DNA of 64,000 nucleotides from Falsiroseomonas tokyonensis. Its GTDB lineage: Bacteria; Pseudomonadota; Alphaproteobacteria; Acetobacterales; Acetobacteraceae. A model generated the notes under the pieces. It had not been told where the DNA came from. It was given only the letters and a program-made list of their open reading frames with translations, and made no database searches. Below are positions 1 to 64,000 of the stretch, one piece after another. The translations under genes and the position numbers were made by a program. The stretch is from positions 186,001 through 250,000 of the forward strand of contig NZ_JAFNJS010000007.1 in the NCBI RefSeq assembly GCF_019024325.1. The letters run 5' to 3'. The stretch's first letter is position 1. Each line of letters opens with the position of its first letter.

Positions 1-470
1 TTCGGCAACTCCCGCAGCATCTTCATCTGGCCCTTGCCGGATGAGGCCGCGCCCTTCTTGCTGCCGCGCAGGCGCTTCAGCAGTCCCATCACGCCGCGTG
101 CCTCGGCGCCCATGTCGAAGCGGCCGATGCGGGTCAGCTTCATCACCTCCCCAGCCGAGAGGCAGCAGACCATGGCGTCGCAGGCCTCGCGCCGCGCCCG
201 CAGCGCCGGCAGCACCAGGTTGATATGGTCCTCCAGGAACAGCATGGTGGCGATGACGATGTCGCCGCGCGCGATATCGGCGATGCAATCGGCCAGGGCC
301 GCGGCATCCGTGCCCCATTCGTCGGCGGCGTGCACCGCCACTTCCAGCCCCGGAATCTCCTGCCGCAGCACGTCGCGCGCCTGCATCATGGCGCCCGCAA
401 GGTGGCTGTCCATGGTGACCACGACGATCCGCATCGTGGTCGCGGCACGCCAGTTCATCCCCTCAGGCAT
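1..470 (-). CDS. bchH: Magnesium chelatase subunit H (N-terminal part)
   Basis: BchH is the large porphyrin-binding subunit of Mg-chelatase, which inserts Mg2+ into protoporphyrin IX at the first committed step of bacteriochlorophyll synthesis. Only the first 156 residues are visible; the gene runs off the left edge. The N-terminus reads MPEGMNWRAATTMRIVVVTM and continues with the family's DSHLAGA, AADEWGTD and LFLEDHI stretches. The start at 470 is chosen because GGAGGGCCTT lies directly before it. It follows bchB by 33 bases in the conserved bchF-N-B-H order, so it is very likely co-transcribed with it. Confidence 0.93.
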   Translation of the reverse strand, partial: MPEGMNWRAATTMRIVVVTMDSHLAGAMMQARDVLRQEIPGLEVAVHAADEWGTDAAALADCIADIARGDIVIATMLFLEDHINLVLPALRARREACDAMVCCLSAGEVMKLTRIGRFDMGAEARGVMGLLKRLRGSKKGAASSGKGQMKMLRELP

Positions 471-503
471 AAGGCCCTCCGGTCCGGCGGCGAGAGGAAT
501 GTC

Positions 504-2090
504 TCACCGCGAAAAATGCGCCTTCGCGTCGTAGAGCGTCTCGATCGTGATGGTCCCGATGCCACGTTCCTGCGCGAAGCGTTCGGTATTGCGCCGGGCC
601 TTGCCGCGGACGAAAAAGGGAATCTTCTTCAACTCCTTCTCCGCATCGGGGACCCAGGACAGCAAAGGGGCGCCCGCGGCGGAGTGGGGAGTCTCCGCCG
701 CGGGCACGGGCATGGGCTGCGCGGCGGGCGCGGCCTCTTTGCCCGACTGTGACGGGGCGCCGTGGCCAAGGTGGCTGGGCTGCACGCCGTCGTTGAACTC
801 GAAATCCTCGCGGAACATCCCAAGCAGATGTTCCTCCAACCCCATCATCAGGGGATGCACCCAGGTGTCGAACAGCACGTTCGCACCTTCGAGACCCATC
901 TGCGGCGAATGCCGCGCCGGGAAGTCCTGCACATGCACCGGGGCGGAAATCACCGCGCAGGGCACGCCAAGGCGCTTGGCCACATGGCGTTCCATCTGCG
1001 TGCCCAGCACCAGCTCCGGCTGCAGCGCCGTGATCTGCGCCTCGACCTCCAGGTAGTCGTCGGTCACCAGCGGCTCCACGCCATAGAGCGCGGCGGCGGA
1101 GCGGATTTCGCGGCCGAATTCGCGCGAATAGCTGCCGAGGCCGACCACGGTGAAGCCGAGTTCCTGCTGCGCGACCCGCGCCGCGGCGATGGCATGCGTC
1201 GCATCGCCGAAGATGAAGACGCGCTTGCCGGTCAGGTAGGTGCTGTCGACGGAGCGCGAGTACCAGGGCAGGCGCAGCGTGCCTTCGGCGGTGGTGGCCG
1301 GCACGCCGGCAAGCTTCGCAACCTCCCGCACGAAATCGCGCGTGGCGCCGACGCCGATCGGCACCACCGTGGTGCAGGGCTGGCCGAAGCTGCGGCGCAG
1401 CCAGGCGGCCGCCTGGCCGGCGACTTCCGGGTAGAGCACCACGTTGAAATCGGCCTCGCCCAGCGTGGCGAGATCGGCGGGCGTCGCACCCATCGGCGCG
1501 ATCACATGCGTCTCGATGCCCAGCGCGGCCAGCAGCCGCTCCACCTCCGGCACGTCGTCGCGGTGACGGAAGCCGAGCGCGGTGGGGCCGAGGATATTGC
1601 AGCGGGGCGTCGCGTTCTTCGTGCGCTGCGTGCCGGGCGGCGGCACATGCGGGCCGGCGCAGGCGCGCACCAGCTGGTAGAAGGTCTCCGACGCGCCCCA
1701 GTTTTCCTTGCGCTGATAGGCGGGCAGTTCCAGCGGCACCACGGGGATCGGCAGGCCCAACGTCTTGGCCAGGCCACCGGGATCGTCCTGAATCAGCTCT
1801 GCCGTGCAGCTTGCGCCGACCAGCATCGCCTGCGGGCGGAAGCGTTCATAGGCATCCAGCACCGATTCGCGAAACAGATTGGCCGTATCGCCGCCGAGGT
1901 CGCGCGCCTGGAAGGTGGTGTAGGTGACCGGCGGACGCTTGGCGCGGCGCTCGATCATGGTGAAGAGCAGGTCGGCGTAGGTATCGCCCTGCGGCGCGTG
2001 CAGCACGTAGTGCACGCCTTCCATCGCCGTCGCCACGCGCATCGCGCCGATATGGGGCGGGCCTTCATAGGTCCAGAGGGCGAGCTGCAT
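504..2090 (-). CDS. bchB: Light-independent protochlorophyllide reductase subunit B
   Basis: BchB pairs with BchN to form the nitrogenase-like catalytic component that reduces ring D of protochlorophyllide in the dark, fed with electrons by BchL. The 528-residue product begins [17 protein letters not shown]. Asp36 (in [10 protein letters not shown]) is the unusual aspartate ligand of the NB [4Fe-4S] cluster, and the [11 protein letters not shown] stretch is typical. The C-terminal domain with the [16 protein letters not shown] ending is present after a Pro/Ala-rich linker. It starts 4 bases after bchN stops. Confidence 0.97.
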
Positions 2091-2094
2091 GGCG

Positions 2095-3953
<1,859 letters not shown>

Positions 3954-4144
3954 GACTTGACAACCCTCCGTCAAAGGCGGTCCGCTGTCCGGATAAGGCT
4001 GCCGTGGCCCCTGGCCGACAGCCTGCGATGGGGGAGTATTCCAGGAAAACCGCGCTTGAAGGCCAACTTGGCCATATTCCTGCGCATCGTTTTCTCTCCC
4101 CGCACCGTGCTTGTTCAGGGAGGCTAGAGGTCTGGCATCCGTAG

Positions 4145-4178
4145 TGTCAAGCATGATTGACGTAAATCACGGTTGACA
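4145..4178. promoter_or_regulatory. Tandem PpsR/CrtJ-like sites in the bchF/aerR control region
   Basis: Two near-palindromes abut, sharing two bases: TGTCAAGCATGATTGACG (4145-4162) and CGTAAATCACGGTTGACA (4161-4178). Each has one perfect half (TGTCAA or TTGACA) and deviates by one base from TGT-N12-ACA. The first shares its core with the site at 3945. Each outer half contains a TTGACA-like -35 element, one facing bchF and one facing the antirepressor gene, so repressor binding would block both promoters. I see no convincing -10 box. Confidence 0.6.
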
Positions 4179-4220
4179 TTCGGGGCTGTCGGCTCTCAAG
4201 TAGAACGACCGGAGGGGGCG

Positions 4221-5192
4221 ATGTCCGCGAAGCCAATGATGGCAGCACAGCACACGGCGGAAATCGCCGGCCAGGTACAGGAGGCAGGGCATGGCCCGCG
4301 CCCCGGCCATGGCCTCGATACCACCGCCGGGGCGCCGGCGGCGGATCGACGGGCACCGCCCGCCAGCCCCCGCGCGCCGCCACAAAAGGCGAGGCCCGCG
4401 AATGCGGAGCGCCGGCGCGTCGCGCTGCTGGCGCGGACTCTGGAGACGGAGGTGATTCCGCGCCTCGTCCTGTCCCGGCGGGAAGCGAACAGCCCCGCCT
4501 ATATCGACAGCCCCGGCACCAGCATGCCGCGCGACGAGGATGTCTCGGTCGTCACCGGCCTGGCCATGCAGGGCGATCTCGGCGGCGCTCTCGCCTATGT
4601 CGGCGGCCTCACCGCCCGCGGCATGCCGCTGGACCGGGTTTACCTTTATCTGCTGGCCCCCGTCGCCCGCCGGCTCGGCGAGATGTGGGAACAGGACCGC
4701 TGCGACTTCACGGCGGTGACCATCGGCCTGTGCTGCCTGCAGCAGGTGGTGCTGGAGAACAGCCCCGCCTTCCAGCCGCGACTCGGCCGGGCAGATGTGG
4801 ATCGCCGGGTGCTGCTGGCCCCGGTGCCGGGCGAACAACACAGCTTCGGCCTGCTGATGGTGGGCGAGTTCTTCCGCCGCCAGGGCTGGGAAGTGGCCTC
4901 CGGTACCGGCACCACGGTGAAGGAACTGGCGGCGGTGGTGCGGCGGCAGTGGTTCGCGGCGGTGGGCTTCTCACTGGCCTGCGAGGATCGGCTGGAGGTG
5001 CTGGCCACCGCCATCCGCGAAGTGCGGCGTGCCTCCCGCAACCCGCAGATCGGGGTGCTCGTCGGCGGACGGGTGTTCAACGATCGGCCGGAACTGGCCG
5101 CGCTGGTCGGTGCGGATGCGACGGCGGCGGATGGCCAGCAGGCGGCGCTGAAGGCAGAGACCCTGCTGGCGCTGCTGGCGCGAGAGGCGTAG
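4221..5192 (+). CDS. aerR: B12-binding PpsR antirepressor (AerR/PpaA family)
   Basis: AerR/PpaA proteins bind cobalamin and relieve PpsR/CrtJ repression of photosynthesis genes. The start at 4221 is preceded by GGAGGGGGCG; the product is 323 residues. The first 60 or so are Pro/Ala-rich and poorly ordered. A four-helix region follows (LGEMWEQDRCDFTAVTIGLC near 153-172), then the cobalamin fold with GEQHSFGLLMVGEFFRRQGW, where His207 corresponds to the AerR axial histidine. It sits directly before ppsR, as in purple bacteria, and shares the operator region with bchF. Confidence 0.92.
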   Translation: MSAKPMMAAQHTAEIAGQVQEAGHGPRPGHGLDTTAGAPAADRRAPPASPRAPPQKARPANAERRRVALLARTLETEVIPRLVLSRREANSPAYIDSPGTSMPRDEDVSVVTGLAMQGDLGGALAYVGGLTARGMPLDRVYLYLLAPVARRLGEMWEQDRCDFTAVTIGLCCLQQVVLENSPAFQPRLGRADVDRRVLLAPVPGEQHSFGLLMVGEFFRRQGWEVASGTGTTVKELAAVVRRQWFAAVGFSLACEDRLEVLATAIREVRRASRNPQIGVLVGGRVFNDRPELAALVGADATAADGQQAALKAETLLALLAREA

Positions 5193-5193
5193 T

Positions 5194-5207
5194 CGGGGCG
5201 CGCCCCG
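5194..5207. promoter_or_regulatory. GC-rich palindrome between aerR and ppsR
   Basis: CGGGGCGCGCCCCG is a perfect 14-base palindrome one base after the aerR stop codon. There is no U-rich tail, so it is not a standard terminator; it could pause transcription or protect the aerR transcript end. Function is a guess. Confidence 0.3.
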
Positions 5208-5213
5208 GCGGGA

Positions 5214-5291
5214 ATGAATGAGTGGCGCGAGGCGATCAGGAGGCTCGGCTGGGGAGGGGACCCTTGGGATGAAGGACGCAGCTTTTCGTGA
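5214..5291 (+). CDS. Putative 25-residue leader peptide coupled to ppsR
   Basis: This short reading frame starts with ATG after GGCGGGA and encodes a 25-residue peptide beginning MNEWREAIRRLGWGGDPW and ending FS. Its TGA stop overlaps the GTG start of ppsR as GTGA, the same coupling geometry used by real gene pairs in this cluster. I do not recognise the peptide. It could be a leader that sets ppsR translation, or chance in GC-rich DNA; the ppsR start itself has only a weak, distant AAGGA. Confidence 0.35.
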   Translation: MNEWREAIRRLGWGGDPWDEGRSFS

Positions 5292-6703
5292 AATCGTTCG
5301 CTACCCCCAGGACGTCGCTCGGCCCATTGGATGCGGATGCCGCCGCTGGACTGATCGCGGCTGCCGCGGATATCGCCCTCGTGCTTGACGAGGCCGGCAT
5401 CATCCGCGACTTGGCCTTCAGCAATGCCGAACTCGCCCGCGAGTTCGACGGCCCGGAAAGCTGGCTCGGCCGGTCCTGGGTCGAGACGGTGGCCAAGGAC
5501 AGCCGCCCGAAGGTGGAGGCCATGCTGGCCCCCGACCCCGCCAAGGAAGCCGTGCGCTGGCGCCATGTGAACCAGCTTTCGGCGCGCGGCGCCTCCATCC
5601 CCGTGCTGTGTTCGGTGGCCCCGCTGGGCCAGGCCGGCCGCAGCGTGGTCTTCGGCCGCGACCTGCGCCCGCTGTCGCAGCTGCAGCAACGCATGGTCGA
5701 GGTGCAGCAATCCATGGAGCGGGACTATTCCCGCCTGCGCCAGGCGGAGACCCGCTACCGGCTGCTGTTCCAGATGTCGATGGATCCGGTGCTGATCCTG
5801 GATGCCGAGCAGCAGCGGATCATGGAGGCCAATCCCGCCGCGCAGCGGCTGTTCGGCCGCAATGCCCGCCGCATGCCCGGCCGTACCCTGAACGAGGTCT
5901 TCGAGCCAGAGGATCGCGCCGCGGTGCAGACGCTGCTGGCCAATGTGCGCAGCGCCGGCCGCGCGGATGACGTCACCGCCCATCTGGCGGAGGGCGGGGA
6001 GGCCGTGCTGGTTTCGGCCTCCACCTTCCGGCAGGAGGGCGGGCTGCTGTTCCTCGTGCGGCTCTCCGTGCCGAACCACCAGGGCGCCGATCTGCCCGAG
6101 GCGCAGTCCAAGCTGCTGAAGGTGGTGGAGGTGGCGCCGGACGGCTTCGTGGTGACCGATGCCAGCGCCCATCTGCTGACCGCCAATGCCGCCTTCCTCG
6201 ACATGGCGCAGCTGACCAGCGAGGAGCAGGCGCGCGGCGAGCCGCTGGACCGCTGGATCGGCCGCCAGGGCGTCGAGCTCGAGGTGCTGCTCTCCAACCT
6301 GCGCAACCGCGGCGCCGTGCGGCTCTATGCCACCACGCTGCATGGCGCGCTGGGCGGCCAGGTGGAGGTGGAGATCTCGGCCGTCTCCGTGATGAATGGC
6401 GGGCAGTCCTGCTTCGGCTTCCAGATCCGTGACATCGGCGCGCGATCCCGCCCCGCGGTGCGCGCCGCAGAGGGCGCCACGCGCTCTGTCGAACAGCTCA
6501 CCGAACTCATCGGCCGCGTGCCGCTGAAGGATCTGGTGCGCGAGGCCACCGATGCCATCGAGCGGCTCTGCATCGAGGCGGCGCTGGAACTGACCGGCGA
6601 CAACCGCGCCTCGGCCGCCGAGATGCTCGGGCTGAGCCGGCAGAGCCTCTACGTCAAGCTGCGGCGCTACGGCCTCGGCGATCTCGACGACCAGCAGGGA
6701 TAG
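5288..6703 (+). CDS. ppsR: Photosynthesis gene repressor PpsR/CrtJ
   Basis: PpsR/CrtJ represses bch, crt and puc genes aerobically or in light by binding TGT-N12-ACA. The 471-residue product has an N-terminal PAS-like domain, a glutamine-rich coiled linker (LSQLQQRMVEVQQSMERDY near 130-150), two further PAS domains and a C-terminal Fis-type helix-turn-helix (AEMLGLSRQSLYVKLRRYGL). Cys428, just before the HTH (RLCIEAALELTGDNR), matches the redox-active cysteine of the family. The start is GTG, with AAGGA 11 bases upstream and overlap with a 25-codon frame. bchG follows 4 bases after the stop. Confidence 0.95.
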   Translation: MKSFATPRTSLGPLDADAAAGLIAAAADIALVLDEAGIIRDLAFSNAELAREFDGPESWLGRSWVETVAKDSRPKVEAMLAPDPAKEAVRWRHVNQLSARGASIPVLCSVAPLGQAGRSVVFGRDLRPLSQLQQRMVEVQQSMERDYSRLRQAETRYRLLFQMSMDPVLILDAEQQRIMEANPAAQRLFGRNARRMPGRTLNEVFEPEDRAAVQTLLANVRSAGRADDVTAHLAEGGEAVLVSASTFRQEGGLLFLVRLSVPNHQGADLPEAQSKLLKVVEVAPDGFVVTDASAHLLTANAAFLDMAQLTSEEQARGEPLDRWIGRQGVELEVLLSNLRNRGAVRLYATTLHGALGGQVEVEISAVSVMNGGQSCFGFQIRDIGARSRPAVRAAEGATRSVEQLTELIGRVPLKDLVREATDAIERLCIEAALELTGDNRASAAEMLGLSRQSLYVKLRRYGLGDLDDQQG

Positions 6704-6707
6704 CGGC

Positions 6708-7607
6708 ATGGCGAACCCGGCGACCAGCATCGGCCTTCCCACCCCGCGGCTTCAGCCAGCGGCGGTGCTGGAGCTGTTGAAGCCGGTCACCTGGTTCCCG
6801 CCGATGTGGGCCTTCGGCTGCGGCGTCGCGGCCTCCGGCGCCAATCTGCTGGACAACGCGCTGCTGATCGCGCTGGGCGTGCTGCTCACGGGCCCCATGG
6901 TCTGCGGCATGAGCCAGGCGGTGAACGACTGGTTCGACCGGCATGTCGATGCGATCAACGAGCCGAACCGGCCGATTCCCTCGGGCCGCATTCCCGGAAT
7001 GTGGGGGCTTTACGTCGCCATTCTCTGGACCCTGGCCTCGCTGGCCATCGGCGCGGCGCTGGGCCTTTGGGGCTTTGCCGCGACCGTGCTGGCGGTGGTC
7101 ATGGCCTGGATCTATTCGGCGCCGCCGCTGCGGCTGAAGCAGAATGGCTGGTGGGGCAACCTCGCCTGCGGCCTGTCCTACGAAACCCTGCCCTGGATCA
7201 CCGCGGTGGCGGTGCTCGGCGCTGCGGCGCCGGATGCGCAGGTGGTGACCGTGGCGGTGCTCTATGGCCTCGGCGCGCATGGCATCATGACGCTGAACGA
7301 CTTCAAGTCGATCGAGGGCGACACCCGCTTCGGCCTGCGCTCCCTGCCCGTCATCCTGGGCGCGCCGCGCGCGGCCCGCGTGGCCTGCCTGTTCATGGCG
7401 GTGCCGCAGGCGGTGGTGGTGGTGCTGCTGGCGGTCTGGGATGCGCCGATCGCGGCGCTGCTGGTTGCGGCCTCGCTGCTGGCGCAGCTCGCCCTGATGC
7501 GGAAGCTGCTGCGCGATCCGCGCGGCCTGGCGCCCTGGTACAATGGCACCGGCATCACGCTGTATGTCGCGGGCATGATGGCCAGCGCCGTGGCGTTGGC
7601 ACCATGA
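6708..7607 (+). CDS. bchG: Bacteriochlorophyll synthase (prenyltransferase)
   Basis: BchG esterifies bacteriochlorophyllide with geranylgeranyl or phytyl diphosphate, the last assembly step of the pigment. The 299-residue product is a polytopic UbiA-superfamily protein with the Asp-rich motif NDWFDRHVDAINEPNRPIPSG near residues 73-93 and a second one, NDFKSIEGD. Its stop overlaps the next start (ATGA), indicating coupled translation with the PUCC protein. Confidence 0.96.
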   Translation: MANPATSIGLPTPRLQPAAVLELLKPVTWFPPMWAFGCGVAASGANLLDNALLIALGVLLTGPMVCGMSQAVNDWFDRHVDAINEPNRPIPSGRIPGMWGLYVAILWTLASLAIGAALGLWGFAATVLAVVMAWIYSAPPLRLKQNGWWGNLACGLSYETLPWITAVAVLGAAAPDAQVVTVAVLYGLGAHGIMTLNDFKSIEGDTRFGLRSLPVILGAPRAARVACLFMAVPQAVVVVLLAVWDAPIAALLVAASLLAQLALMRKLLRDPRGLAPWYNGTGITLYVAGMMASAVALAP

Positions 7608-8935
7608 ACAACTCCCTTCCCCCCCTCGGCTGGCTCGGCATCCTGCGGCTCGGCCTGGTGCAGACGGCACTCGGCGCCGTGGTGGTGCTGACCACCGCGG
7701 CGCTGAACCGGGTGATGGTGGTGGAACACGCGCTGCCGGCCACGCTGCCGGGCGTGCTGGTGGCGTTGCATTACGCGGTGCAGATGCTGCGGCCGCGGCT
7801 CGGCCATGGCTCCGACCAGGGCGGGCGGCGCACGCCCTGGATCATCGGCGGCATGGCGGTGCTGGGCCTGGGCGGCGTGCTGGCGGCGGTGGCCGTGGCC
7901 TGGATGGGCACGGCGCTGGTCCCCGGCATCGCGCTGGCCGTCGTCGCCTTCCTGCTGGTGGGCATCGGCGTCGGCGCGGCGGGCACCTCGCTGCTCGTGC
8001 TGCTGGCGTCCCGGGTCGCGCCGGCGCGGCGGCCGGCGGCGGCCTCCCTCGTCTGGATCATGATGATCGCGGGCTTCGTGCTGACCACGGCGATCTCCGG
8101 CCGGCTGCTGGATCCCTATGAGGGCACGCGCCTGGTCGCGGTCTCGGCCGGGGTTTCCGCCCTTGCCTTCCTGCTGGCGCTGGTCGCCGTGACGGGCATC
8201 GAGGGCCCGACCCAGGCGGCCCCCGCCGCCAGCGCGCGATCTGGCTTCGGCCCGGCCTTGAAGGAAGTCTGGGCGGAGCCGGTGGCGCGGCATTTCACCA
8301 TCTTCGTCTTCGTCTCGATGCTGGCCTACAGCGCCCAGGACCTGATCCTGGAGCCCTTCGCCGGCACCGTCTTCGGCATGTCGCTGGGCGAGACCACGCG
8401 GCTGTCCTCCGTGCAGCATGGCGGCGTGCTGGCCGGGATGATCCTGATCGCCATCGTCGGCAGCCTTTCGGGCGGTCGGGTCGCAGTGCTGCGGGGCTGG
8501 ATCCTGGGTGGGTGCCTCGCGGCCTGCGCGCTGCTGGTGGCGCTGGCCGGGGCCGGCATGGCGGGGGCGAGCTTCCCGCTGCGGGAAAGCTTCTTCGTCC
8601 TCGGCCTGGCCAATGGCGCCTTCGCCGCCGCCGCCATCGCCACGATGATGCAGCTCGTCTCCCAGGGGGCGGAGGGGCGGCAGGGCGTGCGGATGGGCAT
8701 GTTCGGCGCCGCCCAGGCCATCGCCTTCGGCGCCGGCGGCCTGGCCGGCACGGTGGTGCTGGATCTCGGCCGGCTGCTGACCGGCAGCGCCGGCGGTGGC
8801 TACGTCACGGTTTTCCTGGCCGATGCGGGGCTCTTCCTCGCTGCGGCGATGCTGGCGCTGCGCATCGGGCGCGCGCCAGGGCAAAGGGCCAGCACGGGCA
8901 ATGTCCCGCCGCTGATGGGGAGGCAAAGGGCATGA
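7604..8935 (+). CDS. PUCC-family MFS protein (Bch2 type)
   Basis: A 443-residue membrane protein with about twelve hydrophobic segments, of the PUCC family within the major facilitator superfamily (Bch2/LhaA/PucC). Members help assemble light-harvesting complexes or handle bacteriochlorophyll. The family stretch RPRLGHGSDQGGRRTPWIIGG is seen near residues 64-84. Position between bchG and bchP matches the Bch2 (ORF428-like) gene. It overlaps both neighbours by 4 bases. Confidence 0.93.
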   Translation: MNNSLPPLGWLGILRLGLVQTALGAVVVLTTAALNRVMVVEHALPATLPGVLVALHYAVQMLRPRLGHGSDQGGRRTPWIIGGMAVLGLGGVLAAVAVAWMGTALVPGIALAVVAFLLVGIGVGAAGTSLLVLLASRVAPARRPAAASLVWIMMIAGFVLTTAISGRLLDPYEGTRLVAVSAGVSALAFLLALVAVTGIEGPTQAAPAASARSGFGPALKEVWAEPVARHFTIFVFVSMLAYSAQDLILEPFAGTVFGMSLGETTRLSSVQHGGVLAGMILIAIVGSLSGGRVAVLRGWILGGCLAACALLVALAGAGMAGASFPLRESFFVLGLANGAFAAAAIATMMQLVSQGAEGRQGVRMGMFGAAQAIAFGAGGLAGTVVLDLGRLLTGSAGGGYVTVFLADAGLFLAAAMLALRIGRAPGQRASTGNVPPLMGRQRA

Positions 8936-10164
8936 GCCAGGTGATGGAGGAGTTCGACGTCGTCGTGGTCGGCGGCGGCCCGGCAGGCGCCACGGCCGCG
9001 CATGACCTGGCCTGCAAGGGCCGCAGCGTGCTGCTGCTGGACAAGGCGGGGCGCATCAAGCCCTGCGGCGGCGCCATCCCGCCCCGGCTGATCCGGGATT
9101 TCGAGATCCCCGCGCATCTGCTGGTGGCCCGCGTGAACGCCGCACGGATGATCGCGCCGTCGAACCGCGAGGTCGATATGCCGATCGATGGCGGCTTCGT
9201 CGGCATGGTCGAGCGCGAGACCTTCGACGAATTTCTCCGGGCTCGCGCCGCCGAATCGGGCGCCACGCGGCGCACCGGAAGCTTCGAGCGAATCGAGCAC
9301 GACGCCGATGGCATGGCCGTCATCGTCTACACGCCGAAGGAGGCCACCGAGGAACGCCGCGTCCGCGCCCGCTGCATCATCGGCGCCGATGGCGCGCGCA
9401 GCGCGGTCGCGAAGCAGTCCGTGAAGGGCGCGGAGAAGATCCCCTGCGTCTTCGCCTATCACGAGATTGTCGCGGCCCCCACGGTCGAAGCGCCGAGCTA
9501 CGACGCGAAGCGCTGCGACGTCTTCTACCAGGGCAAGCTTTCGCCGGATTTCTACGCCTGGATCTTCCCGCATGGCGACAAGGTCAGCATCGGCACCGGC
9601 TCGGCCCACAAGGGCTTTTCGCTGCGTGGCTCGGTGGGGGAACTGCGGGCGTCGACCGGCCTCGACAAGGTTCGCACCATCCGGCGTGAAGGCGCGCCGA
9701 TTCCGCTGAAGCCGCTGAAGCGCTGGGACAATGGGCGGGACGTGGTGCTGGCGGGCGATGCCGCCGGCGTGGTCGCACCCTCCTCCGGCGAGGGCATCTA
9801 CTACGCCATGCTCTGCGGCCGCCTGGCCGCCGATGCGGCGGCGGAATTCTGCGCCACCGGCCGCGCCAGCGCGCTGGCCACGGCGCGGAAACGTTTCATG
9901 AAGGCGCATGGCCGCGTCTTCCTGATCCTCGGGATCATGCAGTACTTCTGGTACTCCTCCGACAAGCGCCGCGAGAAGTTCGTCGCCATCTGCCAGGACA
10001 AGGACGTCCAGCGCCTGACCTGGGAGGCGTATATGAACAAGGAGCTCGTTCGGCGCGATCCCTTGAGCCACATCAAGATCTTCTTCAAGGACATGGCGCA
10101 TCTTCTGGGCCTCGCGGGGCCACGCCTGGACCGGAATGCCTCGACCTCGCGTGGAGACGCCTGA
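8932..10164 (+). CDS. bchP: Geranylgeranyl (bacteriochlorophyll/diphosphate) reductase
   Basis: BchP reduces the geranylgeranyl tail of bacteriochlorophyll (or the diphosphate) to phytyl in three steps. The 410-residue product has an N-terminal FAD-binding GGGPAGATAAHDLA motif, the PCGGAIPPRLI segment typical of the family, and the second flavin motif VLAGDAAGVVAPSSGEGI. The start overlaps the preceding stop by 4 bases. hemC begins 2 bases after its stop, so it is probably in the same operon. Confidence 0.96.
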   Translation: MSQVMEEFDVVVVGGGPAGATAAHDLACKGRSVLLLDKAGRIKPCGGAIPPRLIRDFEIPAHLLVARVNAARMIAPSNREVDMPIDGGFVGMVERETFDEFLRARAAESGATRRTGSFERIEHDADGMAVIVYTPKEATEERRVRARCIIGADGARSAVAKQSVKGAEKIPCVFAYHEIVAAPTVEAPSYDAKRCDVFYQGKLSPDFYAWIFPHGDKVSIGTGSAHKGFSLRGSVGELRASTGLDKVRTIRREGAPIPLKPLKRWDNGRDVVLAGDAAGVVAPSSGEGIYYAMLCGRLAADAAAEFCATGRASALATARKRFMKAHGRVFLILGIMQYFWYSSDKRREKFVAICQDKDVQRLTWEAYMNKELVRRDPLSHIKIFFKDMAHLLGLAGPRLDRNASTSRGDA

Positions 10165-10166
10165 GC

Positions 10167-11210
10167 ATGCTGCTGAACGCAAACGACTCCACCGCCGCCG
10201 AGGCGCTGCGCCGGCGCGGCGCCATCCATGGCCATTCGCCGCAGCACCGGCAGTCCACCCGCGCCCTGCCGCTGAAGGTCGGCACCCGCGGCTCGCCCCT
10301 GGCGCTGTGGCAGACCCGGCATTTCCTCGGCCTGATCACAAAGATCTGCCCGCTGCTGCGGGAGGTGAAGGCCTTCGAGGAATGCGTCATCGCCACCTCC
10401 GGCGACAAGGTGCAGGACCGGCGGCTGGCCGATATCGGCGGCAAGGGCCTGTTCGCAAAGGAAATCCATGAGGCGCTGCTGGATGGCCGCATCGACTTCG
10501 CGGTCCACAGCATGAAGGACCTGGAGACCGAGCTGCCGCCCGGCATCGTGCTGGCCTGCGCCCTGCAGCGGGAGGATAGCCGGGACGCCATCGTGCTGGG
10601 CCCGACCTGCCCGGGCGACACCTCCGGCGACCCCTATGCCTGCCTGCCCCAGGGCGCGCTGATCGGCACCGCCTCCATCCGCCGGCAAAGCCAGCTGCTG
10701 CATGCCCGGCCGGACCTGCGGGTGGAGATCATCCGCGGCAATGTGCAGATGCGCCTGGCCAAGGTGCGGGCGGAGGGCGGGCCGCAGGCCTCGCTGCTCG
10801 CCATCGCCGGCCTCAAGCGCATGGAAATGGCGCATGAGGCAGCGGTGGTGCTGGATGCCGAGACCATGGTGCCGGCCGCCTGCCAGGGCATCGTCGGCGT
10901 CACCGTCCGCGCCGATGACGTGGAGCTGCGCGAGCTGCTCTCGGCCATCGAGGACCGGGACGCGGCCTGCGTCTCCGCCGCCGAACGCGCGCTGCTGGGC
11001 TCGCTGGACGGGTCCTGCCGCACGCCGATCGGTGGCCACGCCCAGTTCCGGCCGGATGGCGCGCTGCAGCTGACCGGCCTGGTGGCCCGGGCCGATGGCT
11101 CCTTCCTGCTGAAGCGCAAGCTCTGGGGCGCGCCGGCCGATGCGGCTGCGATGGGCCGCGAGCTGGGCGAGAGCCTGCGCCGCGACAGCCCGGCCGATAT
11201 CTTCGGCTGA
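10167..11210 (+). CDS. hemC: Hydroxymethylbilane synthase (porphobilinogen deaminase)
   Basis: HemC joins four porphobilinogen molecules to hydroxymethylbilane, the linear precursor of all tetrapyrroles. Seen are VGTRGSPLALWQTR, the catalytic-aspartate loop VHSMKDLETELP, TASIRRQSQLL and the dipyrromethane cofactor cysteine Cys284 in GSCRTPIGGHA. At 347 residues it is longer than usual because of about 36 extra N-terminal residues; no other in-frame ATG starts closer to the conserved core. It lies 2 bases after bchP, where many purple bacteria have idi. Confidence 0.95.
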   Translation: MLLNANDSTAAEALRRRGAIHGHSPQHRQSTRALPLKVGTRGSPLALWQTRHFLGLITKICPLLREVKAFEECVIATSGDKVQDRRLADIGGKGLFAKEIHEALLDGRIDFAVHSMKDLETELPPGIVLACALQREDSRDAIVLGPTCPGDTSGDPYACLPQGALIGTASIRRQSQLLHARPDLRVEIIRGNVQMRLAKVRAEGGPQASLLAIAGLKRMEMAHEAAVVLDAETMVPAACQGIVGVTVRADDVELRELLSAIEDRDAACVSAAERALLGSLDGSCRTPIGGHAQFRPDGALQLTGLVARADGSFLLKRKLWGAPADAAAMGRELGESLRRDSPADIFG

Positions 11211-11221
11211 AGGACCCGACG

Positions 11222-11242
11222 CCGGGGGGCTGCGCTCCCCGG
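11222..11242 (+). terminator. Possible hairpin after hemC
   Basis: CCGGGGGGC and GCTCCCCGG can pair as a nine-base stem (one G-U) around a TGC loop, 11 bases after the hemC stop. There is no T-run, so it would be a weak or factor-assisted terminator at the end of the photosynthesis operon. Confidence 0.4.
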
Positions 11243-11261
11243 TACGCGCCGAGCTTGTAAT

Positions 11262-11276
11262 TGCGAATGATTCGCA
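11262..11276. promoter_or_regulatory. Fur-box-like palindrome
   Basis: TGCGAATGATTCGCA is a perfect 7+1+7 inverted repeat in an AT-richer patch upstream of the nitroreductase gene. Its form (GCGAATnATTCGC) resembles Fur/iron-box operators of alphaproteobacteria, so iron control of the following genes is possible. The flanking genes are not obvious iron genes. Confidence 0.4.
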
Positions 11277-11308
11277 TCATCTAGGTCGCACCCTGCCGCA
11301 GGACGACC

Positions 11309-11908
11309 ATGCCCGACGCCCCCTTCCCCCCTGCCCCGCCGGAGGCGCTGCGCGCCCTGCTCGCCCGTGCCTCCGTCCCGCCCCGGCAATTGCACGACCC
11401 GGCGCCGGATGCCGCGGCGCTGTCCCAGGCGGTCGCTGCCGCCGCCTGCGCGCCGGACCATGGCGGGCTGCGCCCCTGGCGCTTCCTCGGCATCCGGGGC
11501 CAGGCCCGCGCCGCGCTGGGCGCGCTGCTGGCCGAGTCGATGCTGAAGCGCGATCCCACGGCGCCCGAGGCGCGGCTCGACCTGGAACGCGCCAAGCCGC
11601 TGCGCGCGCCCCTGGTGGTCGCGGCCGGCGCCGCCATCCGCGCCCACCCGAAGATCCCCGCCTGGGAACAGGAAGCCAGTGCCGCCGCCGGCATCATGAA
11701 TTTCCTCAATGCCCTGGATGCGATGGGCTTCGGCTGCTGCTGGCTCTCCTCCCCCGCCTTGCAGGATCCGGAGATCAAGACGGCGCTGGGCTTCGCGGAG
11801 ACGGACCGGCTGCTCGGCTGGATCTATGTAGGCACGCCGGAGGCCGAGCGCCCCCGCCCGCAGCGCCCGGCGCCCGAGGGCTTCTGGCGCGACTGGCAGC
11901 CGGCATGA
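11309..11908 (+). CDS. Nitroreductase family protein (YdjA-like)
   Basis: A 199-residue FMN-dependent oxidoreductase-type protein. The pattern CAPDHGGLRPWRFLGIRG matches the flavin-binding N-terminal part of small YdjA-type nitroreductases, and GIMNFLNALDAMGFGCCW the central helix. The substrate cannot be told. The next gene overlaps its stop by 4 bases. It lies after a Fur-box-like palindrome. BluB-like function was considered, but the protein looks closer to the YdjA group. Confidence 0.8.
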   Translation: MPDAPFPPAPPEALRALLARASVPPRQLHDPAPDAAALSQAVAAAACAPDHGGLRPWRFLGIRGQARAALGALLAESMLKRDPTAPEARLDLERAKPLRAPLVVAAGAAIRAHPKIPAWEQEASAAAGIMNFLNALDAMGFGCCWLSSPALQDPEIKTALGFAETDRLLGWIYVGTPEAERPRPQRPAPEGFWRDWQPA

Positions 11909-12252
11909 GCGACCCGGCCCGCTGCATCCCCATCCTCGCCTCGCTCGACCTGGCGGAGACCCTGGCCTTCTACCGCGACCAGCTCGGCTTCACCGGGGAA
12001 ACCTATGGCGACTATGCGATCGTCCGGCGGCAGGCGATGGAGTTGCACTTCTGGCTCTGTAAGGACCGCATCTATCCGGAGCACACCGCCTGCTATATCC
12101 GCGGCGGGCAGGTGCCGGCGCTGTATGCGGAATTCGCGGCGCGCGGCGTGCCGGGGCTGTCGGATTTCGCGCTGCGGCCCTGGATCATGCAGGAATTCCA
12201 CCTGCACGACCCGCACGGCAACCTGCTGCGCTTCGGCTGCGCCGAGGTCTGA
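11905..12252 (+). CDS. VOC-family (bleomycin-resistance-like) protein
   Basis: A 115-residue protein of the glyoxalase/bleomycin-resistance (VOC) fold: CIPILASLDLAETLAFYRDQ at the N-terminus and the closing strand FHLHDPHGNLLRFG. Proteins of this size bind drugs such as bleomycin without metal, or act as small metal enzymes; which applies here is unknown. Start overlaps the nitroreductase stop by 4 bases. Its stop abuts the stop of the converging hydrolase gene with no spacer. Confidence 0.82.
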   Translation: MSDPARCIPILASLDLAETLAFYRDQLGFTGETYGDYAIVRRQAMELHFWLCKDRIYPEHTACYIRGGQVPALYAEFAARGVPGLSDFALRPWIMQEFHLHDPHGNLLRFGCAEV

Positions 12253-13032
12253 TCAGGCCTCGGTCAACCGCCCGAGGCCCGGTGCCAATTCGGGAAAACG
12301 TTCGGCGGCGGTATCGAAGAGCAGCGCGCCGATGCGCAGATAGCCCCAGCCGGTGAAATGCACCCCGTCCTCGGCCCGGAAGACGCGGGTCGCGGTCTGC
12401 GCCGCGACGCTGGGCAGGTAGCGGCCATCGGCATCGCTGGTGGCGTCCCAGGTATCCACCCATTGCGCCCCCGCCGATTCGGCCGCGGCCTGCTGGATGG
12501 CGTTCAGTTGCCGCGCTGCGCCGGCGAATTGCGGCTCCCGCATATTGGGCAGGCCGAGCCAGAGCACGCGGGCGCCGGCATGCACGGCATGGCCGGTCAT
12601 TTCCGTCACCCGCCGGGCATAATGCTCGGCATAGCCGGGCGTGCCGAAGCGGTGCCGCACCCGCTCCTCCCGCACCACCAGAGGCCGGAAGTCATTGGCG
12701 CCGATCCAGAAGACCACCAGCTGCGGCTCATGCAGCGCCACCAGGTCGCGGGTGACGCTGGACCAGTCATGCTCATCCGTGCGGGTCACGCCGGTGGCGT
12801 GCAGCGTGCCGTTGATCAGGCGGGGCGTGGGCCGGCGGCGCAGCACGGGGCTGAGCGAGAGGAACAGGCCCTGGGCCAGCGAATCGCCCAGGAACAGCAG
12901 GTTCAGGCGCTCCGGCGCCTGGCCGCCGCCCTCGGCCCCGAAGGCCTGCCCGGCCGGGGCGAGAAGGCCGGCCGCGGCCGCGCCAAGAAGGTTCCGCCTG
13001 GTCGAAAACCCATGCCAGCGACCTGACCGCAT
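12253..13032 (-). CDS. Exported SGNH/GDSL hydrolase (DUF459-like)
   Basis: A 259-residue SGNH-fold protein with a twin-arginine-like signal (TRRNLLGAAAAG) and the four family blocks: LFLGDSLAQG with the nucleophile serine, a glycine block, FWIGANDFR, and DGVHFTGWGY with the Asp-His pair. ATG at 13032 is preferred to the GTG three codons earlier because GGAG lies 8 bases before it. Such periplasmic esterase-like proteins often accompany MBOAT acyltransferases and move or remove O-acetyl groups on polysaccharides. It is divergent from the next SGNH lipoprotein gene. Confidence 0.82.
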   Translation of the reverse strand: MRSGRWHGFSTRRNLLGAAAAGLLAPAGQAFGAEGGGQAPERLNLLFLGDSLAQGLFLSLSPVLRRRPTPRLINGTLHATGVTRTDEHDWSSVTRDLVALHEPQLVVFWIGANDFRPLVVREERVRHRFGTPGYAEHYARRVTEMTGHAVHAGARVLWLGLPNMREPQFAGAARQLNAIQQAAAESAGAQWVDTWDATSDADGRYLPSVAAQTATRVFRAEDGVHFTGWGYLRIGALLFDTAAERFPELAPGLGRLTEA

Positions 13033-13110
13033 CCAAGGCACTCCGCAGAGACGGGGATTTCGGCAAGACTAGCAGCGCGTGATGAACAGGATAAGGATGG
13101 TGGCCGCAGC

Positions 13111-14388
13111 ATGTTGAAACGACGCGGCCTCATTTCTACCCTGGCGTTATCTGGCCTGCTGGCCGGATGCCGCACCGATTCGCCCCAGCGCCGCGGCCCG
13201 GATGCGCAGCTGGCGGAGGGTCTCGAGACCGCGCCGGATGCGGATTACGAGGCCCTGCTGCCGCCCCCCGGTGCCGCCGACCCATTGGCCCCGCTCGGCA
13301 CCGCGCTGCGCGCCCTGCAGGGCGGCGCGCAAGGCCGCGCCCTGGTGCTGATGCTGGGCGACAGCCACATCGCCTTCCCGCGCATGGCGGAGCGGCTGCG
13401 GGAGCATCTGCAGGCCCGGTTCGGCGCCATCGGCCCCGGCCGCATGCCCCCCGGCCGCGCCAATCGCAGTTTCGTTCCCGCCGGCCTGGCGCTGGAGCAG
13501 GAAGGGGAATGGAGTTCTGCCAGCGCGCTGCGCGCGGCAACCCCCGGGCCCTTCGGCCTGACCGGCTTTCGCCTGACCGGCGAACGCGCCGGGGACCGGA
13601 TCGGCCTGCGCAGCAGCGATCCGCGCGGCTTCGACCGGCTGCACCTGGCGCTGCATGGGGGCCCTGCCAGCGGCAGCTACCGCATCCTCGGCGGCGGCAT
13701 TTCCGACGCGCCACGCGCCAGCCGCACCGCCACCCCGCGCCCCCGGCTGATCCGCCTGGATCTCAGCCCCGGCACGCGGGAGGTGGCGCTGGAGCTGGTG
13801 GGGGATGGGCCGGTGGAGCTGCTCGGCTGGGGCATCGATCGTCGCGGCCGGGGCGTGCTGGTGGAATCCTTCGGCATCAACGGCGCCACCCTGGCCACAC
13901 TCGACAACCGCACGCCCGGCATCCTGGCGGCGGAGCTGGCGGTCGCGCCGCCGGCGCTGATCATCCTGGAATACGGGACCAACGAAGCGACGGACCGCGA
14001 CTTCGACCCGGCCGCCTATGGCCTGGCCCTGTCCCGCCGCATCGCCGCGCTGCGCGCGGCCAGCCCGCGCAGCGGCATTCTGCTGATGGGCGCGCCCGAT
14101 GCAGGCCGCCCGATCCGCCGCGGCCGCGGCGCCTGCCCGGTCTCGCCCCTGCCGGCGCTGGAGGCGGTGCGCGCCACGCAACGCCAGGTCGCGGCACGCG
14201 AAAGGGTGGGCTTCTTCGACTGGTCGGCCGAGGTCACCCAGGACCCCTGCCGCCTGCCCGGGCTGGTGCGCGCGGAGCTGATGCGGCCGGACCTGGTGCA
14301 TTTCACCGCCGATGGCTATCGGCTGACGGCGGACCGGCTGCATGCGCATCTGCTGCGTGGCGCCGGCATCGGCCCGGCAGGCGCCTGA
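13111..14388 (+). CDS. SGNH-hydrolase lipoprotein
   Basis: A 425-residue predicted lipoprotein: signal peptide with lipobox LLAGC (Cys20), then a disordered Pro-rich stretch, then an SGNH fold with LMLGDSHIAFPRMAERL, the block ILEYGTNEATDRDF and the Asp-His block DLVHFTADGYRLTADRL. A beta-rich segment lies between the first and third blocks, a layout seen in AlgJ/AlgX-like and peptidoglycan O-acetylesterase-like proteins. Ten bases separate it from the MBOAT gene, so it probably acts with that transferase on an envelope polymer. Confidence 0.8.
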   Translation: MLKRRGLISTLALSGLLAGCRTDSPQRRGPDAQLAEGLETAPDADYEALLPPPGAADPLAPLGTALRALQGGAQGRALVLMLGDSHIAFPRMAERLREHLQARFGAIGPGRMPPGRANRSFVPAGLALEQEGEWSSASALRAATPGPFGLTGFRLTGERAGDRIGLRSSDPRGFDRLHLALHGGPASGSYRILGGGISDAPRASRTATPRPRLIRLDLSPGTREVALELVGDGPVELLGWGIDRRGRGVLVESFGINGATLATLDNRTPGILAAELAVAPPALIILEYGTNEATDRDFDPAAYGLALSRRIAALRAASPRSGILLMGAPDAGRPIRRGRGACPVSPLPALEAVRATQRQVAARERVGFFDWSAEVTQDPCRLPGLVRAELMRPDLVHFTADGYRLTADRLHAHLLRGAGIGPAGA

Positions 14389-14398
14389 CCCCCGCCGG

Positions 14399-15790
14399 AT
14401 GCTCTTCCCGACCGGCCTCTTCGCGATCTTCTTCGCCGTAGTGTTCGGCGTGCATTGGCTGCTGGTGCGCCGGGCACCGCGGCTGGTGCTGCCCTTCCTG
14501 CTGCTGGCCAACTTCGTCTTCTACGCCGCCTTCAGCCTGGTCTTCTGCATCGCGCTGCTGGCCGTCGGGCTTTGGACCTGGGGGATCGGGCGGGGCGTCG
14601 CGGACGGGCACGGCCGGGGGCTGCTCTGGCTCGGCGTGGGCGGCGTGCTGGCCTGGCTCGGCTGGTTCAAATATGCCGGCTTCCTGCTGCGCGAAACCTC
14701 GCCGATCGGGGTGGCGCTGGGCCTGCCGCCGCTGCCGATGCCGGAGATCCTGCTGCCGGTCGGCATTTCCTTCTACGTCTTCCAGGCCATCTCCTACATG
14801 GTGGACGTGCATCGCGGCGATGCGCGGGCGGAGGCCTCGCCGCTCAAGGTGCTGGTCTACCTGACCTTCTTCCCGCACCTCGCCGCCGGCCCGATCGTGC
14901 GCGCCGCGCAATTCCTGCCACAGCTGGCCACGCCGCCGGACCGGTCGCGCATCCCGGTGGTCATGGGCTGCCTGCTGATCCTGGGCGGACTGGCGAAAAA
15001 GATGCTGCTGGCGAATGAGCTGGCGACGGGGCTGGTCGACCCGGTGTTCCGCGACCCGGGCGGCTTCGGCGCCGGGGACATCCTGCTGGCCTGCTACGGC
15101 TATACCATCCAGATCTGGCTGGATTTCTCCGGCTATTCCGACATGGCGATCGGGCTGGCGGCGCTGCTCGGCTATCATTTCCCGCGCAATTTCGCGCAGC
15201 CCTTCCGCGCCCTGACGCTGTCCGACTTCTGGCGCCGCTGGCACATCTCGCTCTCCACCTGGCTGCGCGACTATCTGTTCAAGCCGCTGGGCGGCAGCCG
15301 CGGGAGCGAGGCGCGCACCCGCCGCAACCTGCTGGTCACCATGCTGCTGGGCGGCATCTGGCACGGCGCCGCCTGGACTTTTGTCATCTGGGGGGCGCTG
15401 CATGGGCTGGCGCTGGTGGTGGAGCGGGCGCTGGGCGGCCGGGCGGTGCCGACCACCGCCGCGGGCCGCGTGCTGCGCTGGGCCATTACCTTCCACATCG
15501 TGGTCGCGGCCTTCGTGCTGTTCCGGGCGCCCGACCTCGCCACCGTCGCCGCCCTTGGCGAAGGCCTCGTTGCCGCGGCTCCCGATGCCGCCTGGACGCC
15601 GCGGCTGCTGGCCATCATGGCGCTTGGCCTCGGCCTGCACTTCGTGCCGCCCGACCTGCGGCAGCGCCTGGAATCCGCGCTGCGCCCGCTGCCCGTACCG
15701 CTGCTCGGCCTGGTCTTCGGACTGGTGATGCTGGCGATCATCCTGGCCGCGCCCGAAGGCGTGGCGCCCTTCATCTACTTCCAGTTCTGA
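14399..15790 (+). CDS. MBOAT-family O-acyltransferase (AlgI/PatA type)
   Basis: A 463-residue polytopic membrane protein of the AlgI group. It carries LLPVGISFYVFQAISYMVDVHRGD, FFPHLAAGPIVRA, WLDFSGYSDMAIGLA, the SDFWRRWHISLSTWLRDY stretch and the conserved-histidine block GGIWHGAAWTFVIWG. Homologues carry acetyl groups across the membrane for alginate, cellulose or peptidoglycan O-acetylation. ATG at 14399 gives the usual AlgI beginning (MLFPTGLFAIFF). The polymer modified here cannot be told from this window. Confidence 0.93.
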   Translation: MLFPTGLFAIFFAVVFGVHWLLVRRAPRLVLPFLLLANFVFYAAFSLVFCIALLAVGLWTWGIGRGVADGHGRGLLWLGVGGVLAWLGWFKYAGFLLRETSPIGVALGLPPLPMPEILLPVGISFYVFQAISYMVDVHRGDARAEASPLKVLVYLTFFPHLAAGPIVRAAQFLPQLATPPDRSRIPVVMGCLLILGGLAKKMLLANELATGLVDPVFRDPGGFGAGDILLACYGYTIQIWLDFSGYSDMAIGLAALLGYHFPRNFAQPFRALTLSDFWRRWHISLSTWLRDYLFKPLGGSRGSEARTRRNLLVTMLLGGIWHGAAWTFVIWGALHGLALVVERALGGRAVPTTAAGRVLRWAITFHIVVAAFVLFRAPDLATVAALGEGLVAAAPDAAWTPRLLAIMALGLGLHFVPPDLRQRLESALRPLPVPLLGLVFGLVMLAIILAAPEGVAPFIYFQF

Positions 15791-15803
15791 GGAGCCAGCG
15801 CCC

Positions 15804-16091
15804 ATGCAGCAGCCCTGGCTGACCGACGCCCCAAGCCCCCTGCCGGATGATTTCTCCCCCCGCAGCGCCACCCTGCCCGCCGGGCGGGCCGTGCTGGTGG
15901 TGGGTCTCGCCCTGCTGGTCTTCGCCGCCGGCCGCTCCGGCGCCATCCTGGATGCCGCCTATGGCCTGCCCCTGGTGCCGGGGACGGAGGCGCTGATCGC
16001 CCTGGCCGAGGCCTGGGACGGCGCCATGGCCGCGCTCGGCGTCCCGGCCGTGACGGAAGCCGTGGCAGCGCTCCTGTCCACCGGCCGCTGA
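15804..16091 (+). CDS. Small single-pass membrane protein of the acylation module
   Basis: A 95-residue protein 13 bases downstream of the MBOAT gene, with GAGGAGCC before its ATG. One clear hydrophobic segment (VLVVGLALLVFAAGRSGA) follows a charged 28-residue N-terminus. I do not recognise a family. Its last 133 bases overlap the convergent SGNH gene on the other strand, so one of the two 3' ends may be shorter in reality; the positional link to the MBOAT gene supports it being real. Confidence 0.55.
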   Translation: MQQPWLTDAPSPLPDDFSPRSATLPAGRAVLVVGLALLVFAAGRSGAILDAAYGLPLVPGTEALIALAEAWDGAMAALGVPAVTEAVAALLSTGR

Positions 16092-16639
16092 GCCAGCATG
16101 CCCTGCAACCCCTCCCACCAGGCGCGATAGCCCTCCGCCGTCGGATGCACGCCATCCGCCGTGGGGGTGGTGCAGCGGGAGATGCGGCCGCGATGCAAAG
16201 CCGGCAGATGCGCCAGCGCCGCATCGGCCTGGGTCTGGCTGTCCAGCAGGGCGCGGTCCAGCAGGCGGCTCGCGGCCTCCAGCGCCGCATCGCGGGGGAA
16301 GCAGCCGGGGGTGGCCCAGATGGTGCGGGCGGCCGGCCAGCGTTCCATCACGGCCGCGATCTGCCGCGGATAGGCCTCCGCCGCCTCCGCGCCCAGGCCG
16401 CGCAGATCGTTGGTGCCGAAGACCAGCACCAGCCGCCCGACGCAGCGCGGCGCCTGCTGGCGCAGCCAGGGCAGGCCGGCGCCGGTCTGGGCCACCACCT
16501 CATAGCCCGCGGCGCGCGCGAAGGGCGCCATGCCCACCGCCAGGCTGTCGCCCAGCAGCAGGTCCGGGCAGGCCCAGGCGGGCGTGGCGAGCAGCGCCAT
16601 TCCCCCGGCCAGCATCAGGCGTCGCATCGCATGCCGCAT
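15959..16639 (-). CDS. Secreted SGNH hydrolase
   Basis: A 226-residue protein with a signal peptide (MRRLMLAGGMALLATPAWA) and SGNH blocks DLLLGDSLAVGMAP, LVFGTNDLRGLG and DGVHPTAEGYRAWW. It is the third SGNH-type protein around the MBOAT gene. The fold normally ends soon after the Asp-His block, but here the frame stays open for about 45 more low-complexity residues that are antisense to the small membrane protein gene. The start could be 16639 or 16627. Confidence 0.72.
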   Translation of the reverse strand: MRHAMRRLMLAGGMALLATPAWACPDLLLGDSLAVGMAPFARAAGYEVVAQTGAGLPWLRQQAPRCVGRLVLVFGTNDLRGLGAEAAEAYPRQIAAVMERWPAARTIWATPGCFPRDAALEAASRLLDRALLDSQTQADAALAHLPALHRGRISRCTTPTADGVHPTAEGYRAWWEGLQGMLAQRPVDRSAATASVTAGTPSAAMAPSQASARAISASVPGTRGRP

Positions 16640-16724
16640 CGCCGGGCTTCTGCCACCACCGCGGCTAACCGAGGGTGAAGCGCATGCCTTGCAGCGGATG
16701 GCCGGCCACGCCCATATCCCGTCC

Positions 16725-17549
16725 ATGGACCTCGATTTCACCGAGGCGGAGCTCCGCCGCTATTCGCGCCACATCCTGCTGGAGGAGGTGGGCGCGATCG
16801 GCCAGGCGAAGCTGCGCGCCGCGCGCGTCCTGCTCGTGGGCGCGGGCGGCCTTGGTTCGCCGCTGGCGCTGTACCTGGCCGCCGCCGGCATCGGCACGCT
16901 TGGCATCATCGACGACGACCATCTGGAACTGTCCAACCTGCAGCGCCAGGTGGCGCACACCACCGCGCGCATCGGCCGCAACAAGGCCGAAAGCGCGTCC
17001 GAGACGATCGGCGCCCTGAACCCCGAGACGCGCGTCGAGATCCACGCCCGCCGCCTCGATGCCGACTGGGCCTGGGCCAATGTGGGAAAATACGACCTGG
17101 TCTGCGACGGCACCGACAATTTTGGCACGCGCTTCCTGCTGGGCGATGCCTGCCACCTGCTGCACCGCCCGCTGGTCTCCGCCGCCGTGCTGCGCTTCGA
17201 GGGCCAGCTTTCGGTCTTCCGCAGCCATGAAGGCGCGCCGCATCCCTGCCACCGCTGCCTGCATCCGGAACCGCCGCCCGATGGGCTGGTGCCCACCTGC
17301 TCCGAGGCCGGGGTGCTGGGCGCCGTCACCGGCGTGATGGGCACGCTGCAGGCGACGGAGGTCCTCAAGCTGATCCTCGGCATCGGCGAGGGCCTTTCGG
17401 GGCGCCTGCTGCTCTGGGATGCGCTGGACATGCGTTTTCGGACCGTGAAGCTGCGGCGCGACCCGGCTTGTCCGCTTTGCGGGGATCACCCCACCATCCA
17501 CGACCTCTCGGCGCATGGCGCCACCTTCGCGCCGGCCTGCGTGGTGTGA
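16725..17549 (+). CDS. moeB: MoeB/ThiF-type adenylyltransferase
   Basis: An E1-like enzyme that adenylates the C-terminal glycine of a sulfur-carrier protein for molybdopterin or thiamine synthesis. The 274-residue product has the nucleotide motif VGAGGLGSPLALYLAAAGIG, the ELSNLQRQ block, two CxxC zinc pairs (CHRC and CPLC) and the cysteine block TCSEAGVLGAVTGVMG. Start at MDLDFTEAELRRYSRH matches the family; an ATG nine codons earlier is possible. No rhodanese domain is fused. The next gene overlaps it by 4 bases. Confidence 0.92.
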   Translation: MDLDFTEAELRRYSRHILLEEVGAIGQAKLRAARVLLVGAGGLGSPLALYLAAAGIGTLGIIDDDHLELSNLQRQVAHTTARIGRNKAESASETIGALNPETRVEIHARRLDADWAWANVGKYDLVCDGTDNFGTRFLLGDACHLLHRPLVSAAVLRFEGQLSVFRSHEGAPHPCHRCLHPEPPPDGLVPTCSEAGVLGAVTGVMGTLQATEVLKLILGIGEGLSGRLLLWDALDMRFRTVKLRRDPACPLCGDHPTIHDLSAHGATFAPACVV

Positions 17550-17920
17550 GCCCGCCGCTCGGCATCCTGCTGCTCTCCGGCACGCATGACCGGGCGCATT
17601 ACGCGCTGGTGCTGGCCACCGGCGCGGCGGCGATCGGGCGGCAGGTGGTGCTCTTCGCCAGCAATGCCGGCTGCCAACTGTTCCTCGCCGACACGCCGCT
17701 GCTGGCCGATGCCCGGGAAACTCTGCTGGCGGAGCGCGGCGTTGCTACCCTCGCCGCGCTGCTGGAGGCGGCGGAGGAGCTCGGCATCCGCCGCATCGCC
17801 TGCGAGGCCGGGCTGCGGGCGGAAGGTCTCGCCGCCGAGTCCCTCGCCCCGGGCGTGGAGATCGCCGGGGTGGTGACCTTCCTTTCGGCGGTGGGTGACG
17901 GCCAGATCGCCACAGTGTAG
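17546..17920 (+). CDS. DsrE-family protein
   Basis: A 124-residue protein starting at a GTG that overlaps the moeB stop (GTGA). LGILLLSGTHDRAHYALVLATGAAAIGRQVVLFAS is the typical first half of DsrE/DsrF/YchN-like folds. Some members carry persulfide sulfur on a cysteine; the visible cysteines are in SNAGCQLF and RIACEAGL. Coupling to a MoeB/ThiF-type enzyme makes a sulfur-handling role plausible but unproven. No other Dsr genes are near. Confidence 0.75.
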   Translation: MSPPLGILLLSGTHDRAHYALVLATGAAAIGRQVVLFASNAGCQLFLADTPLLADARETLLAERGVATLAALLEAAEELGIRRIACEAGLRAEGLAAESLAPGVEIAGVVTFLSAVGDGQIATV

Positions 17921-17979
17921 CCGCCGCGACCCACCTGCGCGCTTGACCCGACACGGCAGGATGGGGGAGGGATCGGGGC

Positions 17980-18930
17980 ATGGTCCGCGCACGCCCCGTC
18001 CTGCTCGCCGTCTCGCTGCTCGCCCTGGCCCCCATCGCGCCGGGCGGCCCGCTCGGCGCGGCCGTGGCGCAGGCGCAGTCCAGCCTGGCGCCGAGCCAGG
18101 GCAGCCTGCCGCCGCCGCGGCCGGCCAGCCCCTCGGCGCCGCGGCTGGTGCCCTCCGAACAGCCGCGTTCGCTCGCCGTGCCGCCCAGCCGGCCGGCGAC
18201 GCCGCCCACCCAGTCCCAATCCCAATCAGGTAGCCGCCCGGCCGCCCAGCGCCCCGCCGCCCCCCGGCCGGGCCAGTCGGCCAGCCCGCAGGCGCGGCCG
18301 CAGGCACGCGCCGCCCGGCCCGGCCAGGCCGCCCCCACCATCGGCCGCACCACCCCGCCCGCCAATCGCCGCCCGGCCGCCGCCGGCGCCGCGGCAGGGG
18401 CCGCCGCCGCGGGCGCGGCCGCCACCGCCGCCACGGCACGCCCGCCGGAACCCGCCTTGCCCGCCAGCCCGCCGCCGATCCCGGCCGTGGGCTCGGTCAC
18501 CGGCCTTGCCCTGCCGCGCTTCGCCGCGCTGCGCTCGGACGAGGTGAATATGCGGGTCGGGCCCTCGACCAGCTATCCGATCGAATGGACCTTCCAGCGC
18601 CGCGACCTGCCTGTGCAGATCATCGGCGAATTCCAGCTCTGGCGCCGCATCCGGGACGCGGATGGCGCGGAGGGCTGGGTGCATTCCTCCACCCTGGCCG
18701 GACGCCGCACCGCGCTGGTGCGCCCCGCCCCCACGGCGCCGGAGGCCACGCTGCGCCGCCGGCCGGAGGATTCGGCCAGTGCCGTCGCCCGGCTGCGCCC
18801 CGGTGTCATCGGCCGCATCCGCGAATGCGAGGCCGGCGCGCCCTGGTGCGAGATCCAGGTCGCCGGCCATCGCGGATATCTGCGCCGCACGGAAATTTGG
18901 GGCGTGGGACTCGAGGAAGAGATCAAATAG
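17980..18930 (+). CDS. Exported SH3-domain protein
   Basis: A 316-residue protein with a signal peptide (first about 32 residues), then about 130 residues rich in Pro, Ala, Ser and Gln with no fold, then a bacterial SH3 domain (NMRVGPSTSYPIEWTF ... EGWVHSSTLAG) and a second SH3-like repeat to the C-terminus. Such proteins usually bind cell wall or act as periplasmic scaffolds. It lies 10 bases before the nitrile hydratase genes; a functional link is not evident. Confidence 0.82.
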   Translation: MVRARPVLLAVSLLALAPIAPGGPLGAAVAQAQSSLAPSQGSLPPPRPASPSAPRLVPSEQPRSLAVPPSRPATPPTQSQSQSGSRPAAQRPAAPRPGQSASPQARPQARAARPGQAAPTIGRTTPPANRRPAAAGAAAGAAAAGAAATAATARPPEPALPASPPPIPAVGSVTGLALPRFAALRSDEVNMRVGPSTSYPIEWTFQRRDLPVQIIGEFQLWRRIRDADGAEGWVHSSTLAGRRTALVRPAPTAPEATLRRRPEDSASAVARLRPGVIGRIRECEAGAPWCEIQVAGHRGYLRRTEIWGVGLEEEIK

Positions 18931-18940
18931 GCTGTCCGCC

Positions 18941-19246
18941 ATGCCCGACGACGCCCCCCTCCCCGCCCCCGCCACCCACGACATCGGCGGCGCGCCCCGC
19001 TTCCGCTGCACCCCGGTGGAGCCGGATGACGCGGCGCCGCCGGATGATTTCGGCAAGCGCGTCGATGCGCTGCGCCAGCTGCTCGCCCAGCGCGGGCTGA
19101 TGACGGTGGATGAGCTGCGCCGCGGGGTGGAGGCGATACCGGAGGCCGAGTACCACGCCCTCGGCTATTACGAGCGCTGGCTGCGCTCGATCTCCGGGCT
19201 GATGCTGGAAAAGGGCGTGGTGACGGCGGAGGATCTGCGCGGATGA
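18941..19246 (+). CDS. Nitrile hydratase beta-chain N-terminal half (separate subunit)
   Basis: A 101-residue protein matching only the N-terminal part of nitrile hydratase beta: HDIGG near the start and the helical stretch AIPEAEYHALGYYERWLRSI. Canonical beta chains continue into a C-terminal beta-barrel, which here is the next gene (4-base overlap). Separate halves are known in thiocyanate hydrolase (three chains) and toyocamycin nitrile hydratase. The same fold is shared by NHase activator proteins of Co-type enzymes, so it might also deliver cobalt. Confidence 0.85.
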   Translation: MPDDAPLPAPATHDIGGAPRFRCTPVEPDDAAPPDDFGKRVDALRQLLAQRGLMTVDELRRGVEAIPEAEYHALGYYERWLRSISGLMLEKGVVTAEDLRG

Positions 19247-19530
19247 CGAATTTCGCCCCGGGGGCGCGCATCCGCGTCCGCGCCGACTACCCCGAGACGC
19301 GCGGCCCCTGCCATATCCGCACGCCGCATTACCTGCGCGGGCGCGAAGGCGTGGTGGAACGCCCGCTCGGCGCCTTCCGCAATCCGGAGGACCTGGCCTT
19401 CGCCCGCCCGGCCGCCACCATCCCGCTGTATCATGTGCGCTTCGACCAACCCTCGCTCTGGAACGAAGGCGAGGCCGGGGACACGGTGCTGGTCGAGCTC
19501 TACGAGCACTGGCTGGAGCCCGCCGGCTGA
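19243..19530 (+). CDS. Nitrile hydratase beta-chain C-terminal half (SH3-like)
   Basis: A 95-residue protein equal to the SH3-like beta-barrel of nitrile hydratase beta: FAPGARIRVRADYPETRGPC, HYLRGREGVVERPLGAF and DTVLVELYEHWLEPAG. It starts 4 bases inside the gene for the N-terminal half and shares one base with the alpha gene (TGATG), so the three chains are probably made in equal amounts. Together the halves total 196 residues, close to one ordinary beta chain. Confidence 0.88.
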   Translation: MTNFAPGARIRVRADYPETRGPCHIRTPHYLRGREGVVERPLGAFRNPEDLAFARPAATIPLYHVRFDQPSLWNEGEAGDTVLVELYEHWLEPAG

Positions 19531-20111
19531 TGGCCCATGCCCCCGCCCCCGAGAATGTCGCGCTGCTGGCGCGTTTCACCGCGGCGCTGGCTGCCCGCGG
19601 CATCGTGACGGAAGCGCAGATCGCGGAGCAGATCGAACGCACCGACCGCGCCGATCCGCGCATCGGCGCCGCCATGGTGGCCCGCGCCTGGACCGATGCC
19701 GACTACCACGCGCTGATGCTGCGCGATGGCAGCCAGGCCGCGGAGGCGATGGGCGTCTCCATGGCCGGCGCGCCGCCGCTTGGCGTGCTGGCGGATGCGC
19801 CGGGGCTGCATCACCTGGTGGTCTGCACCCTGTGCTCCTGCTACCCGCGCGCCGTGCTCGGCTATCCGCCGCATTGGTACAAATCCGCCGCCTATCGGGC
19901 GCGGGCCATCCGGGACCCGCGCGGCGTGCTGGCCGAATGGGGCACCAGCCTGCCGGAGGCGACGCAGATCCGCGTGGTCGACAGCACGGCCGATTATCGC
20001 TGGATGGTGCTGCCGATGCGCCCCGCCGGCACCGAGGGCTGGGATGCGGACCGCCTGGCTGGCCTCGTCACCCGCGACGTGCTGGTGGGCACGCGACTGC
20101 CCCTGGCCTGA
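19530..20111 (+). CDS. Nitrile hydratase alpha / thiocyanate hydrolase gamma chain
   Basis: The metal-binding chain of a nitrile hydratase-type enzyme, 193 residues. The claw motif VCTLCSCYPR (Cys99, Cys102, Ser103, Cys104) is the cobalt type (Thr rather than Ser after the first Cys); two cysteines should be oxidised to sulfenic and sulfinic acids. Nitrile hydratases convert nitriles to amides; thiocyanate hydrolase makes carbonyl sulfide and ammonia. The split beta partner favours the thiocyanate hydrolase or toyocamycin-type layout. No amidase or typical activator gene is adjacent. Confidence 0.92.
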   Translation: MAHAPAPENVALLARFTAALAARGIVTEAQIAEQIERTDRADPRIGAAMVARAWTDADYHALMLRDGSQAAEAMGVSMAGAPPLGVLADAPGLHHLVVCTLCSCYPRAVLGYPPHWYKSAAYRARAIRDPRGVLAEWGTSLPEATQIRVVDSTADYRWMVLPMRPAGTEGWDADRLAGLVTRDVLVGTRLPLA

Positions 20112-20128
20112 TCACGGCTGCGTCAGGC

Positions 20129-20149
20129 CCGGCGGCGCAACCGCGCCGG
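20129..20149 (+). terminator. Weak hairpin after the nitrile hydratase genes
   Basis: CCGGCG and CGCCGG flank a nine-base loop just after the alpha-chain stop. No T-run follows. It could slow transcription before doxX but may be chance in such GC-rich DNA. Confidence 0.25.
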
Positions 20150-20204
20150 CTGCGTTGCACGCGCAAGTGACGGCGCCAGCTGTGCCCGGCACGCAACCTT
20201 TGGG

Positions 20205-20624
20205 ATGTCGAGAATGCCGAGCGATGTGACCGCCCCCCTGCCCGCCAGCTGGGGCCCCCGTCTGTTGTCCGTCCTGCGCATCGTGGCCGGGCTGCTGTTC
20301 CTGGCGCATGGCACGCAGAAGCTGCTGGGCTTCCCGGCCTCCGCCGACGGTGGCGGCGGGCCGGAAATGATGAGCCTGTCCTGGTTCGCCGGCGTGATCG
20401 AGCTGGTGACCGGCGCGCTGATCACCCTCGGCCTCTTCACCCGCCCGGCCGCCTTCCTGGCCTCCGGCACCATGGCCTTCGCCTATTGGCTGGCGCATGC
20501 GCCGCGGGACTTCTACCCGGTGAACAATGGCGGCGACGCGGCCATCCTCTACTGCTTCGTCTTCCTCTACCTGGCCGCGGCGGGTGCCGGGCCCTGGAGC
20601 CTGGACGCCAGCCGCCGCGGCTGA
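20205..20624 (+). CDS. DoxX-family membrane protein
   Basis: A 139-residue protein with four hydrophobic segments. VLRIVAGLLFLAHGTQKLLGF at the N-terminus and WFAGVIELVTGALITLGLFTRPAAF in the second segment are the DoxX signature. Family members lie in respiratory or oxidative-stress contexts but the role is mostly unknown; the stand-alone gene gives no further clue. A start at 20214 is also possible. It converges on the GT29-like gene with 3 bases between. Confidence 0.87.
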   Translation: MSRMPSDVTAPLPASWGPRLLSVLRIVAGLLFLAHGTQKLLGFPASADGGGGPEMMSLSWFAGVIELVTGALITLGLFTRPAAFLASGTMAFAYWLAHAPRDFYPVNNGGDAAILYCFVFLYLAAAGAGPWSLDASRRG

Positions 20625-20627
20625 GCT

Positions 20628-21755
20628 TCAGCTGAAGGCCACGCCGAAATGCGGCGCGAGCACATGGGTGCAGAAGCCGCGCTCGAAGTTCGGGCGGTGA
20701 TGCAGGCCGGGGATCGCGGGGCGGGCGCGCCAGGCGCTGTGCGCGCCGCCGAAGAAGTCGAAGCCATGGGCGGCCACCGGCCGGCCGGCGAAGACCGCGA
20801 AGAAGATCAGCGCCCGCAAGCCCGTGGTGGCCGCTGAATAGGACAGCGAAACGCCGAGCCGCGCCAACTCATGCGGCAGCTGGCAGTGGCGGGCCGGCCG
20901 GCCCTCAATCAGGATCGGCGCCGGCGGGCCGGGATGGGCGCCGGCATAGAAGGCCAGCCAGGCGTCGCGAAAGCTGGGATGCCGCGCCGCCAATTCGCCG
21001 GCGATCCGGGATTTCAGCGCCTGCACGAAGAAGACGATGTCGGTGCGATGCCCCAGATCCGCCTCCAGCCCCGCCAGCATCGGGAAGTTGCAGCGCACGA
21101 GAAGCGGCATGGCATCCAGTGCCGCGCCCCGCCCCTGGCCCAGCAGGCTCGGCCCATTGCCGATGACGGCCACCGTCGAGGCCTGCGCGACCCTGGCGTG
21201 GAAGACGCCGGTGGCCGGATCCTGCTCCGCCTCGCTTCGGATCACGCGCACGGCCCTCTCCCGCAGGTCCTGGGCAAAAGCCTCGGGCTCCACCGGCAGC
21301 AGGGCCCGCCCGAGCCGCCCCGCGAAAAGCAGCGCCAGGCTGTCGCGCGCGATGGAGCGCGGCAGGGCCGCGAGCAGCCGCGCCACCAGATGCGTCTCCG
21401 GCGCGGGATCAGCGGCGGCCATCTGCAGATAGGCGAGCGCCGCGGCGGGGCTCTCCCGATGGCGCGCCAGATCCTCCCCCGCCAGCCGGCGGGCAGCGGG
21501 CGCATCGCCCTCCCGCTGCCGGATCTCGATCAGCGCGGCGCGGGCCACCGCATCTTCGGGTGCCTCCCGGCAGAGATCCTCCAGCACCCCGGCGGCCAAA
21601 GCAGGCTCCAGCTGATGGGCGGTCGTCAGCAGGTCGATGCGGCCGGGCTGCGGGCCGGCGGCCAGATAGGCGGCGCGCAGCAGGGGGCCGCGCTCGGCCG
21701 GCTTTGCCGCGCGCAGCCGCGCCCGCAGATCCTGGCCGCCCGCTGCCTCCGCCAC
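20628..21755 (-). CDS. Glycosyltransferase family 29 (sialyltransferase-like) protein
   Basis: A 375-residue protein whose C-terminal half resembles GT29: VAVIGNGPSLLGQGRG is the nucleotide-sugar (L-sialyl-motif-like) block, followed by LVRCNFP, and GLRALIFFAVFAGRPVAAHGFDFFGG near the end. The first 150 or so residues are helical and alanine-rich, TPR-like. GTG at 21755 is chosen for its GGGAGAGAGGC ribosome site; a longer reading would run antisense through the ROK gene. The acceptor is unknown. A palindrome separates it from the divergent ROK gene. Confidence 0.72.
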   Translation of the reverse strand: MAEAAGGQDLRARLRAAKPAERGPLLRAAYLAAGPQPGRIDLLTTAHQLEPALAAGVLEDLCREAPEDAVARAALIEIRQREGDAPAARRLAGEDLARHRESPAAALAYLQMAAADPAPETHLVARLLAALPRSIARDSLALLFAGRLGRALLPVEPEAFAQDLRERAVRVIRSEAEQDPATGVFHARVAQASTVAVIGNGPSLLGQGRGAALDAMPLLVRCNFPMLAGLEADLGHRTDIVFFVQALKSRIAGELAARHPSFRDAWLAFYAGAHPGPPAPILIEGRPARHCQLPHELARLGVSLSYSAATTGLRALIFFAVFAGRPVAAHGFDFFGGAHSAWRARPAIPGLHHRPNFERGFCTHVLAPHFGVAFS

Positions 21756-21824
21756 GCCTCTCTCCCTTGCCCGCGCGGCAGCATAGGCCGGGGCGGCTTG
21801 ACGCCAAGCGCGGCTGGCCGCAGC

Positions 21825-21845
21825 ATTCTTGCACAGAGCAAGAAT
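21825..21845. promoter_or_regulatory. Operator-like palindrome between GT29 and ROK genes
   Basis: ATTCTTGC-ACAGA-GCAAGAAT is a perfect 8+5+8 inverted repeat, AT-rich within very GC-rich DNA, centred 38 bases before the ROK start and 80 bases before the GT29-like start. Position and symmetry fit the operator of the neighbouring ROK regulator, controlling both divergent genes. Confidence 0.65.
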
Positions 21846-21872
21846 GACTAGGTTTACGACCTGGGGGAAGAC

Positions 21873-23045
21873 GTGCAGGACCCACCGCGGACGCGCCGGC
21901 AGACCCGCGCTTCCATCCTCTCCCGGCTGCTGGCGACGACCGAGGGGCTGCACCGCCCGCGCCTCGCCGCCGCCTGCCGCCTGACCGAGGGCAGCATCTC
22001 CCGCATCCTGGCGGAGCTGCGCGCCGAGGGGCTGGTGCAGGAGCCGCGGCGGCCGACGCCCTATCCGGGCGGCCCCTCCTCCATCGTCACGCTGAACCCG
22101 GCGCTGCGCGTCGCCGCGCTGGAATTCGCCAATGACCGGCTGGGCTTCGGCATCGCCAACCTGCTGGGCGAGGTCGATACCGCCACCCGCCTGCCGCTGC
22201 CCGCCGGCGCCAGCGCGGCGCAGGTGGCGGCGGCGGTGGCGGAGGCGGTGGACAGCCTGGCGGGCTGGTGCGCGGGCCATGGCCTGGCGCCGCGGCAGCT
22301 CGCCGTCTCCATCCCCGGCTACCGGCCGGGCGGGTCCAACCCGATCCTGGCCGTGGATGCCGCGGCGCTGCGGACGCGGCTGCTTCAGGCCTTTCCAGGC
22401 GTTCCTCTTGCCCTGTGCAACACCGCCACGGCCCAGGCCGCGATCCATCTGCAGGGGCCGGGCAGCGCCATCACCGACCGGCATCTGTTTCTTTATCTCG
22501 GCCATGGCGTCGGCGCCGCCTGGGTGGATCCGGTGGAGGCCGGTCAGCCGATCCGAGCGGTGGAACTCGGCCATGCCGTGGTCGATCCCGAAGGCCCCGC
22601 CTGCCGCTGCGGCCATCGCGGCTGCCTGGAGGCGCATGCCTCCACCGCAGCGCTGGCCAGCATCGCCGAGGTGGAGGAAGCCGCGCTGGTCGCCGCCGGC
22701 CCCGGCTGGCCCGCCTTGACCCGCATGACCGCCCGCCGGCAGCAGGCGTTGCGCCGCGTGCTGCGCCAGACCGGCATCGCGCTGGGCAATGCGCTGAACG
22801 CCGCGGGCCCCGCACGGCTTGCGGTCTGCGGCTGGCCGGCGGCGCTGCCGCCCGATCTGCGCACGGCGCTGGAACAGGGGGTGGATGCCAGCCTCTTCGG
22901 CGGCTTCGCCGATCGCGTCGCCTTCCTGCAGCCGGCCATGGGGCAGGAACCGGCGGCGGCGCTGGCCCATGCGGTGCACGTCCTGCTGCGCATGGGCGGC
23001 CTGCCGCCCAACGAGGAGATGCCGGCCGCAGCGCCGGCCGCTTGA
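21873..23045 (+). CDS. ROK-family transcriptional regulator
   Basis: A 390-residue repressor of the NagC/XylR type: N-terminal winged helix (RLAAACRLTEGSISRILAEL) and a ROK sugar-kinase-like domain with the zinc motif CRCGHRGCLEAHAS. The phosphate loop of active kinases is not evident, as expected for a regulator. Start is GTG with GGGGGAAGAC before it. The ligand is probably a sugar or its phosphate. The solute-binding protein gene follows 22 bases downstream, and the palindrome at 21825-21845 is a likely self-operator. Confidence 0.9.
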   Translation: MQDPPRTRRQTRASILSRLLATTEGLHRPRLAAACRLTEGSISRILAELRAEGLVQEPRRPTPYPGGPSSIVTLNPALRVAALEFANDRLGFGIANLLGEVDTATRLPLPAGASAAQVAAAVAEAVDSLAGWCAGHGLAPRQLAVSIPGYRPGGSNPILAVDAAALRTRLLQAFPGVPLALCNTATAQAAIHLQGPGSAITDRHLFLYLGHGVGAAWVDPVEAGQPIRAVELGHAVVDPEGPACRCGHRGCLEAHASTAALASIAEVEEAALVAAGPGWPALTRMTARRQQALRRVLRQTGIALGNALNAAGPARLAVCGWPAALPPDLRTALEQGVDASLFGGFADRVAFLQPAMGQEPAAALAHAVHVLLRMGGLPPNEEMPAAAPAA

Positions 23046-23067
23046 GAAAACCAGGGGAGAAACGAGG

Positions 23068-24627
23068 ATGCGTCGCGGAACGGGTTGGATGCTGGCCTTG
23101 CTGGCCTCGGTGGCGCTGGCGCTGCCGGCGGGGGCGCAAAGCGTGCTGCGGGTGAAGCCGTCCTCCGATGTTCGGGTGATGGACCCGCATCTCGGCTCCG
23201 ACAGCATGGCCCGCAACATGGGCTACATGGTCTATGATACGCTGTTTGCCGTGGATGCCGATCTGCGGGTGCGGCCGCAGATGGTGGAAAGCTGGACCAG
23301 CGAGGAAGCCGGCCGCGTCTGGCGCTTCCGCCTGCGCGAAGGCCTGGTCTTCCACGATGGCGCGCCGGTGACCTCGGCCGATGTCGTCGCCTCCCTGCGG
23401 CGCTGGGCGCAGAATGACGGGCTCGGCCAGCAGCTGATCGCCCGCGGCGCGGTTTTCGAGGCCGCCTCCCCGCGCGACTTCTCCCTGACCCTGAACACCC
23501 CCTGGGGCATGGTGCTGGAGGCGCTGGGCAAGCCCGGCGCGCCGGTGCCCTTCATCATGCCCGAACGCCTGGCGCAGACGCCGGCCAGCCGCGCCGTGAC
23601 GGAGACGATCGGCAGCGGCCCCTTCCGCTTTGTCGCCAGCGAATGGCGCGCCGGCGACCGCCTCGTCTTCGCCCGCCATGCCGGCTACCAGCCGCGCGCC
23701 GAGGCGCCCAGCGGCCTGGCCGGCAGCAAGACGCCGCGCTTCGACCGCGTGGAATGGATGATCCTGCCGGACCAGCAGACCGCACTCGATGCGCTGCGCC
23801 AGGGCATGATCGATATCGCGGAGGATATCCCGGCCGACCTGCTGGCCGTGCTGCGCCGCGACCGCAACATCGTCATCGCCAATCAGGATTCGCTGGGCGT
23901 GGCGCAGCAGATCCGGCTGAACACCACCCAGCCGCCCTTCGACAATCCCCTGCTGCGCCGGGCGCTGCTGGAGGCGGTGGACGGGCGGGAATTTCTCGCC
24001 GCCGTCACCACGGACCCCAGCCAGGGCCGCGTCTGCAACAGCTGGTATGCCTGCTCCTCCCCCTGGCATACCGAGGCTGGCTGGCCGCGGCCCAACCTGG
24101 AACGCGCGCGCCAGCTGGTCCGCGACAGCGGCTATGACGGCACGCCGGCCGTGCTGCTGAACGCCGCCGAGAACACGAACATCAACGCCTTCACCCTGGT
24201 CGCCGACCAGCTTCTGCGCAGCATCGGCATCCGCACCGATGTGCAGGCCATGGACTGGGCGACGGTGGTGGCCCGCCGGCAGAGCCGCGAGCCGGTGGGC
24301 CGCGGCGGCTGGAGCATCTTCATCTCCGGCCCCGGCGGGCTCGACATGATGGAGCCGGTCAGCCATCTCGGCCTGCGCTCGAACTGCGAGCGCGCCTGGT
24401 TCGGCTGGCCCTGCGATGCCGAGATCGAGCGCCTGCGCGCCGCCTTCGCCGATGGCCAGGACGAGGCCGCGAAGCGCGAGATCGCGGCACGGATCCAGGC
24501 CCGCGCGCTGGAGACGGTGCCCTATGTGCCGATCGGGGTGCAGTACCAGCTGCGCGCCCATCGCGCGAACCTGGACGGCCTGCTGAGCCCGCCGGCGCCG
24601 GTCTATTGGAACGTGCAGCGACGGTGA
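23068..24627 (+). CDS. ABC transporter substrate-binding protein, family 5
   Basis: A 519-residue periplasmic binding protein of the DppA/OppA/NikA class: signal peptide of about 23 residues, then VKPSSDVRVMDPHLGSDSM, the family signature WRFRLREGLVFHDGAPVTSADVVASLRRW and a two-lobe fold with a C-terminal YVPIGVQYQLRAHR. It follows the ROK regulator with AACGAGG before the ATG; no permease or ATPase genes are adjacent, so it must share a transporter encoded elsewhere. Confidence 0.88.
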   Translation: MRRGTGWMLALLASVALALPAGAQSVLRVKPSSDVRVMDPHLGSDSMARNMGYMVYDTLFAVDADLRVRPQMVESWTSEEAGRVWRFRLREGLVFHDGAPVTSADVVASLRRWAQNDGLGQQLIARGAVFEAASPRDFSLTLNTPWGMVLEALGKPGAPVPFIMPERLAQTPASRAVTETIGSGPFRFVASEWRAGDRLVFARHAGYQPRAEAPSGLAGSKTPRFDRVEWMILPDQQTALDALRQGMIDIAEDIPADLLAVLRRDRNIVIANQDSLGVAQQIRLNTTQPPFDNPLLRRALLEAVDGREFLAAVTTDPSQGRVCNSWYACSSPWHTEAGWPRPNLERARQLVRDSGYDGTPAVLLNAAENTNINAFTLVADQLLRSIGIRTDVQAMDWATVVARRQSREPVGRGGWSIFISGPGGLDMMEPVSHLGLRSNCERAWFGWPCDAEIERLRAAFADGQDEAAKREIAARIQARALETVPYVPIGVQYQLRAHRANLDGLLSPPAPVYWNVQRR

Positions 24628-24640
24628 GAAGGGTGGGGCC

Positions 24641-25342
24641 CTACTCGGCCTCCCCGAAGCGGTAGCCGACGCCCGGCTCGGTGCGGATCAGCCGGCCCAG
24701 CGGGCCAAGCTTCTGGCGCAGATGGCCGATATAGACGCGGAGATATTGCGCCTCCTCCGCCTGGGCGGGGCCCCAGACGGCGGTCAGCAGCTGCCGCTGG
24801 GTCATCACCCGCCCCTCCCCGCCGCGCACCAGCGCGGCCAGCAGGTCCCATTCGCGGGGCGTCAGCTTCAGCGGCTCGGCGCTTTCGATGCGGGCGAGGC
24901 GGCGCGGGAAATCCACCTCCAGCCCGCCGATCCGGACCACCGCCTCCGGGGCCTCGGCCGCCGTCCCGCCCCCCCGGCGCAGCGCGGCGCGGATGCGGGC
25001 CAGCAGCTCGCCCAGCGCAAAGGGCTTTTCGACATAGTCATCCGCCCCGGCATCCAGGGCGGCGACCTTCTCCACCTCCGCATCTCGGGCCGAGAGCACG
25101 ATGATCGGCGCCGGGCAGAAGCTGCGCAGACGCGGGATGGTGGCCTTGCCGTCGCCATCCGGCAGGCCGAGGTCGAGCAGCACGAGCGCCGGCGCGCGTT
25201 CCGCCGCCAGGCGCAGCCCCTCCGCCGCGGTCTCCGCGCGCAGCGGCGCATAGCCCGCGGCCTCCAGCGCCGGCGTCAGGAAGCGGTGGATCTGCTTCTC
25301 GTCATCCACCACCAGGATGCGTGGCGGGGTGATGTCGCTCAT
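24641..25342 (-). CDS. kdpE: KDP operon response regulator
   Basis: KdpE is the OmpR/PhoB-type regulator that turns on kdpFABC when K+ is short. The 233-residue product has a receiver domain with acidic pocket VVDDEKQ and phospho-acceptor Asp57 (LLDLGLPDGDG), and a C-terminal winged helix (LTPREWDLLAALVRGGEGRVMTQRQLL). It overlaps kdpD by 4 bases and converges on the binding-protein gene. Confidence 0.96.
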   Translation of the reverse strand: MSDITPPRILVVDDEKQIHRFLTPALEAAGYAPLRAETAAEGLRLAAERAPALVLLDLGLPDGDGKATIPRLRSFCPAPIIVLSARDAEVEKVAALDAGADDYVEKPFALGELLARIRAALRRGGGTAAEAPEAVVRIGGLEVDFPRRLARIESAEPLKLTPREWDLLAALVRGGEGRVMTQRQLLTAVWGPAQAEEAQYLRVYIGHLRQKLGPLGRLIRTEPGVGYRFGEAE

Positions 25343-27999
25343 GCGCCGGGGAACCTCACCACCATCCGCGTGCCGCGCCCCTCCGCCGTCACCGGGCTTT
25401 CCGCCAAGATGCGCCCGCCCATGGCATGCACCAGGCCACGGCAGATGGCGAGGCCGAGGCCGCTGCCGGCGGCCACGCGATCCGTGCGGGTGGCGCGGAA
25501 GAAGGGATCGAAGACGCGCTGCAGATCCTCCCGCTTGATGCCCGGCCCATCATCCTCCACCACGATGGCGGCTTCCGGCCCCTCCCGCGCCAGGCGCAGC
25601 GTCACGCTGCCCTCGGGGCCAGCGAATTTCAGCGCATTGTCCAGCAGGTTCGCCAGCACCTGATCAAGCAGCGCGGGATCCAGCCGCGGCACCGCCGGAC
25701 GCACCCCGAGGTCGAGTGCCACCGGCCGGCCATGCGCGCGGGTGGCGCGGGCGGCCGCGGTCTCCGCGGCCTCCGCCAGGTCCACCATCTCCCGCCGCGG
25801 CGTGACCTGGTGGTTCTCGATGCGCACCATGTCGAGGATATTGGCGATCCAGCGCGACAGCCGCTCGGTCTCCTCCTCCGCGGCCGCCAGCAGGTCGGCG
25901 CGGGTCGCCTCGGACAGCGCGGCGCCGGAGGTGCGCAGCGTGGCGATGGCGCCGCGGATGGAGGTGAGCGGCGTCTTCAGGTCGTGGCCGAGCGAGGTCA
26001 GCAGCGCGGTGCGCAGCGCCTCGGTCTCCGCTCGCGCCTCGCCCCGCGCACGCTCCTCCATCAGCTCGGCGCGTTCCAGCGCGACCGCGGCCTGGTCCAG
26101 CAGCGCATCCAGCGCGCGGTCGGCCTCCCCATCCAGCGGGCTGCCGCCCGGCGGCGCGCGCAGGCCGAGCAGCCCGGCCAGGCCGCGCGCCGTGCGCATC
26201 GGGCGGAACTGCCAGGCGGCGGCGGGCAGGGTATCCGTGCCGCGCCCCGCCGCGCGGCGATGGGTCGCGGCCCAGCGCGCGGCGGCCATGCTCGCCTCAT
26301 CCGGCTCGGCATCGACCGGGGTGGCGGCGCGGACCACCGGTTCCGGCACCGTCTCACCGGGCAGGGGCGGCAGCAGCAGCAGCACGCAGGCGGGCGCGCC
26401 GGCGATGCGGGAGGCTTCCTCTGCCACCGCCTGCACCAGATCGCCCTTGTCGCCGGCGGCGCCGAGGCGGCGGCTGAGCTCCACCAGGCGGCGCAGGCCC
26501 AGCATGCGGGCGCGCGCCGCCCGCACGGACCGCCCGAGCCCGCCGGTGGTGCCGGCCAGCAGCAGCGCGACGAGGGCGAAGACCACCACGCCCACCACAT
26601 CCTGCGGCCCGGCGATGGTCAGCGTGTAGCGCGGCGGCAGAAACAGGAAGTTCCAGCACAGGAAGGACAGCGCCGCGGCCAGCGCGCCCTGCACCGGCCC
26701 GAAGGCCACCGCGGCGGCGACGATGGGCACCAGGTAGATCATGCCCAGCGCGCCTTCGGGCACCACGCCGTCGAAGCCCAGCCCCACCAGCGTGGTCAGC
26801 GCCACCAGAAGCGGCGTCGCCGCCCAGCCGGTCCAGGCGGGCAGCGCCCGGTGTTCCGGCGGCGGAGGCCGGGGCGCGGCGGCGGGCTCCGGCACCAGAT
26901 GCAGGGTGAAATCGCCCGCGCGGCGCAGCAGCACCGCCGAAAGCGTCCGCCCGGTCAGCCGCCGCCACCAGCCCGGCCGGCCGCGGCCGATGACGAGATG
27001 CGTCGCATTACGCGCCCGCGCCTGCCGCAGGATGGCGGTGGGCAGGTCGGCGGCGGCCAGCGTCTCCGTCTCCGCGCCCAGGCGTTCGGCGAGGCGCAGC
27101 GCCGGGCCGGGATCGCCGCCCGGATCGGCGGTCGGCTGTTCGATATGCAGCGCCAGCAGCGGCGCCTTCAGCGCATCCGCCACGCGCCGTGCCTCCCGCA
27201 CCACCGTCTCGGCGGAGGGATCGGCGCCGATCAGCGCCATGACGCGATCGCCGGCGGGCCAGGGGCCGGCAATGGCATTGGCCCGCATATAGCCGGTGAC
27301 ATCGGCATCCACGCGGTCCGCCGTGCGGCGCAGCGCCATTTCGCGCAGCGCGGCCAGGTTGCCTTCCCGGAAAAAGCCCTGCAGCGCGCGGCTCGCCTGG
27401 TCCGGCCGGTAGATGCGGCCCTGGCGCATGCGCTCGATCAGCTCGGCGGGCGGGATGTCGATCAGCTCCACCGCATCGGCCTCGGCCAGCACGCGGTCGG
27501 GCACCGTCTCCGCCACGCGCACGCCGGTGATGCGGGCCACGGCCTCGCTGAGGCTTTCCAGGTGCTGGACGTTCATCGTGGTCCAGACCTCGATGCCCGC
27601 CTCGCGCAGCTCCTCCACATCCTGCCAGCGCTTCGGATGGCGGCTGCCGGGGGCGTTGCTGTGGGCCAGCTCGTCCAGCAGCAGGATCCGCGGATGGCGG
27701 GCCAGCGCGGCGTCCAGGTCGAACTCCTCCAGCGCCTGGCCGCGATAGGCGATGCGGGCGCGCGGCAGGATCGGCAGCGCGCCGATCGCGGCCTGGGTTT
27801 CCGCCCGGCCATGCGTCTCCACGATGCCGACCAGCACATCGGCGCCGCCGGCCAGGCGCCGGCGCGCCTCGGCCAGCATCTCCATGGTCTTGCCGACGCC
27901 GGGGGCGGCGCCGAGGAAGACCTTCAGCCGGCCTCGCCCCTCCCGCCGCGCCATGGCGAGCAGGGCCTCGGGATCGGGGCGGGCGGGTTCATCGGGCAT
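25339..27999 (-). CDS. kdpD: Osmosensitive K+ channel sensor kinase
   Basis: KdpD senses K+ limitation and phosphorylates KdpE. The 886-residue chain has the KdpD N-terminal domain with a Walker A motif (FLGAAPGVGKTMEML) and DELAHSNAPGSRHPKRWQDV, a USP-like domain, four membrane segments near 400-500, a GAF-like region, and the kinase core with phospho-accepting histidine in LLTSLGHDLKTPLTSIRG plus N, G1 and G2 boxes (NLLDNALKF, DDGPGI, GSGLGLAI). Full length for the family. It lies 37 bases after kdpC. Confidence 0.97.
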   Translation of the reverse strand: MPDEPARPDPEALLAMARREGRGRLKVFLGAAPGVGKTMEMLAEARRRLAGGADVLVGIVETHGRAETQAAIGALPILPRARIAYRGQALEEFDLDAALARHPRILLLDELAHSNAPGSRHPKRWQDVEELREAGIEVWTTMNVQHLESLSEAVARITGVRVAETVPDRVLAEADAVELIDIPPAELIERMRQGRIYRPDQASRALQGFFREGNLAALREMALRRTADRVDADVTGYMRANAIAGPWPAGDRVMALIGADPSAETVVREARRVADALKAPLLALHIEQPTADPGGDPGPALRLAERLGAETETLAAADLPTAILRQARARNATHLVIGRGRPGWWRRLTGRTLSAVLLRRAGDFTLHLVPEPAAAPRPPPPEHRALPAWTGWAATPLLVALTTLVGLGFDGVVPEGALGMIYLVPIVAAAVAFGPVQGALAAALSFLCWNFLFLPPRYTLTIAGPQDVVGVVVFALVALLLAGTTGGLGRSVRAARARMLGLRRLVELSRRLGAAGDKGDLVQAVAEEASRIAGAPACVLLLLPPLPGETVPEPVVRAATPVDAEPDEASMAAARWAATHRRAAGRGTDTLPAAAWQFRPMRTARGLAGLLGLRAPPGGSPLDGEADRALDALLDQAAVALERAELMEERARGEARAETEALRTALLTSLGHDLKTPLTSIRGAIATLRTSGAALSEATRADLLAAAEEETERLSRWIANILDMVRIENHQVTPRREMVDLAEAAETAAARATRAHGRPVALDLGVRPAVPRLDPALLDQVLANLLDNALKFAGPEGSVTLRLAREGPEAAIVVEDDGPGIKREDLQRVFDPFFRATRTDRVAAGSGLGLAICRGLVHAMGGRILAESPVTAEGRGTRMVVRFPGA

Positions 28000-28036
28000 G
28001 GTCGGAGGCTAGCAGATCGGCGCGCCTGCGGCGCGC

Positions 28037-28624
28037 TCAGCGCAGCGCATCGAGGGCGAGGTTCAGGCGCAGGACATTGACCCGCGGCTCCCCGAACAGG
28101 CCGAGTTCGCGGCCTTCCGTATGCTGCGCGACCAGCGCGGCCAGGCGGGCTTCCGGCAGGCCGCGGGCCTCCGCCACGCGCGGAATCTGGCGTGCCGCAT
28201 TCTCGGCGCTGATATGCGGATCGAGGCCGGAGCCGGAGGCCGTGGCGGCATCGGCGGGGACGGCGACGCCGCCATAGGCGGCCACGCGCTGCCGCACCGC
28301 CTCCAGCAGCGCCGCGGAGCTCGGGCCGAGCTGGGAGGCGGCGGAGGCGGCGGCGTTGTAGGGCGCCGCGCGCGTGCTGCCGGCATTCGCGGGGTCAGGT
28401 TCGGTCGTCGCCGAGGGACGTGGGTGGAAGTAGCGCGCGCTGGCAAAATCCTGGCCGAGCAAGGCGGAGCCGATCACGCGACCGTCGCGCGCGATCAGGC
28501 TGCCGCCCGCCTGGCTGGGGAAGATCACGCCGGCGACCCCGGTGAAGGCCAGCGGCACGGCCAGGCCGAGCAGCAGGGTGAACAGCACGACCACCGCGAT
28601 GGCCGGGCGAAGGATGGCGTTCAT
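28037..28624 (-). CDS. kdpC: Potassium-transporting ATPase subunit C
   Basis: KdpC is the single-pass subunit that raises the affinity of KdpFABC for ATP and K+. The 195-residue product has one N-terminal membrane segment and the conserved GSALLGQDFASARYFHPRPS, SGSGLDPHIS and QIPRVAEARG stretches. It lies 3 bases after kdpB. Confidence 0.97.
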   Translation of the reverse strand: MNAILRPAIAVVVLFTLLLGLAVPLAFTGVAGVIFPSQAGGSLIARDGRVIGSALLGQDFASARYFHPRPSATTEPDPANAGSTRAAPYNAAASAASQLGPSSAALLEAVRQRVAAYGGVAVPADAATASGSGLDPHISAENAARQIPRVAEARGLPEARLAALVAQHTEGRELGLFGEPRVNVLRLNLALDALR

Positions 28625-28627
28625 GGT

Positions 28628-30664
28628 TCAGGCAAGCCCCAGAAGAACGAGGATGAGGTCGATGATCTTGATGCCGATGAAGGGCGCGAGGAGGCCGCCC
28701 AGCCCGTAGATCAGCAGGTTCCGCCGCAGCAGCGCGGCGGCGCCCACCGGCACGTAGCGCACGCCGCGCAGCGCCAGCGGCACCAGCGCCACGATGATCA
28801 GCGCGTTGAAGATCACCGCGGAAAGGATGGCGCTTTCCGGCGAGGCCAGCGCCATGATGTTCAGCGCGCCGAGCTCCGGATAGCTCGCCACGAAGATCGC
28901 CGGCAGGATGGCGAAATACTTCGCCACGTCATTGGCGATGGAGAAGGTGGTCAGCGCGCCGCGAGTGATCAGCAGCTGCTTGCCGATCTCCACCACCTCG
29001 ATCAGCTTGGTGGGATCGCTGTCGAGGTCGACCATGTTGCCGGCCTCGCGCGCCGCCTGCGTGCCGGTCTGCATGGCCAGGCCCACATCGGCCTGGGCCA
29101 GCGCCGGCGCGTCATTGGTGCCGTCGCCGGCCATGGCGACCAGGCGGCCCTCGGCCTGGGCCTTGCGGATATAGGCCAGCTTGTCCTCGGGCGTCGCCTC
29201 CGCGATGAAGTCGTCGACGCCGGCCTCGGCGGCGATGGCGGCGGCGGTCAGGCGGTTGTCGCCGGTGACCATCACCGTGCGGATGCCCATGGTCCGCAGC
29301 GCGTCGAAGCGGGCGCGCATGCCGGTCTTGACGATGTCCTTCAGCTCGATGGCGCCGAGCAGTTGGCCGTTGCGCGCCACCGCCAGCGGCGTGCCGCCGG
29401 CGCGGGCGATGCGATCCACCGCGGCGCGCAGCTCGGCCGGTGCCTGGCCGCCGACACTCTTCACCAGCGCATCCACCGCGCCCTTGCGGTAGCTTCCCTG
29501 CACCAGATCGAGGCCGGAGATGCGGGTCTGCGCGGTGAAGGGGATGACCTGCGCCCCATCCGGCAGCGCCGGCGCCTCCATGGCGTGGCGCTCGCGCGCC
29601 AAGGCCAGGATGGAACGGCCTTCCGGCGTCTCATCCGCCAGGCTGGACAGCATCGCGGCCTCCGCCACCTCGCGCTCCGTCGCGCCGGGCACGGGGATGA
29701 AGCACGCGGCCTGGCGATTGCCGAGGGTGATGGTGCCGGTCTTGTCCAGCAGCAGCACATCCACATCGCCCGCCGCCTCCACGGCGCGGCCGCTGGTCGC
29801 CAGCACGTTGAAGCGCACCAGCCGGTCCATGCCGGCAATGCCGATGGCCGAGAGCAGGCCGCCGATCGTGGTCGGGATCAGCGTGACCAGCAGCGCGGCC
29901 AGCACGGGGACGGAGGGCGGCTGCCCGTTCCAGCTCGCCAGCCCCACCAGCGTGGCGACCGCGATCAGGAAGATGATCGTCATGCCGGCCAGCAGGATAT
30001 CCAGCGCGATCTCGTTCGGCGTCTTCTGGCGCGCGGCGCCTTCGACGAGCGAGATCATGCGGTCGAGGAAGGTGGAGCCGGCCGCGGCCGTGATGCGCAC
30101 CACGATCCAGTCGGAGACCACCAGCGTGCCGCCGGTGACGGCGCTGCGGTCGCCGCCGCTCTCGCGGATCACCGGCGCGGATTCGCCGGTGACGGCGGCC
30201 TCGTTCACGCTGGCGATGCCTTCCACCACCTCGCCATCCGAGGGGATGAGGTCGCCGGCCTCGACCAGCACCAGGTCGCCAACGCGCAGCTCCGTCGAGG
30301 CGCGCGGCTGGAACAGGCTGCGGTCATCCGCGCGGAGCAGCAGCTTCGCCCGGGTGTCGGTCCGCGCGCGCCGCAGGCTGTCCGCCTGGGCGCGGCCGCG
30401 GCCCTCGGCCACCGCCTCGGCGAAGGTCGCGAACAGCACGGTCAGCCAGAGCCAGAGCGCGATGCCGGCCTGGAAGGTCCAGTCCTGGCCCACCGCCAGC
30501 GCGCGGGCGGCCAGCACCGTCACCAGGATGGCGACGATCTCGGTGACGAAGATGACGGGGTTCCGCACCAGGCGGCGCGGATCGAGCTTGCGCAGCGCAT
30601 CGAGGCTGGCGCGCAGCAGGAGAGCGCGGTTCAGCATCGCCGCGCGACGGATCGTGGTGGACAT
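28628..30664 (-). CDS. kdpB: Potassium-transporting ATPase ATP-binding subunit
   Basis: KdpB is the P-type ATPase that powers high-affinity K+ uptake. In the 678-residue chain the phosphorylated aspartate is Asp307 in [10 protein letters not shown], and Ser162 in the TGES loop matches the serine through which E. coli KdpB is inhibited at high K+. The hinge [16 protein letters not shown] is present. It lies 13 bases downstream of kdpA. Confidence 0.98.
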
Positions 30665-30677
30665 GTCGGTGCAGCCT

Positions 30678-32375
30678 TCAGAAGGTCTTGCCGGCGAACA
30701 GAAGGAAATGCTCGGCGATCGGACCGAGGGCGAGGGCGGGCATGAATTGCAGCCCGCCGAGGATCAGGATCACGCCGGCCAGCAGGCCGACGAAAAGCGG
30801 GCCATGCGTGGGGAAGCTGCCGCTGGAGGCGGCGAGCTTCGGCTTGGCGGCGATGGAGCCGGCGATCGCCATCATCGGCACGATATAGGCGAAGCGGCCC
30901 AGCGCCATGGCGATGCCCAGCGTGGTGTTCAGCCAGGGCGTATCGGCCGTCAGCCCGCCGAAGGCCGAGCCGTTGTTGCCCGCCGCGGAGGTGAAGGCAT
31001 AGAGCATCTCCGACAGGCCATGCGGCCCGGCATCCTGCAGCGAGGATGTGGCGAAGGGCAGCACCAGCGAGATGGCGGTGAAGCCCAGGATCGCCGCCGG
31101 CAGCACCAGCACCGCCAGCATCGCCAGCTTGATCTCCCGCGCCTGCACCTTCTTGCCGAGATATTCCGGCGTGCGCCCCACCATCAGCCCGGCGACGAAG
31201 ACCGCCAGCAGCACGAAGACGAGCATGCCATAAAGCCCCGAGCCGACGCCGCCTGGCAGCACCTCGCCCAGCTGGATCAGGAACATCGGCACCAGCCCGG
31301 CCAGCGGCATCAGGCTGTCATGCATCAGGTTCACTGCGCCGCAGCTCGCCCCCGTGGTGGTGGCGACGAACAGCGCGCCGAGGGCGAGTCCGAAGCGGAC
31401 CTCCTTGCCTTCCATATTGCCCAGCGCGGGTGAGACACCGGCGGCCAGGTGCAGCGGATTGCCCGCAGCCTCGCTGGCATAGACGATCCAGGTGCCGGCC
31501 AGGACGAAGGCCAGCATCACCGCCAGCAGCGCCCAGCCCTGACGGCTGTCGCGCACCATATGGCCGAAGACCAGCGCGAGGGCGAAGGGGATCACCTGGT
31601 GCGACCAGATCTGCAGGCTGGTCGCGAGCGCGGAGGGACCCTCGAAGGGATGTGCCGCATTCACGCCGAAGAAGCCGCCGCCATTGGTGCCGAGATGCTT
31701 GATGGCGATCTGGAAGGCGGCCGGGCCGAGCGGGATGGTCTGCGTCGCACCTTCCAGCGTGGTCGCCTCGACATAGGGCGCCAGGGTCTGCGGCATGCCC
31801 AGGGCGACGAAGGCGAGGCCCACGACGATCGCCAGCGGCAGCAGGACATAGAGGTTCATGCGCACGAAGTCGGCCCAGAAATTGCCGAGCTCCTTCAGCC
31901 CGCCACCCGCGAAGGCACGGCACAGCGCCAGGGCGAGGGCGATGCCGGTGGCGGCCGAGAGGAAGTTCTGCACCGAGAGCCCAGCCATCTGGCTCAGGTA
32001 GCTCATCGCCGCCTCGCCGCTATAGGCCTGCCAGTTGGTGTTGGTGACGAAGGAGATCGCTGTGTTGAAGGCGAGCCAGGGCGAAAGCCCATCGAACCCT
32101 TGCGGGTTGAGCGGCAGCAGCCCCTGCAGGCGCAGCAGCGAAAAAAGCAGCAGGAAGCCCGCCAGGTTCGCGGCCAGCATGGCCAGGGTATAGGCCTTCC
32201 AGCCCATGCCCCGCGCGGGATCGATGCCGCCGGCGGCGTAGATCGCGCGCTCGAGCGGCGCGAGGAAGGTGACGCGCCCCGCCGCGACGGCGGCGATGTA
32301 GCGCGCAAGCGGAATGGCAGCCGCCACGATGGCGGCGAGCACGAGCGCGATCTGCGCCCAGCCTATGGCAGTCAT
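30678..32375 (-). CDS. kdpA: Potassium-transporting ATPase K+-binding subunit
   Basis: KdpA is the channel-like subunit that binds K+ on the outside. The 565-residue polytopic protein has the expected selectivity-loop regions, including [39 protein letters not shown] and [14 protein letters not shown]. The kdpF stop is 4 bases upstream of its start region, so the operon is tight. Confidence 0.98.
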
Positions 32376-32379
32376 GGGA

Positions 32380-32466
32380 TTACAGGTCCTCGGGACGCAG
32401 CAGCGCCCACAGCAGGTAGAGGAGAAGCCCGGCGGCCACGGCGCCGCCCAGGATGAGTTCGGCCAT
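32380..32466 (-). CDS. kdpF: Potassium-transporting ATPase subunit F
   Basis: A 28-residue single-membrane-segment peptide (begins [20 protein letters not shown], ends in RPEDL) directly before kdpA. Size, the LxYLLxALLxPEDL ending and position identify KdpF, which stabilises the KdpABC complex. It is too short for routine gene finders. Confidence 0.9.
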
Positions 32467-32471
32467 GGCGG

Positions 32472-32555
32472 CTAGACCCGCTCGCAGGCGGATGCATAGG
32501 CGGCCATCAGGCCGAACAGGCCGACGCCAAGCGCCAGCAGGAGAATATCGATCAT
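32472..32555 (-). CDS. 27-residue membrane peptide before kdpF
   Basis: This short frame ends 5 bases before kdpF and encodes MIDILLLALGVGLFGLMAAY followed by ASACERV. It is a single hydrophobic helix ending in a Cys-Glu-Arg tail. From memory, similar short ORFs precede kdpF in other bacteria, so it may be a second small subunit or modulator; that link is not verified here. GGACG lies 4 bases upstream of the ATG. Confidence 0.6.
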   Translation of the reverse strand: MIDILLLALGVGLFGLMAAYASACERV

Positions 32556-32630
32556 CTTGCGTCCCACTCGTCCGGACCCTCTGCGTAGCGAGGGGGCGCG
32601 CAAAGGATCGATGTGAGATCGCGGGGCGCG

Positions 32631-32649
32631 GCATAAAAACCGCATAAAG
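32631..32649 (-). promoter_or_regulatory. KdpE-box-like direct repeat
   Basis: Read on the kdp strand this is CTTTATGCGGTTTTTATGC, two TTTATGC units two to three bases apart. It lies 76 bases upstream of the first small ORF of the kdp operon in the only AT-rich patch of the spacer. The E. coli KdpE site is also a T-rich TTTATA-type direct repeat, so this is a good candidate operator. Confidence 0.5.
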
Positions 32650-32696
32650 ACGCGCGGGCGACGCGGCCGCCTTCGTCGTCCCTCAGGACGCGTATA

Positions 32697-33164
32697 TCAC
32701 CCCCGTGTCGCGGCGCGCTCCGCGGCCAGGCGCGGCAATTCGGCATTGCCCTGCTGCCAGGCATTGGCGAGCGTCAGCGCCGCGATCCGCCAGCTTCCCC
32801 CGATCCTGGTGAAGCGCCATTCGTAGCGGCCGCCGACCAGCCAGGTATCGCCGCCTTCGGGCGCCGGGTCGGTGATGAAGTGGTGGCCGAGGACGGGCGC
32901 CATGGCCCAAGCCTCCTCCCCCGCCACCTCCACCGCCGGCAGGCCGATGGTGTGCTGGGTGCGCGTGAAGCCGGGGACGAGGCCGCGCCAGGCCTGGATC
33001 AGCGCGCCGGCGGACATGGCCTGCGCCGCGCCGCCGAAGAGCGAGGTGTAGTCGAGGCGGACCTCCGGCGCGAAAAGCGCCTCGGCCGCCGCCCAGTCGC
33101 GAAGGTCCACCAACAGGCCCATCCGTGCGCAGGCCGCCATCACCTCCTGGATCGCGTCAGGCAT
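32697..33164 (-). CDS. NTF2/SnoaL-like protein
   Basis: A 155-residue small cone-shaped alpha+beta protein of the SnoaL-like group: MPDAIQEVMAACARMGLLVD, DWAAAEALFAPEVRLDYTSL and YEWRFTRIGGSWRIAALTL. Such proteins include polyketide cyclases, ketosteroid isomerases and binding proteins; the family alone gives no substrate. The start at 33164 is the ATG closest to the conserved core; a longer form of about 60 residues more is not supported. Confidence 0.75.
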   Translation of the reverse strand: MPDAIQEVMAACARMGLLVDLRDWAAAEALFAPEVRLDYTSLFGGAAQAMSAGALIQAWRGLVPGFTRTQHTIGLPAVEVAGEEAWAMAPVLGHHFITDPAPEGGDTWLVGGRYEWRFTRIGGSWRIAALTLANAWQQGNAELPRLAAERAATRG

Positions 33165-33309
33165 CCTGTCTGTCTCGCGCACGCCGCCTTCCGCCGGTGG
33201 CAACCGGCGCATCCTTCCAGGGATGACGCCGGGGCCGCAATGCCTGATGCGGCGGCGGCGCGTGGGCTGCCGCGCCAGCTGGCCCGTCGCGGCCTGCGAT
33301 CCAGCCCTT

Positions 33310-33426
33310 CGCATCCCGGGCGTCACGCCGGACCAGCGCACCGCGATCCTCGCTGAGGCCGAGCGGATCTGCGCCTATACCAATGCCACGGCCGGCCATG
33401 TCGGCCTCGACATCGTCGCGGCCTGA
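33310..33426 (+). pseudogene. C-terminal remnant of an Ohr/OsmC peroxidase
   Basis: The last 38 codons read IPGVTPDQRTAILAEAERIC then AYTNATAGHVGLDI, which matches the C-terminal end of organic hydroperoxide resistance proteins, including the reactive-cysteine block (typically VCPYSNATRGN). No N-terminal part of Ohr is found upstream in any frame; the sequence there is antisense to or just beyond the NTF2-like gene. It looks like the tail of a deleted gene. Confidence 0.65.
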
Positions 33427-33444
33427 GGGGGGCGGAGCAGCACC

Positions 33445-33910
33445 ATGTCCCACCGTCGCACCCTGCCTGCTGCCGTCCTGGCGCTGTCCTCCTTCGCCCT
33501 GGCCCCGATCGCCCTGGCCCGGATCGCCCTGGCCCAGGCGCCGGCCACCACTGAGGCCGGCGAGGCCGAGTGGTACGCCGCGCTCATGGCCGCCTCCGGC
33601 CCCCGGCTCGATGCCGTGATCGCCGAGGATTTCGCCTATCAGCACCCGACCGGGACGACCTATGGCAAGGCCGCCTTCATCCGGGAATTCACCTCGGGCA
33701 ATGTCACCGTCGCCCGCATCGGCGCGGTGGAACGGCGGCTGCGCGACTACGGCCCGACCGTGATCGTCCGTCTCCGGCAGCAACCCGATCGAGGGAATGC
33801 TGGCCGGCCAGCCCTATGCCGGCACCATGCGCTTCGTGAATGTCTGGCGGAACGAGGGCGCAGGCTGGCGCATCGTCCACCGCAATTCGGAGATCCTGCC
33901 GCCGCGGTAG
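33445..33910 (+). pseudogene. Frameshifted exported NTF2-like (DUF4440-type) gene
   Basis: A signal peptide (LALSSFALAPIALARIALAQ) and an NTF2-like N-terminal half (EAEWYAALMAASGPRLDAVI, DFAYQHPTGTTYGKAAF) run in one frame to about 33770. The rest of the fold (GSNPIEGMLAGQPYAGTMRF, NVWRNEGAGWRIVHRNSEIL) continues in the frame one base over and stops at 33910, 5 bases before the convergent iclR-type gene. Without the shift the protein would be about 155 residues. It is either a real one-base lesion or a sequencing error. Confidence 0.75.
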
Positions 33911-33914
33911 GCGC

Positions 33915-34649
33915 CTATTCCGCGGCGGCGCGCGGCCAGTCCGGCAGCGTGCCGCCGATGCGCCGCGTCAGGGTCGCGCCCGCCTCGATCAGGATGGGGC
34001 GGGCGGCCGCCTGGGCCTCCGCGGTCCAGCGGATGATGGGCGCGGAGAGGGCCAGCGCGCCGGCCAGCTTGTCGCCAGGGCCGAAGACCGGCGCGGCCAT
34101 GGCGCCGGTATGCGGATCGGTCGCGCCCATGGTGACGATCGGCAGGTCGAGCGCTGCGACATAGGCCGGCAGGGGCCGCGGCGCGAAGCTGCGCAGCACC
34201 TGCGCGATGGCGGAATTGTCGAGCGGCAGCGCATCGCCGACGCGCACATGCAGGCGCAGCAGATGCGGGCTGTCGACGCGGAACAGGCACAGCCGCTGCT
34301 CCCCGCGCCGGACATAGAAGGCGGCACTCTCCCCGGTGCGGGCCACAAGCTCCTCCAGCACCGGCACCACATGCGATTCCATGCGGAAGGACTGCGTGTA
34401 GATGGTGCCGAGGCGCAGCACCTCCGCATCCAGCCGATAGGAACTGTCCTCCTCCCGCGCCAGGAAGCCATGCTCCTCCAGCGAGATGGCGAGGCGCATG
34501 ATGGTGCTCTTCACCAGCCCCGTCCGCTCCGCGAGTTGGGCGAGGGACAGCGAACGGTCGCCCTTGCGGAAGGCGGAGAGCACGGTCAGCGCGCGATCGG
34601 CCGAGGCCACGCCTTCCAGCGCCGGTCGCCGCTTGCCCTTCTCCGCCAT
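33915..34649 (-). CDS. IclR-family transcriptional regulator
   Basis: A 244-residue regulator with an N-terminal winged helix (LSLAQLAERTGLVKSTIMRLAISLEEHGFL) and the IclR ligand domain (SAIAQVLRSF, MGATDPHTGAMAAPVFGPGD, GALALSAP). The ATG at 34649 is chosen for the GGAGGCTGGG directly before it. It is divergent from a Bug-type binding protein and dehydrogenase group and probably controls it through the palindrome near 34771-34785. Confidence 0.92.
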   Translation of the reverse strand: MAEKGKRRPALEGVASADRALTVLSAFRKGDRSLSLAQLAERTGLVKSTIMRLAISLEEHGFLAREEDSSYRLDAEVLRLGTIYTQSFRMESHVVPVLEELVARTGESAAFYVRRGEQRLCLFRVDSPHLLRLHVRVGDALPLDNSAIAQVLRSFAPRPLPAYVAALDLPIVTMGATDPHTGAMAAPVFGPGDKLAGALALSAPIIRWTAEAQAAARPILIEAGATLTRRIGGTLPDWPRAAAE

Positions 34650-34675
34650 CCCAGCCTCCGACCGCCGCATCCCTT

Positions 34676-34729
34676 CTACAACAGGTCGAGGCGTCTGCGG
34701 AGGATGCTGCCGGTCTCGCTCTCGGTCAT
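34676..34729 (-). CDS. Putative 17-residue ORF before the IclR gene
   Basis: A short frame (MTESETGSILRRRLDLL) with an excellent GGAGGT ribosome site four bases before its ATG, stopping 26 bases upstream of the IclR start. It may be a leader peptide or the surviving start of a lost gene. No family is recognised. Confidence 0.3.
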   Translation of the reverse strand: MTESETGSILRRRLDLL

Positions 34730-34770
34730 GCAGACCTCCCCATAGCCTCCTTGAATCAGGTCTTGTTTTT

Positions 34771-34785
34771 CGAAATGCCGTTTCG
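34771..34785. promoter_or_regulatory. IclR-type operator candidate
   Basis: CGAAATGCCGTTTCG is a 5+5+5 inverted repeat in an AT-rich patch (TTTTTCGAAATGCCGTTTCG then TTATAA) between the divergent IclR and Bug genes. TTTCG/CGAAA half sites around an ATGC-like centre resemble operators seen before Bug genes with IclR regulators. Confidence 0.5.
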
Positions 34786-34847
34786 TTATAAGCCTTCCAA
34801 GCCTCGGGCCGTCAAGCAGCGCCTGGTGCAGGGAAGGAAACCCCGGA

Positions 34848-35837
34848 ATGCCCGGACCCCAATTCGGCCGTCGCGCCACCCTCCTCGGCGGCCTCTCCGC
34901 CCTGGCCACGCCAGCCCCCTTCGGACGGGCCCTGGCCCAGCGCGGCTGGCCCGCCGGGCGGCCGATCGAGATCGTGGTGCCCTTCGCGCCCGGCGGCGGC
35001 ATGGATGTGATGGCGCGCAGCATCGCGCCCTTCCTGGCGGCGAAGCTGCCGGGGGCGCGCGTGGTCGTCTCCAATCGTGCCGGCGCCGGCGGGCAGCTGG
35101 GGACGGAGGCGGTGGCCAATGCCGCGCCGGACGGCTTCGTGCTGGGCGCCTGCGCCACGCCCACCGTGCTCAGCCAGCCGATCGAGCGGCCCGTGCGCTG
35201 GCGTCCGGCGGAGCTGACCTACCTGGCGCAGGTGGTCGAGGATCCCTGCGGCCTTTTCGTGCGCGCCGACAGCCCGCTGCGCGGACTGCCCGACCTGCTG
35301 GCGGCGGCGCGCGCCCGGCCGGGCGACCTGGCCTATGGCACGGCCGGAATCGGCGGCGATGACCACATCGCCACCCTGCTGCTGGAGGAGGCGGCGGGCC
35401 TGCGGCTGAGCCACGTGCCCTTCAACGGCACCTCCCAACTCCTCGTGCCGCTGCTCGGCGGCCAGCTGGAGGTCGGCGCCTTCAATATCAGCGAGGCGTT
35501 GCCCCTGCTGCGCGACGGCGCGATCCGCGGCCTGGCCCTGGCCAGCGCAACCCGCGACCCCTCGGCGCCCGGCATCCCGACCTATCGCGAAGGCGGCGCC
35601 GATGTCGTCTTCTCCGCCGGGCGCGGCATCTTGGGCCCGCCGGGCCTGCCGGATGCGATCCGCACAGCGCTGGAGGAAGCCTTCGCCGCCAGCTTCGCCG
35701 ACCCCGCCTGGGCCGAGGCCGCGGCCCGCGCGGGCCTGCCGCTCAAGCCCCTGGTCGGCACCGCCTATCGCGAGGCGGCGCTGGGCGGCGAGGCGGCGCT
35801 GCGCGCCCTCTGGTCCCGCCGGCCTTGGAAAGAATGA
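34848..35837 (+). CDS. Bug-type tripartite tricarboxylate transporter binding protein
   Basis: A 329-residue exported binding protein of the TctC/Bug family: export signal with twin arginine (FGRRATLLGGLSAL), then WPAGRPIEIVVPFAPGGGMD, RAGAGGQLGTEAVANAAPDG and HVPFNGTSQLLVPLLGGQLE. The family binds carboxylates and similar small acids for TctAB membrane subunits, which are not present here. It heads a group with a dehydrogenase and a second Bug gene. Confidence 0.93.
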   Translation: MPGPQFGRRATLLGGLSALATPAPFGRALAQRGWPAGRPIEIVVPFAPGGGMDVMARSIAPFLAAKLPGARVVVSNRAGAGGQLGTEAVANAAPDGFVLGACATPTVLSQPIERPVRWRPAELTYLAQVVEDPCGLFVRADSPLRGLPDLLAAARARPGDLAYGTAGIGGDDHIATLLLEEAAGLRLSHVPFNGTSQLLVPLLGGQLEVGAFNISEALPLLRDGAIRGLALASATRDPSAPGIPTYREGGADVVFSAGRGILGPPGLPDAIRTALEEAFAASFADPAWAEAAARAGLPLKPLVGTAYREAALGGEAALRALWSRRPWKE

Positions 35838-35901
35838 AATTGCGTTGCACCGCGCCGGCCACCGCCCACCGACGCAGCTGATGCCATCACGGAGCGAAGC
35901 C

Positions 35902-36900
35902 ATGTCCCACCACCATGCGGCAGCCCCCGTGGTGCTCGTCACCGCGCCTCGGCTCGCAGCCGAAGCCATCGCGCTACTGCAGGCGGCCGGCTGCGCGCTG
36001 GCCTATACCGAGGCCTATCCCTCGGAGGCGGCGCTGCGCGACGCCATCGCCCGGCACCGCCCGGTCGCCCTGCTGCATCGGCAGGGCGCGATCAGTGCCG
36101 CGGTAATGGACGCAGCCGCGCCCGATCTGCGCGTCATCGCCCGCCACGGCGCCGGCGTAGACGGCATCGACGTGGCGGCCGCCGAGGCGCGTGGCCTGGC
36201 GGTGACGCGCGCCGCCGGCGCCAATGCGCGCGCCATCGCCGAACACGCCTTCGCGCTGATCATGGCGCTGCTGAAGGACCTTCCCGCGGTCCGCGACGCC
36301 ATGGCCCTGGGCGGCTGGGAGAAGACCACGCGCATCGCGCGCGATGCCGAGGGCACGACGATCGGCATCCTCGGCTACGGCGCCATCGGCGCACGCCTCG
36401 CCCGCCTGGCCGATGCCTTCGGCATGCGCGTTCTGGGCTTCGACCCGGCCCTGCCCCCGGGCCCCCTGCCCGGCCCCGGGGAGCGGGTGGCGGAGCTCGA
36501 GGCACTGCTTGGCCGCGCCGAGGTACTCTCCCTGCATTGCCCACTGAACGAGGCGACGCGCAGCCTGATCGACGCGGCGGCGCTCGCACGGCTTCCGCGC
36601 GGGGCGATCCTGATCAATACCGCGCGCGGCGGCATCGTGGATGAGGCGGCGCTGCTCGGCGCGCTCGACTCCGGCCAGCTGGCCTGGGCCGGCCTCGACG
36701 TCTTCGCGCAGGAACCGCTGCCGGAGGAAAGCCCGCTGCGGCGGCATCCGCGCGTGCTCGCCTCGCCGCACCTGGCCGCGAATACGCCGCGCGCGGTGGC
36801 GGCCATGGGCTGCGCGGCGGCGGAGAGCATCATCGCCCTGCTTGCCGGCGGCACGCCCGCCTTGCCGGGTGCGCTGGTCCTGCCGGCCCGCGCCGCCTGA
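35902..36900 (+). CDS. D-isomer-specific 2-hydroxyacid dehydrogenase
   Basis: A 332-residue NAD(P)-dependent dehydrogenase of the SerA/GyaR class. Seen are ARHGAGVDGIDVAAAEARGL, the dinucleotide motif GTTIGILGYGAIGARLARLA, the catalytic Arg in INTARGGIVDE, Glu in FAQEPLPEESPL and His in LASPHLAANTP. The start at 35902 has GGAG 7 bases upstream; no ACT domain follows, so a biosynthetic SerA role is unlikely. Position between two Bug binding proteins suggests oxidation or reduction of an imported hydroxy- or oxoacid. Confidence 0.92.
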   Translation: MSHHHAAAPVVLVTAPRLAAEAIALLQAAGCALAYTEAYPSEAALRDAIARHRPVALLHRQGAISAAVMDAAAPDLRVIARHGAGVDGIDVAAAEARGLAVTRAAGANARAIAEHAFALIMALLKDLPAVRDAMALGGWEKTTRIARDAEGTTIGILGYGAIGARLARLADAFGMRVLGFDPALPPGPLPGPGERVAELEALLGRAEVLSLHCPLNEATRSLIDAAALARLPRGAILINTARGGIVDEAALLGALDSGQLAWAGLDVFAQEPLPEESPLRRHPRVLASPHLAANTPRAVAAMGCAAAESIIALLAGGTPALPGALVLPARAA

Positions 36901-36938
36901 GGGGGCGTGGAAACGAAACATAAGCGAAGGAGGAAAGC

Positions 36939-37916
36939 ATGACCCAAGACTCCAAGGCCACGCGCCGCGGCATCCTGGCCGCCGGCCTCGCCGGCCTTGC
37001 CGCGCCGGCGCTGGCGCAGCAGGCCTGGCCGGCGGGGCGGCCGATCGAGATCATCGTCGGCTTCGCGCCCGGTGGCGGCACCGATGTGATGGTGCGCGCC
37101 CTGGCGCAGGCCCTGCAGCCCGAACTGCCCGGCGCCAATTTCGTCGTGGCCAACCGGCCCGGCGCCGGCGGCGAGACCGCCTATGCCGCGCTGCAGGCCG
37201 CGCGCCCGGATGGCTATACCTTCGGCACCATCAATACGCCCGGCTTCCTCTCGCTCGGCGTGCAGCGCCGCGTGCGCTACGACCGCGCGCAGATCCGGCT
37301 GATCGCGCGGCTGGTGGACGACCCCAGCGCCTTCGTCGTGCATCGCGATTCGCCCTACCGCACGCTGAAGGACCTGGTGGAGGCGGCGAAGCGCCGGCCG
37401 GGCACGATCAGCGTCGGCTCCTCCGGCATCGGCACCGACGACCATCTCGGCCTGACGCTGTTCCAGGCCGCCTCCGGCACGGAATTCATCCACGCGCCCT
37501 TCGCCGGTGCGGGGCCGACGCGCAATGCCGTGCTCGGCCGGCAGATCGACGTCGCCGGGCTGAACCTCGGCGAGATCGGCATGCTGGGCCAGGAGAACCC
37601 GATGCTCCGCGCCCTGGCCGGCATGGGCACGCAGCGCTGGGAGCTGATGCCGGATGTGCCGAATTTCCGCGAGGAAGGCTATGACGTGATCATGACCAGC
37701 GAGCGCGGCCTCGGCGCGCCGGCCGGCATCCCGGACGAGATCGCGAAGCGGCTGGAGGATGCGATCGCCAAGGTGATCGCGACGCCCGAATGGGCGGAGA
37801 AGGTGCGCCAGCTGGAACTGGCGATGAGTTTCCGGCGCGGCGCGGAGTGGGAGGCCGAGATGCCAGCTCAGCTCGCCCGCTACCAGGGCATCTGGCAGCG
37901 GACCCCCTGGCAATAG
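36939..37916 (+). CDS. Second Bug-type binding protein
   Basis: A 325-residue paralogue of the protein encoded at 34848: twin-arginine-like export signal (ATRRGILAAGLAGL), WPAGRPIEIIVGFAPGGGTD, NRPGAGGETAYAALQAARPD and SVGSSGIGTDDHLGLTLFQA. AAGGAGGAAAGC precedes the ATG. The ligand pocket differs in sequence, so the two probably bind related but different acids. No TctA or TctB gene is nearby. Confidence 0.93.
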   Translation: MTQDSKATRRGILAAGLAGLAAPALAQQAWPAGRPIEIIVGFAPGGGTDVMVRALAQALQPELPGANFVVANRPGAGGETAYAALQAARPDGYTFGTINTPGFLSLGVQRRVRYDRAQIRLIARLVDDPSAFVVHRDSPYRTLKDLVEAAKRRPGTISVGSSGIGTDDHLGLTLFQAASGTEFIHAPFAGAGPTRNAVLGRQIDVAGLNLGEIGMLGQENPMLRALAGMGTQRWELMPDVPNFREEGYDVIMTSERGLGAPAGIPDEIAKRLEDAIAKVIATPEWAEKVRQLELAMSFRRGAEWEAEMPAQLARYQGIWQRTPWQ

Positions 37917-37970
37917 GGGGAGGCGCGGCAAGGGCCTGGCTGTCCGCCCGCGGCTGACCGCGAGGCCCGA

Positions 37971-38530
37971 TCATCCCGCCAGACCGAGCTCCCGCATCCG
38001 CTTCCACAGCGTGGTCCGCGAAATGCCGAGCAGCCGTTCGGCCTCGCCGCGGCTGCCGCCGGCGCGCCGCAGCGCATCCTGCACGGCGCCCCGCGTCGCC
38101 TCGCCGACCACGCTGTCCATCAGCCCCGCCTCGGCGCCAGGGGCTTCCATCTGCGGCGCGAGATCCAGCTCCGGGAACAGCGCGCCGGCGCCCCGGTGAA
38201 GGCGCCGCGCTCATGGCCGAAGAAGGTGCTCTCGGCCAGGTCGCGCGGGATGGCGGCGCAGTCCACGGCGGCGGAGGCGGTGCTGCGCAAGGCGGCGCGC
38301 GTCGACGTGCCGGTGGTGCTGACCGGCGAGACCGGCGCAGGCAAGGAAGTGGCCGCGCGCTTCCTGCACGAGGCCTCGCCACCTCGCCGAACGCGGTCAT
38401 GAAGAAGGCCGGCAGCGCGCCGGGGTCGTCCACCAGGCGGCGATCGACCTCCTCGCCCGACATGTCGGGCCGGCGGATGTCGCTGACCACGGCATTGGGG
38501 CGCAGCGACCGCTCACGCCGGCGAATATCG
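37971..38530 (-). pseudogene. Scrambled NtrC-family (sigma54 activator) response regulator
   Basis: Pieces of one receiver-AAA-Fis regulator remain. Reading the minus strand: a receiver piece ([20 protein letters not shown] ... [10 protein letters not shown], about 38390-38500); a Walker A piece ([20 protein letters not shown]) at about 38268-38385 that is on the plus strand, so inverted; then [20 protein letters not shown] and GAFTGA (about 38190-38267); then, after loss of most of the AAA domain, the linker and the Fis helix-turn-helix (RLLGISRTTLWKRMRELGLA) to the stop at 37971. No intact product is possible. Confidence 0.8.
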
Positions 38531-38591
38531 GCGGGGTGGGGTGTTCAGCAGCGTGAACAAAATGGGCCTGGCGCCCGACGCAATCTGCATC

Positions 38592-40907
38592 CTAGGGCGC
38601 CAGCACCTGGCGCCACACCGCCTGCGCCTGGATTCCGTCCCAGCCGTACAGCATCGGCACCATCGCCGTGCCGGCCCAGACCGGGTGCTGGTCCGCGTAA
38701 TGCGGGCTGCCCGGATGGCCGGAGGTGCCATGGAAGACCGACCAGCGGCTGTTCTCCCACGCCCCCACATCGAAGGCATAGCGCGCCAGCGCGCCATAGC
38801 CTGCGGCATTGCCGCCGGCAGCGAAGAAGCCGGTGGCCAGCACCGTGTCCATGTCGCCGCCGATCGGCAGGGAAGGCGGGTCCAGCAGCGCCGCCCAGTC
38901 CGGGAACAGTGGCGACAGCGGGTGGGTCAGGCGCGGGCGATGCACCTCGCCCCAGGGGCACGCGCCGGCCGCCTCCGGCGCCGCGCTGCGCAGCGCCTCG
39001 GCCAGGGCCTCGGGCCAGCTCATGCCGTCCAGCAGGCTGGCATCGTCCGCCCGCAGCAGGGTCGGCAGGGTCCACCAGAGCTGGTTGGTGGGCGGCACGC
39101 CGGGGCTGACGGACAGCATCGGGTGGCCGGCCAGGGCGCCAAGGCCGCTGCGCTCCACCAAGATCGCCGTCAGCGCGCGGCGGAAGGCGACATAGGCGGC
39201 GGGCGCGCTGGAATCCGCCGCCATGCGCCCGTCCCAATCCAGCAGGCACTGGCGCAGCGCGGCGGCCTCCGGCTCCGCGGGGGCGGGCAGGGCGGCGAGC
39301 TTGGCGCGGAACAGCAGCGCGTTCAGCGACAGCGTGTCGCCATGCAGGCTGGCCGCCCCCTCCACGCTGCGGGCTTCCGGCGCCGCGCGCAGCCGGTCCA
39401 GCACGCGCTGGGCGCGGTAGGGCGGGTGGCAATCGGTGCAGAGGTAGTCCGGCCCGTCATCCGCCGCGACGCGATTGTTGGCGGTGACGATCAGCCCCTC
39501 CGCCGGGTCCATGACGCGGGGCATCGCCTCATGCGCGATCATGCCCTGCCAATCGGCGCTGGCCTGCCAGCCGGGCACCGGCAGCCAGCCATTTGTGCGC
39601 GGCCGGCGCGGGACCAGGGCCCGGATCTGGTGGCCGATATGTCCCCCGAGATCGCCGGCCACCAGGTTGTGGTCGATCAGCCCCCAGCCGCGCGTCGCCT
39701 CGAACAGCGCCTCCACGCTGCCCGCGCGCAGCATGCGGGGCAGGCAGTCGAAGGACAGGTCGGTTTCGGCGAACTGCACGGAACGCAGGGCGAGCGCGGT
39801 GCCGCTGGCCGGGTCGCCGGCGATGACCGGGCCGTGGTGGGTCTCCACCACGTCGAAGTCCCGTGAAGCGCCGCCGCGGATCGCGATACGGTCGACCCGC
39901 CGCTGCACCGACACCCAGCCAATCGGGCCGAGCGCATTCCGCGCGCCCGCGTCGAATCGCTCGACGAAGACGTCGTGGATGTCGACGAAGGCATGGGTGA
40001 CGCAGTAGGCCACCTGGCCGTTATGGGCGAAATGCGGGAAGCCCGGCACGCCCGGCACCGTCAGCCCCACCACGTCGAAATCGGCGCAGGCGAGGTGGCC
40101 TTGCGCGTACATGTTCGGGATCTCGAAGACGCGGTGCGGGTCGCCGGCCACCACCGGGCGGCCGGTCGCGGATTGCGCCGGGGCCACCGCCCAGTTGTTG
40201 CTGCCGCCGCCCGTCGCATCCGGCGGCGCGCCGCCCAGCAGCGCCTCGATCGCCGGGCGCAGCGCGGCCAGGTCCGCCGCCAGCCGCTGCGCCTCCGCCC
40301 CCGGCGGCACCAGCAGCAGGTCCTGGCCGGCATCGTCATAGCGCAGCTTGGCCGCCTGCTCGGCCCCCACCAGCGGCAGCGCCGCGGCGCGCCACAGCTT
40401 GAACCAGATGGAGCCCATCAGCAGGCCGAGGCGGCGCATGACCGCGATCGCGTGCCAGCCCTCCCAGCGTTCCGGTACCGCCCGCAGCAGCGTATATTCG
40501 ATGGGCAGGGGCGCGCCGGAGTCTAGGAAGGCGTTCACGCCCGCCGCATAGGCCTCCAGCATCGCCTGCGCCTCCGCCCCCAGCGCGGCGTAGTCGCGCC
40601 GGCTGGCGGCCTCCACGCCCAGGCGACGGGCCAGGATATCGCCCTCCGCCGCCGCGCCGCCCAGCCATTCGGCGCTGCGGCCCAAAGCACGGCGGCGGTT
40701 CAGCTCCATTTGGAACAGCCGGTCCTGCGCATGGACGAAGCCCTGGGCGCGGAAGGCGTCCTGTGCGCCGCCCTCGGTGCGGATATGCGGGATGCCCCAG
40801 CGGTCGCGCAGCACCGTGGCGGGCTGGCCCAGCCCGGGCAGGGGCAGCGTGCCGTCCAGCGGCGGCAGGGCGGCGCGCAGCGCCTCATATCCTGGGGTGG
40901 GCGGCAT
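38592..40907 (-). CDS. Penicillin acylase family (S45 Ntn-hydrolase) protein
   Basis: A 771-residue Ntn-hydrolase precursor that should cut itself before Ser236 in GGGSNNWAVAP to expose the nucleophile. The N-terminal part has VLRDRWGIPHIRT and QGFVHAQDRLFQMELNRR; the later THAFVDIHDVFVERF and ETHHGPVIAG blocks also fit. Members cleave amide bonds of beta-lactams, acyl-homoserine lactones or other acylated amines. No signal peptide is visible, unlike most family members, so it may act in the cytoplasm. It is divergent from gntR over a GATATATC palindrome. Confidence 0.92.
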   Translation of the reverse strand: MPPTPGYEALRAALPPLDGTLPLPGLGQPATVLRDRWGIPHIRTEGGAQDAFRAQGFVHAQDRLFQMELNRRRALGRSAEWLGGAAAEGDILARRLGVEAASRRDYAALGAEAQAMLEAYAAGVNAFLDSGAPLPIEYTLLRAVPERWEGWHAIAVMRRLGLLMGSIWFKLWRAAALPLVGAEQAAKLRYDDAGQDLLLVPPGAEAQRLAADLAALRPAIEALLGGAPPDATGGGSNNWAVAPAQSATGRPVVAGDPHRVFEIPNMYAQGHLACADFDVVGLTVPGVPGFPHFAHNGQVAYCVTHAFVDIHDVFVERFDAGARNALGPIGWVSVQRRVDRIAIRGGASRDFDVVETHHGPVIAGDPASGTALALRSVQFAETDLSFDCLPRMLRAGSVEALFEATRGWGLIDHNLVAGDLGGHIGHQIRALVPRRPRTNGWLPVPGWQASADWQGMIAHEAMPRVMDPAEGLIVTANNRVAADDGPDYLCTDCHPPYRAQRVLDRLRAAPEARSVEGAASLHGDTLSLNALLFRAKLAALPAPAEPEAAALRQCLLDWDGRMAADSSAPAAYVAFRRALTAILVERSGLGALAGHPMLSVSPGVPPTNQLWWTLPTLLRADDASLLDGMSWPEALAEALRSAAPEAAGACPWGEVHRPRLTHPLSPLFPDWAALLDPPSLPIGGDMDTVLATGFFAAGGNAAGYGALARYAFDVGAWENSRWSVFHGTSGHPGSPHYADQHPVWAGTAMVPMLYGWDGIQAQAVWRQVLAP

Positions 40908-40946
40908 CAGCGGTCCCTCCTGCGCGGTCGGGATTGCCGCGGGGTG

Positions 40947-40954
40947 GATATATC
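40947..40954. promoter_or_regulatory. GATATATC palindrome, copy 1
   Basis: An 8-base palindrome in an AT-rich spacer (GGATATATCAAATACTAT) between the divergent acylase-like gene and gntR. The same octamer occurs in two other divergent spacers of this region (45549 and 48299), so it is a candidate binding site of the local GntR regulator. Confidence 0.6.
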
Positions 40955-40969
40955 AAATACTATGGAGCG

Positions 40970-41695
40970 ATGAGCGCAAGCGTGCCCCCCTCCGATGACA
41001 TCGCCTTCCTCTCCCCCGTGGGGCGGGAGAATCTGACCGGCCGCGTCTATGGCGAATTGCGCAATGCGCTGATGGAAGGCCGCATGCGGCCTGGCCAGCG
41101 GCTGAAGATCCGTGAATTGGCGCAGCAGCTCGGCACCTCCGAAACCCCGGTGCGGGAGGCGGTGATGCAGCTGGTTCGGGAACGCGCGCTGCGCATGGAA
41201 CAGGCCAAGGCCATAACGGTCGCCGGCCTGACGCTGGCGCAGTATCAGGAACTGCGCTTGGTGCGCGCCGCGCTGGAAGGCCTGGCCGCGGAGGCCGCCG
41301 CCCGCCACATCACGCCCGCCGAGATCCGCACGCTGGAGCGCAGCCATGCCGAGCTGGTCCGTGCCGAGGCGGCCGGGGAGGCGGCGCCCGCCATCCGCGC
41401 CAATTGGCGCTTCCACCACGGCCTGTACCGCGCCGCCGCCATGCCGGAACTGCTGGCGGTGATCGAGGGCATCTGGCTGCGCAACGGCCCGATGCTGACC
41501 TATCTCTACCCCGACGCCCGCCCGACCTATCCCGGCCGCCATCGCCACCTGGACATATTGGACGGCCTGCGCGCGCGGGACGCAGCGGCCACGCGGGCCG
41601 CGGTGCAGGCGGATATGGAGGAAGGCGGCGCCGGCCTGGTGCGCCACCTGGCTGCGATGGAAAAGGCCGCCCAGAGCAAGGGAAAAGCCGCGTGA
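40970..41695 (+). CDS. GntR-family regulator (FCD type)
   Basis: A 241-residue regulator: winged helix with ELRNALMEGRMRPGQRLKIR and LGTSETPVREAVMQLVRERA, then an all-helical FCD ligand domain (NWRFHHGLYRAA). FCD regulators bind acid-type metabolites, often with a metal. ATG at 40970 follows TATGGAGCG. Its stop overlaps the GTG start of the dehydrogenase gene (GTGA), so the regulator and the fused E1 are co-expressed. It is the likely reader of the GATATATC sites. Confidence 0.92.
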   Translation: MSASVPPSDDIAFLSPVGRENLTGRVYGELRNALMEGRMRPGQRLKIRELAQQLGTSETPVREAVMQLVRERALRMEQAKAITVAGLTLAQYQELRLVRAALEGLAAEAAARHITPAEIRTLERSHAELVRAEAAGEAAPAIRANWRFHHGLYRAAAMPELLAVIEGIWLRNGPMLTYLYPDARPTYPGRHRHLDILDGLRARDAAATRAAVQADMEEGGAGLVRHLAAMEKAAQSKGKAA

Positions 41696-43851
41696 AGCTC
41701 AGCCCCATTGCCACCGCGACCCCCTGGTTCCGCCTGGAGGTCGAGGAAGCCGACTGGGCGGCGGAGGACCCGGCCGACCTCGCCCGCTGGATGGAACAGC
41801 TGCTGCTGATCCGCCGCTTCGAGGAGAAGATCCTCGAGCTGCACGGCGCCGGGCTGATCCATGGCCCCGCCCATGCCTCGATCGGGCAGGAGGGCGGCGC
41901 GGTGGGCGCGCTTTCGGTGCTCGGCACCGAGGACAAAATCAACGGCACGCATCGCGCGCATCACCAGATCCTGGCCAAGCTGCTGAACGCCGCGACGCCG
42001 GCGGGCTACGACCCGCGCCGTGATTCTGTGCCGGATGCCGCGCAGGACCATGTGCGGCGGACCATGGCGGAGATCATGGGGCTGGCGCAGGGCTACAATG
42101 GCGGCCGCGGTGGCTCCATGCATATGCGGATCGCGGAGGCCGGCGTGGTCGGCTCCTCCGCCATCATCGGCGGCAATGTGCCGCATGCGGTGGGCTATGG
42201 CCTGGCCGACAAGGTGCTGGGCCGGGAAAACATCTCGGTGGCCTTCTTCGGCGATGGCACGCTGATGGCGGGGCAGACGCTGGAGGCGATCAACCTGGCG
42301 GCGCTCTACCGGCTGCCGGTGGTGTTCTTCCTGGAGAACAATTTCTACGCCGTCTCCACCCATGTGCAGGACCAGACACGGGAGACGCGGCTGACGACGC
42401 GCGGCGCCATGTTCGGCGTGCCCTCGGTCGAATGCGACGGCATGGATGTGCTGGCGGTGCGGCGCGCGATGCAATGGGCGCGTGACCAGATTGCGGAAAC
42501 CGGCGGCCCGGTCTTCGTGGAGGCGATCTGCTACCGCTTCCTGCACCAGTCCGGCCCGATGCTCGGCAGCCAGTTCGGCTATCGCGACAAGGCGGAGGAG
42601 GAGCTTTGGCGCGCCCGCGATCCCGTCACCACGCTGCCGGCCGTCCTGGACCGGCTGGGCGTGCTGGATGCCGAGGGCCTGGCGCGACTGGAGGCGCGGG
42701 TGCGCGCGGTAGTGGACCAGGCCGCGGAGGCGCTGGTGGAAACCCCGCCCGGCGCCAATGCGCCGCAGCTGCGCGACGGCCTGCTGCCGGAGGTGACCGA
42801 TCTTGAACGCGGCATCCGCGGCGATCTGTCGGAACTGCGCGGGCTGAAGGCGCAGGAAGCGAGCGCCGCGGTGCCGGCGCAGCCGATGAAGTATATCGAC
42901 GCCATTGCCGCCACCCTGCTGCACAATATGGAGCGCGATCCGCGCATCGTGCTGATCGGCGAGGATATCCACCGGCTGCGCGGCGGCGTCTCCGGCTCCG
43001 CCAAGGGGGTGATGGAGAAATTCCCCGAACGCGTCTTCGCCACGCCGATCTGCGAAAATGGTTTCACGGGCATGGCGCTAGGGGCCGCGCTCTGCGGGCT
43101 GCGGCCGGTGGTGGACATCATGTTCGGCGACTTCACCATCGTCGCCGCCGACCAGATGTTCAACGGCATCGGCAAATTCGCGCATATGTTCGGCGGCGGC
43201 TTCGGCATTCCGCTGGTGGTGCGGGCCCGCGTGTCACCGGCGGCGGGCTATGGGTCGCAGCATTCCATGGACCCGTCCGGGCTGTTCGCCGCCTATCCCG
43301 GCTGGCGCATCCTGCATCCCTCCACGCCGCATGACTACGTGGGGCTGATGAATGCGGCGCTGGCCTGCGAGGATCCGGTGCTGATGATCGAGCATCAGGG
43401 CCTGTTCCAGACCAGCGGGCCGGTGCCGCAGGACCTCGACTACATCGTGAATTTCGGCAAGGCGCGGGTTGTTCGCCACGGCACGGCCTGCACTGTGCTG
43501 ACCTATGGCGCCATGGTGCCGGAGACGGAGGCGGCGGTGGCGGAGACCGGCATCGATGCCGAAATCCTCGACCTGCGCTGCCTGGATCTCGAGGGCATGG
43601 ACTGGCCCGCCATCGAGGCCAGCATCAAGCGCACCAACCGGGTGCTGATCGCGGAGCAGACGGCGCATGGCACCGCGCATGGCGCGCGCTGGGTGGATGA
43701 GATCCAGCGCCGCTGCTTCGACTGGCTGGATGCGGAGATCGCGCGCGTGCATGGCAGCCGGGCGGCGCCGGTCGTCTCCCGCCCGCTGAATGCGGCGGCG
43801 CTGGCGGATGCGGCGACGGTGGCGGAGGGGCTGCGAAGGTTGATGCGGTAG
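41692..43851 (+). CDS. Fused 2-oxoacid dehydrogenase E1 alpha-beta
   Basis: A 719-residue thiamine-diphosphate enzyme with alpha and beta halves in one chain. The alpha part (about 30-350) has HASIGQEGGAVGAL, the NGGRGGSMHM block and the ThDP motif FFGDGTLMAGQTLEAINLAA ... ENN; the beta part (about 395-719) begins KYIDAIAATLLHNMERDPRI and has CENGFTGMALGAALCGLRPV. Such fusions decarboxylate pyruvate- or acetoin-like or branched oxoacids. No E2 or E3 gene is present in the window. Start is GTG, coupled to gntR. Confidence 0.92.
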   Translation: MKLSPIATATPWFRLEVEEADWAAEDPADLARWMEQLLLIRRFEEKILELHGAGLIHGPAHASIGQEGGAVGALSVLGTEDKINGTHRAHHQILAKLLNAATPAGYDPRRDSVPDAAQDHVRRTMAEIMGLAQGYNGGRGGSMHMRIAEAGVVGSSAIIGGNVPHAVGYGLADKVLGRENISVAFFGDGTLMAGQTLEAINLAALYRLPVVFFLENNFYAVSTHVQDQTRETRLTTRGAMFGVPSVECDGMDVLAVRRAMQWARDQIAETGGPVFVEAICYRFLHQSGPMLGSQFGYRDKAEEELWRARDPVTTLPAVLDRLGVLDAEGLARLEARVRAVVDQAAEALVETPPGANAPQLRDGLLPEVTDLERGIRGDLSELRGLKAQEASAAVPAQPMKYIDAIAATLLHNMERDPRIVLIGEDIHRLRGGVSGSAKGVMEKFPERVFATPICENGFTGMALGAALCGLRPVVDIMFGDFTIVAADQMFNGIGKFAHMFGGGFGIPLVVRARVSPAAGYGSQHSMDPSGLFAAYPGWRILHPSTPHDYVGLMNAALACEDPVLMIEHQGLFQTSGPVPQDLDYIVNFGKARVVRHGTACTVLTYGAMVPETEAAVAETGIDAEILDLRCLDLEGMDWPAIEASIKRTNRVLIAEQTAHGTAHGARWVDEIQRRCFDWLDAEIARVHGSRAAPVVSRPLNAAALADAATVAEGLRRLMR

Positions 43852-43856
43852 GCGCG

Positions 43857-43979
43857 CCCTCTCCCCCCGACGGGGGGGGTTGGACGCATGCGTCCAACGA
43901 GGGGTGAGGGGGGTCTTGCGTGTGCTGCGTCTGCGCAGCCCCCCTCACCCAACCCTCTCCCCCCTGCGGGTGGAGAGGG
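43857..43979. repeat. Composite palindromic intergenic repeat
   Basis: Between two convergent genes lies a dense repeat: the 12-mer CCCTCTCCCCCC occurs twice (43857 and 43953), GTTGGACGCATGCGTCCAAC (43879-43898) is a perfect 20-base palindrome, GGGTGAGGGGGG (43902) pairs with CCCCCCTCACCC (43939), and GGAGAGGG (43972) can pair with either CCCTCTCC. It resembles dispersed REP/BIME-like elements of GC-rich proteobacteria and could end transcription from both sides. Confidence 0.75.
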
Positions 43980-43991
43980 CTCTTGGCCGCC

Positions 43992-45488
43992 TCAGCCCCC
44001 GCGTAGCCCCTGCACGCGGATCAGCCCGTCCGGGATCAGGCGCAGGCCGCTCACCGCTGCGGTGGTGCCGAAGAAGCTCTGCGGGTGCCACAGGTAGATA
44101 TAGGGGCGGTCGCGCAGCAGCACCTGCATGGCGCGGCCATAGGCGGCCAGGCGCGCGGCCGGATCCACGCTGGTGCGGCCCTCGCGCAGCGCCGCATCGG
44201 CCTGCTCGCTGCAATAGCGGCCGCCGTTCAGGCTCTGGCCACAGGCGTTGAAGCCCCACAGATTGCCGTCGACATCGGTGCGGCCGGACCAGGCGATGAT
44301 CAGCGCCTCAAAATCGCCGGCGGTCCAGGCGCGCAGCAGTGTCGCCACCTCGATCACCTGGATCTCCAGCGCGATCCCGGCCTCCGCCGCCATCGCCTGG
44401 ATCACCTCCGCCGCCTGGATGTATTCGGTGGTATTGGGGACGGAGAACTTGACCCGTACCCGTTCCTGCCCCGCCTCCCGCAGCAGCGCACGCGCCCGGG
44501 CCAGGTCGCGGGCCGGCACCGGCAGGGCGGCGATGTGGTGCGGGTGGCCGGGCGGGGTGGATTGGTTGCCGGGGCGGTACAGCCCCTCGAAGGCCACCTG
44601 GTTCAGCGCATTGCGGTCGATCGCCAGTTCCAGCGCCTGCCGCACACGCGGATCCTGGCCGAGCGGGTTCTGGGCGCCGGCGCCATGCGCGACATTGATG
44701 GCGATATAGACGGAGGCGAGCGACGGCCCCTCCAGCAGCCGCACCCTCCGGTCTTGCCGGAGCGTTCCGACATCCGAGGGGTTCACCCGCTCGATCACAT
44801 CCAGCGTGCCGGAGCGGAGATTGGCGGCGCGCACGGTGGTATCCGGGATGGGGCGATAGACCACCCGGTCGAAGTGCAGCGCGCCGGCGTTCCAATAGCC
44901 CGGGAAACGCTCCAGCTCGATGCGGTCCTGCGGCACGCGGCGCGTCAGGCGATAGGGGCCGGCGCAGGCGGGCTCCTTCTGGAAATCGGCGCCCAGCACA
45001 TCGGCCTGGCGCGGCGAGACCAGCATGCCGGCGCGATCCGACAGCGCGGCCAGCAGCGGCGCGAAGGGCTCCGACAGGCGGATGCGGATCTGCATCGGCC
45101 CGGCTTCCTCCACCGCCGTCACCGGCCCGAGCTCCCCACGCCGCGTGGAGCCCTGGGCGGAGATGTGGCGGTTCAGCCCGGCGACGGCGGCGGCCGCATC
45201 CAGCGCCACGCCGTCATGGAAGGTGACGCCCGGCCGCAGCGTCAGCAGCAGCGCGCGGCCGCCTTCCTGCCATTCCCAGGCAGTGGCGAGCTGCGGCACC
45301 AGCGCGCCCTGCTCATCCACCTCGATCAGCTTGTCGCACATCGCCATGAAGACCTGCCGCGCCGCCACGCTGCGCGACAGCGTCGGGTCCAGCACATCGG
45401 GGTCCGAGGCGATGCCGATGCGCAGCGTCTGCGCGTGGGCGTGCCCGGCCAAGGTCAGGCCAAGGAGGGCGGCGAAAAGGGCTCGCAT
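43992..45488 (-). CDS. ABC transporter substrate-binding protein, family 5
   Basis: A 498-residue exported binding protein of the DppA/OppA class: signal peptide of about 19 residues ending AHAQ, then LRIGIASDPDVLDPTLSRSV and the signature LLLTLRPGVTFHDGVALDAA. It faces away from the aminotransferase gene over a spacer with the GATATATC palindrome. It is one of three such proteins around a single Dpp-type transporter encoded at 51538-55224. Confidence 0.9.
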   Translation of the reverse strand: MRALFAALLGLTLAGHAHAQTLRIGIASDPDVLDPTLSRSVAARQVFMAMCDKLIEVDEQGALVPQLATAWEWQEGGRALLLTLRPGVTFHDGVALDAAAAVAGLNRHISAQGSTRRGELGPVTAVEEAGPMQIRIRLSEPFAPLLAALSDRAGMLVSPRQADVLGADFQKEPACAGPYRLTRRVPQDRIELERFPGYWNAGALHFDRVVYRPIPDTTVRAANLRSGTLDVIERVNPSDVGTLRQDRRVRLLEGPSLASVYIAINVAHGAGAQNPLGQDPRVRQALELAIDRNALNQVAFEGLYRPGNQSTPPGHPHHIAALPVPARDLARARALLREAGQERVRVKFSVPNTTEYIQAAEVIQAMAAEAGIALEIQVIEVATLLRAWTAGDFEALIIAWSGRTDVDGNLWGFNACGQSLNGGRYCSEQADAALREGRTSVDPAARLAAYGRAMQVLLRDRPYIYLWHPQSFFGTTAAVSGLRLIPDGLIRVQGLRGG

Positions 45489-45548
45489 GCGATCTGCTCC
45501 GTTTCTGCACCGGCATCCTTGAATCGTTTTCGCGCACTGTCACCATAT

Positions 45549-45556
45549 GATATATC
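45549..45556. promoter_or_regulatory. GATATATC palindrome, copy 2
   Basis: CCATATGATATATCGACC lies in the spacer between the divergent binding-protein and aminotransferase genes, 25 bases before the aminotransferase start. The core octamer is identical to those at 40947 and 48299. Confidence 0.6.
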
Positions 45557-45580
45557 GACCCTGAGCCGATGGAGCCCCGG

Positions 45581-46822
45581 ATGCCCGATTCCTATCCCGC
45601 CAATCTCAGCCGCGACGCGGCGCTGCGCGAGCGTGCCGGGCGGGTGATCCCCGGCGGCCTCTGGGGCCACCTCAATGCCGCCAGGCTGCCCGCGGGCTAC
45701 CCGCAATACTACAACCGCGCCGAGGGCTGCCGGCTCTGGGATGTGGATGGGCGGGAGGTGGTGGATTTCATGTCCTCCTGGGGCCCGATCGTGCTCGGCC
45801 ACCACGACCCGGTGGTGGAGGAAGCGGCACGGCGCCAGGCGCAGCTGGGCGATTGCATGAATGGCCCGGCGCCGGTGCTGGTGGAGCTTGCGGAGCGGCT
45901 GGTCGCCACCATCCGGCATGCCGCATGGTGCCTGCTGGCCAAGAACGGCACGGATGCCACCACTGCCTGCGTCACCATCGCCCGCGCCGGCACGCGCCGC
46001 CGCAAGGTGCTGGTGGCGCGCGGGTCCTATCACGGCGCGGTGCCATGGTGCTCGCCCTCCACCGCCGGCGTCACGGCCGAGGATCGCGCGCATCTTGTGG
46101 CCTACGACTACAACGACGTGGCTTCGGTGCAGGCGGCGGCGGAGATGGCGAAGGGTGACCTGGCCGGTATCCTCGTCACCGCCTTCCGGCACGACATGTC
46201 CCGCACGCTGGAATTGCCCGACCCCGCCTTCGCGCAGGCGCTGCGCGCCGTCTGCGACGAGACAGGAGCGGCGCTGATCCTGGATGATGTGCGCGCCGGC
46301 TTCCGGCTGGATCTCGGCGGGTCGTGGGAGACGGTGGGCGTGCGGCCGGACCTCGCCGCCTACAGCAAGGCGATCGCCAATGGCCATCCGCTGGCCGCCG
46401 TGACCGGCGGCGAATGGCTGCGCCGCGCGGCGACGGAGGTCTTCACCACCGGCTCCTTCTGGTGTGGCGCCGTGCCCATGGCCGCCGCGCTGGCGACGCT
46501 GGAGGAATTGGCGCGCATCGACGGCCCGGCGCGGATGCGCGAAATGGGCCAGCGGCTGCGCGACGGCCTTGCCGCCGGTGCGCAGCGGCATGGCCTGCGC
46601 ATCATCCAGTCCGGCCCGCCGCAGATGCCGCTGCTGCAATTCGCAGGCGATGCCGATTTCCGCCTCGGCGAGGCCTTCTGCGCCGCGGCGCTGGCGGCGG
46701 GCGCCTATTTCCACCCGCGCCACAACATGTTCCTCAATTGCGCCCATGACGCCGCGGCGGTGGATCGTGGGCTGGAGGCGGCGGAGGCCGGCTTCGCCGC
46801 CGTGGCACGCCTGTCAGGCTGA
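45581..46822 (+). CDS. Class III aminotransferase
   Basis: A 413-residue PLP enzyme of aminotransferase class III, nearest in form to glutamate-1-semialdehyde aminomutase-like proteins (NLSRDAALRERAGRVIPGGL, LWDVDGREVVDFMSSWGPIV, AKNGTDATTACVTIARA). Lys263 in AAYSKAIANGHPLAAVTG should bind PLP and Asp236 in ILDDVRAGF the pyridine nitrogen. The ATG at 45581 has GGAG 6 bases upstream and is preferred to one 12 bases earlier. The amino donor and acceptor are unknown. Its end overlaps the convergent amidase gene by 9 bases. Confidence 0.88.
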   Translation: MPDSYPANLSRDAALRERAGRVIPGGLWGHLNAARLPAGYPQYYNRAEGCRLWDVDGREVVDFMSSWGPIVLGHHDPVVEEAARRQAQLGDCMNGPAPVLVELAERLVATIRHAAWCLLAKNGTDATTACVTIARAGTRRRKVLVARGSYHGAVPWCSPSTAGVTAEDRAHLVAYDYNDVASVQAAAEMAKGDLAGILVTAFRHDMSRTLELPDPAFAQALRAVCDETGAALILDDVRAGFRLDLGGSWETVGVRPDLAAYSKAIANGHPLAAVTGGEWLRRAATEVFTTGSFWCGAVPMAAALATLEELARIDGPARMREMGQRLRDGLAAGAQRHGLRIIQSGPPQMPLLQFAGDADFRLGEAFCAAALAAGAYFHPRHNMFLNCAHDAAAVDRGLEAAEAGFAAVARLSG

Positions 46823-48247
46823 GGGCGGCCGGTGCTGCGCCCAGGGGCGGTCCAGTTCCAGGATCGCGCCGAGGCGCAGCAGGGACATATCGGCGCCCCA
46901 GGGTCCGACCAGCTGCACCGCCGTGGGCAGCCCGTCCTTCGCAAAGCCGGAGGGGATAGTCAGCGCCGGATGGCCGGTCAGGTTGAAGGGGTACATGTAG
47001 CTGGACCAGCCCTGGCGAGTGATGCCGCAGAGCTCGCCCTCGATCTCGATCTGGCCATCGGCGGCGTCGAAATCGGCAGGCAGGGCGGTGCGCGTCAGCG
47101 TCGGCGTCACCAGCACGTCGTAGCGGCCGAACAGGTCCTGGATGGTGCGGAACAGCCGCGTGCGGGCGAATTGCGCCTCGCGAAACTGGGCCAGGGAAAA
47201 GCCCGATCCACGCTCCATGAAGGCCAGCAGCACCGGGTCCATCTGGTTGTGCCATTGCGCCAGATGCGGCGTGCAGCTCACGAAGAAGCCGGCCTGGTAC
47301 ATGATGCGGCCCTGGAACTCCATCCAGTCGATCGCATCCGTCACCTCCTCGACGAAGGCGCCGCGGGCGGCCAGCGCATCGAGGCTGGCCAGCGTATTCT
47401 CCGCCATCTCCGCCTGCACCTTAGCGTTGCAGGCGCGCGCGATGTAGCCCACGCGCAGCCCGTGCAGGTCGCCGCCCACCAGCCCCGGCGGCAGCGGCGC
47501 GATGCCGGGGCCGCGCAGGCTCTGCGCATCACGCTCGCTGCGCCCGGCGATGACGGAGAGCATCACCGCCGCATCGCTGACGGTGCGCGTCATCGGCCCC
47601 GCATAGACGTTGTTCGCAAAAGTGTCGGCGGAGGCTTCCCAGGGCACGCTGCCCAGCGTGGCCTTCAACCCGACCAGGCCGCAGCAGGCCGCCGGGATGC
47701 GGACGGAGCCCGCGCCATCCGTGCCCAACCCGAGCGGCCCCAGCCCGGCCGCCACCGCCGCCGCGGCGCCGCCGGAGGACCCGCCAGTGGTGCGCGAGAG
47801 GTCCCAGGGATTGCGCGTGGTGCCGAAGCTCGGCCCGTCCGTGATGCCCTTATGGCCGAATTCCGGCATGGTAGTCTTGCCGACCAGGATGCCGCCCGCC
47901 GCCTTCAGCCGTGCCGCGGTCGCGTCGTCACGGCTCGGCACATTGCTGGCGAAGATGGCGGAGCCATGCGTGGTCAGCACATCGGCCGTATCGACCTGAT
48001 CCTTGATGTGCAGCGGCACGCCGTGCAGCGCACCGAGCGCCGCGCCCTCCATCACCGCCTGCTCGGCGCGCCGCGCGGCCGCCATCGCCTGCTCGTGCAG
48101 CACGGTCACGAAGCAGTTCAGCCGTGGCTGCTCCCGGTCGATCGCCGTCAGCACCGCCTGCGTAAGTTCCACCGGCGAAAGCCGGCGCCGGCGGATCAGC
48201 GCGGCCGCCTGCGTTGCCGGCATGAACAGCAATTCCGTGTCGTCCAT
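46814..48247 (-). CDS. Amidase signature family hydrolase
   Basis: A 477-residue amidase with the Ser-cisSer-Lys triad in view: Lys82 in GVPLHIKDQVD, Ser157 in TTGGSSGGAAAAVAAGLG and nucleophile Ser181 in LGTDGAGSVRIPAACCGLVG. It hydrolyses a carboxamide to acid plus ammonia or amine; no GatB or GatC partner is near, so tRNA amidation is unlikely. It is divergent from a family-5 binding-protein gene over a GATATATC palindrome, which suggests its substrate is imported by that system. Confidence 0.93.
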   Translation of the reverse strand: MDDTELLFMPATQAAALIRRRRLSPVELTQAVLTAIDREQPRLNCFVTVLHEQAMAAARRAEQAVMEGAALGALHGVPLHIKDQVDTADVLTTHGSAIFASNVPSRDDATAARLKAAGGILVGKTTMPEFGHKGITDGPSFGTTRNPWDLSRTTGGSSGGAAAAVAAGLGPLGLGTDGAGSVRIPAACCGLVGLKATLGSVPWEASADTFANNVYAGPMTRTVSDAAVMLSVIAGRSERDAQSLRGPGIAPLPPGLVGGDLHGLRVGYIARACNAKVQAEMAENTLASLDALAARGAFVEEVTDAIDWMEFQGRIMYQAGFFVSCTPHLAQWHNQMDPVLLAFMERGSGFSLAQFREAQFARTRLFRTIQDLFGRYDVLVTPTLTRTALPADFDAADGQIEIEGELCGITRQGWSSYMYPFNLTGHPALTIPSGFAKDGLPTAVQLVGPWGADMSLLRLGAILELDRPWAQHRPPSA

Positions 48248-48298
48248 CGCCCGTTTCCTTCTTGCGCATCCCGCTTCCTGGGGGCCATGCTGGCATAG

Positions 48299-48306
48299 GA
48301 TATATC
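48299..48306. promoter_or_regulatory. GATATATC palindrome, copy 3
   Basis: GCATAGGATATATCGAAC lies between the divergent amidase and binding-protein genes, 46 bases before the latter. With copies at 40947 and 45549, all three divergent spacers of this catabolic region carry the octamer. Confidence 0.6.
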
Positions 48307-48351
48307 GAACGGCGAGGGGCCAACCCCGCCAGGGGAAGAGGAAATCGAGGC

Positions 48352-49926
48352 ATGTCCCAAAGCTTGATCGGCCGTCGCGGCTTGATGGCGGGCGGCACGG
48401 CGCTCGCCGCCGCCGGCATCATCCGCCCGCAGGGTGCCCGCGCCGCCAGCCAGCTCAACCTGGTGCTGGAATCGGAGGTGGTGATCCTCGACCCCTACAT
48501 GACCACGGCGGCGATCACGCGGACCTTCGGCTTCCACATCTTCGACACGCTCTATGCGATGGACGGCCAGGGCCGCATCCAGCCGCAGATGGTGGAAAGC
48601 CACACCACCTCCGCCGACCGGCTGACCTGGAACTTCACCCTGCGCCCGGGGATGAAGTTCCATGACGGCACGCCCGTCACCTCCACCGATGTGGTGCTGT
48701 CGCTGCAGCGCTGGATGCCGAAGGATGCGCTGGGGCGCATGCTGCGGGATGCGCATGCCAGCCTGACGACCAAGGGCACGCTGGGCTTCGAGCTGGTGCT
48801 GAAGCGGCCCTTCCCGCTGGTGCTGGATGTGCTCGGCAAGCCCAATGCGCCGGTGCCCTTCATCCTGCCGGAACGCCTGGCGCGCACGCCGGGCGATGCG
48901 CGGATCACGGAGATCATCGGCTCCGGCCCCTTCCGCTTCCGCCCGGACCAGTACCGTCCCGGCAACTACATGGTGCTGGAGAAATTCGCGGATTACGTGC
49001 CGCGTCGCGAGCCGCCGGATTTCCTCTCCGGCGGCAAGGTGGTGAAGGTGGACAGCCTGTCGCTGCGCGTCATGCCGGACCAGGCGACGGGGGCCACGGC
49101 GCTGCTGGCGAATGAGGTGGACTACCAGCAATACGTGCCCTTCGACTGGATCCCGCGCCTGGAACGCTCGCGCGATGTGAAGCTGCTGTCGCTCGGCGGG
49201 CTGCACCAGTTCCAGGGCAACTTCCGGCTGAACCATGCCGCGCCGCCCTTCGACGACCCCGCCGTGCGCCGCGTGCTGTGGAAGCTGGTGGACCAGAACA
49301 CGGTTCTGCAGGCCATCGGCGTGCCGCCGCGCTTCCGCGCGCTGCAGTGCGCCAGCTTCTGGATGTGCGATGCGCCCTACAGCACCGATGCGGGGGCGGA
49401 GGCGGCGAAATTCTCCATCGCCGATGCCAAGGCGGAGCTGGCGAAGACCGCCTATCGCGGCCAGCCGGTGCAGTTCCTGCAGGTGGCGGGCTCCATCTCC
49501 CAGACCGCCGCGGCGGTGCTGGTCCAGAACATGAAGGAAGCCGGCTTCACGGTGGATGAGCAGCAGATGGATTGGGGCACCGTGCTGGCGCGGCGTGCGC
49601 GGCGCGATGGCTGGAGCATGTTCGCCGTCTATTCCAATGGCGTGGACATGCTGACGCCGCTGACGCATTTCTACGTCGCCAATACCTGCGCCGATTATCC
49701 CGGCTGGTCCTGCGACGAACGCATTCCGCGCCTGACGCAGGATTTCGCCAATGCCGAGACGCCGGCGGAACGGCAGCGCCTGACGGCGGAAATCCAGCGC
49801 CTGGCCTATGAGCTGACGCCGTCGGTGATGTGGGGCCAGTTCACCATCCCGGCGGCCTATCGCACCTCGCTGAGCGGACTGATGGAATCCTCCTTCCCGA
49901 TCTTCTGGAACGTCGAGAAGGCGTAG
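48352..49926 (+). CDS. ABC transporter substrate-binding protein, family 5
   Basis: A 524-residue binding protein of the DppA class with a twin-arginine-type signal (GRRGLMAGGTALAAAG), LVLESEVVILDPYMTTAAIT and the signature WNFTLRPGMKFHDGTPVTST. It is related to the protein encoded at 23068 (both keep a PNAPVPFILPERLA-like block and a Cys-bearing FWMCDAPYSTDAG-like loop). GGGGAAGAGGAAATC precedes the start. Confidence 0.9.
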   Translation: MSQSLIGRRGLMAGGTALAAAGIIRPQGARAASQLNLVLESEVVILDPYMTTAAITRTFGFHIFDTLYAMDGQGRIQPQMVESHTTSADRLTWNFTLRPGMKFHDGTPVTSTDVVLSLQRWMPKDALGRMLRDAHASLTTKGTLGFELVLKRPFPLVLDVLGKPNAPVPFILPERLARTPGDARITEIIGSGPFRFRPDQYRPGNYMVLEKFADYVPRREPPDFLSGGKVVKVDSLSLRVMPDQATGATALLANEVDYQQYVPFDWIPRLERSRDVKLLSLGGLHQFQGNFRLNHAAPPFDDPAVRRVLWKLVDQNTVLQAIGVPPRFRALQCASFWMCDAPYSTDAGAEAAKFSIADAKAELAKTAYRGQPVQFLQVAGSISQTAAAVLVQNMKEAGFTVDEQQMDWGTVLARRARRDGWSMFAVYSNGVDMLTPLTHFYVANTCADYPGWSCDERIPRLTQDFANAETPAERQRLTAEIQRLAYELTPSVMWGQFTIPAAYRTSLSGLMESSFPIFWNVEKA

Positions 49927-50000
49927 CGCCGCTCTCTCCGCTTGCCATCGGGGGCGCGTGGTTCCTACGCTCCCCCGGGTTCAAACGGGGAAGCAATGAG

Positions 50001-51533
50001 ATGACCATAGGACGCAGGACACTCGGCAAGGGGCTGGCCGCCGCGGGCGGCATCACGCTGCTGGGCAGCGAGGCGCAGGCGCAGAAGGCGCAGGACACGC
50101 TGCGCCTGGTATTCCGCGATGCGGTGCCGAATATCGATGCCTATTTCAACAGCCAGCGCACCGGCCTGATCCTCGGCCACCAGGCCTGGGACGGGCTGGT
50201 GCACCGGGATCCCGAGACCTTCCGCGTAGTTCCGGCCATGGCGACCGAATGGCGCTGGGTGAATCCGCTGCAGCTGGAATTCACGCTGCGCCAGGGCGTG
50301 AAGTTCCATGATGGCAGCCCTTTCACCGCGAAGGATGCGGTCTACACCCTGAACACCGTCTCCAACCCCGAAACCCGCGTGGCGACGCCGAGCAACTATG
50401 CCTGGATCGATCGCGCGGAGGCGGATGGCGACTTCAAGCTGCGCATCCATCTGAAGCGGCCGACGCCGGCGGCGCTGGACTACCTGGCGCTGGTCACGCC
50501 GATCTGGCCGCAGGCCTATCGGGAACGCGTGGGCGCCGAGGGCTACAGCCGCGCGCCGGTCGGCGCCGGGCCCTACAGGATCACGAAGTTCGACGTCGCC
50601 AGCGGCGTGGAATACGAGCGCTTCGACGACTATTATGAGGGCGGCCCCAAGGGCAAACCGGCGATCCGCCGCATCACCGTGCGCTTCGTCACCGATGCGG
50701 CGACGGAGCTGACGGAGCTGCTGGCGCAGCGCGTGGACTGGATCTGGAACATGAATCCGGACCAGGTGCCCAACGTGAATCGGATTCCCTTCCTGCAGAC
50801 GCTGCGCCAGGAATCCATGCGCATCGGCTATCTCAGCCTGGATGCGGCCGGCCGCAGCGGCGACACGCCGATGAAGAACCTGAAGGTGCGCCAGGCGGTC
50901 TGGCACGCGATCGACCGCAAGACGATCGCGGAGCGCCTGGTCACCGGCGGGTCCCGCGTGCCGGTGGCGCCCTGCTACCCGAGCCAGTTCGGCTGCAACG
51001 CCGATGCTGCCATGCAGTACGACTACAACCCGGACAAGGCGAAGCAGCTTCTGGCGGAGGCTGGCTACCCGAACGGCTTCGACATCGAGCTGACCAGCTA
51101 CGTCCAGCCGCGCCAATGGTCCGAGGCGGTGCAGAGCTACCTGCAGGCCGTCGGCATCCGCGCGCGGCTGAACCTGCTGCAGGTGGCCGCGCAGATCCAG
51201 CGCGCCTGGCGCGGGGAGCTGGCCATGTCGATGGGCAGCTGGGGCAGCTATTCGATCAACGACGTCTCCGCCATCCTGCCCAACTTCTTCGGCGACACCA
51301 ACGACGACTATGCCCGCGATCCGGAGCTGCAGCGCCTGCTGGTGGAGGGCGGCTCCTCGGCGGATGAGGCGGTGCGCAACGCCGCCTATTCCGCCGCCAT
51401 CAAGCGCATCACGGAACAGGCCTACTGGGTGCCGCTGCACACCTACGTCAATACCTACGCCTTCGCGCGCACGCTCGACTTCAAGGCCTTTCCGGACGAG
51501 CTGCCGCGCTTCTACCTGGCGAAGTGGAAGTAG
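50001..51533 (+). CDS. ABC transporter substrate-binding protein, family 5
   Basis: A 510-residue exported binding protein: twin-arginine-like signal (GRRTLGKGLAAAGG), VFRDAVPNIDAYFNSQRTGL and the signature LEFTLRQGVKFHDGSPFTAK. It ends 4 bases from the convergent end of the ABC ATPase gene, so it is not in that operon but is a likely partner of the transporter. The start codon at 50001 follows AACGGGGAAGC. Confidence 0.9.
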   Translation: MTIGRRTLGKGLAAAGGITLLGSEAQAQKAQDTLRLVFRDAVPNIDAYFNSQRTGLILGHQAWDGLVHRDPETFRVVPAMATEWRWVNPLQLEFTLRQGVKFHDGSPFTAKDAVYTLNTVSNPETRVATPSNYAWIDRAEADGDFKLRIHLKRPTPAALDYLALVTPIWPQAYRERVGAEGYSRAPVGAGPYRITKFDVASGVEYERFDDYYEGGPKGKPAIRRITVRFVTDAATELTELLAQRVDWIWNMNPDQVPNVNRIPFLQTLRQESMRIGYLSLDAAGRSGDTPMKNLKVRQAVWHAIDRKTIAERLVTGGSRVPVAPCYPSQFGCNADAAMQYDYNPDKAKQLLAEAGYPNGFDIELTSYVQPRQWSEAVQSYLQAVGIRARLNLLQVAAQIQRAWRGELAMSMGSWGSYSINDVSAILPNFFGDTNDDYARDPELQRLLVEGGSSADEAVRNAAYSAAIKRITEQAYWVPLHTYVNTYAFARTLDFKAFPDELPRFYLAKWK

Positions 51534-51537
51534 AGCC

Positions 51538-52488
51538 TTACCCTTCCAGGTGACATTCGACGAGGCCCGCCGCGGAGGTGGTGGGCCTCGGCACCTCCGT
51601 CGCGCAGGGCGCGAAGACTTTTGGGCAGCGCGGATGGAAGCGGCAGCCGGGCGGCACGTTGGCCGGGTCCGGCATGATGTCGCCGAGGCCCACATCCGGC
51701 ACGCCGAGCCCGGGTTCCGGCGTCAGCACGCTGGCGAGCAGCGCCTGGGTGTAGGGGTGGCGCGGATTGGCGAACAGGGCCTCGCTTTCCTGCCGCTCCA
51801 CGATGCGGCCGAGATACATCACGGCCACCTCGCTGGCCACGTGTTCGACCACCGCCAGGTTATGGCTGATGAACAGATAGGTCAGGCCAAGGTCGCGGCG
51901 CAGCTCATCCAGCAGGTTCAGGATCTGCGCCTGCACGGAGACGTCGAGCGCGCTGGTCGGTTCGTCGCAGATGACGATGCGCGGCCGCAGCACCAGCGCG
52001 CGGGCGATGGCCACGCGCTGCCGCTGGCCGCCGGATAGCTGGGACGGGAAGCGCCCGCCCTGTTCCGCGGAAAGCCCCGCGCGTTCCAGCGCCTCCGCCA
52101 CCCGCCGCGCCACCGTCGCGCGGTCGATATCCCCCTGCGCCACCAGCGGCATCGCCACGATGTCCTGCACCCGGCGGCGTGGGTTGAGCGAGGAGAAGGG
52201 GTCCTGGAACACCGGCTGGATCAGCCGCGCGCGCGCCTTGCGGTCCATCGCGGAAAGCCGCTGGCCATCTACCAGCACCTCCCCGGATGTTGGCGGCAGC
52301 AGGCCGAGGATCATGCGGGCCAGCGTGGATTTGCCGCAGCCGCTTTCCCCCACCACGCCGAGCACGCTGCCCGGTGGCACGGCGAAGGAGACGCCATCCA
52401 CCGCGCGCACCTGGCGCGGCGGCGCGAAAAGGCCCTGGCGGACATTGAAGATGCGGCGCAGGTCGCGCACCTCGATGGCCGGCGTCAT
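51538..52488 (-). CDS. Dipeptide/oligopeptide ABC transporter ATPase (DppF type)
   Basis: A 316-residue ATPase: Walker A GVVGESGCGKSTLARMILGL, signature LSGGQRQRVAIARALVLRP, Walker B VICDEPTSALDV, and the C-terminal OppF-type extension with CRFHPRCPKVFAPC, a cysteine cluster found in this subfamily that can carry an iron-sulfur site. The start at 52488 overlaps the upstream gene by 4 bases and is preferred over one seven codons earlier. Last gene of the leftward transporter operon. Confidence 0.95.
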   Translation of the reverse strand: MTPAIEVRDLRRIFNVRQGLFAPPRQVRAVDGVSFAVPPGSVLGVVGESGCGKSTLARMILGLLPPTSGEVLVDGQRLSAMDRKARARLIQPVFQDPFSSLNPRRRVQDIVAMPLVAQGDIDRATVARRVAEALERAGLSAEQGGRFPSQLSGGQRQRVAIARALVLRPRIVICDEPTSALDVSVQAQILNLLDELRRDLGLTYLFISHNLAVVEHVASEVAVMYLGRIVERQESEALFANPRHPYTQALLASVLTPEPGLGVPDVGLGDIMPDPANVPPGCRFHPRCPKVFAPCATEVPRPTTSAAGLVECHLEG

Positions 52489-53444
52489 GCGGCCAGGTCC
52501 AGCGTGCACAGCACCTCATGCCCCGGCCCCGCCTGATGGCGCGGGATCGGGCCCGTGCAGGCGGCGTGGGCGTAGTCGCAGCGATCGCGGAAGGCGCAGC
52601 CCGCAAAACCGGGCGGAATGCGCGGCACCACGCCGGGGATGCTGCCCAGCGGATCGCCGCGCTTCACCTTGCCCGGCACCGGCACGCAGGCCAGCAGGCC
52701 GCGCGTATAGGGGTGGCGCGGATGGGCGAAAAGCTCCGCCGTCGGCGCGGATTCCACGACCTCGCCCGCATACATGACGGAGACGCGGTCGGCGATGCGC
52801 GCGACCACACCGAGGTCATGCGTGATCAGCAGGATGCCGAGGCCGAGGTCGCGTTGCAGCCCGGCCAGAAGCCGCAGGATCTGCGCCTGCACCGTCACGT
52901 CCAGCGCCGTGGTGGGCTCGTCCGCGATCAGCAATTCGGGGTCGCACATCAGCGCCATGGCGATCATCACCCGCTGCCGCAACCCGCCCGAAAGCTGGTG
53001 CGGGAACTGCCCGAGCCGCAGCCCGGGCGCGGTGATGCCGACACGGCCCAGCAGCTCCGCGGCGCGGTCCACCGCCTGGGCGCGAGTCGCGCCGCGGTGG
53101 CGGCGCAGCACCTCCGTCATCTGGCTGCCCACCGTATAGGCGGGGTTCAGGCTGGTCATCGGTTCCTGGAAGATCATCGCCATGCGGTCGCCGCGCAGGC
53201 GGGACATCGCGCGCTCATCCAGCCCGCCGATCTCCTGCCCGGCGAAGCGCAGCGCCGAGGCCTCCCGTTGCCCGCCGCGCGCCAAAAGCCCCATGATGGC
53301 GAGCGAGGTGACGGATTTGCCGCAGCCGCTTTCGCCGACCAGGCAATGCGTCTCCCCCTTCCGGACCGCCAGCGAAGCCCCGCGCACCGCGGCGGTGCCG
53401 CCGAAAGTCACGCGCAGATCCTGCACCTCGAGAAGTGCGGTCAC
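52485..53444 (-). CDS. Dipeptide/oligopeptide ABC transporter ATPase (DppD type)
   Basis: The second ATPase, 319 residues: Walker A CLVGESGCGKSVTSLAIMGL, signature LSGGLRQRVMIAMALMCDP, Walker B LIADEPTTALDVTVQ and the C-terminal CAFRDRCDYAHAAC cysteine cluster. GTG at 53444 overlaps the permease stop (GTGA). It forms the nucleotide-binding pair with the DppF-type protein. Confidence 0.95.
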   Translation of the reverse strand: MTALLEVQDLRVTFGGTAAVRGASLAVRKGETHCLVGESGCGKSVTSLAIMGLLARGGQREASALRFAGQEIGGLDERAMSRLRGDRMAMIFQEPMTSLNPAYTVGSQMTEVLRRHRGATRAQAVDRAAELLGRVGITAPGLRLGQFPHQLSGGLRQRVMIAMALMCDPELLIADEPTTALDVTVQAQILRLLAGLQRDLGLGILLITHDLGVVARIADRVSVMYAGEVVESAPTAELFAHPRHPYTRGLLACVPVPGKVKRGDPLGSIPGVVPRIPPGFAGCAFRDRCDYAHAACTGPIPRHQAGPGHEVLCTLDLAA

Positions 53445-54310
53445 CGCGTAAGGTCCGTGCCGAGCATGTCGCGCAGCGCATCCCCCAGCAGGTTCACGCC
53501 GAAGACCAGCACAAACAGCGCGACGCCCGGCACCAGGATGACCCAGGGGGTGAAGAACATGTATTCCTTCGCCTCCGAGATCATCAGGCCCCAGGATGGC
53601 AGCGGCGCCGGCACGCCGAGGCCGAGGAAGGACAGCGCCGCCTCCAGCAGGATGGCCAGCGCCATTTCCAGCGTCGCCACAACGGCCAGATGCGTCGCGA
53701 TATTGGGCAGGATTTCCCGCAGCAGCACGCTGGCGTGGGAGGAACCGGCGCACCAGGCCGCGCTGACATAATCCAGCGTGCGCAGTTGCATGGTGGTGGA
53801 GCGTGCGACGACGGCGAAGCGGTCCCACAGCAGCAGGCCGAGCACCAGGATCACCAGCAGGAAGCTGGTCCCCAACAGCCCCGCCACGGCCAGCGCCACC
53901 AGCACGACGGGAATGGAAAGCCGCGCCGTGATCAGGAACATCACGACATCATCCACCCGCCCACCATAGAAGCCGCCCAGCACGCCGAGCGTGGTGCCGA
54001 TGACGCCGGAGGTGATGACGGTGGCGACGCCGATGATCAGCGAAATCCGCGCGCCATAGATCAGCCGCGACAGATAGTCCCGCCCCAGCTGGTCCGTGCC
54101 CAGCCAATTGGCCGGCGTGCCACCCTCCATCCAGGCGGGCGGCACCAGGCGCCGGCCGAGGTCGATGGCGTAGGGATCATAGGGCGCGATCCAGGGCGCG
54201 ACGATCGCCACCACCACCACCAGGCCCACGATCAGCGCGCCGATCACGAAGGTGGCGTTGCGCAGCAGCCGCCGCGTGGCGCCGCTGCCGGGCAGGACGG
54301 CCCCGCTCAT
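53441..54310 (-). CDS. Dipeptide/oligopeptide ABC transporter permease (DppC type)
   Basis: A 289-residue inner-membrane permease with the N-terminal ATRRLLRNATFVIGALIVG segment, the cytosolic LGTDQLGRDYLSRLIYGARI block of DppC/OppC proteins, and the EAA loop region (AAWCAGSSHASVLLREILPN). Four-base overlaps join it to the genes on both sides. Confidence 0.95.
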   Translation of the reverse strand: MSGAVLPGSGATRRLLRNATFVIGALIVGLVVVVAIVAPWIAPYDPYAIDLGRRLVPPAWMEGGTPANWLGTDQLGRDYLSRLIYGARISLIIGVATVITSGVIGTTLGVLGGFYGGRVDDVVMFLITARLSIPVVLVALAVAGLLGTSFLLVILVLGLLLWDRFAVVARSTTMQLRTLDYVSAAWCAGSSHASVLLREILPNIATHLAVVATLEMALAILLEAALSFLGLGVPAPLPSWGLMISEAKEYMFFTPWVILVPGVALFVLVFGVNLLGDALRDMLGTDLTR

Positions 54311-55224
54311 GAGGTGCGCAGCCGCGGATCGAGCACCGCGTTCAGCAGATCCGCCAGCAGGGTCAGCGCGATATAGATCAGCGCCAGCACCAGGATCACC
54401 GCCTGCACCACGGGAAAGTCGTTCTTGCTGATGCTCTCCCAGGCCAGGTAGCCGACGCCATGCATGGCGAAAACGGTCTCAATCACGATGGAGCCACCCA
54501 GCATGAAGCCCAGCTGCACGGCGGCAATGGACACAACCGGGATCGCCGCATTCCGGAAGCCGTGCTTCACCAGGATGGAGAGGCGGGACAGCCCCTTGGC
54601 ACGCGCCGTGCGGATGTAGTCCGACGACAACGCCTCGATCATCCCGCTGCGCGTCAGGCGCATCAGGGACGGGATGGCGGAGAAGGACAGCACGATGCCG
54701 GGCATCACGTAGTACTCCCACCCGCCCGTGCCCGAGATCGGCAGCCAGCCAAGGTTCAGCCCCAGCACCACCATCAGGATCAGCCCGAGCCAGAAGGAGG
54801 GCATGGCCTGGCCCACCAGCGCCACCAGCATCACGCCGCGATCCACGTAGCTGCCTTCCCGCACCGCCGCGATGATGCCGAGCGGCAGCGCCACCACCAG
54901 CGCCAGCGCCAGCCCGACAAGGCCGAGTGTCAGCGTGATGGGCAGGCGGTGAGCGATGAGGTTCGCGACGCGGTCCTTGAAGAAGTAGCTCTCGCCGAAA
55001 TCGCCCTGCACGGCGCGCAGCAGCCAATCGAAGTATTGCTGTGCCAGCGGCCGGTTCAGCCCATAGGCCTGGCGGATCAGTTCCACATCCTGCTGCGTCG
55101 CATTCGGCCCGGCGATGGAAATGGCAAGGTCGCCCGAAAGGCGCGTGAGCAGGAAGCTCAGCGTCAAGACCGTCAGGGCCACCAGGATCGCGACGGTGAA
55201 CCGGCGCAGGATGAAACGGACCAT
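54307..55224 (-). CDS. Dipeptide/oligopeptide ABC transporter permease (DppB type)
   Basis: A 305-residue permease: MVRFILRRFTVAILVALTVL, GLNRPLAQQYFDWLLRAVQG, LPITLTLGLVGLALALVVAL and the EAA loop (DYIRTARAKGLSRLSILVKH). It is the first gene of the operon dppB-C-D-F-like. About 270 bases without a gene lie upstream before the chemotaxis operon; I see no clear promoter or repeat in that spacer. Confidence 0.95.
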   Translation of the reverse strand: MVRFILRRFTVAILVALTVLTLSFLLTRLSGDLAISIAGPNATQQDVELIRQAYGLNRPLAQQYFDWLLRAVQGDFGESYFFKDRVANLIAHRLPITLTLGLVGLALALVVALPLGIIAAVREGSYVDRGVMLVALVGQAMPSFWLGLILMVVLGLNLGWLPISGTGGWEYYVMPGIVLSFSAIPSLMRLTRSGMIEALSSDYIRTARAKGLSRLSILVKHGFRNAAIPVVSIAAVQLGFMLGGSIVIETVFAMHGVGYLAWESISKNDFPVVQAVILVLALIYIALTLLADLLNAVLDPRLRTS

Positions 55225-55493
55225 GTGCAGCCAGCCTAGCCATGCGTTCCACGACCTGGCAAGCGCCCTGTCCCTGGGCAGCACGCGCCGACGGCCTGCC
55301 GAATGATCGCCCCTTCCTTCCGCGCCGCGTCCTGCGCGCCATGATGATCTTCGCGACCTGGCCTCCGGCCAGGGCCGGTACCGCTCGTCACGCCGCCGCA
55401 AACAAGATAGGAGAGGGCTGCCTGACCACGCCGCACGGATCGGAGGTGGGGAACGGTCGGCACTTGGCAACCTCGTCGCATCCTGGATGAACA

Positions 55494-57413
55494 ATGGCGC
55501 TGGTGAAGACGACGACGCTGACGGGCCGCTTGAAGGTCCCGGGGGCCCCCTCCCCGGACAGCCAACGCCCCGCGCCGAAATCCCCGCCACGGCGCAAGCC
55601 CGCCGCCGGGCAGGACAATGCCGGCGACCGTATGGCCGCCGCCAGCCTGGAGCTGGCCGGCGGCATCACCGAAGCGGCCAGCGCCGTGGAGGAGCTCCGC
55701 GGCTCGCTGACCATGATCGCCTCGGGCGCGGAGGAAGCTGCCGGCGCGGCCCATGAATCGCTGGCCGCCGTGGTCGGCATGGCCGCGGCCTTCGAGCAGG
55801 CGCGCGAGCTGGCGGAGACCTCGCGCCAGCGCACCGATGCGCTGCAGGCGCTGCTGAGCCAGTCCGCCGCCGCGATCGATGCCTCGATCCACGCCGTGGG
55901 CGCGAATGCGCAGCGGCAATTGGCGGTGGTCGAGGTGGTGGGGGCGCTGGAGGCGCATGCCGCCCGGATCGGCGAGATCACCCGGAGCGTCGCGGATATC
56001 GCCGACCAGACCAACCTGCTTGCGCTGAACGCGGCGATCGAGGCGGCGCGCGCGGGCGATGAGGGCCGCGGCTTCGCCGTGATCGCGGACGAGATCCGCG
56101 CCCTGGCCCAGGCGGCGGAGCAGCGGTCGCTGGACATCAAGACCCTGGCCGATTCCATCGCCGCCTCGGTGCGCGACGTGGCCGGCCGCCTGCGGGAGGC
56201 CGCGGCGGTGGCGGAGGCCGAGGCCCAGGCCGCCGCGCGGGTCGGCACCACGCTGGTCTCGATCCGCAGCGAGATGGCCGCATTGGGCGAGGAAAGCCAG
56301 TCCATCCTCAGTGCCGCCGTCGATGCCGTCACCGCCATCAGCGAGGCGCGCAAGGGATCCGAGATCATCTCCAGCGCCGCGGAGGAACAGGCCGCGGCCA
56401 CCGCGCAGGCCCAGGCGGCGGTCGAACAGCAGGCCACGGCGCTCGACCAGAGCCAGTCCGCCGCGGCCGCGCTGGCCGAGATGGCGGACCGCCTGGTCCG
56501 CGGCACGGGCATGGAGCCAGCGCAGGGCTCGGCCGCGGCCGCCGAGGAATTCTCGGCGACGGTGCAGGAGCTGTCCGGTTCGGCGAGCGAGATCCTGGTC
56601 GCCATCGAGCAGATCAGCCGTGGCGCCCAGCTGCAGGCGGCGGCGACGCAGCAGGCAGGCACCGCCATGACGCAGATCGAGACCACCGCGCGCAGCTTTG
56701 ATGCCAGCGCGCGCGCGCAGGTGGCCCGGGTGGCGGCGATCCAGGCGCAGCTGGCCGAGGGCCGGCTGGCCGTCGCGGGCCTCGCCGAGGGCGTGGCCAG
56801 GGCGGTTGCCGGCAACAAGGACGTGCAGGCGCTGATCGAGGGGCTGGAGACACAGGCGACCGCGGTAGGCCGCGTGGTCGATGGCCTGGGCCTGATCGCC
56901 GTGCAGACGACGATGCTGGCGACCAGCGGTGGGGTGGAGGCGGCGCGCGCCGGCGAGGCCGGTCGTGGCTTCGCCGTGGTCTCGGGCGATGTCCGGACGC
57001 TGGCCCGCGACGCGGCGCAGAACGCGGAATCGGTGAAGGACCTCCTGGTCGCGATCGTCGCCCGCATCGCCCGGGTGCGGCGCGAGGTCGACCAGATCGC
57101 GCTGATCTCGGAGGCCGAGATCCAGCGGAACCAGACCCTGGAGGAGCGGCTGGGCCTGGTGGCCCAGGATAGCCAGAACCTGCAGACCGGCGCCGAGGAT
57201 CTCGCCCGCACCAGCCGGACCATCGTGGCGGCGAGTGCGGAGGTGCTGTCCGGCATCGGCCAGATCGCCTCGGCGGCCGAACAGGCGAGCGGGGCTGCGA
57301 CCCAGGCGGCGGCGGCGGCGCGCGAGCAGTCGCAGACCGCCGAGGACCTGGCCGTCGCGATCGAGGAGATCGCCCTGCTGGCGCATGAGCTGCAGCAGGC
57401 GCCGGATCGCTAG
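55494..57413 (+). CDS. Soluble chemoreceptor with two signalling tips
   Basis: A 639-residue methyl-accepting chemotaxis protein without any membrane segment or recognisable sensor domain; it is almost wholly alanine-rich coiled coil. It has two hairpin-tip sequences: a canonical one at about 169-206 ([20 protein letters not shown]) and a diverged one at about 468-505 ([20 protein letters not shown]). It heads the operon and should be the cytoplasmic receptor for the CheA encoded downstream. No strong ribosome site is seen before the ATG. Confidence 0.88.
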
Positions 57414-57417
57414 GGCC

Positions 57418-58878
57418 GTGCCCAGCCACAGGCTGACAGTGCGGGCGGGCGGGATGCGCCTGGCGCTGGCGGGCAGCGGCGTGGCGGAAGTGATCCGCCC
57501 GCCCCGGATGACCCGCGTGCCGAATGGCCCGCCGGGGCTGCTGGGCATCATGCCGCTGCGCGGCACGGTGCTGCCGGTGCTGTCGCTGCGCCAGTTGCTG
57601 GATGCGGCGGCCCCAGTGGATGCTCCGGTGGAGGCTTCGGTGGAGGCCTCGGTGGAGCGCATCGTGGTGCTGCGCCACGACCCGCCGCTCGGCCTGGCCG
57701 TCGATGCCGTCGAATCCTTCCTGGCCCTGGACGGGCCGGCACCGCCGGTGCAGGCCCGGCTGCTGCTGGAAGACGGGGAGGACGCCGAGGCGCTGGACCT
57801 GGCGGCGATCCTGCGCGCGCGCTTCGCCATGACGGCCCGCGCTGCCAGGGGCCGCGCCGCACCAGGCCTGCAGGTAGGGACGGGCCCGGCCGCCCCCGCC
57901 CGGCGGGACCAGGCCTTCCTGGCATTCACCCTCGCGGGCCAGGATTTCGCGCTGCCGCTCGACAGCGTGGCGGAGGTGCTGGCCCTGCCCGGCTTCATCG
58001 CCGCCCTGCCGCAGACCGAGGAGATCCTGCTGGGCGTCTTCACCCTGCGCGATGCGGTGCTGCCGGCCCTGTCGTTGCGCCTGCTGCTCGGCCTGCCGCA
58101 CCGGCCGCCCACGGGCCGGGAGCAGGTCGTGGTGACGCAGGTGGTGGGCCAGCGCATGGCGCTGGTGGTGGACCGCATCAGCACCATCCTGCGCGTGGCG
58201 CCCGACCGCCTGGGCCCAGCGCCGAGCCTGTTCAACACGGGCGGCGGCGAGGCGCGCATCGACCGGGTGCTGCGCCAGGCGGATGGGCGCGGCGTGGTGG
58301 CGATCCTCTCGCCCGCCGGCCTCCTCGCCGATGACCGCGTCGCGGCGCAGCTGGCGGCGGTGGATCAGCAGAAGGATGAGAGCATGGCGACCGCGGCATC
58401 CCCCCTCGCCGTGGCGCGCGAACGCCTGCTGGTGATCCGCCTCGGCAGCGAAAGCTACGGCCTGCCGATCGGCGCCGTCGATGAGGTGGTGCGCCGGCCC
58501 GATACGCTGGTGCGCCTGCCGAAGGCGCCGGATTACGTGCGGGGCCTGCTGAACCTGCGCGGTCGCGTGATCCCGGTCATCGACCAGCGCCGCCGCTTCG
58601 GCCTGGCGGGCGACAGCGAGGCGGCGGAGCGCATCATCGTCCTCACCCTGGGCGGGCTGCAGGCCGGCTTCACGGTGGATGCGGTGACGGAAATCCTGGA
58701 AGTCGCGGCGGAGGACATCCTGCCGGCGCCGCAGCTGGCGGGCACCGGTGCCGGCCAGTTCGACCGCGCCATCGAACGCGATGGCCGCGTGATCCTGCTG
58801 ATCGACCCGGCGGCGCTGCTGAACCAGGCGGAGGCCGACCTGCTGCGGGACCTGGCGGCGAGCCCCTCCACCGCATGA
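57418..58878 (+). CDS. Triple CheW-domain chemotaxis scaffold
   Basis: A 486-residue protein made of three CheW-like modules. The middle (FTLAGQDFALPLDSVAEVLA ... LLGVFTLRDAVLPALSLR) and last (IRLGSESYGLPIGAVDEVVR ... GLLNLRGRVIPVIDQRRRFG) are clear; the first is more diverged (IMPLRGTVLPVLSLRQLL). Ordinary CheW has one. It could link several receptor or CheA units. Four 12-base tandem units at about 57614-57661 encode a VEAS-type repeat in the first module. Start is GTG; cheB overlaps by 4 bases. Confidence 0.88.
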   Translation: MPSHRLTVRAGGMRLALAGSGVAEVIRPPRMTRVPNGPPGLLGIMPLRGTVLPVLSLRQLLDAAAPVDAPVEASVEASVERIVVLRHDPPLGLAVDAVESFLALDGPAPPVQARLLLEDGEDAEALDLAAILRARFAMTARAARGRAAPGLQVGTGPAAPARRDQAFLAFTLAGQDFALPLDSVAEVLALPGFIAALPQTEEILLGVFTLRDAVLPALSLRLLLGLPHRPPTGREQVVVTQVVGQRMALVVDRISTILRVAPDRLGPAPSLFNTGGGEARIDRVLRQADGRGVVAILSPAGLLADDRVAAQLAAVDQQKDESMATAASPLAVARERLLVIRLGSESYGLPIGAVDEVVRRPDTLVRLPKAPDYVRGLLNLRGRVIPVIDQRRRFGLAGDSEAAERIIVLTLGGLQAGFTVDAVTEILEVAAEDILPAPQLAGTGAGQFDRAIERDGRVILLIDPAALLNQAEADLLRDLAASPSTA

Positions 58879-59981
58879 TCAGGATCCTGATCGTCGATGA
58901 TTCCGCGCTGATGCGCCGGGTCCTGGGCAGGGCCTTCGAGGCGGATGGCGGTTTCGAGCTGGCCTTCGCGCGCGACGGAACGGAGGCGCTGGTCCAGCTG
59001 CATGCCTTCCGGCCAGATGTCGTCACGCTCGATGTGCAGATGCCGCGGATGGATGGGCTGCGCTGCCTCGACCGGATCATGGTGGAGCGCCCCTGCCCGG
59101 TGGTCATGGTATCCGCCCTGACCTCGGAAGGCGCCGAGGCGACGCTGGAAGCGCTGGATCTGGGCGCGGTGGATTTCGTGCCGAAGCCGGGCGGCGTGGT
59201 CTCGCTCGCCATCGACGATTTCGCGCCCCTCCTCATCGAGAGGGTGCGCGCCGCCAGCCAGATCCGCCTGCGCCGCTCGCACCGGCTGGCGGAGCGTCTT
59301 CGGGCCCGCACGCCCGCGCCCCGGCCGGCCCCGCCCGTGTCCGCCCCGCCCGTGTCCGCCCCGCCGGGGGCGGGCGGCACTCTGCCGGCGGCGGGCGGCG
59401 CGCTGCCGGGCCTCGTGATCATCGGCACCTCCACCGGCGGCCCGCCGGCGCTGGAGGCGGTGCTGGCGCCGCTGCCGGCCAGCTTCCCCTGGCCGATCCT
59501 GGTGGCCCAGCACATGCCGGCCGCCTTCACCGCCTCCCTCGCCCGGCGCCTCGATGACCTCTGCGCGCTGCAGGTGACGGAGGTCACCCGCCCGATGCCG
59601 ATCACGCCCGGCGTCGTGCATATCGCCCGCGGCGATGCGGATATGATGGTCAGCCTGCGCGCCGGCGGCCCCATCGTCCTGCCGGCGCCGGCCGGTCCGG
59701 CCCATCGCTGGCATCCCAGCGTCGATCGCCTGGTGACCAGCGCCATGGCCCATCTGCCGCCGCAACAGCTGATCGGCGTGCTGATGACCGGCATGGGCAA
59801 TGACGGCGCCGCCGCCATGGCCGCGCTGCACCAGGCGGGCGGGCGCACCATCGCGGAGGCGGAGGACACCGCCGCGGTCTGGGGCATGCCCGGCGAGCTG
59901 GTGAAGGCGGGCGGCGCCGGCCTGGTCGCGCCGCTCGAAGCCATCGCCGCGCGCCTGGCGGCGCTGGTCGCAGTGCCATGA
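58875..59981 (+). CDS. cheB: Protein-glutamate methylesterase
   Basis: CheB removes methyl groups (and deamidates glutamines) on receptors when phosphorylated. The 368-residue chain has a receiver domain with Asp53 (VVTLDVQMPRMDG), a Pro/Ala linker, and the esterase domain with Ser186 in IIGTSTGGPPA, the VAQHMPAAFT histidine block and MTGMGNDGAAAM. The linker contains two exact 15-base repeats (59329-59358) coding for a PPVSA unit. Overlaps both neighbours by 4 bases. Confidence 0.96.
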   Translation: MIRILIVDDSALMRRVLGRAFEADGGFELAFARDGTEALVQLHAFRPDVVTLDVQMPRMDGLRCLDRIMVERPCPVVMVSALTSEGAEATLEALDLGAVDFVPKPGGVVSLAIDDFAPLLIERVRAASQIRLRRSHRLAERLRARTPAPRPAPPVSAPPVSAPPGAGGTLPAAGGALPGLVIIGTSTGGPPALEAVLAPLPASFPWPILVAQHMPAAFTASLARRLDDLCALQVTEVTRPMPITPGVVHIARGDADMMVSLRAGGPIVLPAPAGPAHRWHPSVDRLVTSAMAHLPPQQLIGVLMTGMGNDGAAAMAALHQAGGRTIAEAEDTAAVWGMPGELVKAGGAGLVAPLEAIAARLAALVAVP

Positions 59982-60817
59982 CCGGGGCCGCACGCCTGAC
60001 TGCCGAGCAGCTGCAGCGCCTCAGTGCGTTCGTCTACCGCCAGACCGGCATGCTGTTCGGTGAGACCAAGCGCTACTACATCGAGCGGCGGCTCGCGGAG
60101 CGCTACACCGCCACGGGCATCGGCGACTTCGCCAGCTATCTCGGCCACCTGCGCAGCGATGCGACGGAGCGCGAGACGCTGGTGAATGCCTTCACGATCA
60201 ACGAAACCTATTTCTACCGCGAGGAGCACCAGCTGGCCTGCCTGTCCCGGGCGCTGCTGCCGGCGCTGATCGCCACGCGGCGGCCGGGCGACAAGATCCG
60301 CATCTGGTCCCTGCCCTGCTCGACCGGGGAGGAGGCCTATTCCATCGCCATCTGGCTGCTGGAGAACTGGCGCCTGGTCGATGCCTACAACATCGAGATC
60401 ATCGGCTCCGACATCGACACGCGCGCGCTGGAAGCGGCGCGGGAAGGCCTGTACGGCGAGCGCGCCCTGTCCCGGCTGCCGCCCAGGCTGCGCGACTGCT
60501 ATTTCGAACCGGTCCGGCGGCACCGGCGGCGGATCATCCGTGACCTGCGGGAATCGGTGAGCTTCGCCCCCGCCAACCTGGTCGATGCCGCGAGCATGGC
60601 CGTGCATGGGGTCTTCGACGTGATCTTCTGCCGCAACGTGCTGATCTACTTCGACGACGAGTCCCGGCTGCTCGCGGCCGGCACGCTGTATGACCGGCTG
60701 GCGCCCGGCGGCTTCCTCTGCCTCGGCCACACCGAGTCCATGAGCCGCATCAGCCCCCGCTTCGAGATCTGCCGTTTCGAGGACGCGACGGTGTTCCAGC
60801 GGCCCGCCGACGCATGA
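59978..60817 (+). CDS. cheR: Chemotaxis protein methyltransferase
   Basis: CheR methylates receptor glutamates with S-adenosylmethionine. In 279 residues it has the N-terminal helical domain (FVYRQTGMLFGETKRYYIER), NETYFYREEHQL, the SAM-binding IRIWSLPCSTGEEAYSIA and IIGSDIDTRALEAAREGLYG, and FDVIFCRNVLIYFDDESR. No pentapeptide-binding extension is evident. Confidence 0.96.
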   Translation: MTGAARLTAEQLQRLSAFVYRQTGMLFGETKRYYIERRLAERYTATGIGDFASYLGHLRSDATERETLVNAFTINETYFYREEHQLACLSRALLPALIATRRPGDKIRIWSLPCSTGEEAYSIAIWLLENWRLVDAYNIEIIGSDIDTRALEAAREGLYGERALSRLPPRLRDCYFEPVRRHRRRIIRDLRESVSFAPANLVDAASMAVHGVFDVIFCRNVLIYFDDESRLLAAGTLYDRLAPGGFLCLGHTESMSRISPRFEICRFEDATVFQRPADA

Positions 60818-62763
60818 GCCAGGAGCTGATGGCCCAGTTCCTGGTGGAGGGACGCGAGCTGGTCGCCGAGGCGGCGCGCGGGCTTTCGGCACTGGCGCTG
60901 CAACCGGGGGACGCAGCCGCGATGGAGGCCTGCTTCCGCGCTCTGCACACGCTGAAGGGTTCGACCGGCCTGTTCGATCTGGAGGCCATGGGCCGGCTGC
61001 TGCATGCCGCCGAGGACCGGCTGACCGCCATCCGCGACGGCGCCGCCGGAGACCTCGATGCGCTGGTGGCGATGCTGGACCAGGTGGATCGCTGGCTGGA
61101 TTCGCTGGAACGGCACGGACGGCTGCCCGCCGATGCGACCGCCATTGGCCAGGCGCTGGCCGGGCACATTCGCGAAGAGGCGCCGACCGAGGCGCCGCCC
61201 GCGGGGGCCGCCTGGACCATTCCGGCGGAATTCGCCGGGCTCGCCGGCACCGCCCTGCGCTACGTGCCGCGCGAGGACTGCTTCTACCTTGGCGACGACC
61301 CGATCGCCATCGCCTCCGCCATCCCGCGGCTGACGGCGCTGCGCGTCTCGCTGCGCGCGCCCTGGGACCCTTCCGAACCCTACGATCCCTTCACCTGCAA
61401 CCTGGTCGTCGAGGCCGTCTCGGCGGCGCCGCGGGCGGAGGTCGAGGCGGGCTTCCGGCTGGTCGCCGATCAGGTGCAGTTCGCCGATCTCGTCGTCCCG
61501 AAGGCGGTTGACCGGGAGGCGGTCGCCCCTGAGGAGGTCGCCCCAGGGGACGTCACCCCAGGGGAAGTTGCCCCGGAGCAGGGTGGGGGTGCGCGGCGCA
61601 GCCTGCGGGTGGATGCGGCGCGGCTCGACCGGCTGGCGGCCCTCGCGGACGACCTGGTCATTGCCAAGGCGGGGCTGGCGGGGCTCGCCGCCCAGGTCGA
61701 AGCGCTGCCGGGCGGCCACGCGCTGGGCCAGGCGCTGCGCGCCAGGCAGGCGCGGCTCGACCGCCTGGCGGGCGATCTGCACGCCACGATCGGGCGGGTG
61801 CGCCTGGTGCCGCTCGCGCCGCTCTTCGCCCGCTTCCCCCGCCTGGTGCGCGACATTGCGGGCTCCCTAAGCAAGATAGCGGCGCTGGAGGTGGTGGGCG
61901 GGGAGGTCGAGGTCGACAAGGCGGTGGTGGACGCGCTGGCGGACCCCTTGCTGCACGTCCTGCGCAATGCGCTGGACCATGGCATCGAGGACCCCGCAAG
62001 GCGCCGCCGCGCCGGCAAGCCGGAAGCCGGCCAGATCCGCCTGGCCGCGCGCGTGGACGGCGACCAGGTGGTCATCGAGGTGACGGATGATGGCGCCGGC
62101 ATCGATCCTGTCACCATCCGGGACCTGGCCCTGCAGCGGGGCCTGCTGGCGCCGGAGGAGGCCGCCAGGCTGGACGACGCGGCCGCGATCGACCTGATCT
62201 TCGCCCCGGGCTTCTCCACCGCCGCTTCCGTCACCACGCTTTCGGGCCGCGGGGTCGGCATGGATGTGGTGCGCTCCGCCGCCGCCGGCCTCGGCGGCAA
62301 GGTCGCCGTGACCAGCACTCCCGGACAGGGAACGCAGGTGCAGTTCCGCCTGCCGCTTGCCATGGCGCTGGTCCGGATCCTCGTGGTCGCCTGCGGCACA
62401 GAAACCTATGGCCTGCCGCTGGATGCGGTGGTCGAGACGGCGCGCCTGACGCCGGACCGCGTCGTGCCGATCCGGTCCGGGCGGGCCTTCCAGCTTCGCG
62501 ACCAGGTGCTGCCGCTAGTCAGGCTGGCTGACCTGGTCGGCGCAGGCGGCGCGGCAGCAGCGGGGCAGGGTGAACGCGTTGTCATTGCCACGGTTCGCGG
62601 CCAACAGGTAGGCTTCGCCGTTGATGCCTTCGTCGATCGCATGGATGCCGCATTGCGTCCCATGGGGGGCCTGCTGGCCCAGGCACCGGGGCTGATGGGC
62701 ACGACCCTGCTGGCGGATGGAGGTGTGCTGATGGTCCTTGACCTGGCGGAGCTCGTCGCATGA
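60814..62763 (+). CDS. cheA: Chemotaxis histidine kinase
   Basis: CheA phosphorylates CheY and CheB in answer to receptor state. The 649-residue chain has an HPt domain with His45 in FRALHTLKGSTGLFDLEAMG, a middle region, a dimer and ATPase core (LHVLRNALDHGIEDPARRRR, VTDDGAGIDP, FSTAASVTTLSGRGVGMDVV) and a CheW-like C-terminus (GTETYGLPLDAVVETARLTP). A linker near residues 235-254 is built from four 15-base tandem units (61516-61575; AVAPE/EVAPG type). Overlaps both neighbours by 4 bases. Confidence 0.96.
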   Translation: MSQELMAQFLVEGRELVAEAARGLSALALQPGDAAAMEACFRALHTLKGSTGLFDLEAMGRLLHAAEDRLTAIRDGAAGDLDALVAMLDQVDRWLDSLERHGRLPADATAIGQALAGHIREEAPTEAPPAGAAWTIPAEFAGLAGTALRYVPREDCFYLGDDPIAIASAIPRLTALRVSLRAPWDPSEPYDPFTCNLVVEAVSAAPRAEVEAGFRLVADQVQFADLVVPKAVDREAVAPEEVAPGDVTPGEVAPEQGGGARRSLRVDAARLDRLAALADDLVIAKAGLAGLAAQVEALPGGHALGQALRARQARLDRLAGDLHATIGRVRLVPLAPLFARFPRLVRDIAGSLSKIAALEVVGGEVEVDKAVVDALADPLLHVLRNALDHGIEDPARRRRAGKPEAGQIRLAARVDGDQVVIEVTDDGAGIDPVTIRDLALQRGLLAPEEAARLDDAAAIDLIFAPGFSTAASVTTLSGRGVGMDVVRSAAAGLGGKVAVTSTPGQGTQVQFRLPLAMALVRILVVACGTETYGLPLDAVVETARLTPDRVVPIRSGRAFQLRDQVLPLVRLADLVGAGGAAAAGQGERVVIATVRGQQVGFAVDAFVDRMDAALRPMGGLLAQAPGLMGTTLLADGGVLMVLDLAELVA

Positions 62764-63023
62764 CGGTCCGGCTCGACGATACCGTCATCCGCCTGGAAGG
62801 CGCCTGCCACCTCGAGGATGCAGATGCGCTGACGATTCTGCTGCAGACCGGCGAGGCCAGGCCCGTGGACCTTTCCGCCTGCGAGGCGCTGCACGCGGCC
62901 GTGGTACAGGCCCTTCTCGCCCTGAAGCCCAGCCTGACCGGCCTGCCCCCCTCGCCCTTCCTGCGCGATCTGCTGCTGCCGGCCCTTGCGGTGGAGAGAC
63001 AGGCCCGGCCGTCCAATCTATAA
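62760..63023 (+). CDS. Small STAS-like protein of the chemotaxis operon
   Basis: An 87-residue protein whose pattern (VRLDDTVIRLEGACHLEDAD, PVDLSACEALHAAVVQALLA) fits a STAS fold, as in anti-sigma-factor antagonists; the Ser of DLSACE is at the usual phosphorylated position. Its place between cheA and cheY suggests a regulatory or adaptor role in this pathway. No partner kinase is seen. Confidence 0.65.
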   Translation: MTVRLDDTVIRLEGACHLEDADALTILLQTGEARPVDLSACEALHAAVVQALLALKPSLTGLPPSPFLRDLLLPALAVERQARPSNL

Positions 63024-63069
63024 GGCCCCAACGGTTTCCCCATGCCGTGACCTGCAGGAGACGTTTTTC

Positions 63070-63453
63070 ATGGCTACGACGGTGCTGATCGTCGATGACA
63101 GCAAGCTGGCCCGGATCGTGGTGGGCAAGGCGATCGCCGCGCTGCAGCCAGGCTGGATGCGGGTCGAGGCGGGCAATGCCGATGAAGCGGTCGCGGTCGT
63201 GGAGGCCCAGCCGGTCAGCCTCGCCATCGTCGATTTCAACATGCCGGGACGCGACGGGCTGACCCTGGTGGAGGAACTGCGCGCCCGCTTCCCGACCATG
63301 CCGCTGGCGGTCGCGACGGCGAATGTGCAGGACGAGATCATCGCCCGCGCCCGCGCCGCCAACGCCACCTTCATCGCCAAGCCAGTGACGGAAGACGGCA
63401 TTCGCGGCTTCATCTCCGGCGCCGCGATCCGGCTGCGGTCCGCCCCGCGATGA
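63070..63453 (+). CDS. cheY: CheY-type response regulator
   Basis: A 127-residue single-domain receiver: acidic pair IVDDSKLAR, phospho-acceptor Asp55 in LAIVDFNMPGRDG, Thr/Ala switch region VATANVQDE and Lys in FIAKPVTEDG. It should carry the signal from CheA, though targets other than the flagellar switch are possible. AGGAG precedes the start by 10 bases. The next gene overlaps it by 4 bases. Confidence 0.9.
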   Translation: MATTVLIVDDSKLARIVVGKAIAALQPGWMRVEAGNADEAVAVVEAQPVSLAIVDFNMPGRDGLTLVEELRARFPTMPLAVATANVQDEIIARARAANATFIAKPVTEDGIRGFISGAAIRLRSAPR

Positions 63454-64000
63454 CGGCGCAGATCGCCACGCTGGAGGATATGGAGCGGGACGCCCTGACC
63501 GAGCTGGTCAATATCGGCGTCAGCCGCGCCGCGGTCAGCCTGCGCAAGATGGTGGGCCAGCACGTGCTGCTTTCGGTCCCTTCGCTGGAGGTGGTGAGCC
63601 GCAGCGGCGCCATCACCCTGATAAGGGAGCGTGAATACGGGCAGCTGGTGGCCGTGCGTCAGGATTTCGACGGCGCCTTTTCCGGCCGCGCGCTGCTGAT
63701 CTTTCCTGAAAGCAACAGCCTGGCGATGGTCCGCGCCGTGGCCGGCGAAACCCTGACAGTGGAGGAAGCCTCCGCCATCGAGAACGAGGCGCTGGCGGAA
63801 ACCGGCAACATCGTCCTCAACAGCTGCCTCGCCACCATGGCCAACATGCTGAAACAGCCCCTGACCATGTCGCTGCCCGAGGTGATCCGAAGCAACGGAT
63901 CATTGCTGTTCGAGCCGCGGAGGCTCGAATCCGGCGGTGGCATCGTGCTGTTCCTGTACATCAACTTCGCCATCAACAACCACGACATCCGCGGCTATAT
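63450..64000 (+). CDS. CheC-family CheY-P phosphatase (3' end missing)
   Basis: The first 183 codons of a CheC/CheX/FliY-type phosphatase; the gene runs past the right edge. Two active-site blocks of the E-x2-N form are present: LTELVNIGVSRAA (Glu18, Asn21) and ALAETGNIVLNSCLATMANM, each followed by a proline. Two blocks point to CheC rather than single-site forms. It probably dephosphorylates the preceding CheY. Confidence 0.85.
   Translation, partial: MTAQIATLEDMERDALTELVNIGVSRAAVSLRKMVGQHVLLSVPSLEVVSRSGAITLIREREYGQLVAVRQDFDGAFSGRALLIFPESNSLAMVRAVAGETLTVEEASAIENEALAETGNIVLNSCLATMANMLKQPLTMSLPEVIRSNGSLLFEPRRLESGGGIVLFLYINFAINNHDIRGY

Follow-up and report, generated by a model that had tools for sequence, protein, structure and literature searches.

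Nitrile hydratases (NHases) made of three subunits and working without an activator are known from Streptomyces canus CGMCC 13662, in which the genes of the enzyme (ScNHase) are ordered anhD-anhE-anhA. The portions of the original report drawn on here describe no activator in the genome, subunit masses of 10.41, 11.35 and 21.33 kDa and a native AnhD2E2A2 assembly (Guo et al. 2020, PMC7329996). Relative to the full trio, these portions give no activity for alpha alone, 0.2% for AnhDA and 4% for AnhEA; the apo-trio was raised to 54% by holo-AnhDA and to 12% by holo-AnhEA, and the authors concluded that AnhD is both a beta subunit and a cobalt and subunit-swapping chaperone (PMC7329996). As ScNHase alpha is also described there as taking up cobalt without AnhD (0.57 per alpha), AnhD appears to help insertion without being essential for it (PMC7329996). 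Toyocamycin NHase (TNHase), in the excerpt consulted, has chains of 21.2, 10 and 11.4 kDa that assemble as (alpha beta gamma)2 (PMC8574189). Thiocyanate hydrolase (SCNase) has an activator of its own according to the relevant part of a review (PMC7193024). In eukaryotic NHases, beta is described as fused to alpha, through a His-rich stretch in opisthokonts (excerpts of PMC2603476 and PMC3323583), and the review section on these fusions calls their activators undiscovered (PMC7193024).

The window analysed here, by which we mean the whole 64,000-nucleotide stretch of Falsiroseomonas tokyonensis DNA, contains a trio of overlapping genes related to these enzymes. Its features are as follows.

18941..19246, + strand: betaN, N-terminal half of the NHase beta chain, 101 aa, 11.11 kDa (PF21006, NHase_beta_N, 61.6 bits)
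19243..19530, + strand: betaC, C-terminal half of the NHase beta chain, 95 aa, 10.80 kDa (PF02211, NHase_beta_C, 65.3 bits)
19530..20111, + strand: alpha, Co-type NHase alpha chain, 193 aa, 20.71 kDa (PF02979, NHase_alpha, 238.9 bits)
19821..19841, + strand: codons of VCTLCSC, the cobalt-binding claw, alpha 98-104 (from sequence; every residue invariant in 135/135 betaN-betaC-alpha loci)
19848..19850, + strand: codon of alpha Arg107, the position at which this lineage and its allies are best told from alpha-first NHases (basic in 151/152 versus 0/22)
19118..19120, + strand: codon of betaN Arg60, which corresponds to the catalytic beta-Arg of NHases (135/135 split betaN, 0/17 activators)
19312..19320, + strand: codons of betaC His24-Ile-Arg26, on the side of the C half that belongs to the active site (Arg26 135/135, His24 134/135)
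17980..18930, + strand: SH3-domain gene, a conserved neighbour that ends just 5' of betaN (PF06347; seen in 59/94 split loci of the window's alpha clade)

We consider it likely that this trio encodes a single cobalt NHase that is related to TNHase and belongs to the S. canus type, with three subunits and no activator, betaN probably serving as a chaperone as well. The enzyme type is already published; its wide distribution, the pattern at alpha residue 107 and the fusions described below are the parts that we regard as worth following.

Conservation and spread of the split beta chain

All three products score above the Pfam cut-offs of their families (21.5 bits for NHase_beta_N, 27.7 for NHase_beta_C and 27.2 for NHase_alpha). 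The betaN and betaC genes overlap by 4 nt (ATGA, 19243-19246), and betaC and alpha by 1 nt (TGATG, 19528-19532). Against the NHase beta model TIGR03888, betaN covers positions 4-92 and betaC positions 138-226, so only the intervening stretch of the beta model is absent.

To place this arrangement, we ran PF02979 against 150 genomes from the taxonomic family of the window, of which 89 were positive, at 106 places. The resulting family set of 102 loci consists of 100 loci, each with flanks of up to 5 kb, together with the window and a second locus of the same genome (L006); G102:C1, a partial match at G094:C475 and two fragments at G141:C73 were dropped. The order betaN-betaC-alpha accounts for 78 of these loci. 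The remainder are alpha-beta-activator (7), alpha-betaN-betaC-activator (3; L040-L042), alpha-beta without an activator-like gene (4), betaC-alpha-betaN (4), betaN~alpha fusion (4) and alpha alone (2). A second, named set comprised the best 80 of 593 loci from a scan of genome_contigs with the alpha alignment; 57 of these 80 have the order betaN-betaC-alpha, and the set includes Rhodobacteraceae-type, betaproteobacterial, SAR324, Streptomyces and Rubrobacteraceae records. Together the two sets, which overlap, provide 135 split loci (78 family and 57 named) with 128 different alpha sequences.

Within these 135 loci, betaN and betaC never share one frame, in line with the two genes to which the sequence-only reading assigned the beta chain of the window. 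When betaC is read from its nearest possible start, it overlaps the betaN stop by 4 nt in 92 loci and by 1 nt in 22. The trio is present in 15/15 genomes of the genus, which we did not find in print. An intact fused beta gene elsewhere, which would have left the two halves as mere fragments, was not seen: the genome that contains the window (59 contigs, 99.7% complete) has a single PF02211 match, and it is the window's own betaC. These observations confirm that the split beta chain is real and is neither chance nor a sequencing artefact, and the split is old and maintained. A programmed frameshift that yields a fused beta chain was rejected, as the frame of betaC relative to betaN varies among the 135 loci (116 versus 19).

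That the two halves are instead a decayed beta gene in a non-functional locus is extremely improbable. Nothing beyond the split itself speaks for decay, and against it stand the conservation of the split in 135 loci and in every genome of the genus, the presence of the active-site residues, and uncorrected pN/pS values of 0.07, 0.14 and 0.25 relative to the nearest relative (L146); uncorrected values relative to two more distant relatives were 0.32-0.46. At 78 of the 102 family loci, the three-chain, activator-free NHase is the prevalent form in this alphaproteobacterial family and no Streptomyces oddity.

Several loci depart from this layout. In L040 (1735-2640), L041 (5585-6530) and L042 (4030-4962), alpha comes first and is followed by betaN and betaC in different frames and then by an activator-like gene. 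The order betaC-alpha-betaN occurs in L053, L055, L061, L068, L200, L206, L213, L222 and L223, which form one alpha clade (support 98). Short matches to the C-terminal part of alpha (profile 104-148) at L262 1421-2074 (G551:C3), and also at G548:C24, lie in a frame between and across other open reading frames and are possibly due to chance.

Subunit residues of betaN and the search for an activator

NHase activators are homologous to betaN, and the sequence-only reading had assigned the N half the activator fold. To compare the two, we aligned split betaN sequences with 17 activators, which were told by their position after beta. A YYxxW stretch is indeed common to both (Tyr76 in 132/135 and Trp80 in 129/135 betaN; 15/17 activators at each site). 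The remaining residues set betaN apart, and in these the likeness to activators did not hold. Arg60, which aligns with the beta-Arg of solved NHases, is present in 135/135 split betaN (57 of these loci from the best 80 of 593), 8/8 fusion betaN, 9/9 betaN of betaC-alpha-betaN loci and, at the equivalent position, 22/22 beta chains of alpha-first loci, versus 0/17 activators. Glu64 is found in 134/135 split loci versus 0/17 activators, and the GG of the HDxGG start is kept in betaN as in beta chains and absent from activators. On the other half, the active-site pair of betaC is similarly conserved (His24 in 134/135 and Arg26 in 135/135 split loci). The part of a review that treats ScNHase names AnhD-Glu56 and AnhE-His21 as its conserved pair; the corresponding Glu in betaN and His in betaC would be Glu64 and His24, a correspondence drawn through L199 and P. 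putida beta-E56 rather than from the ScNHase sequence.

The profile and structural comparisons point the same way. betaN matches the beta model TIGR03888 and gives no match to the activator model TIGR03889 at E 0.001. An AF2 model of betaN (mean pLDDT 80.5) is reliable over residues 31-101, and this part superimposes on 3qz9_B with Z 11.6 and an rmsd of 1.2 over 71 residues. A fold search with the model recovered NHase beta chains at Z 9.0-11.6 and the SCNase beta chain at Z 10.2, with the next unrelated structure at Z 4.5. That no activator structure was among the matches listed counts neither for nor against this reading. By its residues, betaN is thus predicted to be a subunit. Its assignment as a plain activator was rejected, given the presence of Arg60 and the lack of a TIGR03889 match at E 0.001.

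We then searched 50 genomes with TIGR03889 and found matches over the cut-off in exactly five, all of them positive controls (G016, G099, G107, G051 and G077; these are five of the 10 genomes that have an alpha-first locus with an activator, the other five having been left out). None of the 45 non-control genomes, including that of the window, contained an activator by this measure. In 44 other non-control genomes the weak matches had E values of 0.001 or worse, and in the window's own genome the model touched only two betaN stretches (E 0.22 and 0.34), far under the cut-off. The earlier remark that no activator adjoins the trio can therefore be extended to the whole genome by TIGR03889, and the pairing of a single beta gene with an activator that marks classical two-chain Co-NHases was not found there. 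In 40/40 genomes chosen for a single split locus, PF21006 had exactly one match. Among the genes nearest to the window trio, no amidase or cobalt transporter was recognised. A split beta chain does not by itself make an enzyme activator-free, as L040-L042 combine it with an activator-like gene.

As the genome has no recognisable activator, betaN probably also assists in loading alpha with cobalt. A chaperone role for betaN is probable by analogy with a single study of a distant relative; the sequence-only reading had suggested such a double role, which remains plausible and is not new, since it was published for ScNHase AnhD in 2020 (passages of PMC7329996). On this basis, we propose that betaN and betaC jointly replace the usual beta chain, betaN supplying the catalytic Arg/Tyr/Trp side and betaC the His-x-Arg side. 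The two would close over the Cys-Thr-Leu-Cys-Ser-Cys cobalt site of alpha, most likely as (alpha, betaN, betaC)2. As for AnhD, betaN probably binds free alpha and aids its cobalt uptake, after which betaC would complete the enzyme. We infer that the three products form a complex, that betaN takes part in cobalt loading and that the enzyme hydrates some nitrile.

A different division of labour, in which catalysis is left to alpha, with or without betaC, and betaN is in essence a recruited activator, would fit the homology of activators to betaN, which lets the betaN profile pick them up, and the shared YYxxW stretch. It would also fit the alpha chain of TNHase, which was reportedly found active on its own by Nelp and colleagues in 2014. 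We regard this division as very unlikely, since betaN retains the Arg and Glu that are absent from 17/17 activators as well as the HDxGG start; in addition, the portions of the ScNHase report cited above describe alpha alone as inactive and put alpha with AnhE at 4% and alpha with AnhD at 0.2% of the trio (PMC7329996).

The alpha lineage, its neighbourhood and residue 107

The assignment of alpha to the Co-type by its VCTLCSC motif is borne out by the claw, which is unchanged throughout the 135 split loci. The closest named relative among the best 80 of 593 loci is a Falsiroseomonas MAG (90% identity in alpha). Against TIGR01323, the NHase equivalog model, alpha scores 224 bits, under the cut-off of 249.85; of 10 other alpha domains, 6 scored over this cut-off and 4 under it. 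A quick maximum-likelihood tree was built from 182 alphas, with named loci from the best 80 of 593; in it the window alpha belongs to a 97-row clade (94 betaN-betaC-alpha and 3 alpha-only loci) with an SH-aLRT of 100 and a stem of 0.33. Given the score under the TIGR01323 cut-off and this separate, long-stemmed clade, the substrate of ScNHase is not transferable to the window trio.

All 17 alpha-first alphas that come with an activator, including 3 whose beta is split, group together; the group itself has a support of only 20, and the 18-row branch that contains them all has one of 98. With midpoint rooting they fall among the split types; on such a root, and on a sample that followed similarity to the window, it is possible that the split is ancestral. 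Judging from L040-L042, a beta chain may also become split independently.

Pfam-named neighbours of the window trio are ThiF, DsrE-like, SH3, DoxX and ROK genes. Across the 94 betaN-betaC-alpha loci of the window clade, the fetched stretches contained SH3 in 59, ThiF in 38, DsrE-like in 38 and DoxX in 4; where 1.5 kb or more of upstream sequence was available (77 loci), SH3 was present in 45, ThiF in 38 and DsrE in 38. This neighbourhood looks like a vertically kept location. At L257 and L263 (G084:C63), betaN-betaC occupies the usual ThiF-DsrE-SH3 site and alpha lies about 55 kb away. TNHase, whose genes are named ToyJKL, sits in an antibiotic cluster, and toyocamycin biosynthesis genes were not found among the Pfam-named neighbours of the window trio. 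Other split lineages occur in plainly catabolic settings: L052 adjoins an amidase, and L209 has a carbon-nitrogen hydrolase and a HupE/UreJ-type gene beside its split trio. The full order at L209 (3723-8270, Ectothiorhodospiraceae) is an open reading frame with a twin-arginine-like leader (judged by eye), betaN, betaC, alpha with a His-rich N terminus, the carbon-nitrogen hydrolase and the HupE/UreJ-type gene.

Residue 107 of alpha is the column directly after CTLCSCYP. In 152 alphas from betaN-betaC-alpha, betaC-alpha-betaN and fusion loci, with named loci from the best 80 of 593, it is Arg in 146, Lys in 5 and Val in 1, versus Trp in 17, Phe in 3, Tyr in 1 and Val in 1 of 22 alpha-first alphas, none of which is basic; 8 alphas of other layouts, all with Arg, lie outside this count. 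As L040-L042 have a split beta chain, an alpha-first order and Trp at this position, residue 107 tracks lineage or gene order and not the split as such. The pattern, which we did not find in print, makes alpha 107 a one-residue marker for the lineage.

Arg107 aligns with site 116 of the P. thermophila alpha chain, which is Trp in 4ob1 and Arg in the 3vyh mutant. Mutants SCNase R136W and NHase aW116R appear among the PDB titles, which suggests that the two enzymes differ at this site; judging from these titles and the 3vyh/4ob1 alignment, thiocyanate hydrolase apparently carries Arg at the 107 site. Together with the split beta and three chains of SCNase in the PDB, and with the sulfur-handling type of the ThiF and DsrE-like neighbours (38 each of 94 window-clade loci), this would fit a three-chain cobalt enzyme functionally closer to SCNase, with thiocyanate or a small cyano anion as substrate instead of organic nitriles. 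We judge such an activity unlikely. The score of alpha against the SCNase model TIGR03887 (169.6 bits) lies under both the cut-off of 291.45 and the 224 bits of the NHase model, and betaN and betaC are shorter than the SCNase beta and alpha chains. Moreover, Arg or Lys at 107 is hardly a thiocyanate signal by itself, as it is found in 151/152 alphas, including Streptomyces L199 with the ScNHase layout, and the sulfur-type neighbours may merely mark vertical descent. The distribution of Arg at this site suggests that it need not mean thiocyanate hydrolysis, and we continue to favour a nitrile as substrate of the window trio. As an SCNase ortholog, the trio was rejected on its TIGR03887 score, and none of 398 genomes of the phylum had a match to that model over the cut-off.

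The fusion locus and comparison with described enzymes

The same genome contains a second NHase locus, which the sequence-only reading of the window had overlooked.

G000:C12:838341-839339 (L006 9342-10340): betaN~His/Asp-rich~alpha fusion, 332 aa, in the window's own genome, no betaC nearby

The tether of this fusion has 14 His in 44 residues. By eye, the locus lies near binding-protein genes resembling the tripartite-tricarboxylate kind and an isochorismatase-family gene. Such fusions occur in 10/15 genomes of the genus, in 3/3 genomes of another genus and in three more reached through L183, L185 and L190. An AF2 model of the L183 fusion (pLDDT 80.0, pTM 0.75, linker under 50) gave weak matches to NHase beta chains (Z 6.4-8.7), on which nothing is based here. 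Among the open PMC papers listed by our searches, none described a betaN~His~alpha fusion from bacteria. Outside the fusion clade, L221 (3193-4461, MarineAlpha3) has an independent betaN~alpha fusion with a separate betaC directly behind it.

In each of the 16 fusion genomes PF02211 matches exactly once, and the match lies either on a different contig from the fusion or no less than about 76 kb from it, which we did not find in print; in 15 of the 16 this sole betaC sits in a betaN-betaC-alpha trio. Nearly every genome of these genera has the trio, so the co-occurrence of fusion and betaC alone says little. The remaining genome, G045, says more for a shared betaC than bare co-occurrence. At its trio locus (L141 at G045:C1, L082), betaN is missing, only the tail of alpha is left and betaC is open, with pN/pS of 0.23-0.26 versus 0.10 between its two relatives. 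The fusion, which is the sole alpha of this genome, overlaps an amidase gene by 4 nt and lies 2.3 Mb from betaC on the same contig (about 1 Mb if circular).

Tentatively, and with some doubt, we propose that one betaC serves two cobalt hydratases in the window's genome: the betaC of the window trio would also complete the unlinked fusion, whose tether possibly holds cobalt for its own active site, and in G045 the fusion with the lone betaC would be the only enzyme left. The claw of the G045 fusion, VCMLCSC rather than VCTLCSC, and the possibility that its betaC may simply not have decayed yet count against a shared betaC. Likewise, metal incorporation does not depend on the eukaryotic (His)17 linker according to the relevant part of a review (PMC7193024), and this argues against a role of the tether in holding cobalt. 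The unlinked fusions make it easy to probe how betaN, cobalt loading and betaC assembly are kept separate.

In comparison with described systems, the eukaryotic fusions (Monosiga brevicollis and others) resemble this second locus, although the bacterial fusion is without the betaC half. Two-chain Co-NHases with an activator (P. putida, P. thermophila; L043-L049) share the fold, claw and catalytic residues of the window trio and differ in their fused beta, separate betaN-like activator and, in most, an aromatic residue at alpha 107. SCNase of Thiobacillus thioparus (PDB 2dd4) likewise has beta split in two chains. However, its beta and alpha chains have 157 and 126 aa versus 101 and 95 aa for betaN and betaC, with profile matches that begin at residues 47 and 37 after N-terminal extensions absent here; the Arg of its gamma-136 site corresponds to Arg107 of the window alpha and is shared by 146/152 alphas of very different loci. 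TNHase, compared by sizes only, has three chains of the same sizes as the window trio. The kinship to three-gene enzymes noted earlier is upheld most clearly by ScNHase, and the accompanying statement that the known relatives are longer is not, since TNHase (21.2/10/11.4 kDa) and ScNHase (21.33/10.41/11.35 kDa) are of this size. ScNHase belongs to another phylum and, if Streptomyces L199, which shares its layout, is taken as a proxy, to another part of the alpha tree. It nevertheless resembles the window trio in its betaN-betaC-alpha order, similar masses (11.11/10.80/20.71 kDa here), lack of an activator and use of cobalt, and the window trio shows what marks ScNHase-type enzymes: separate betaN, betaC and alpha, no activator and a C-T-L-C-S-C claw.
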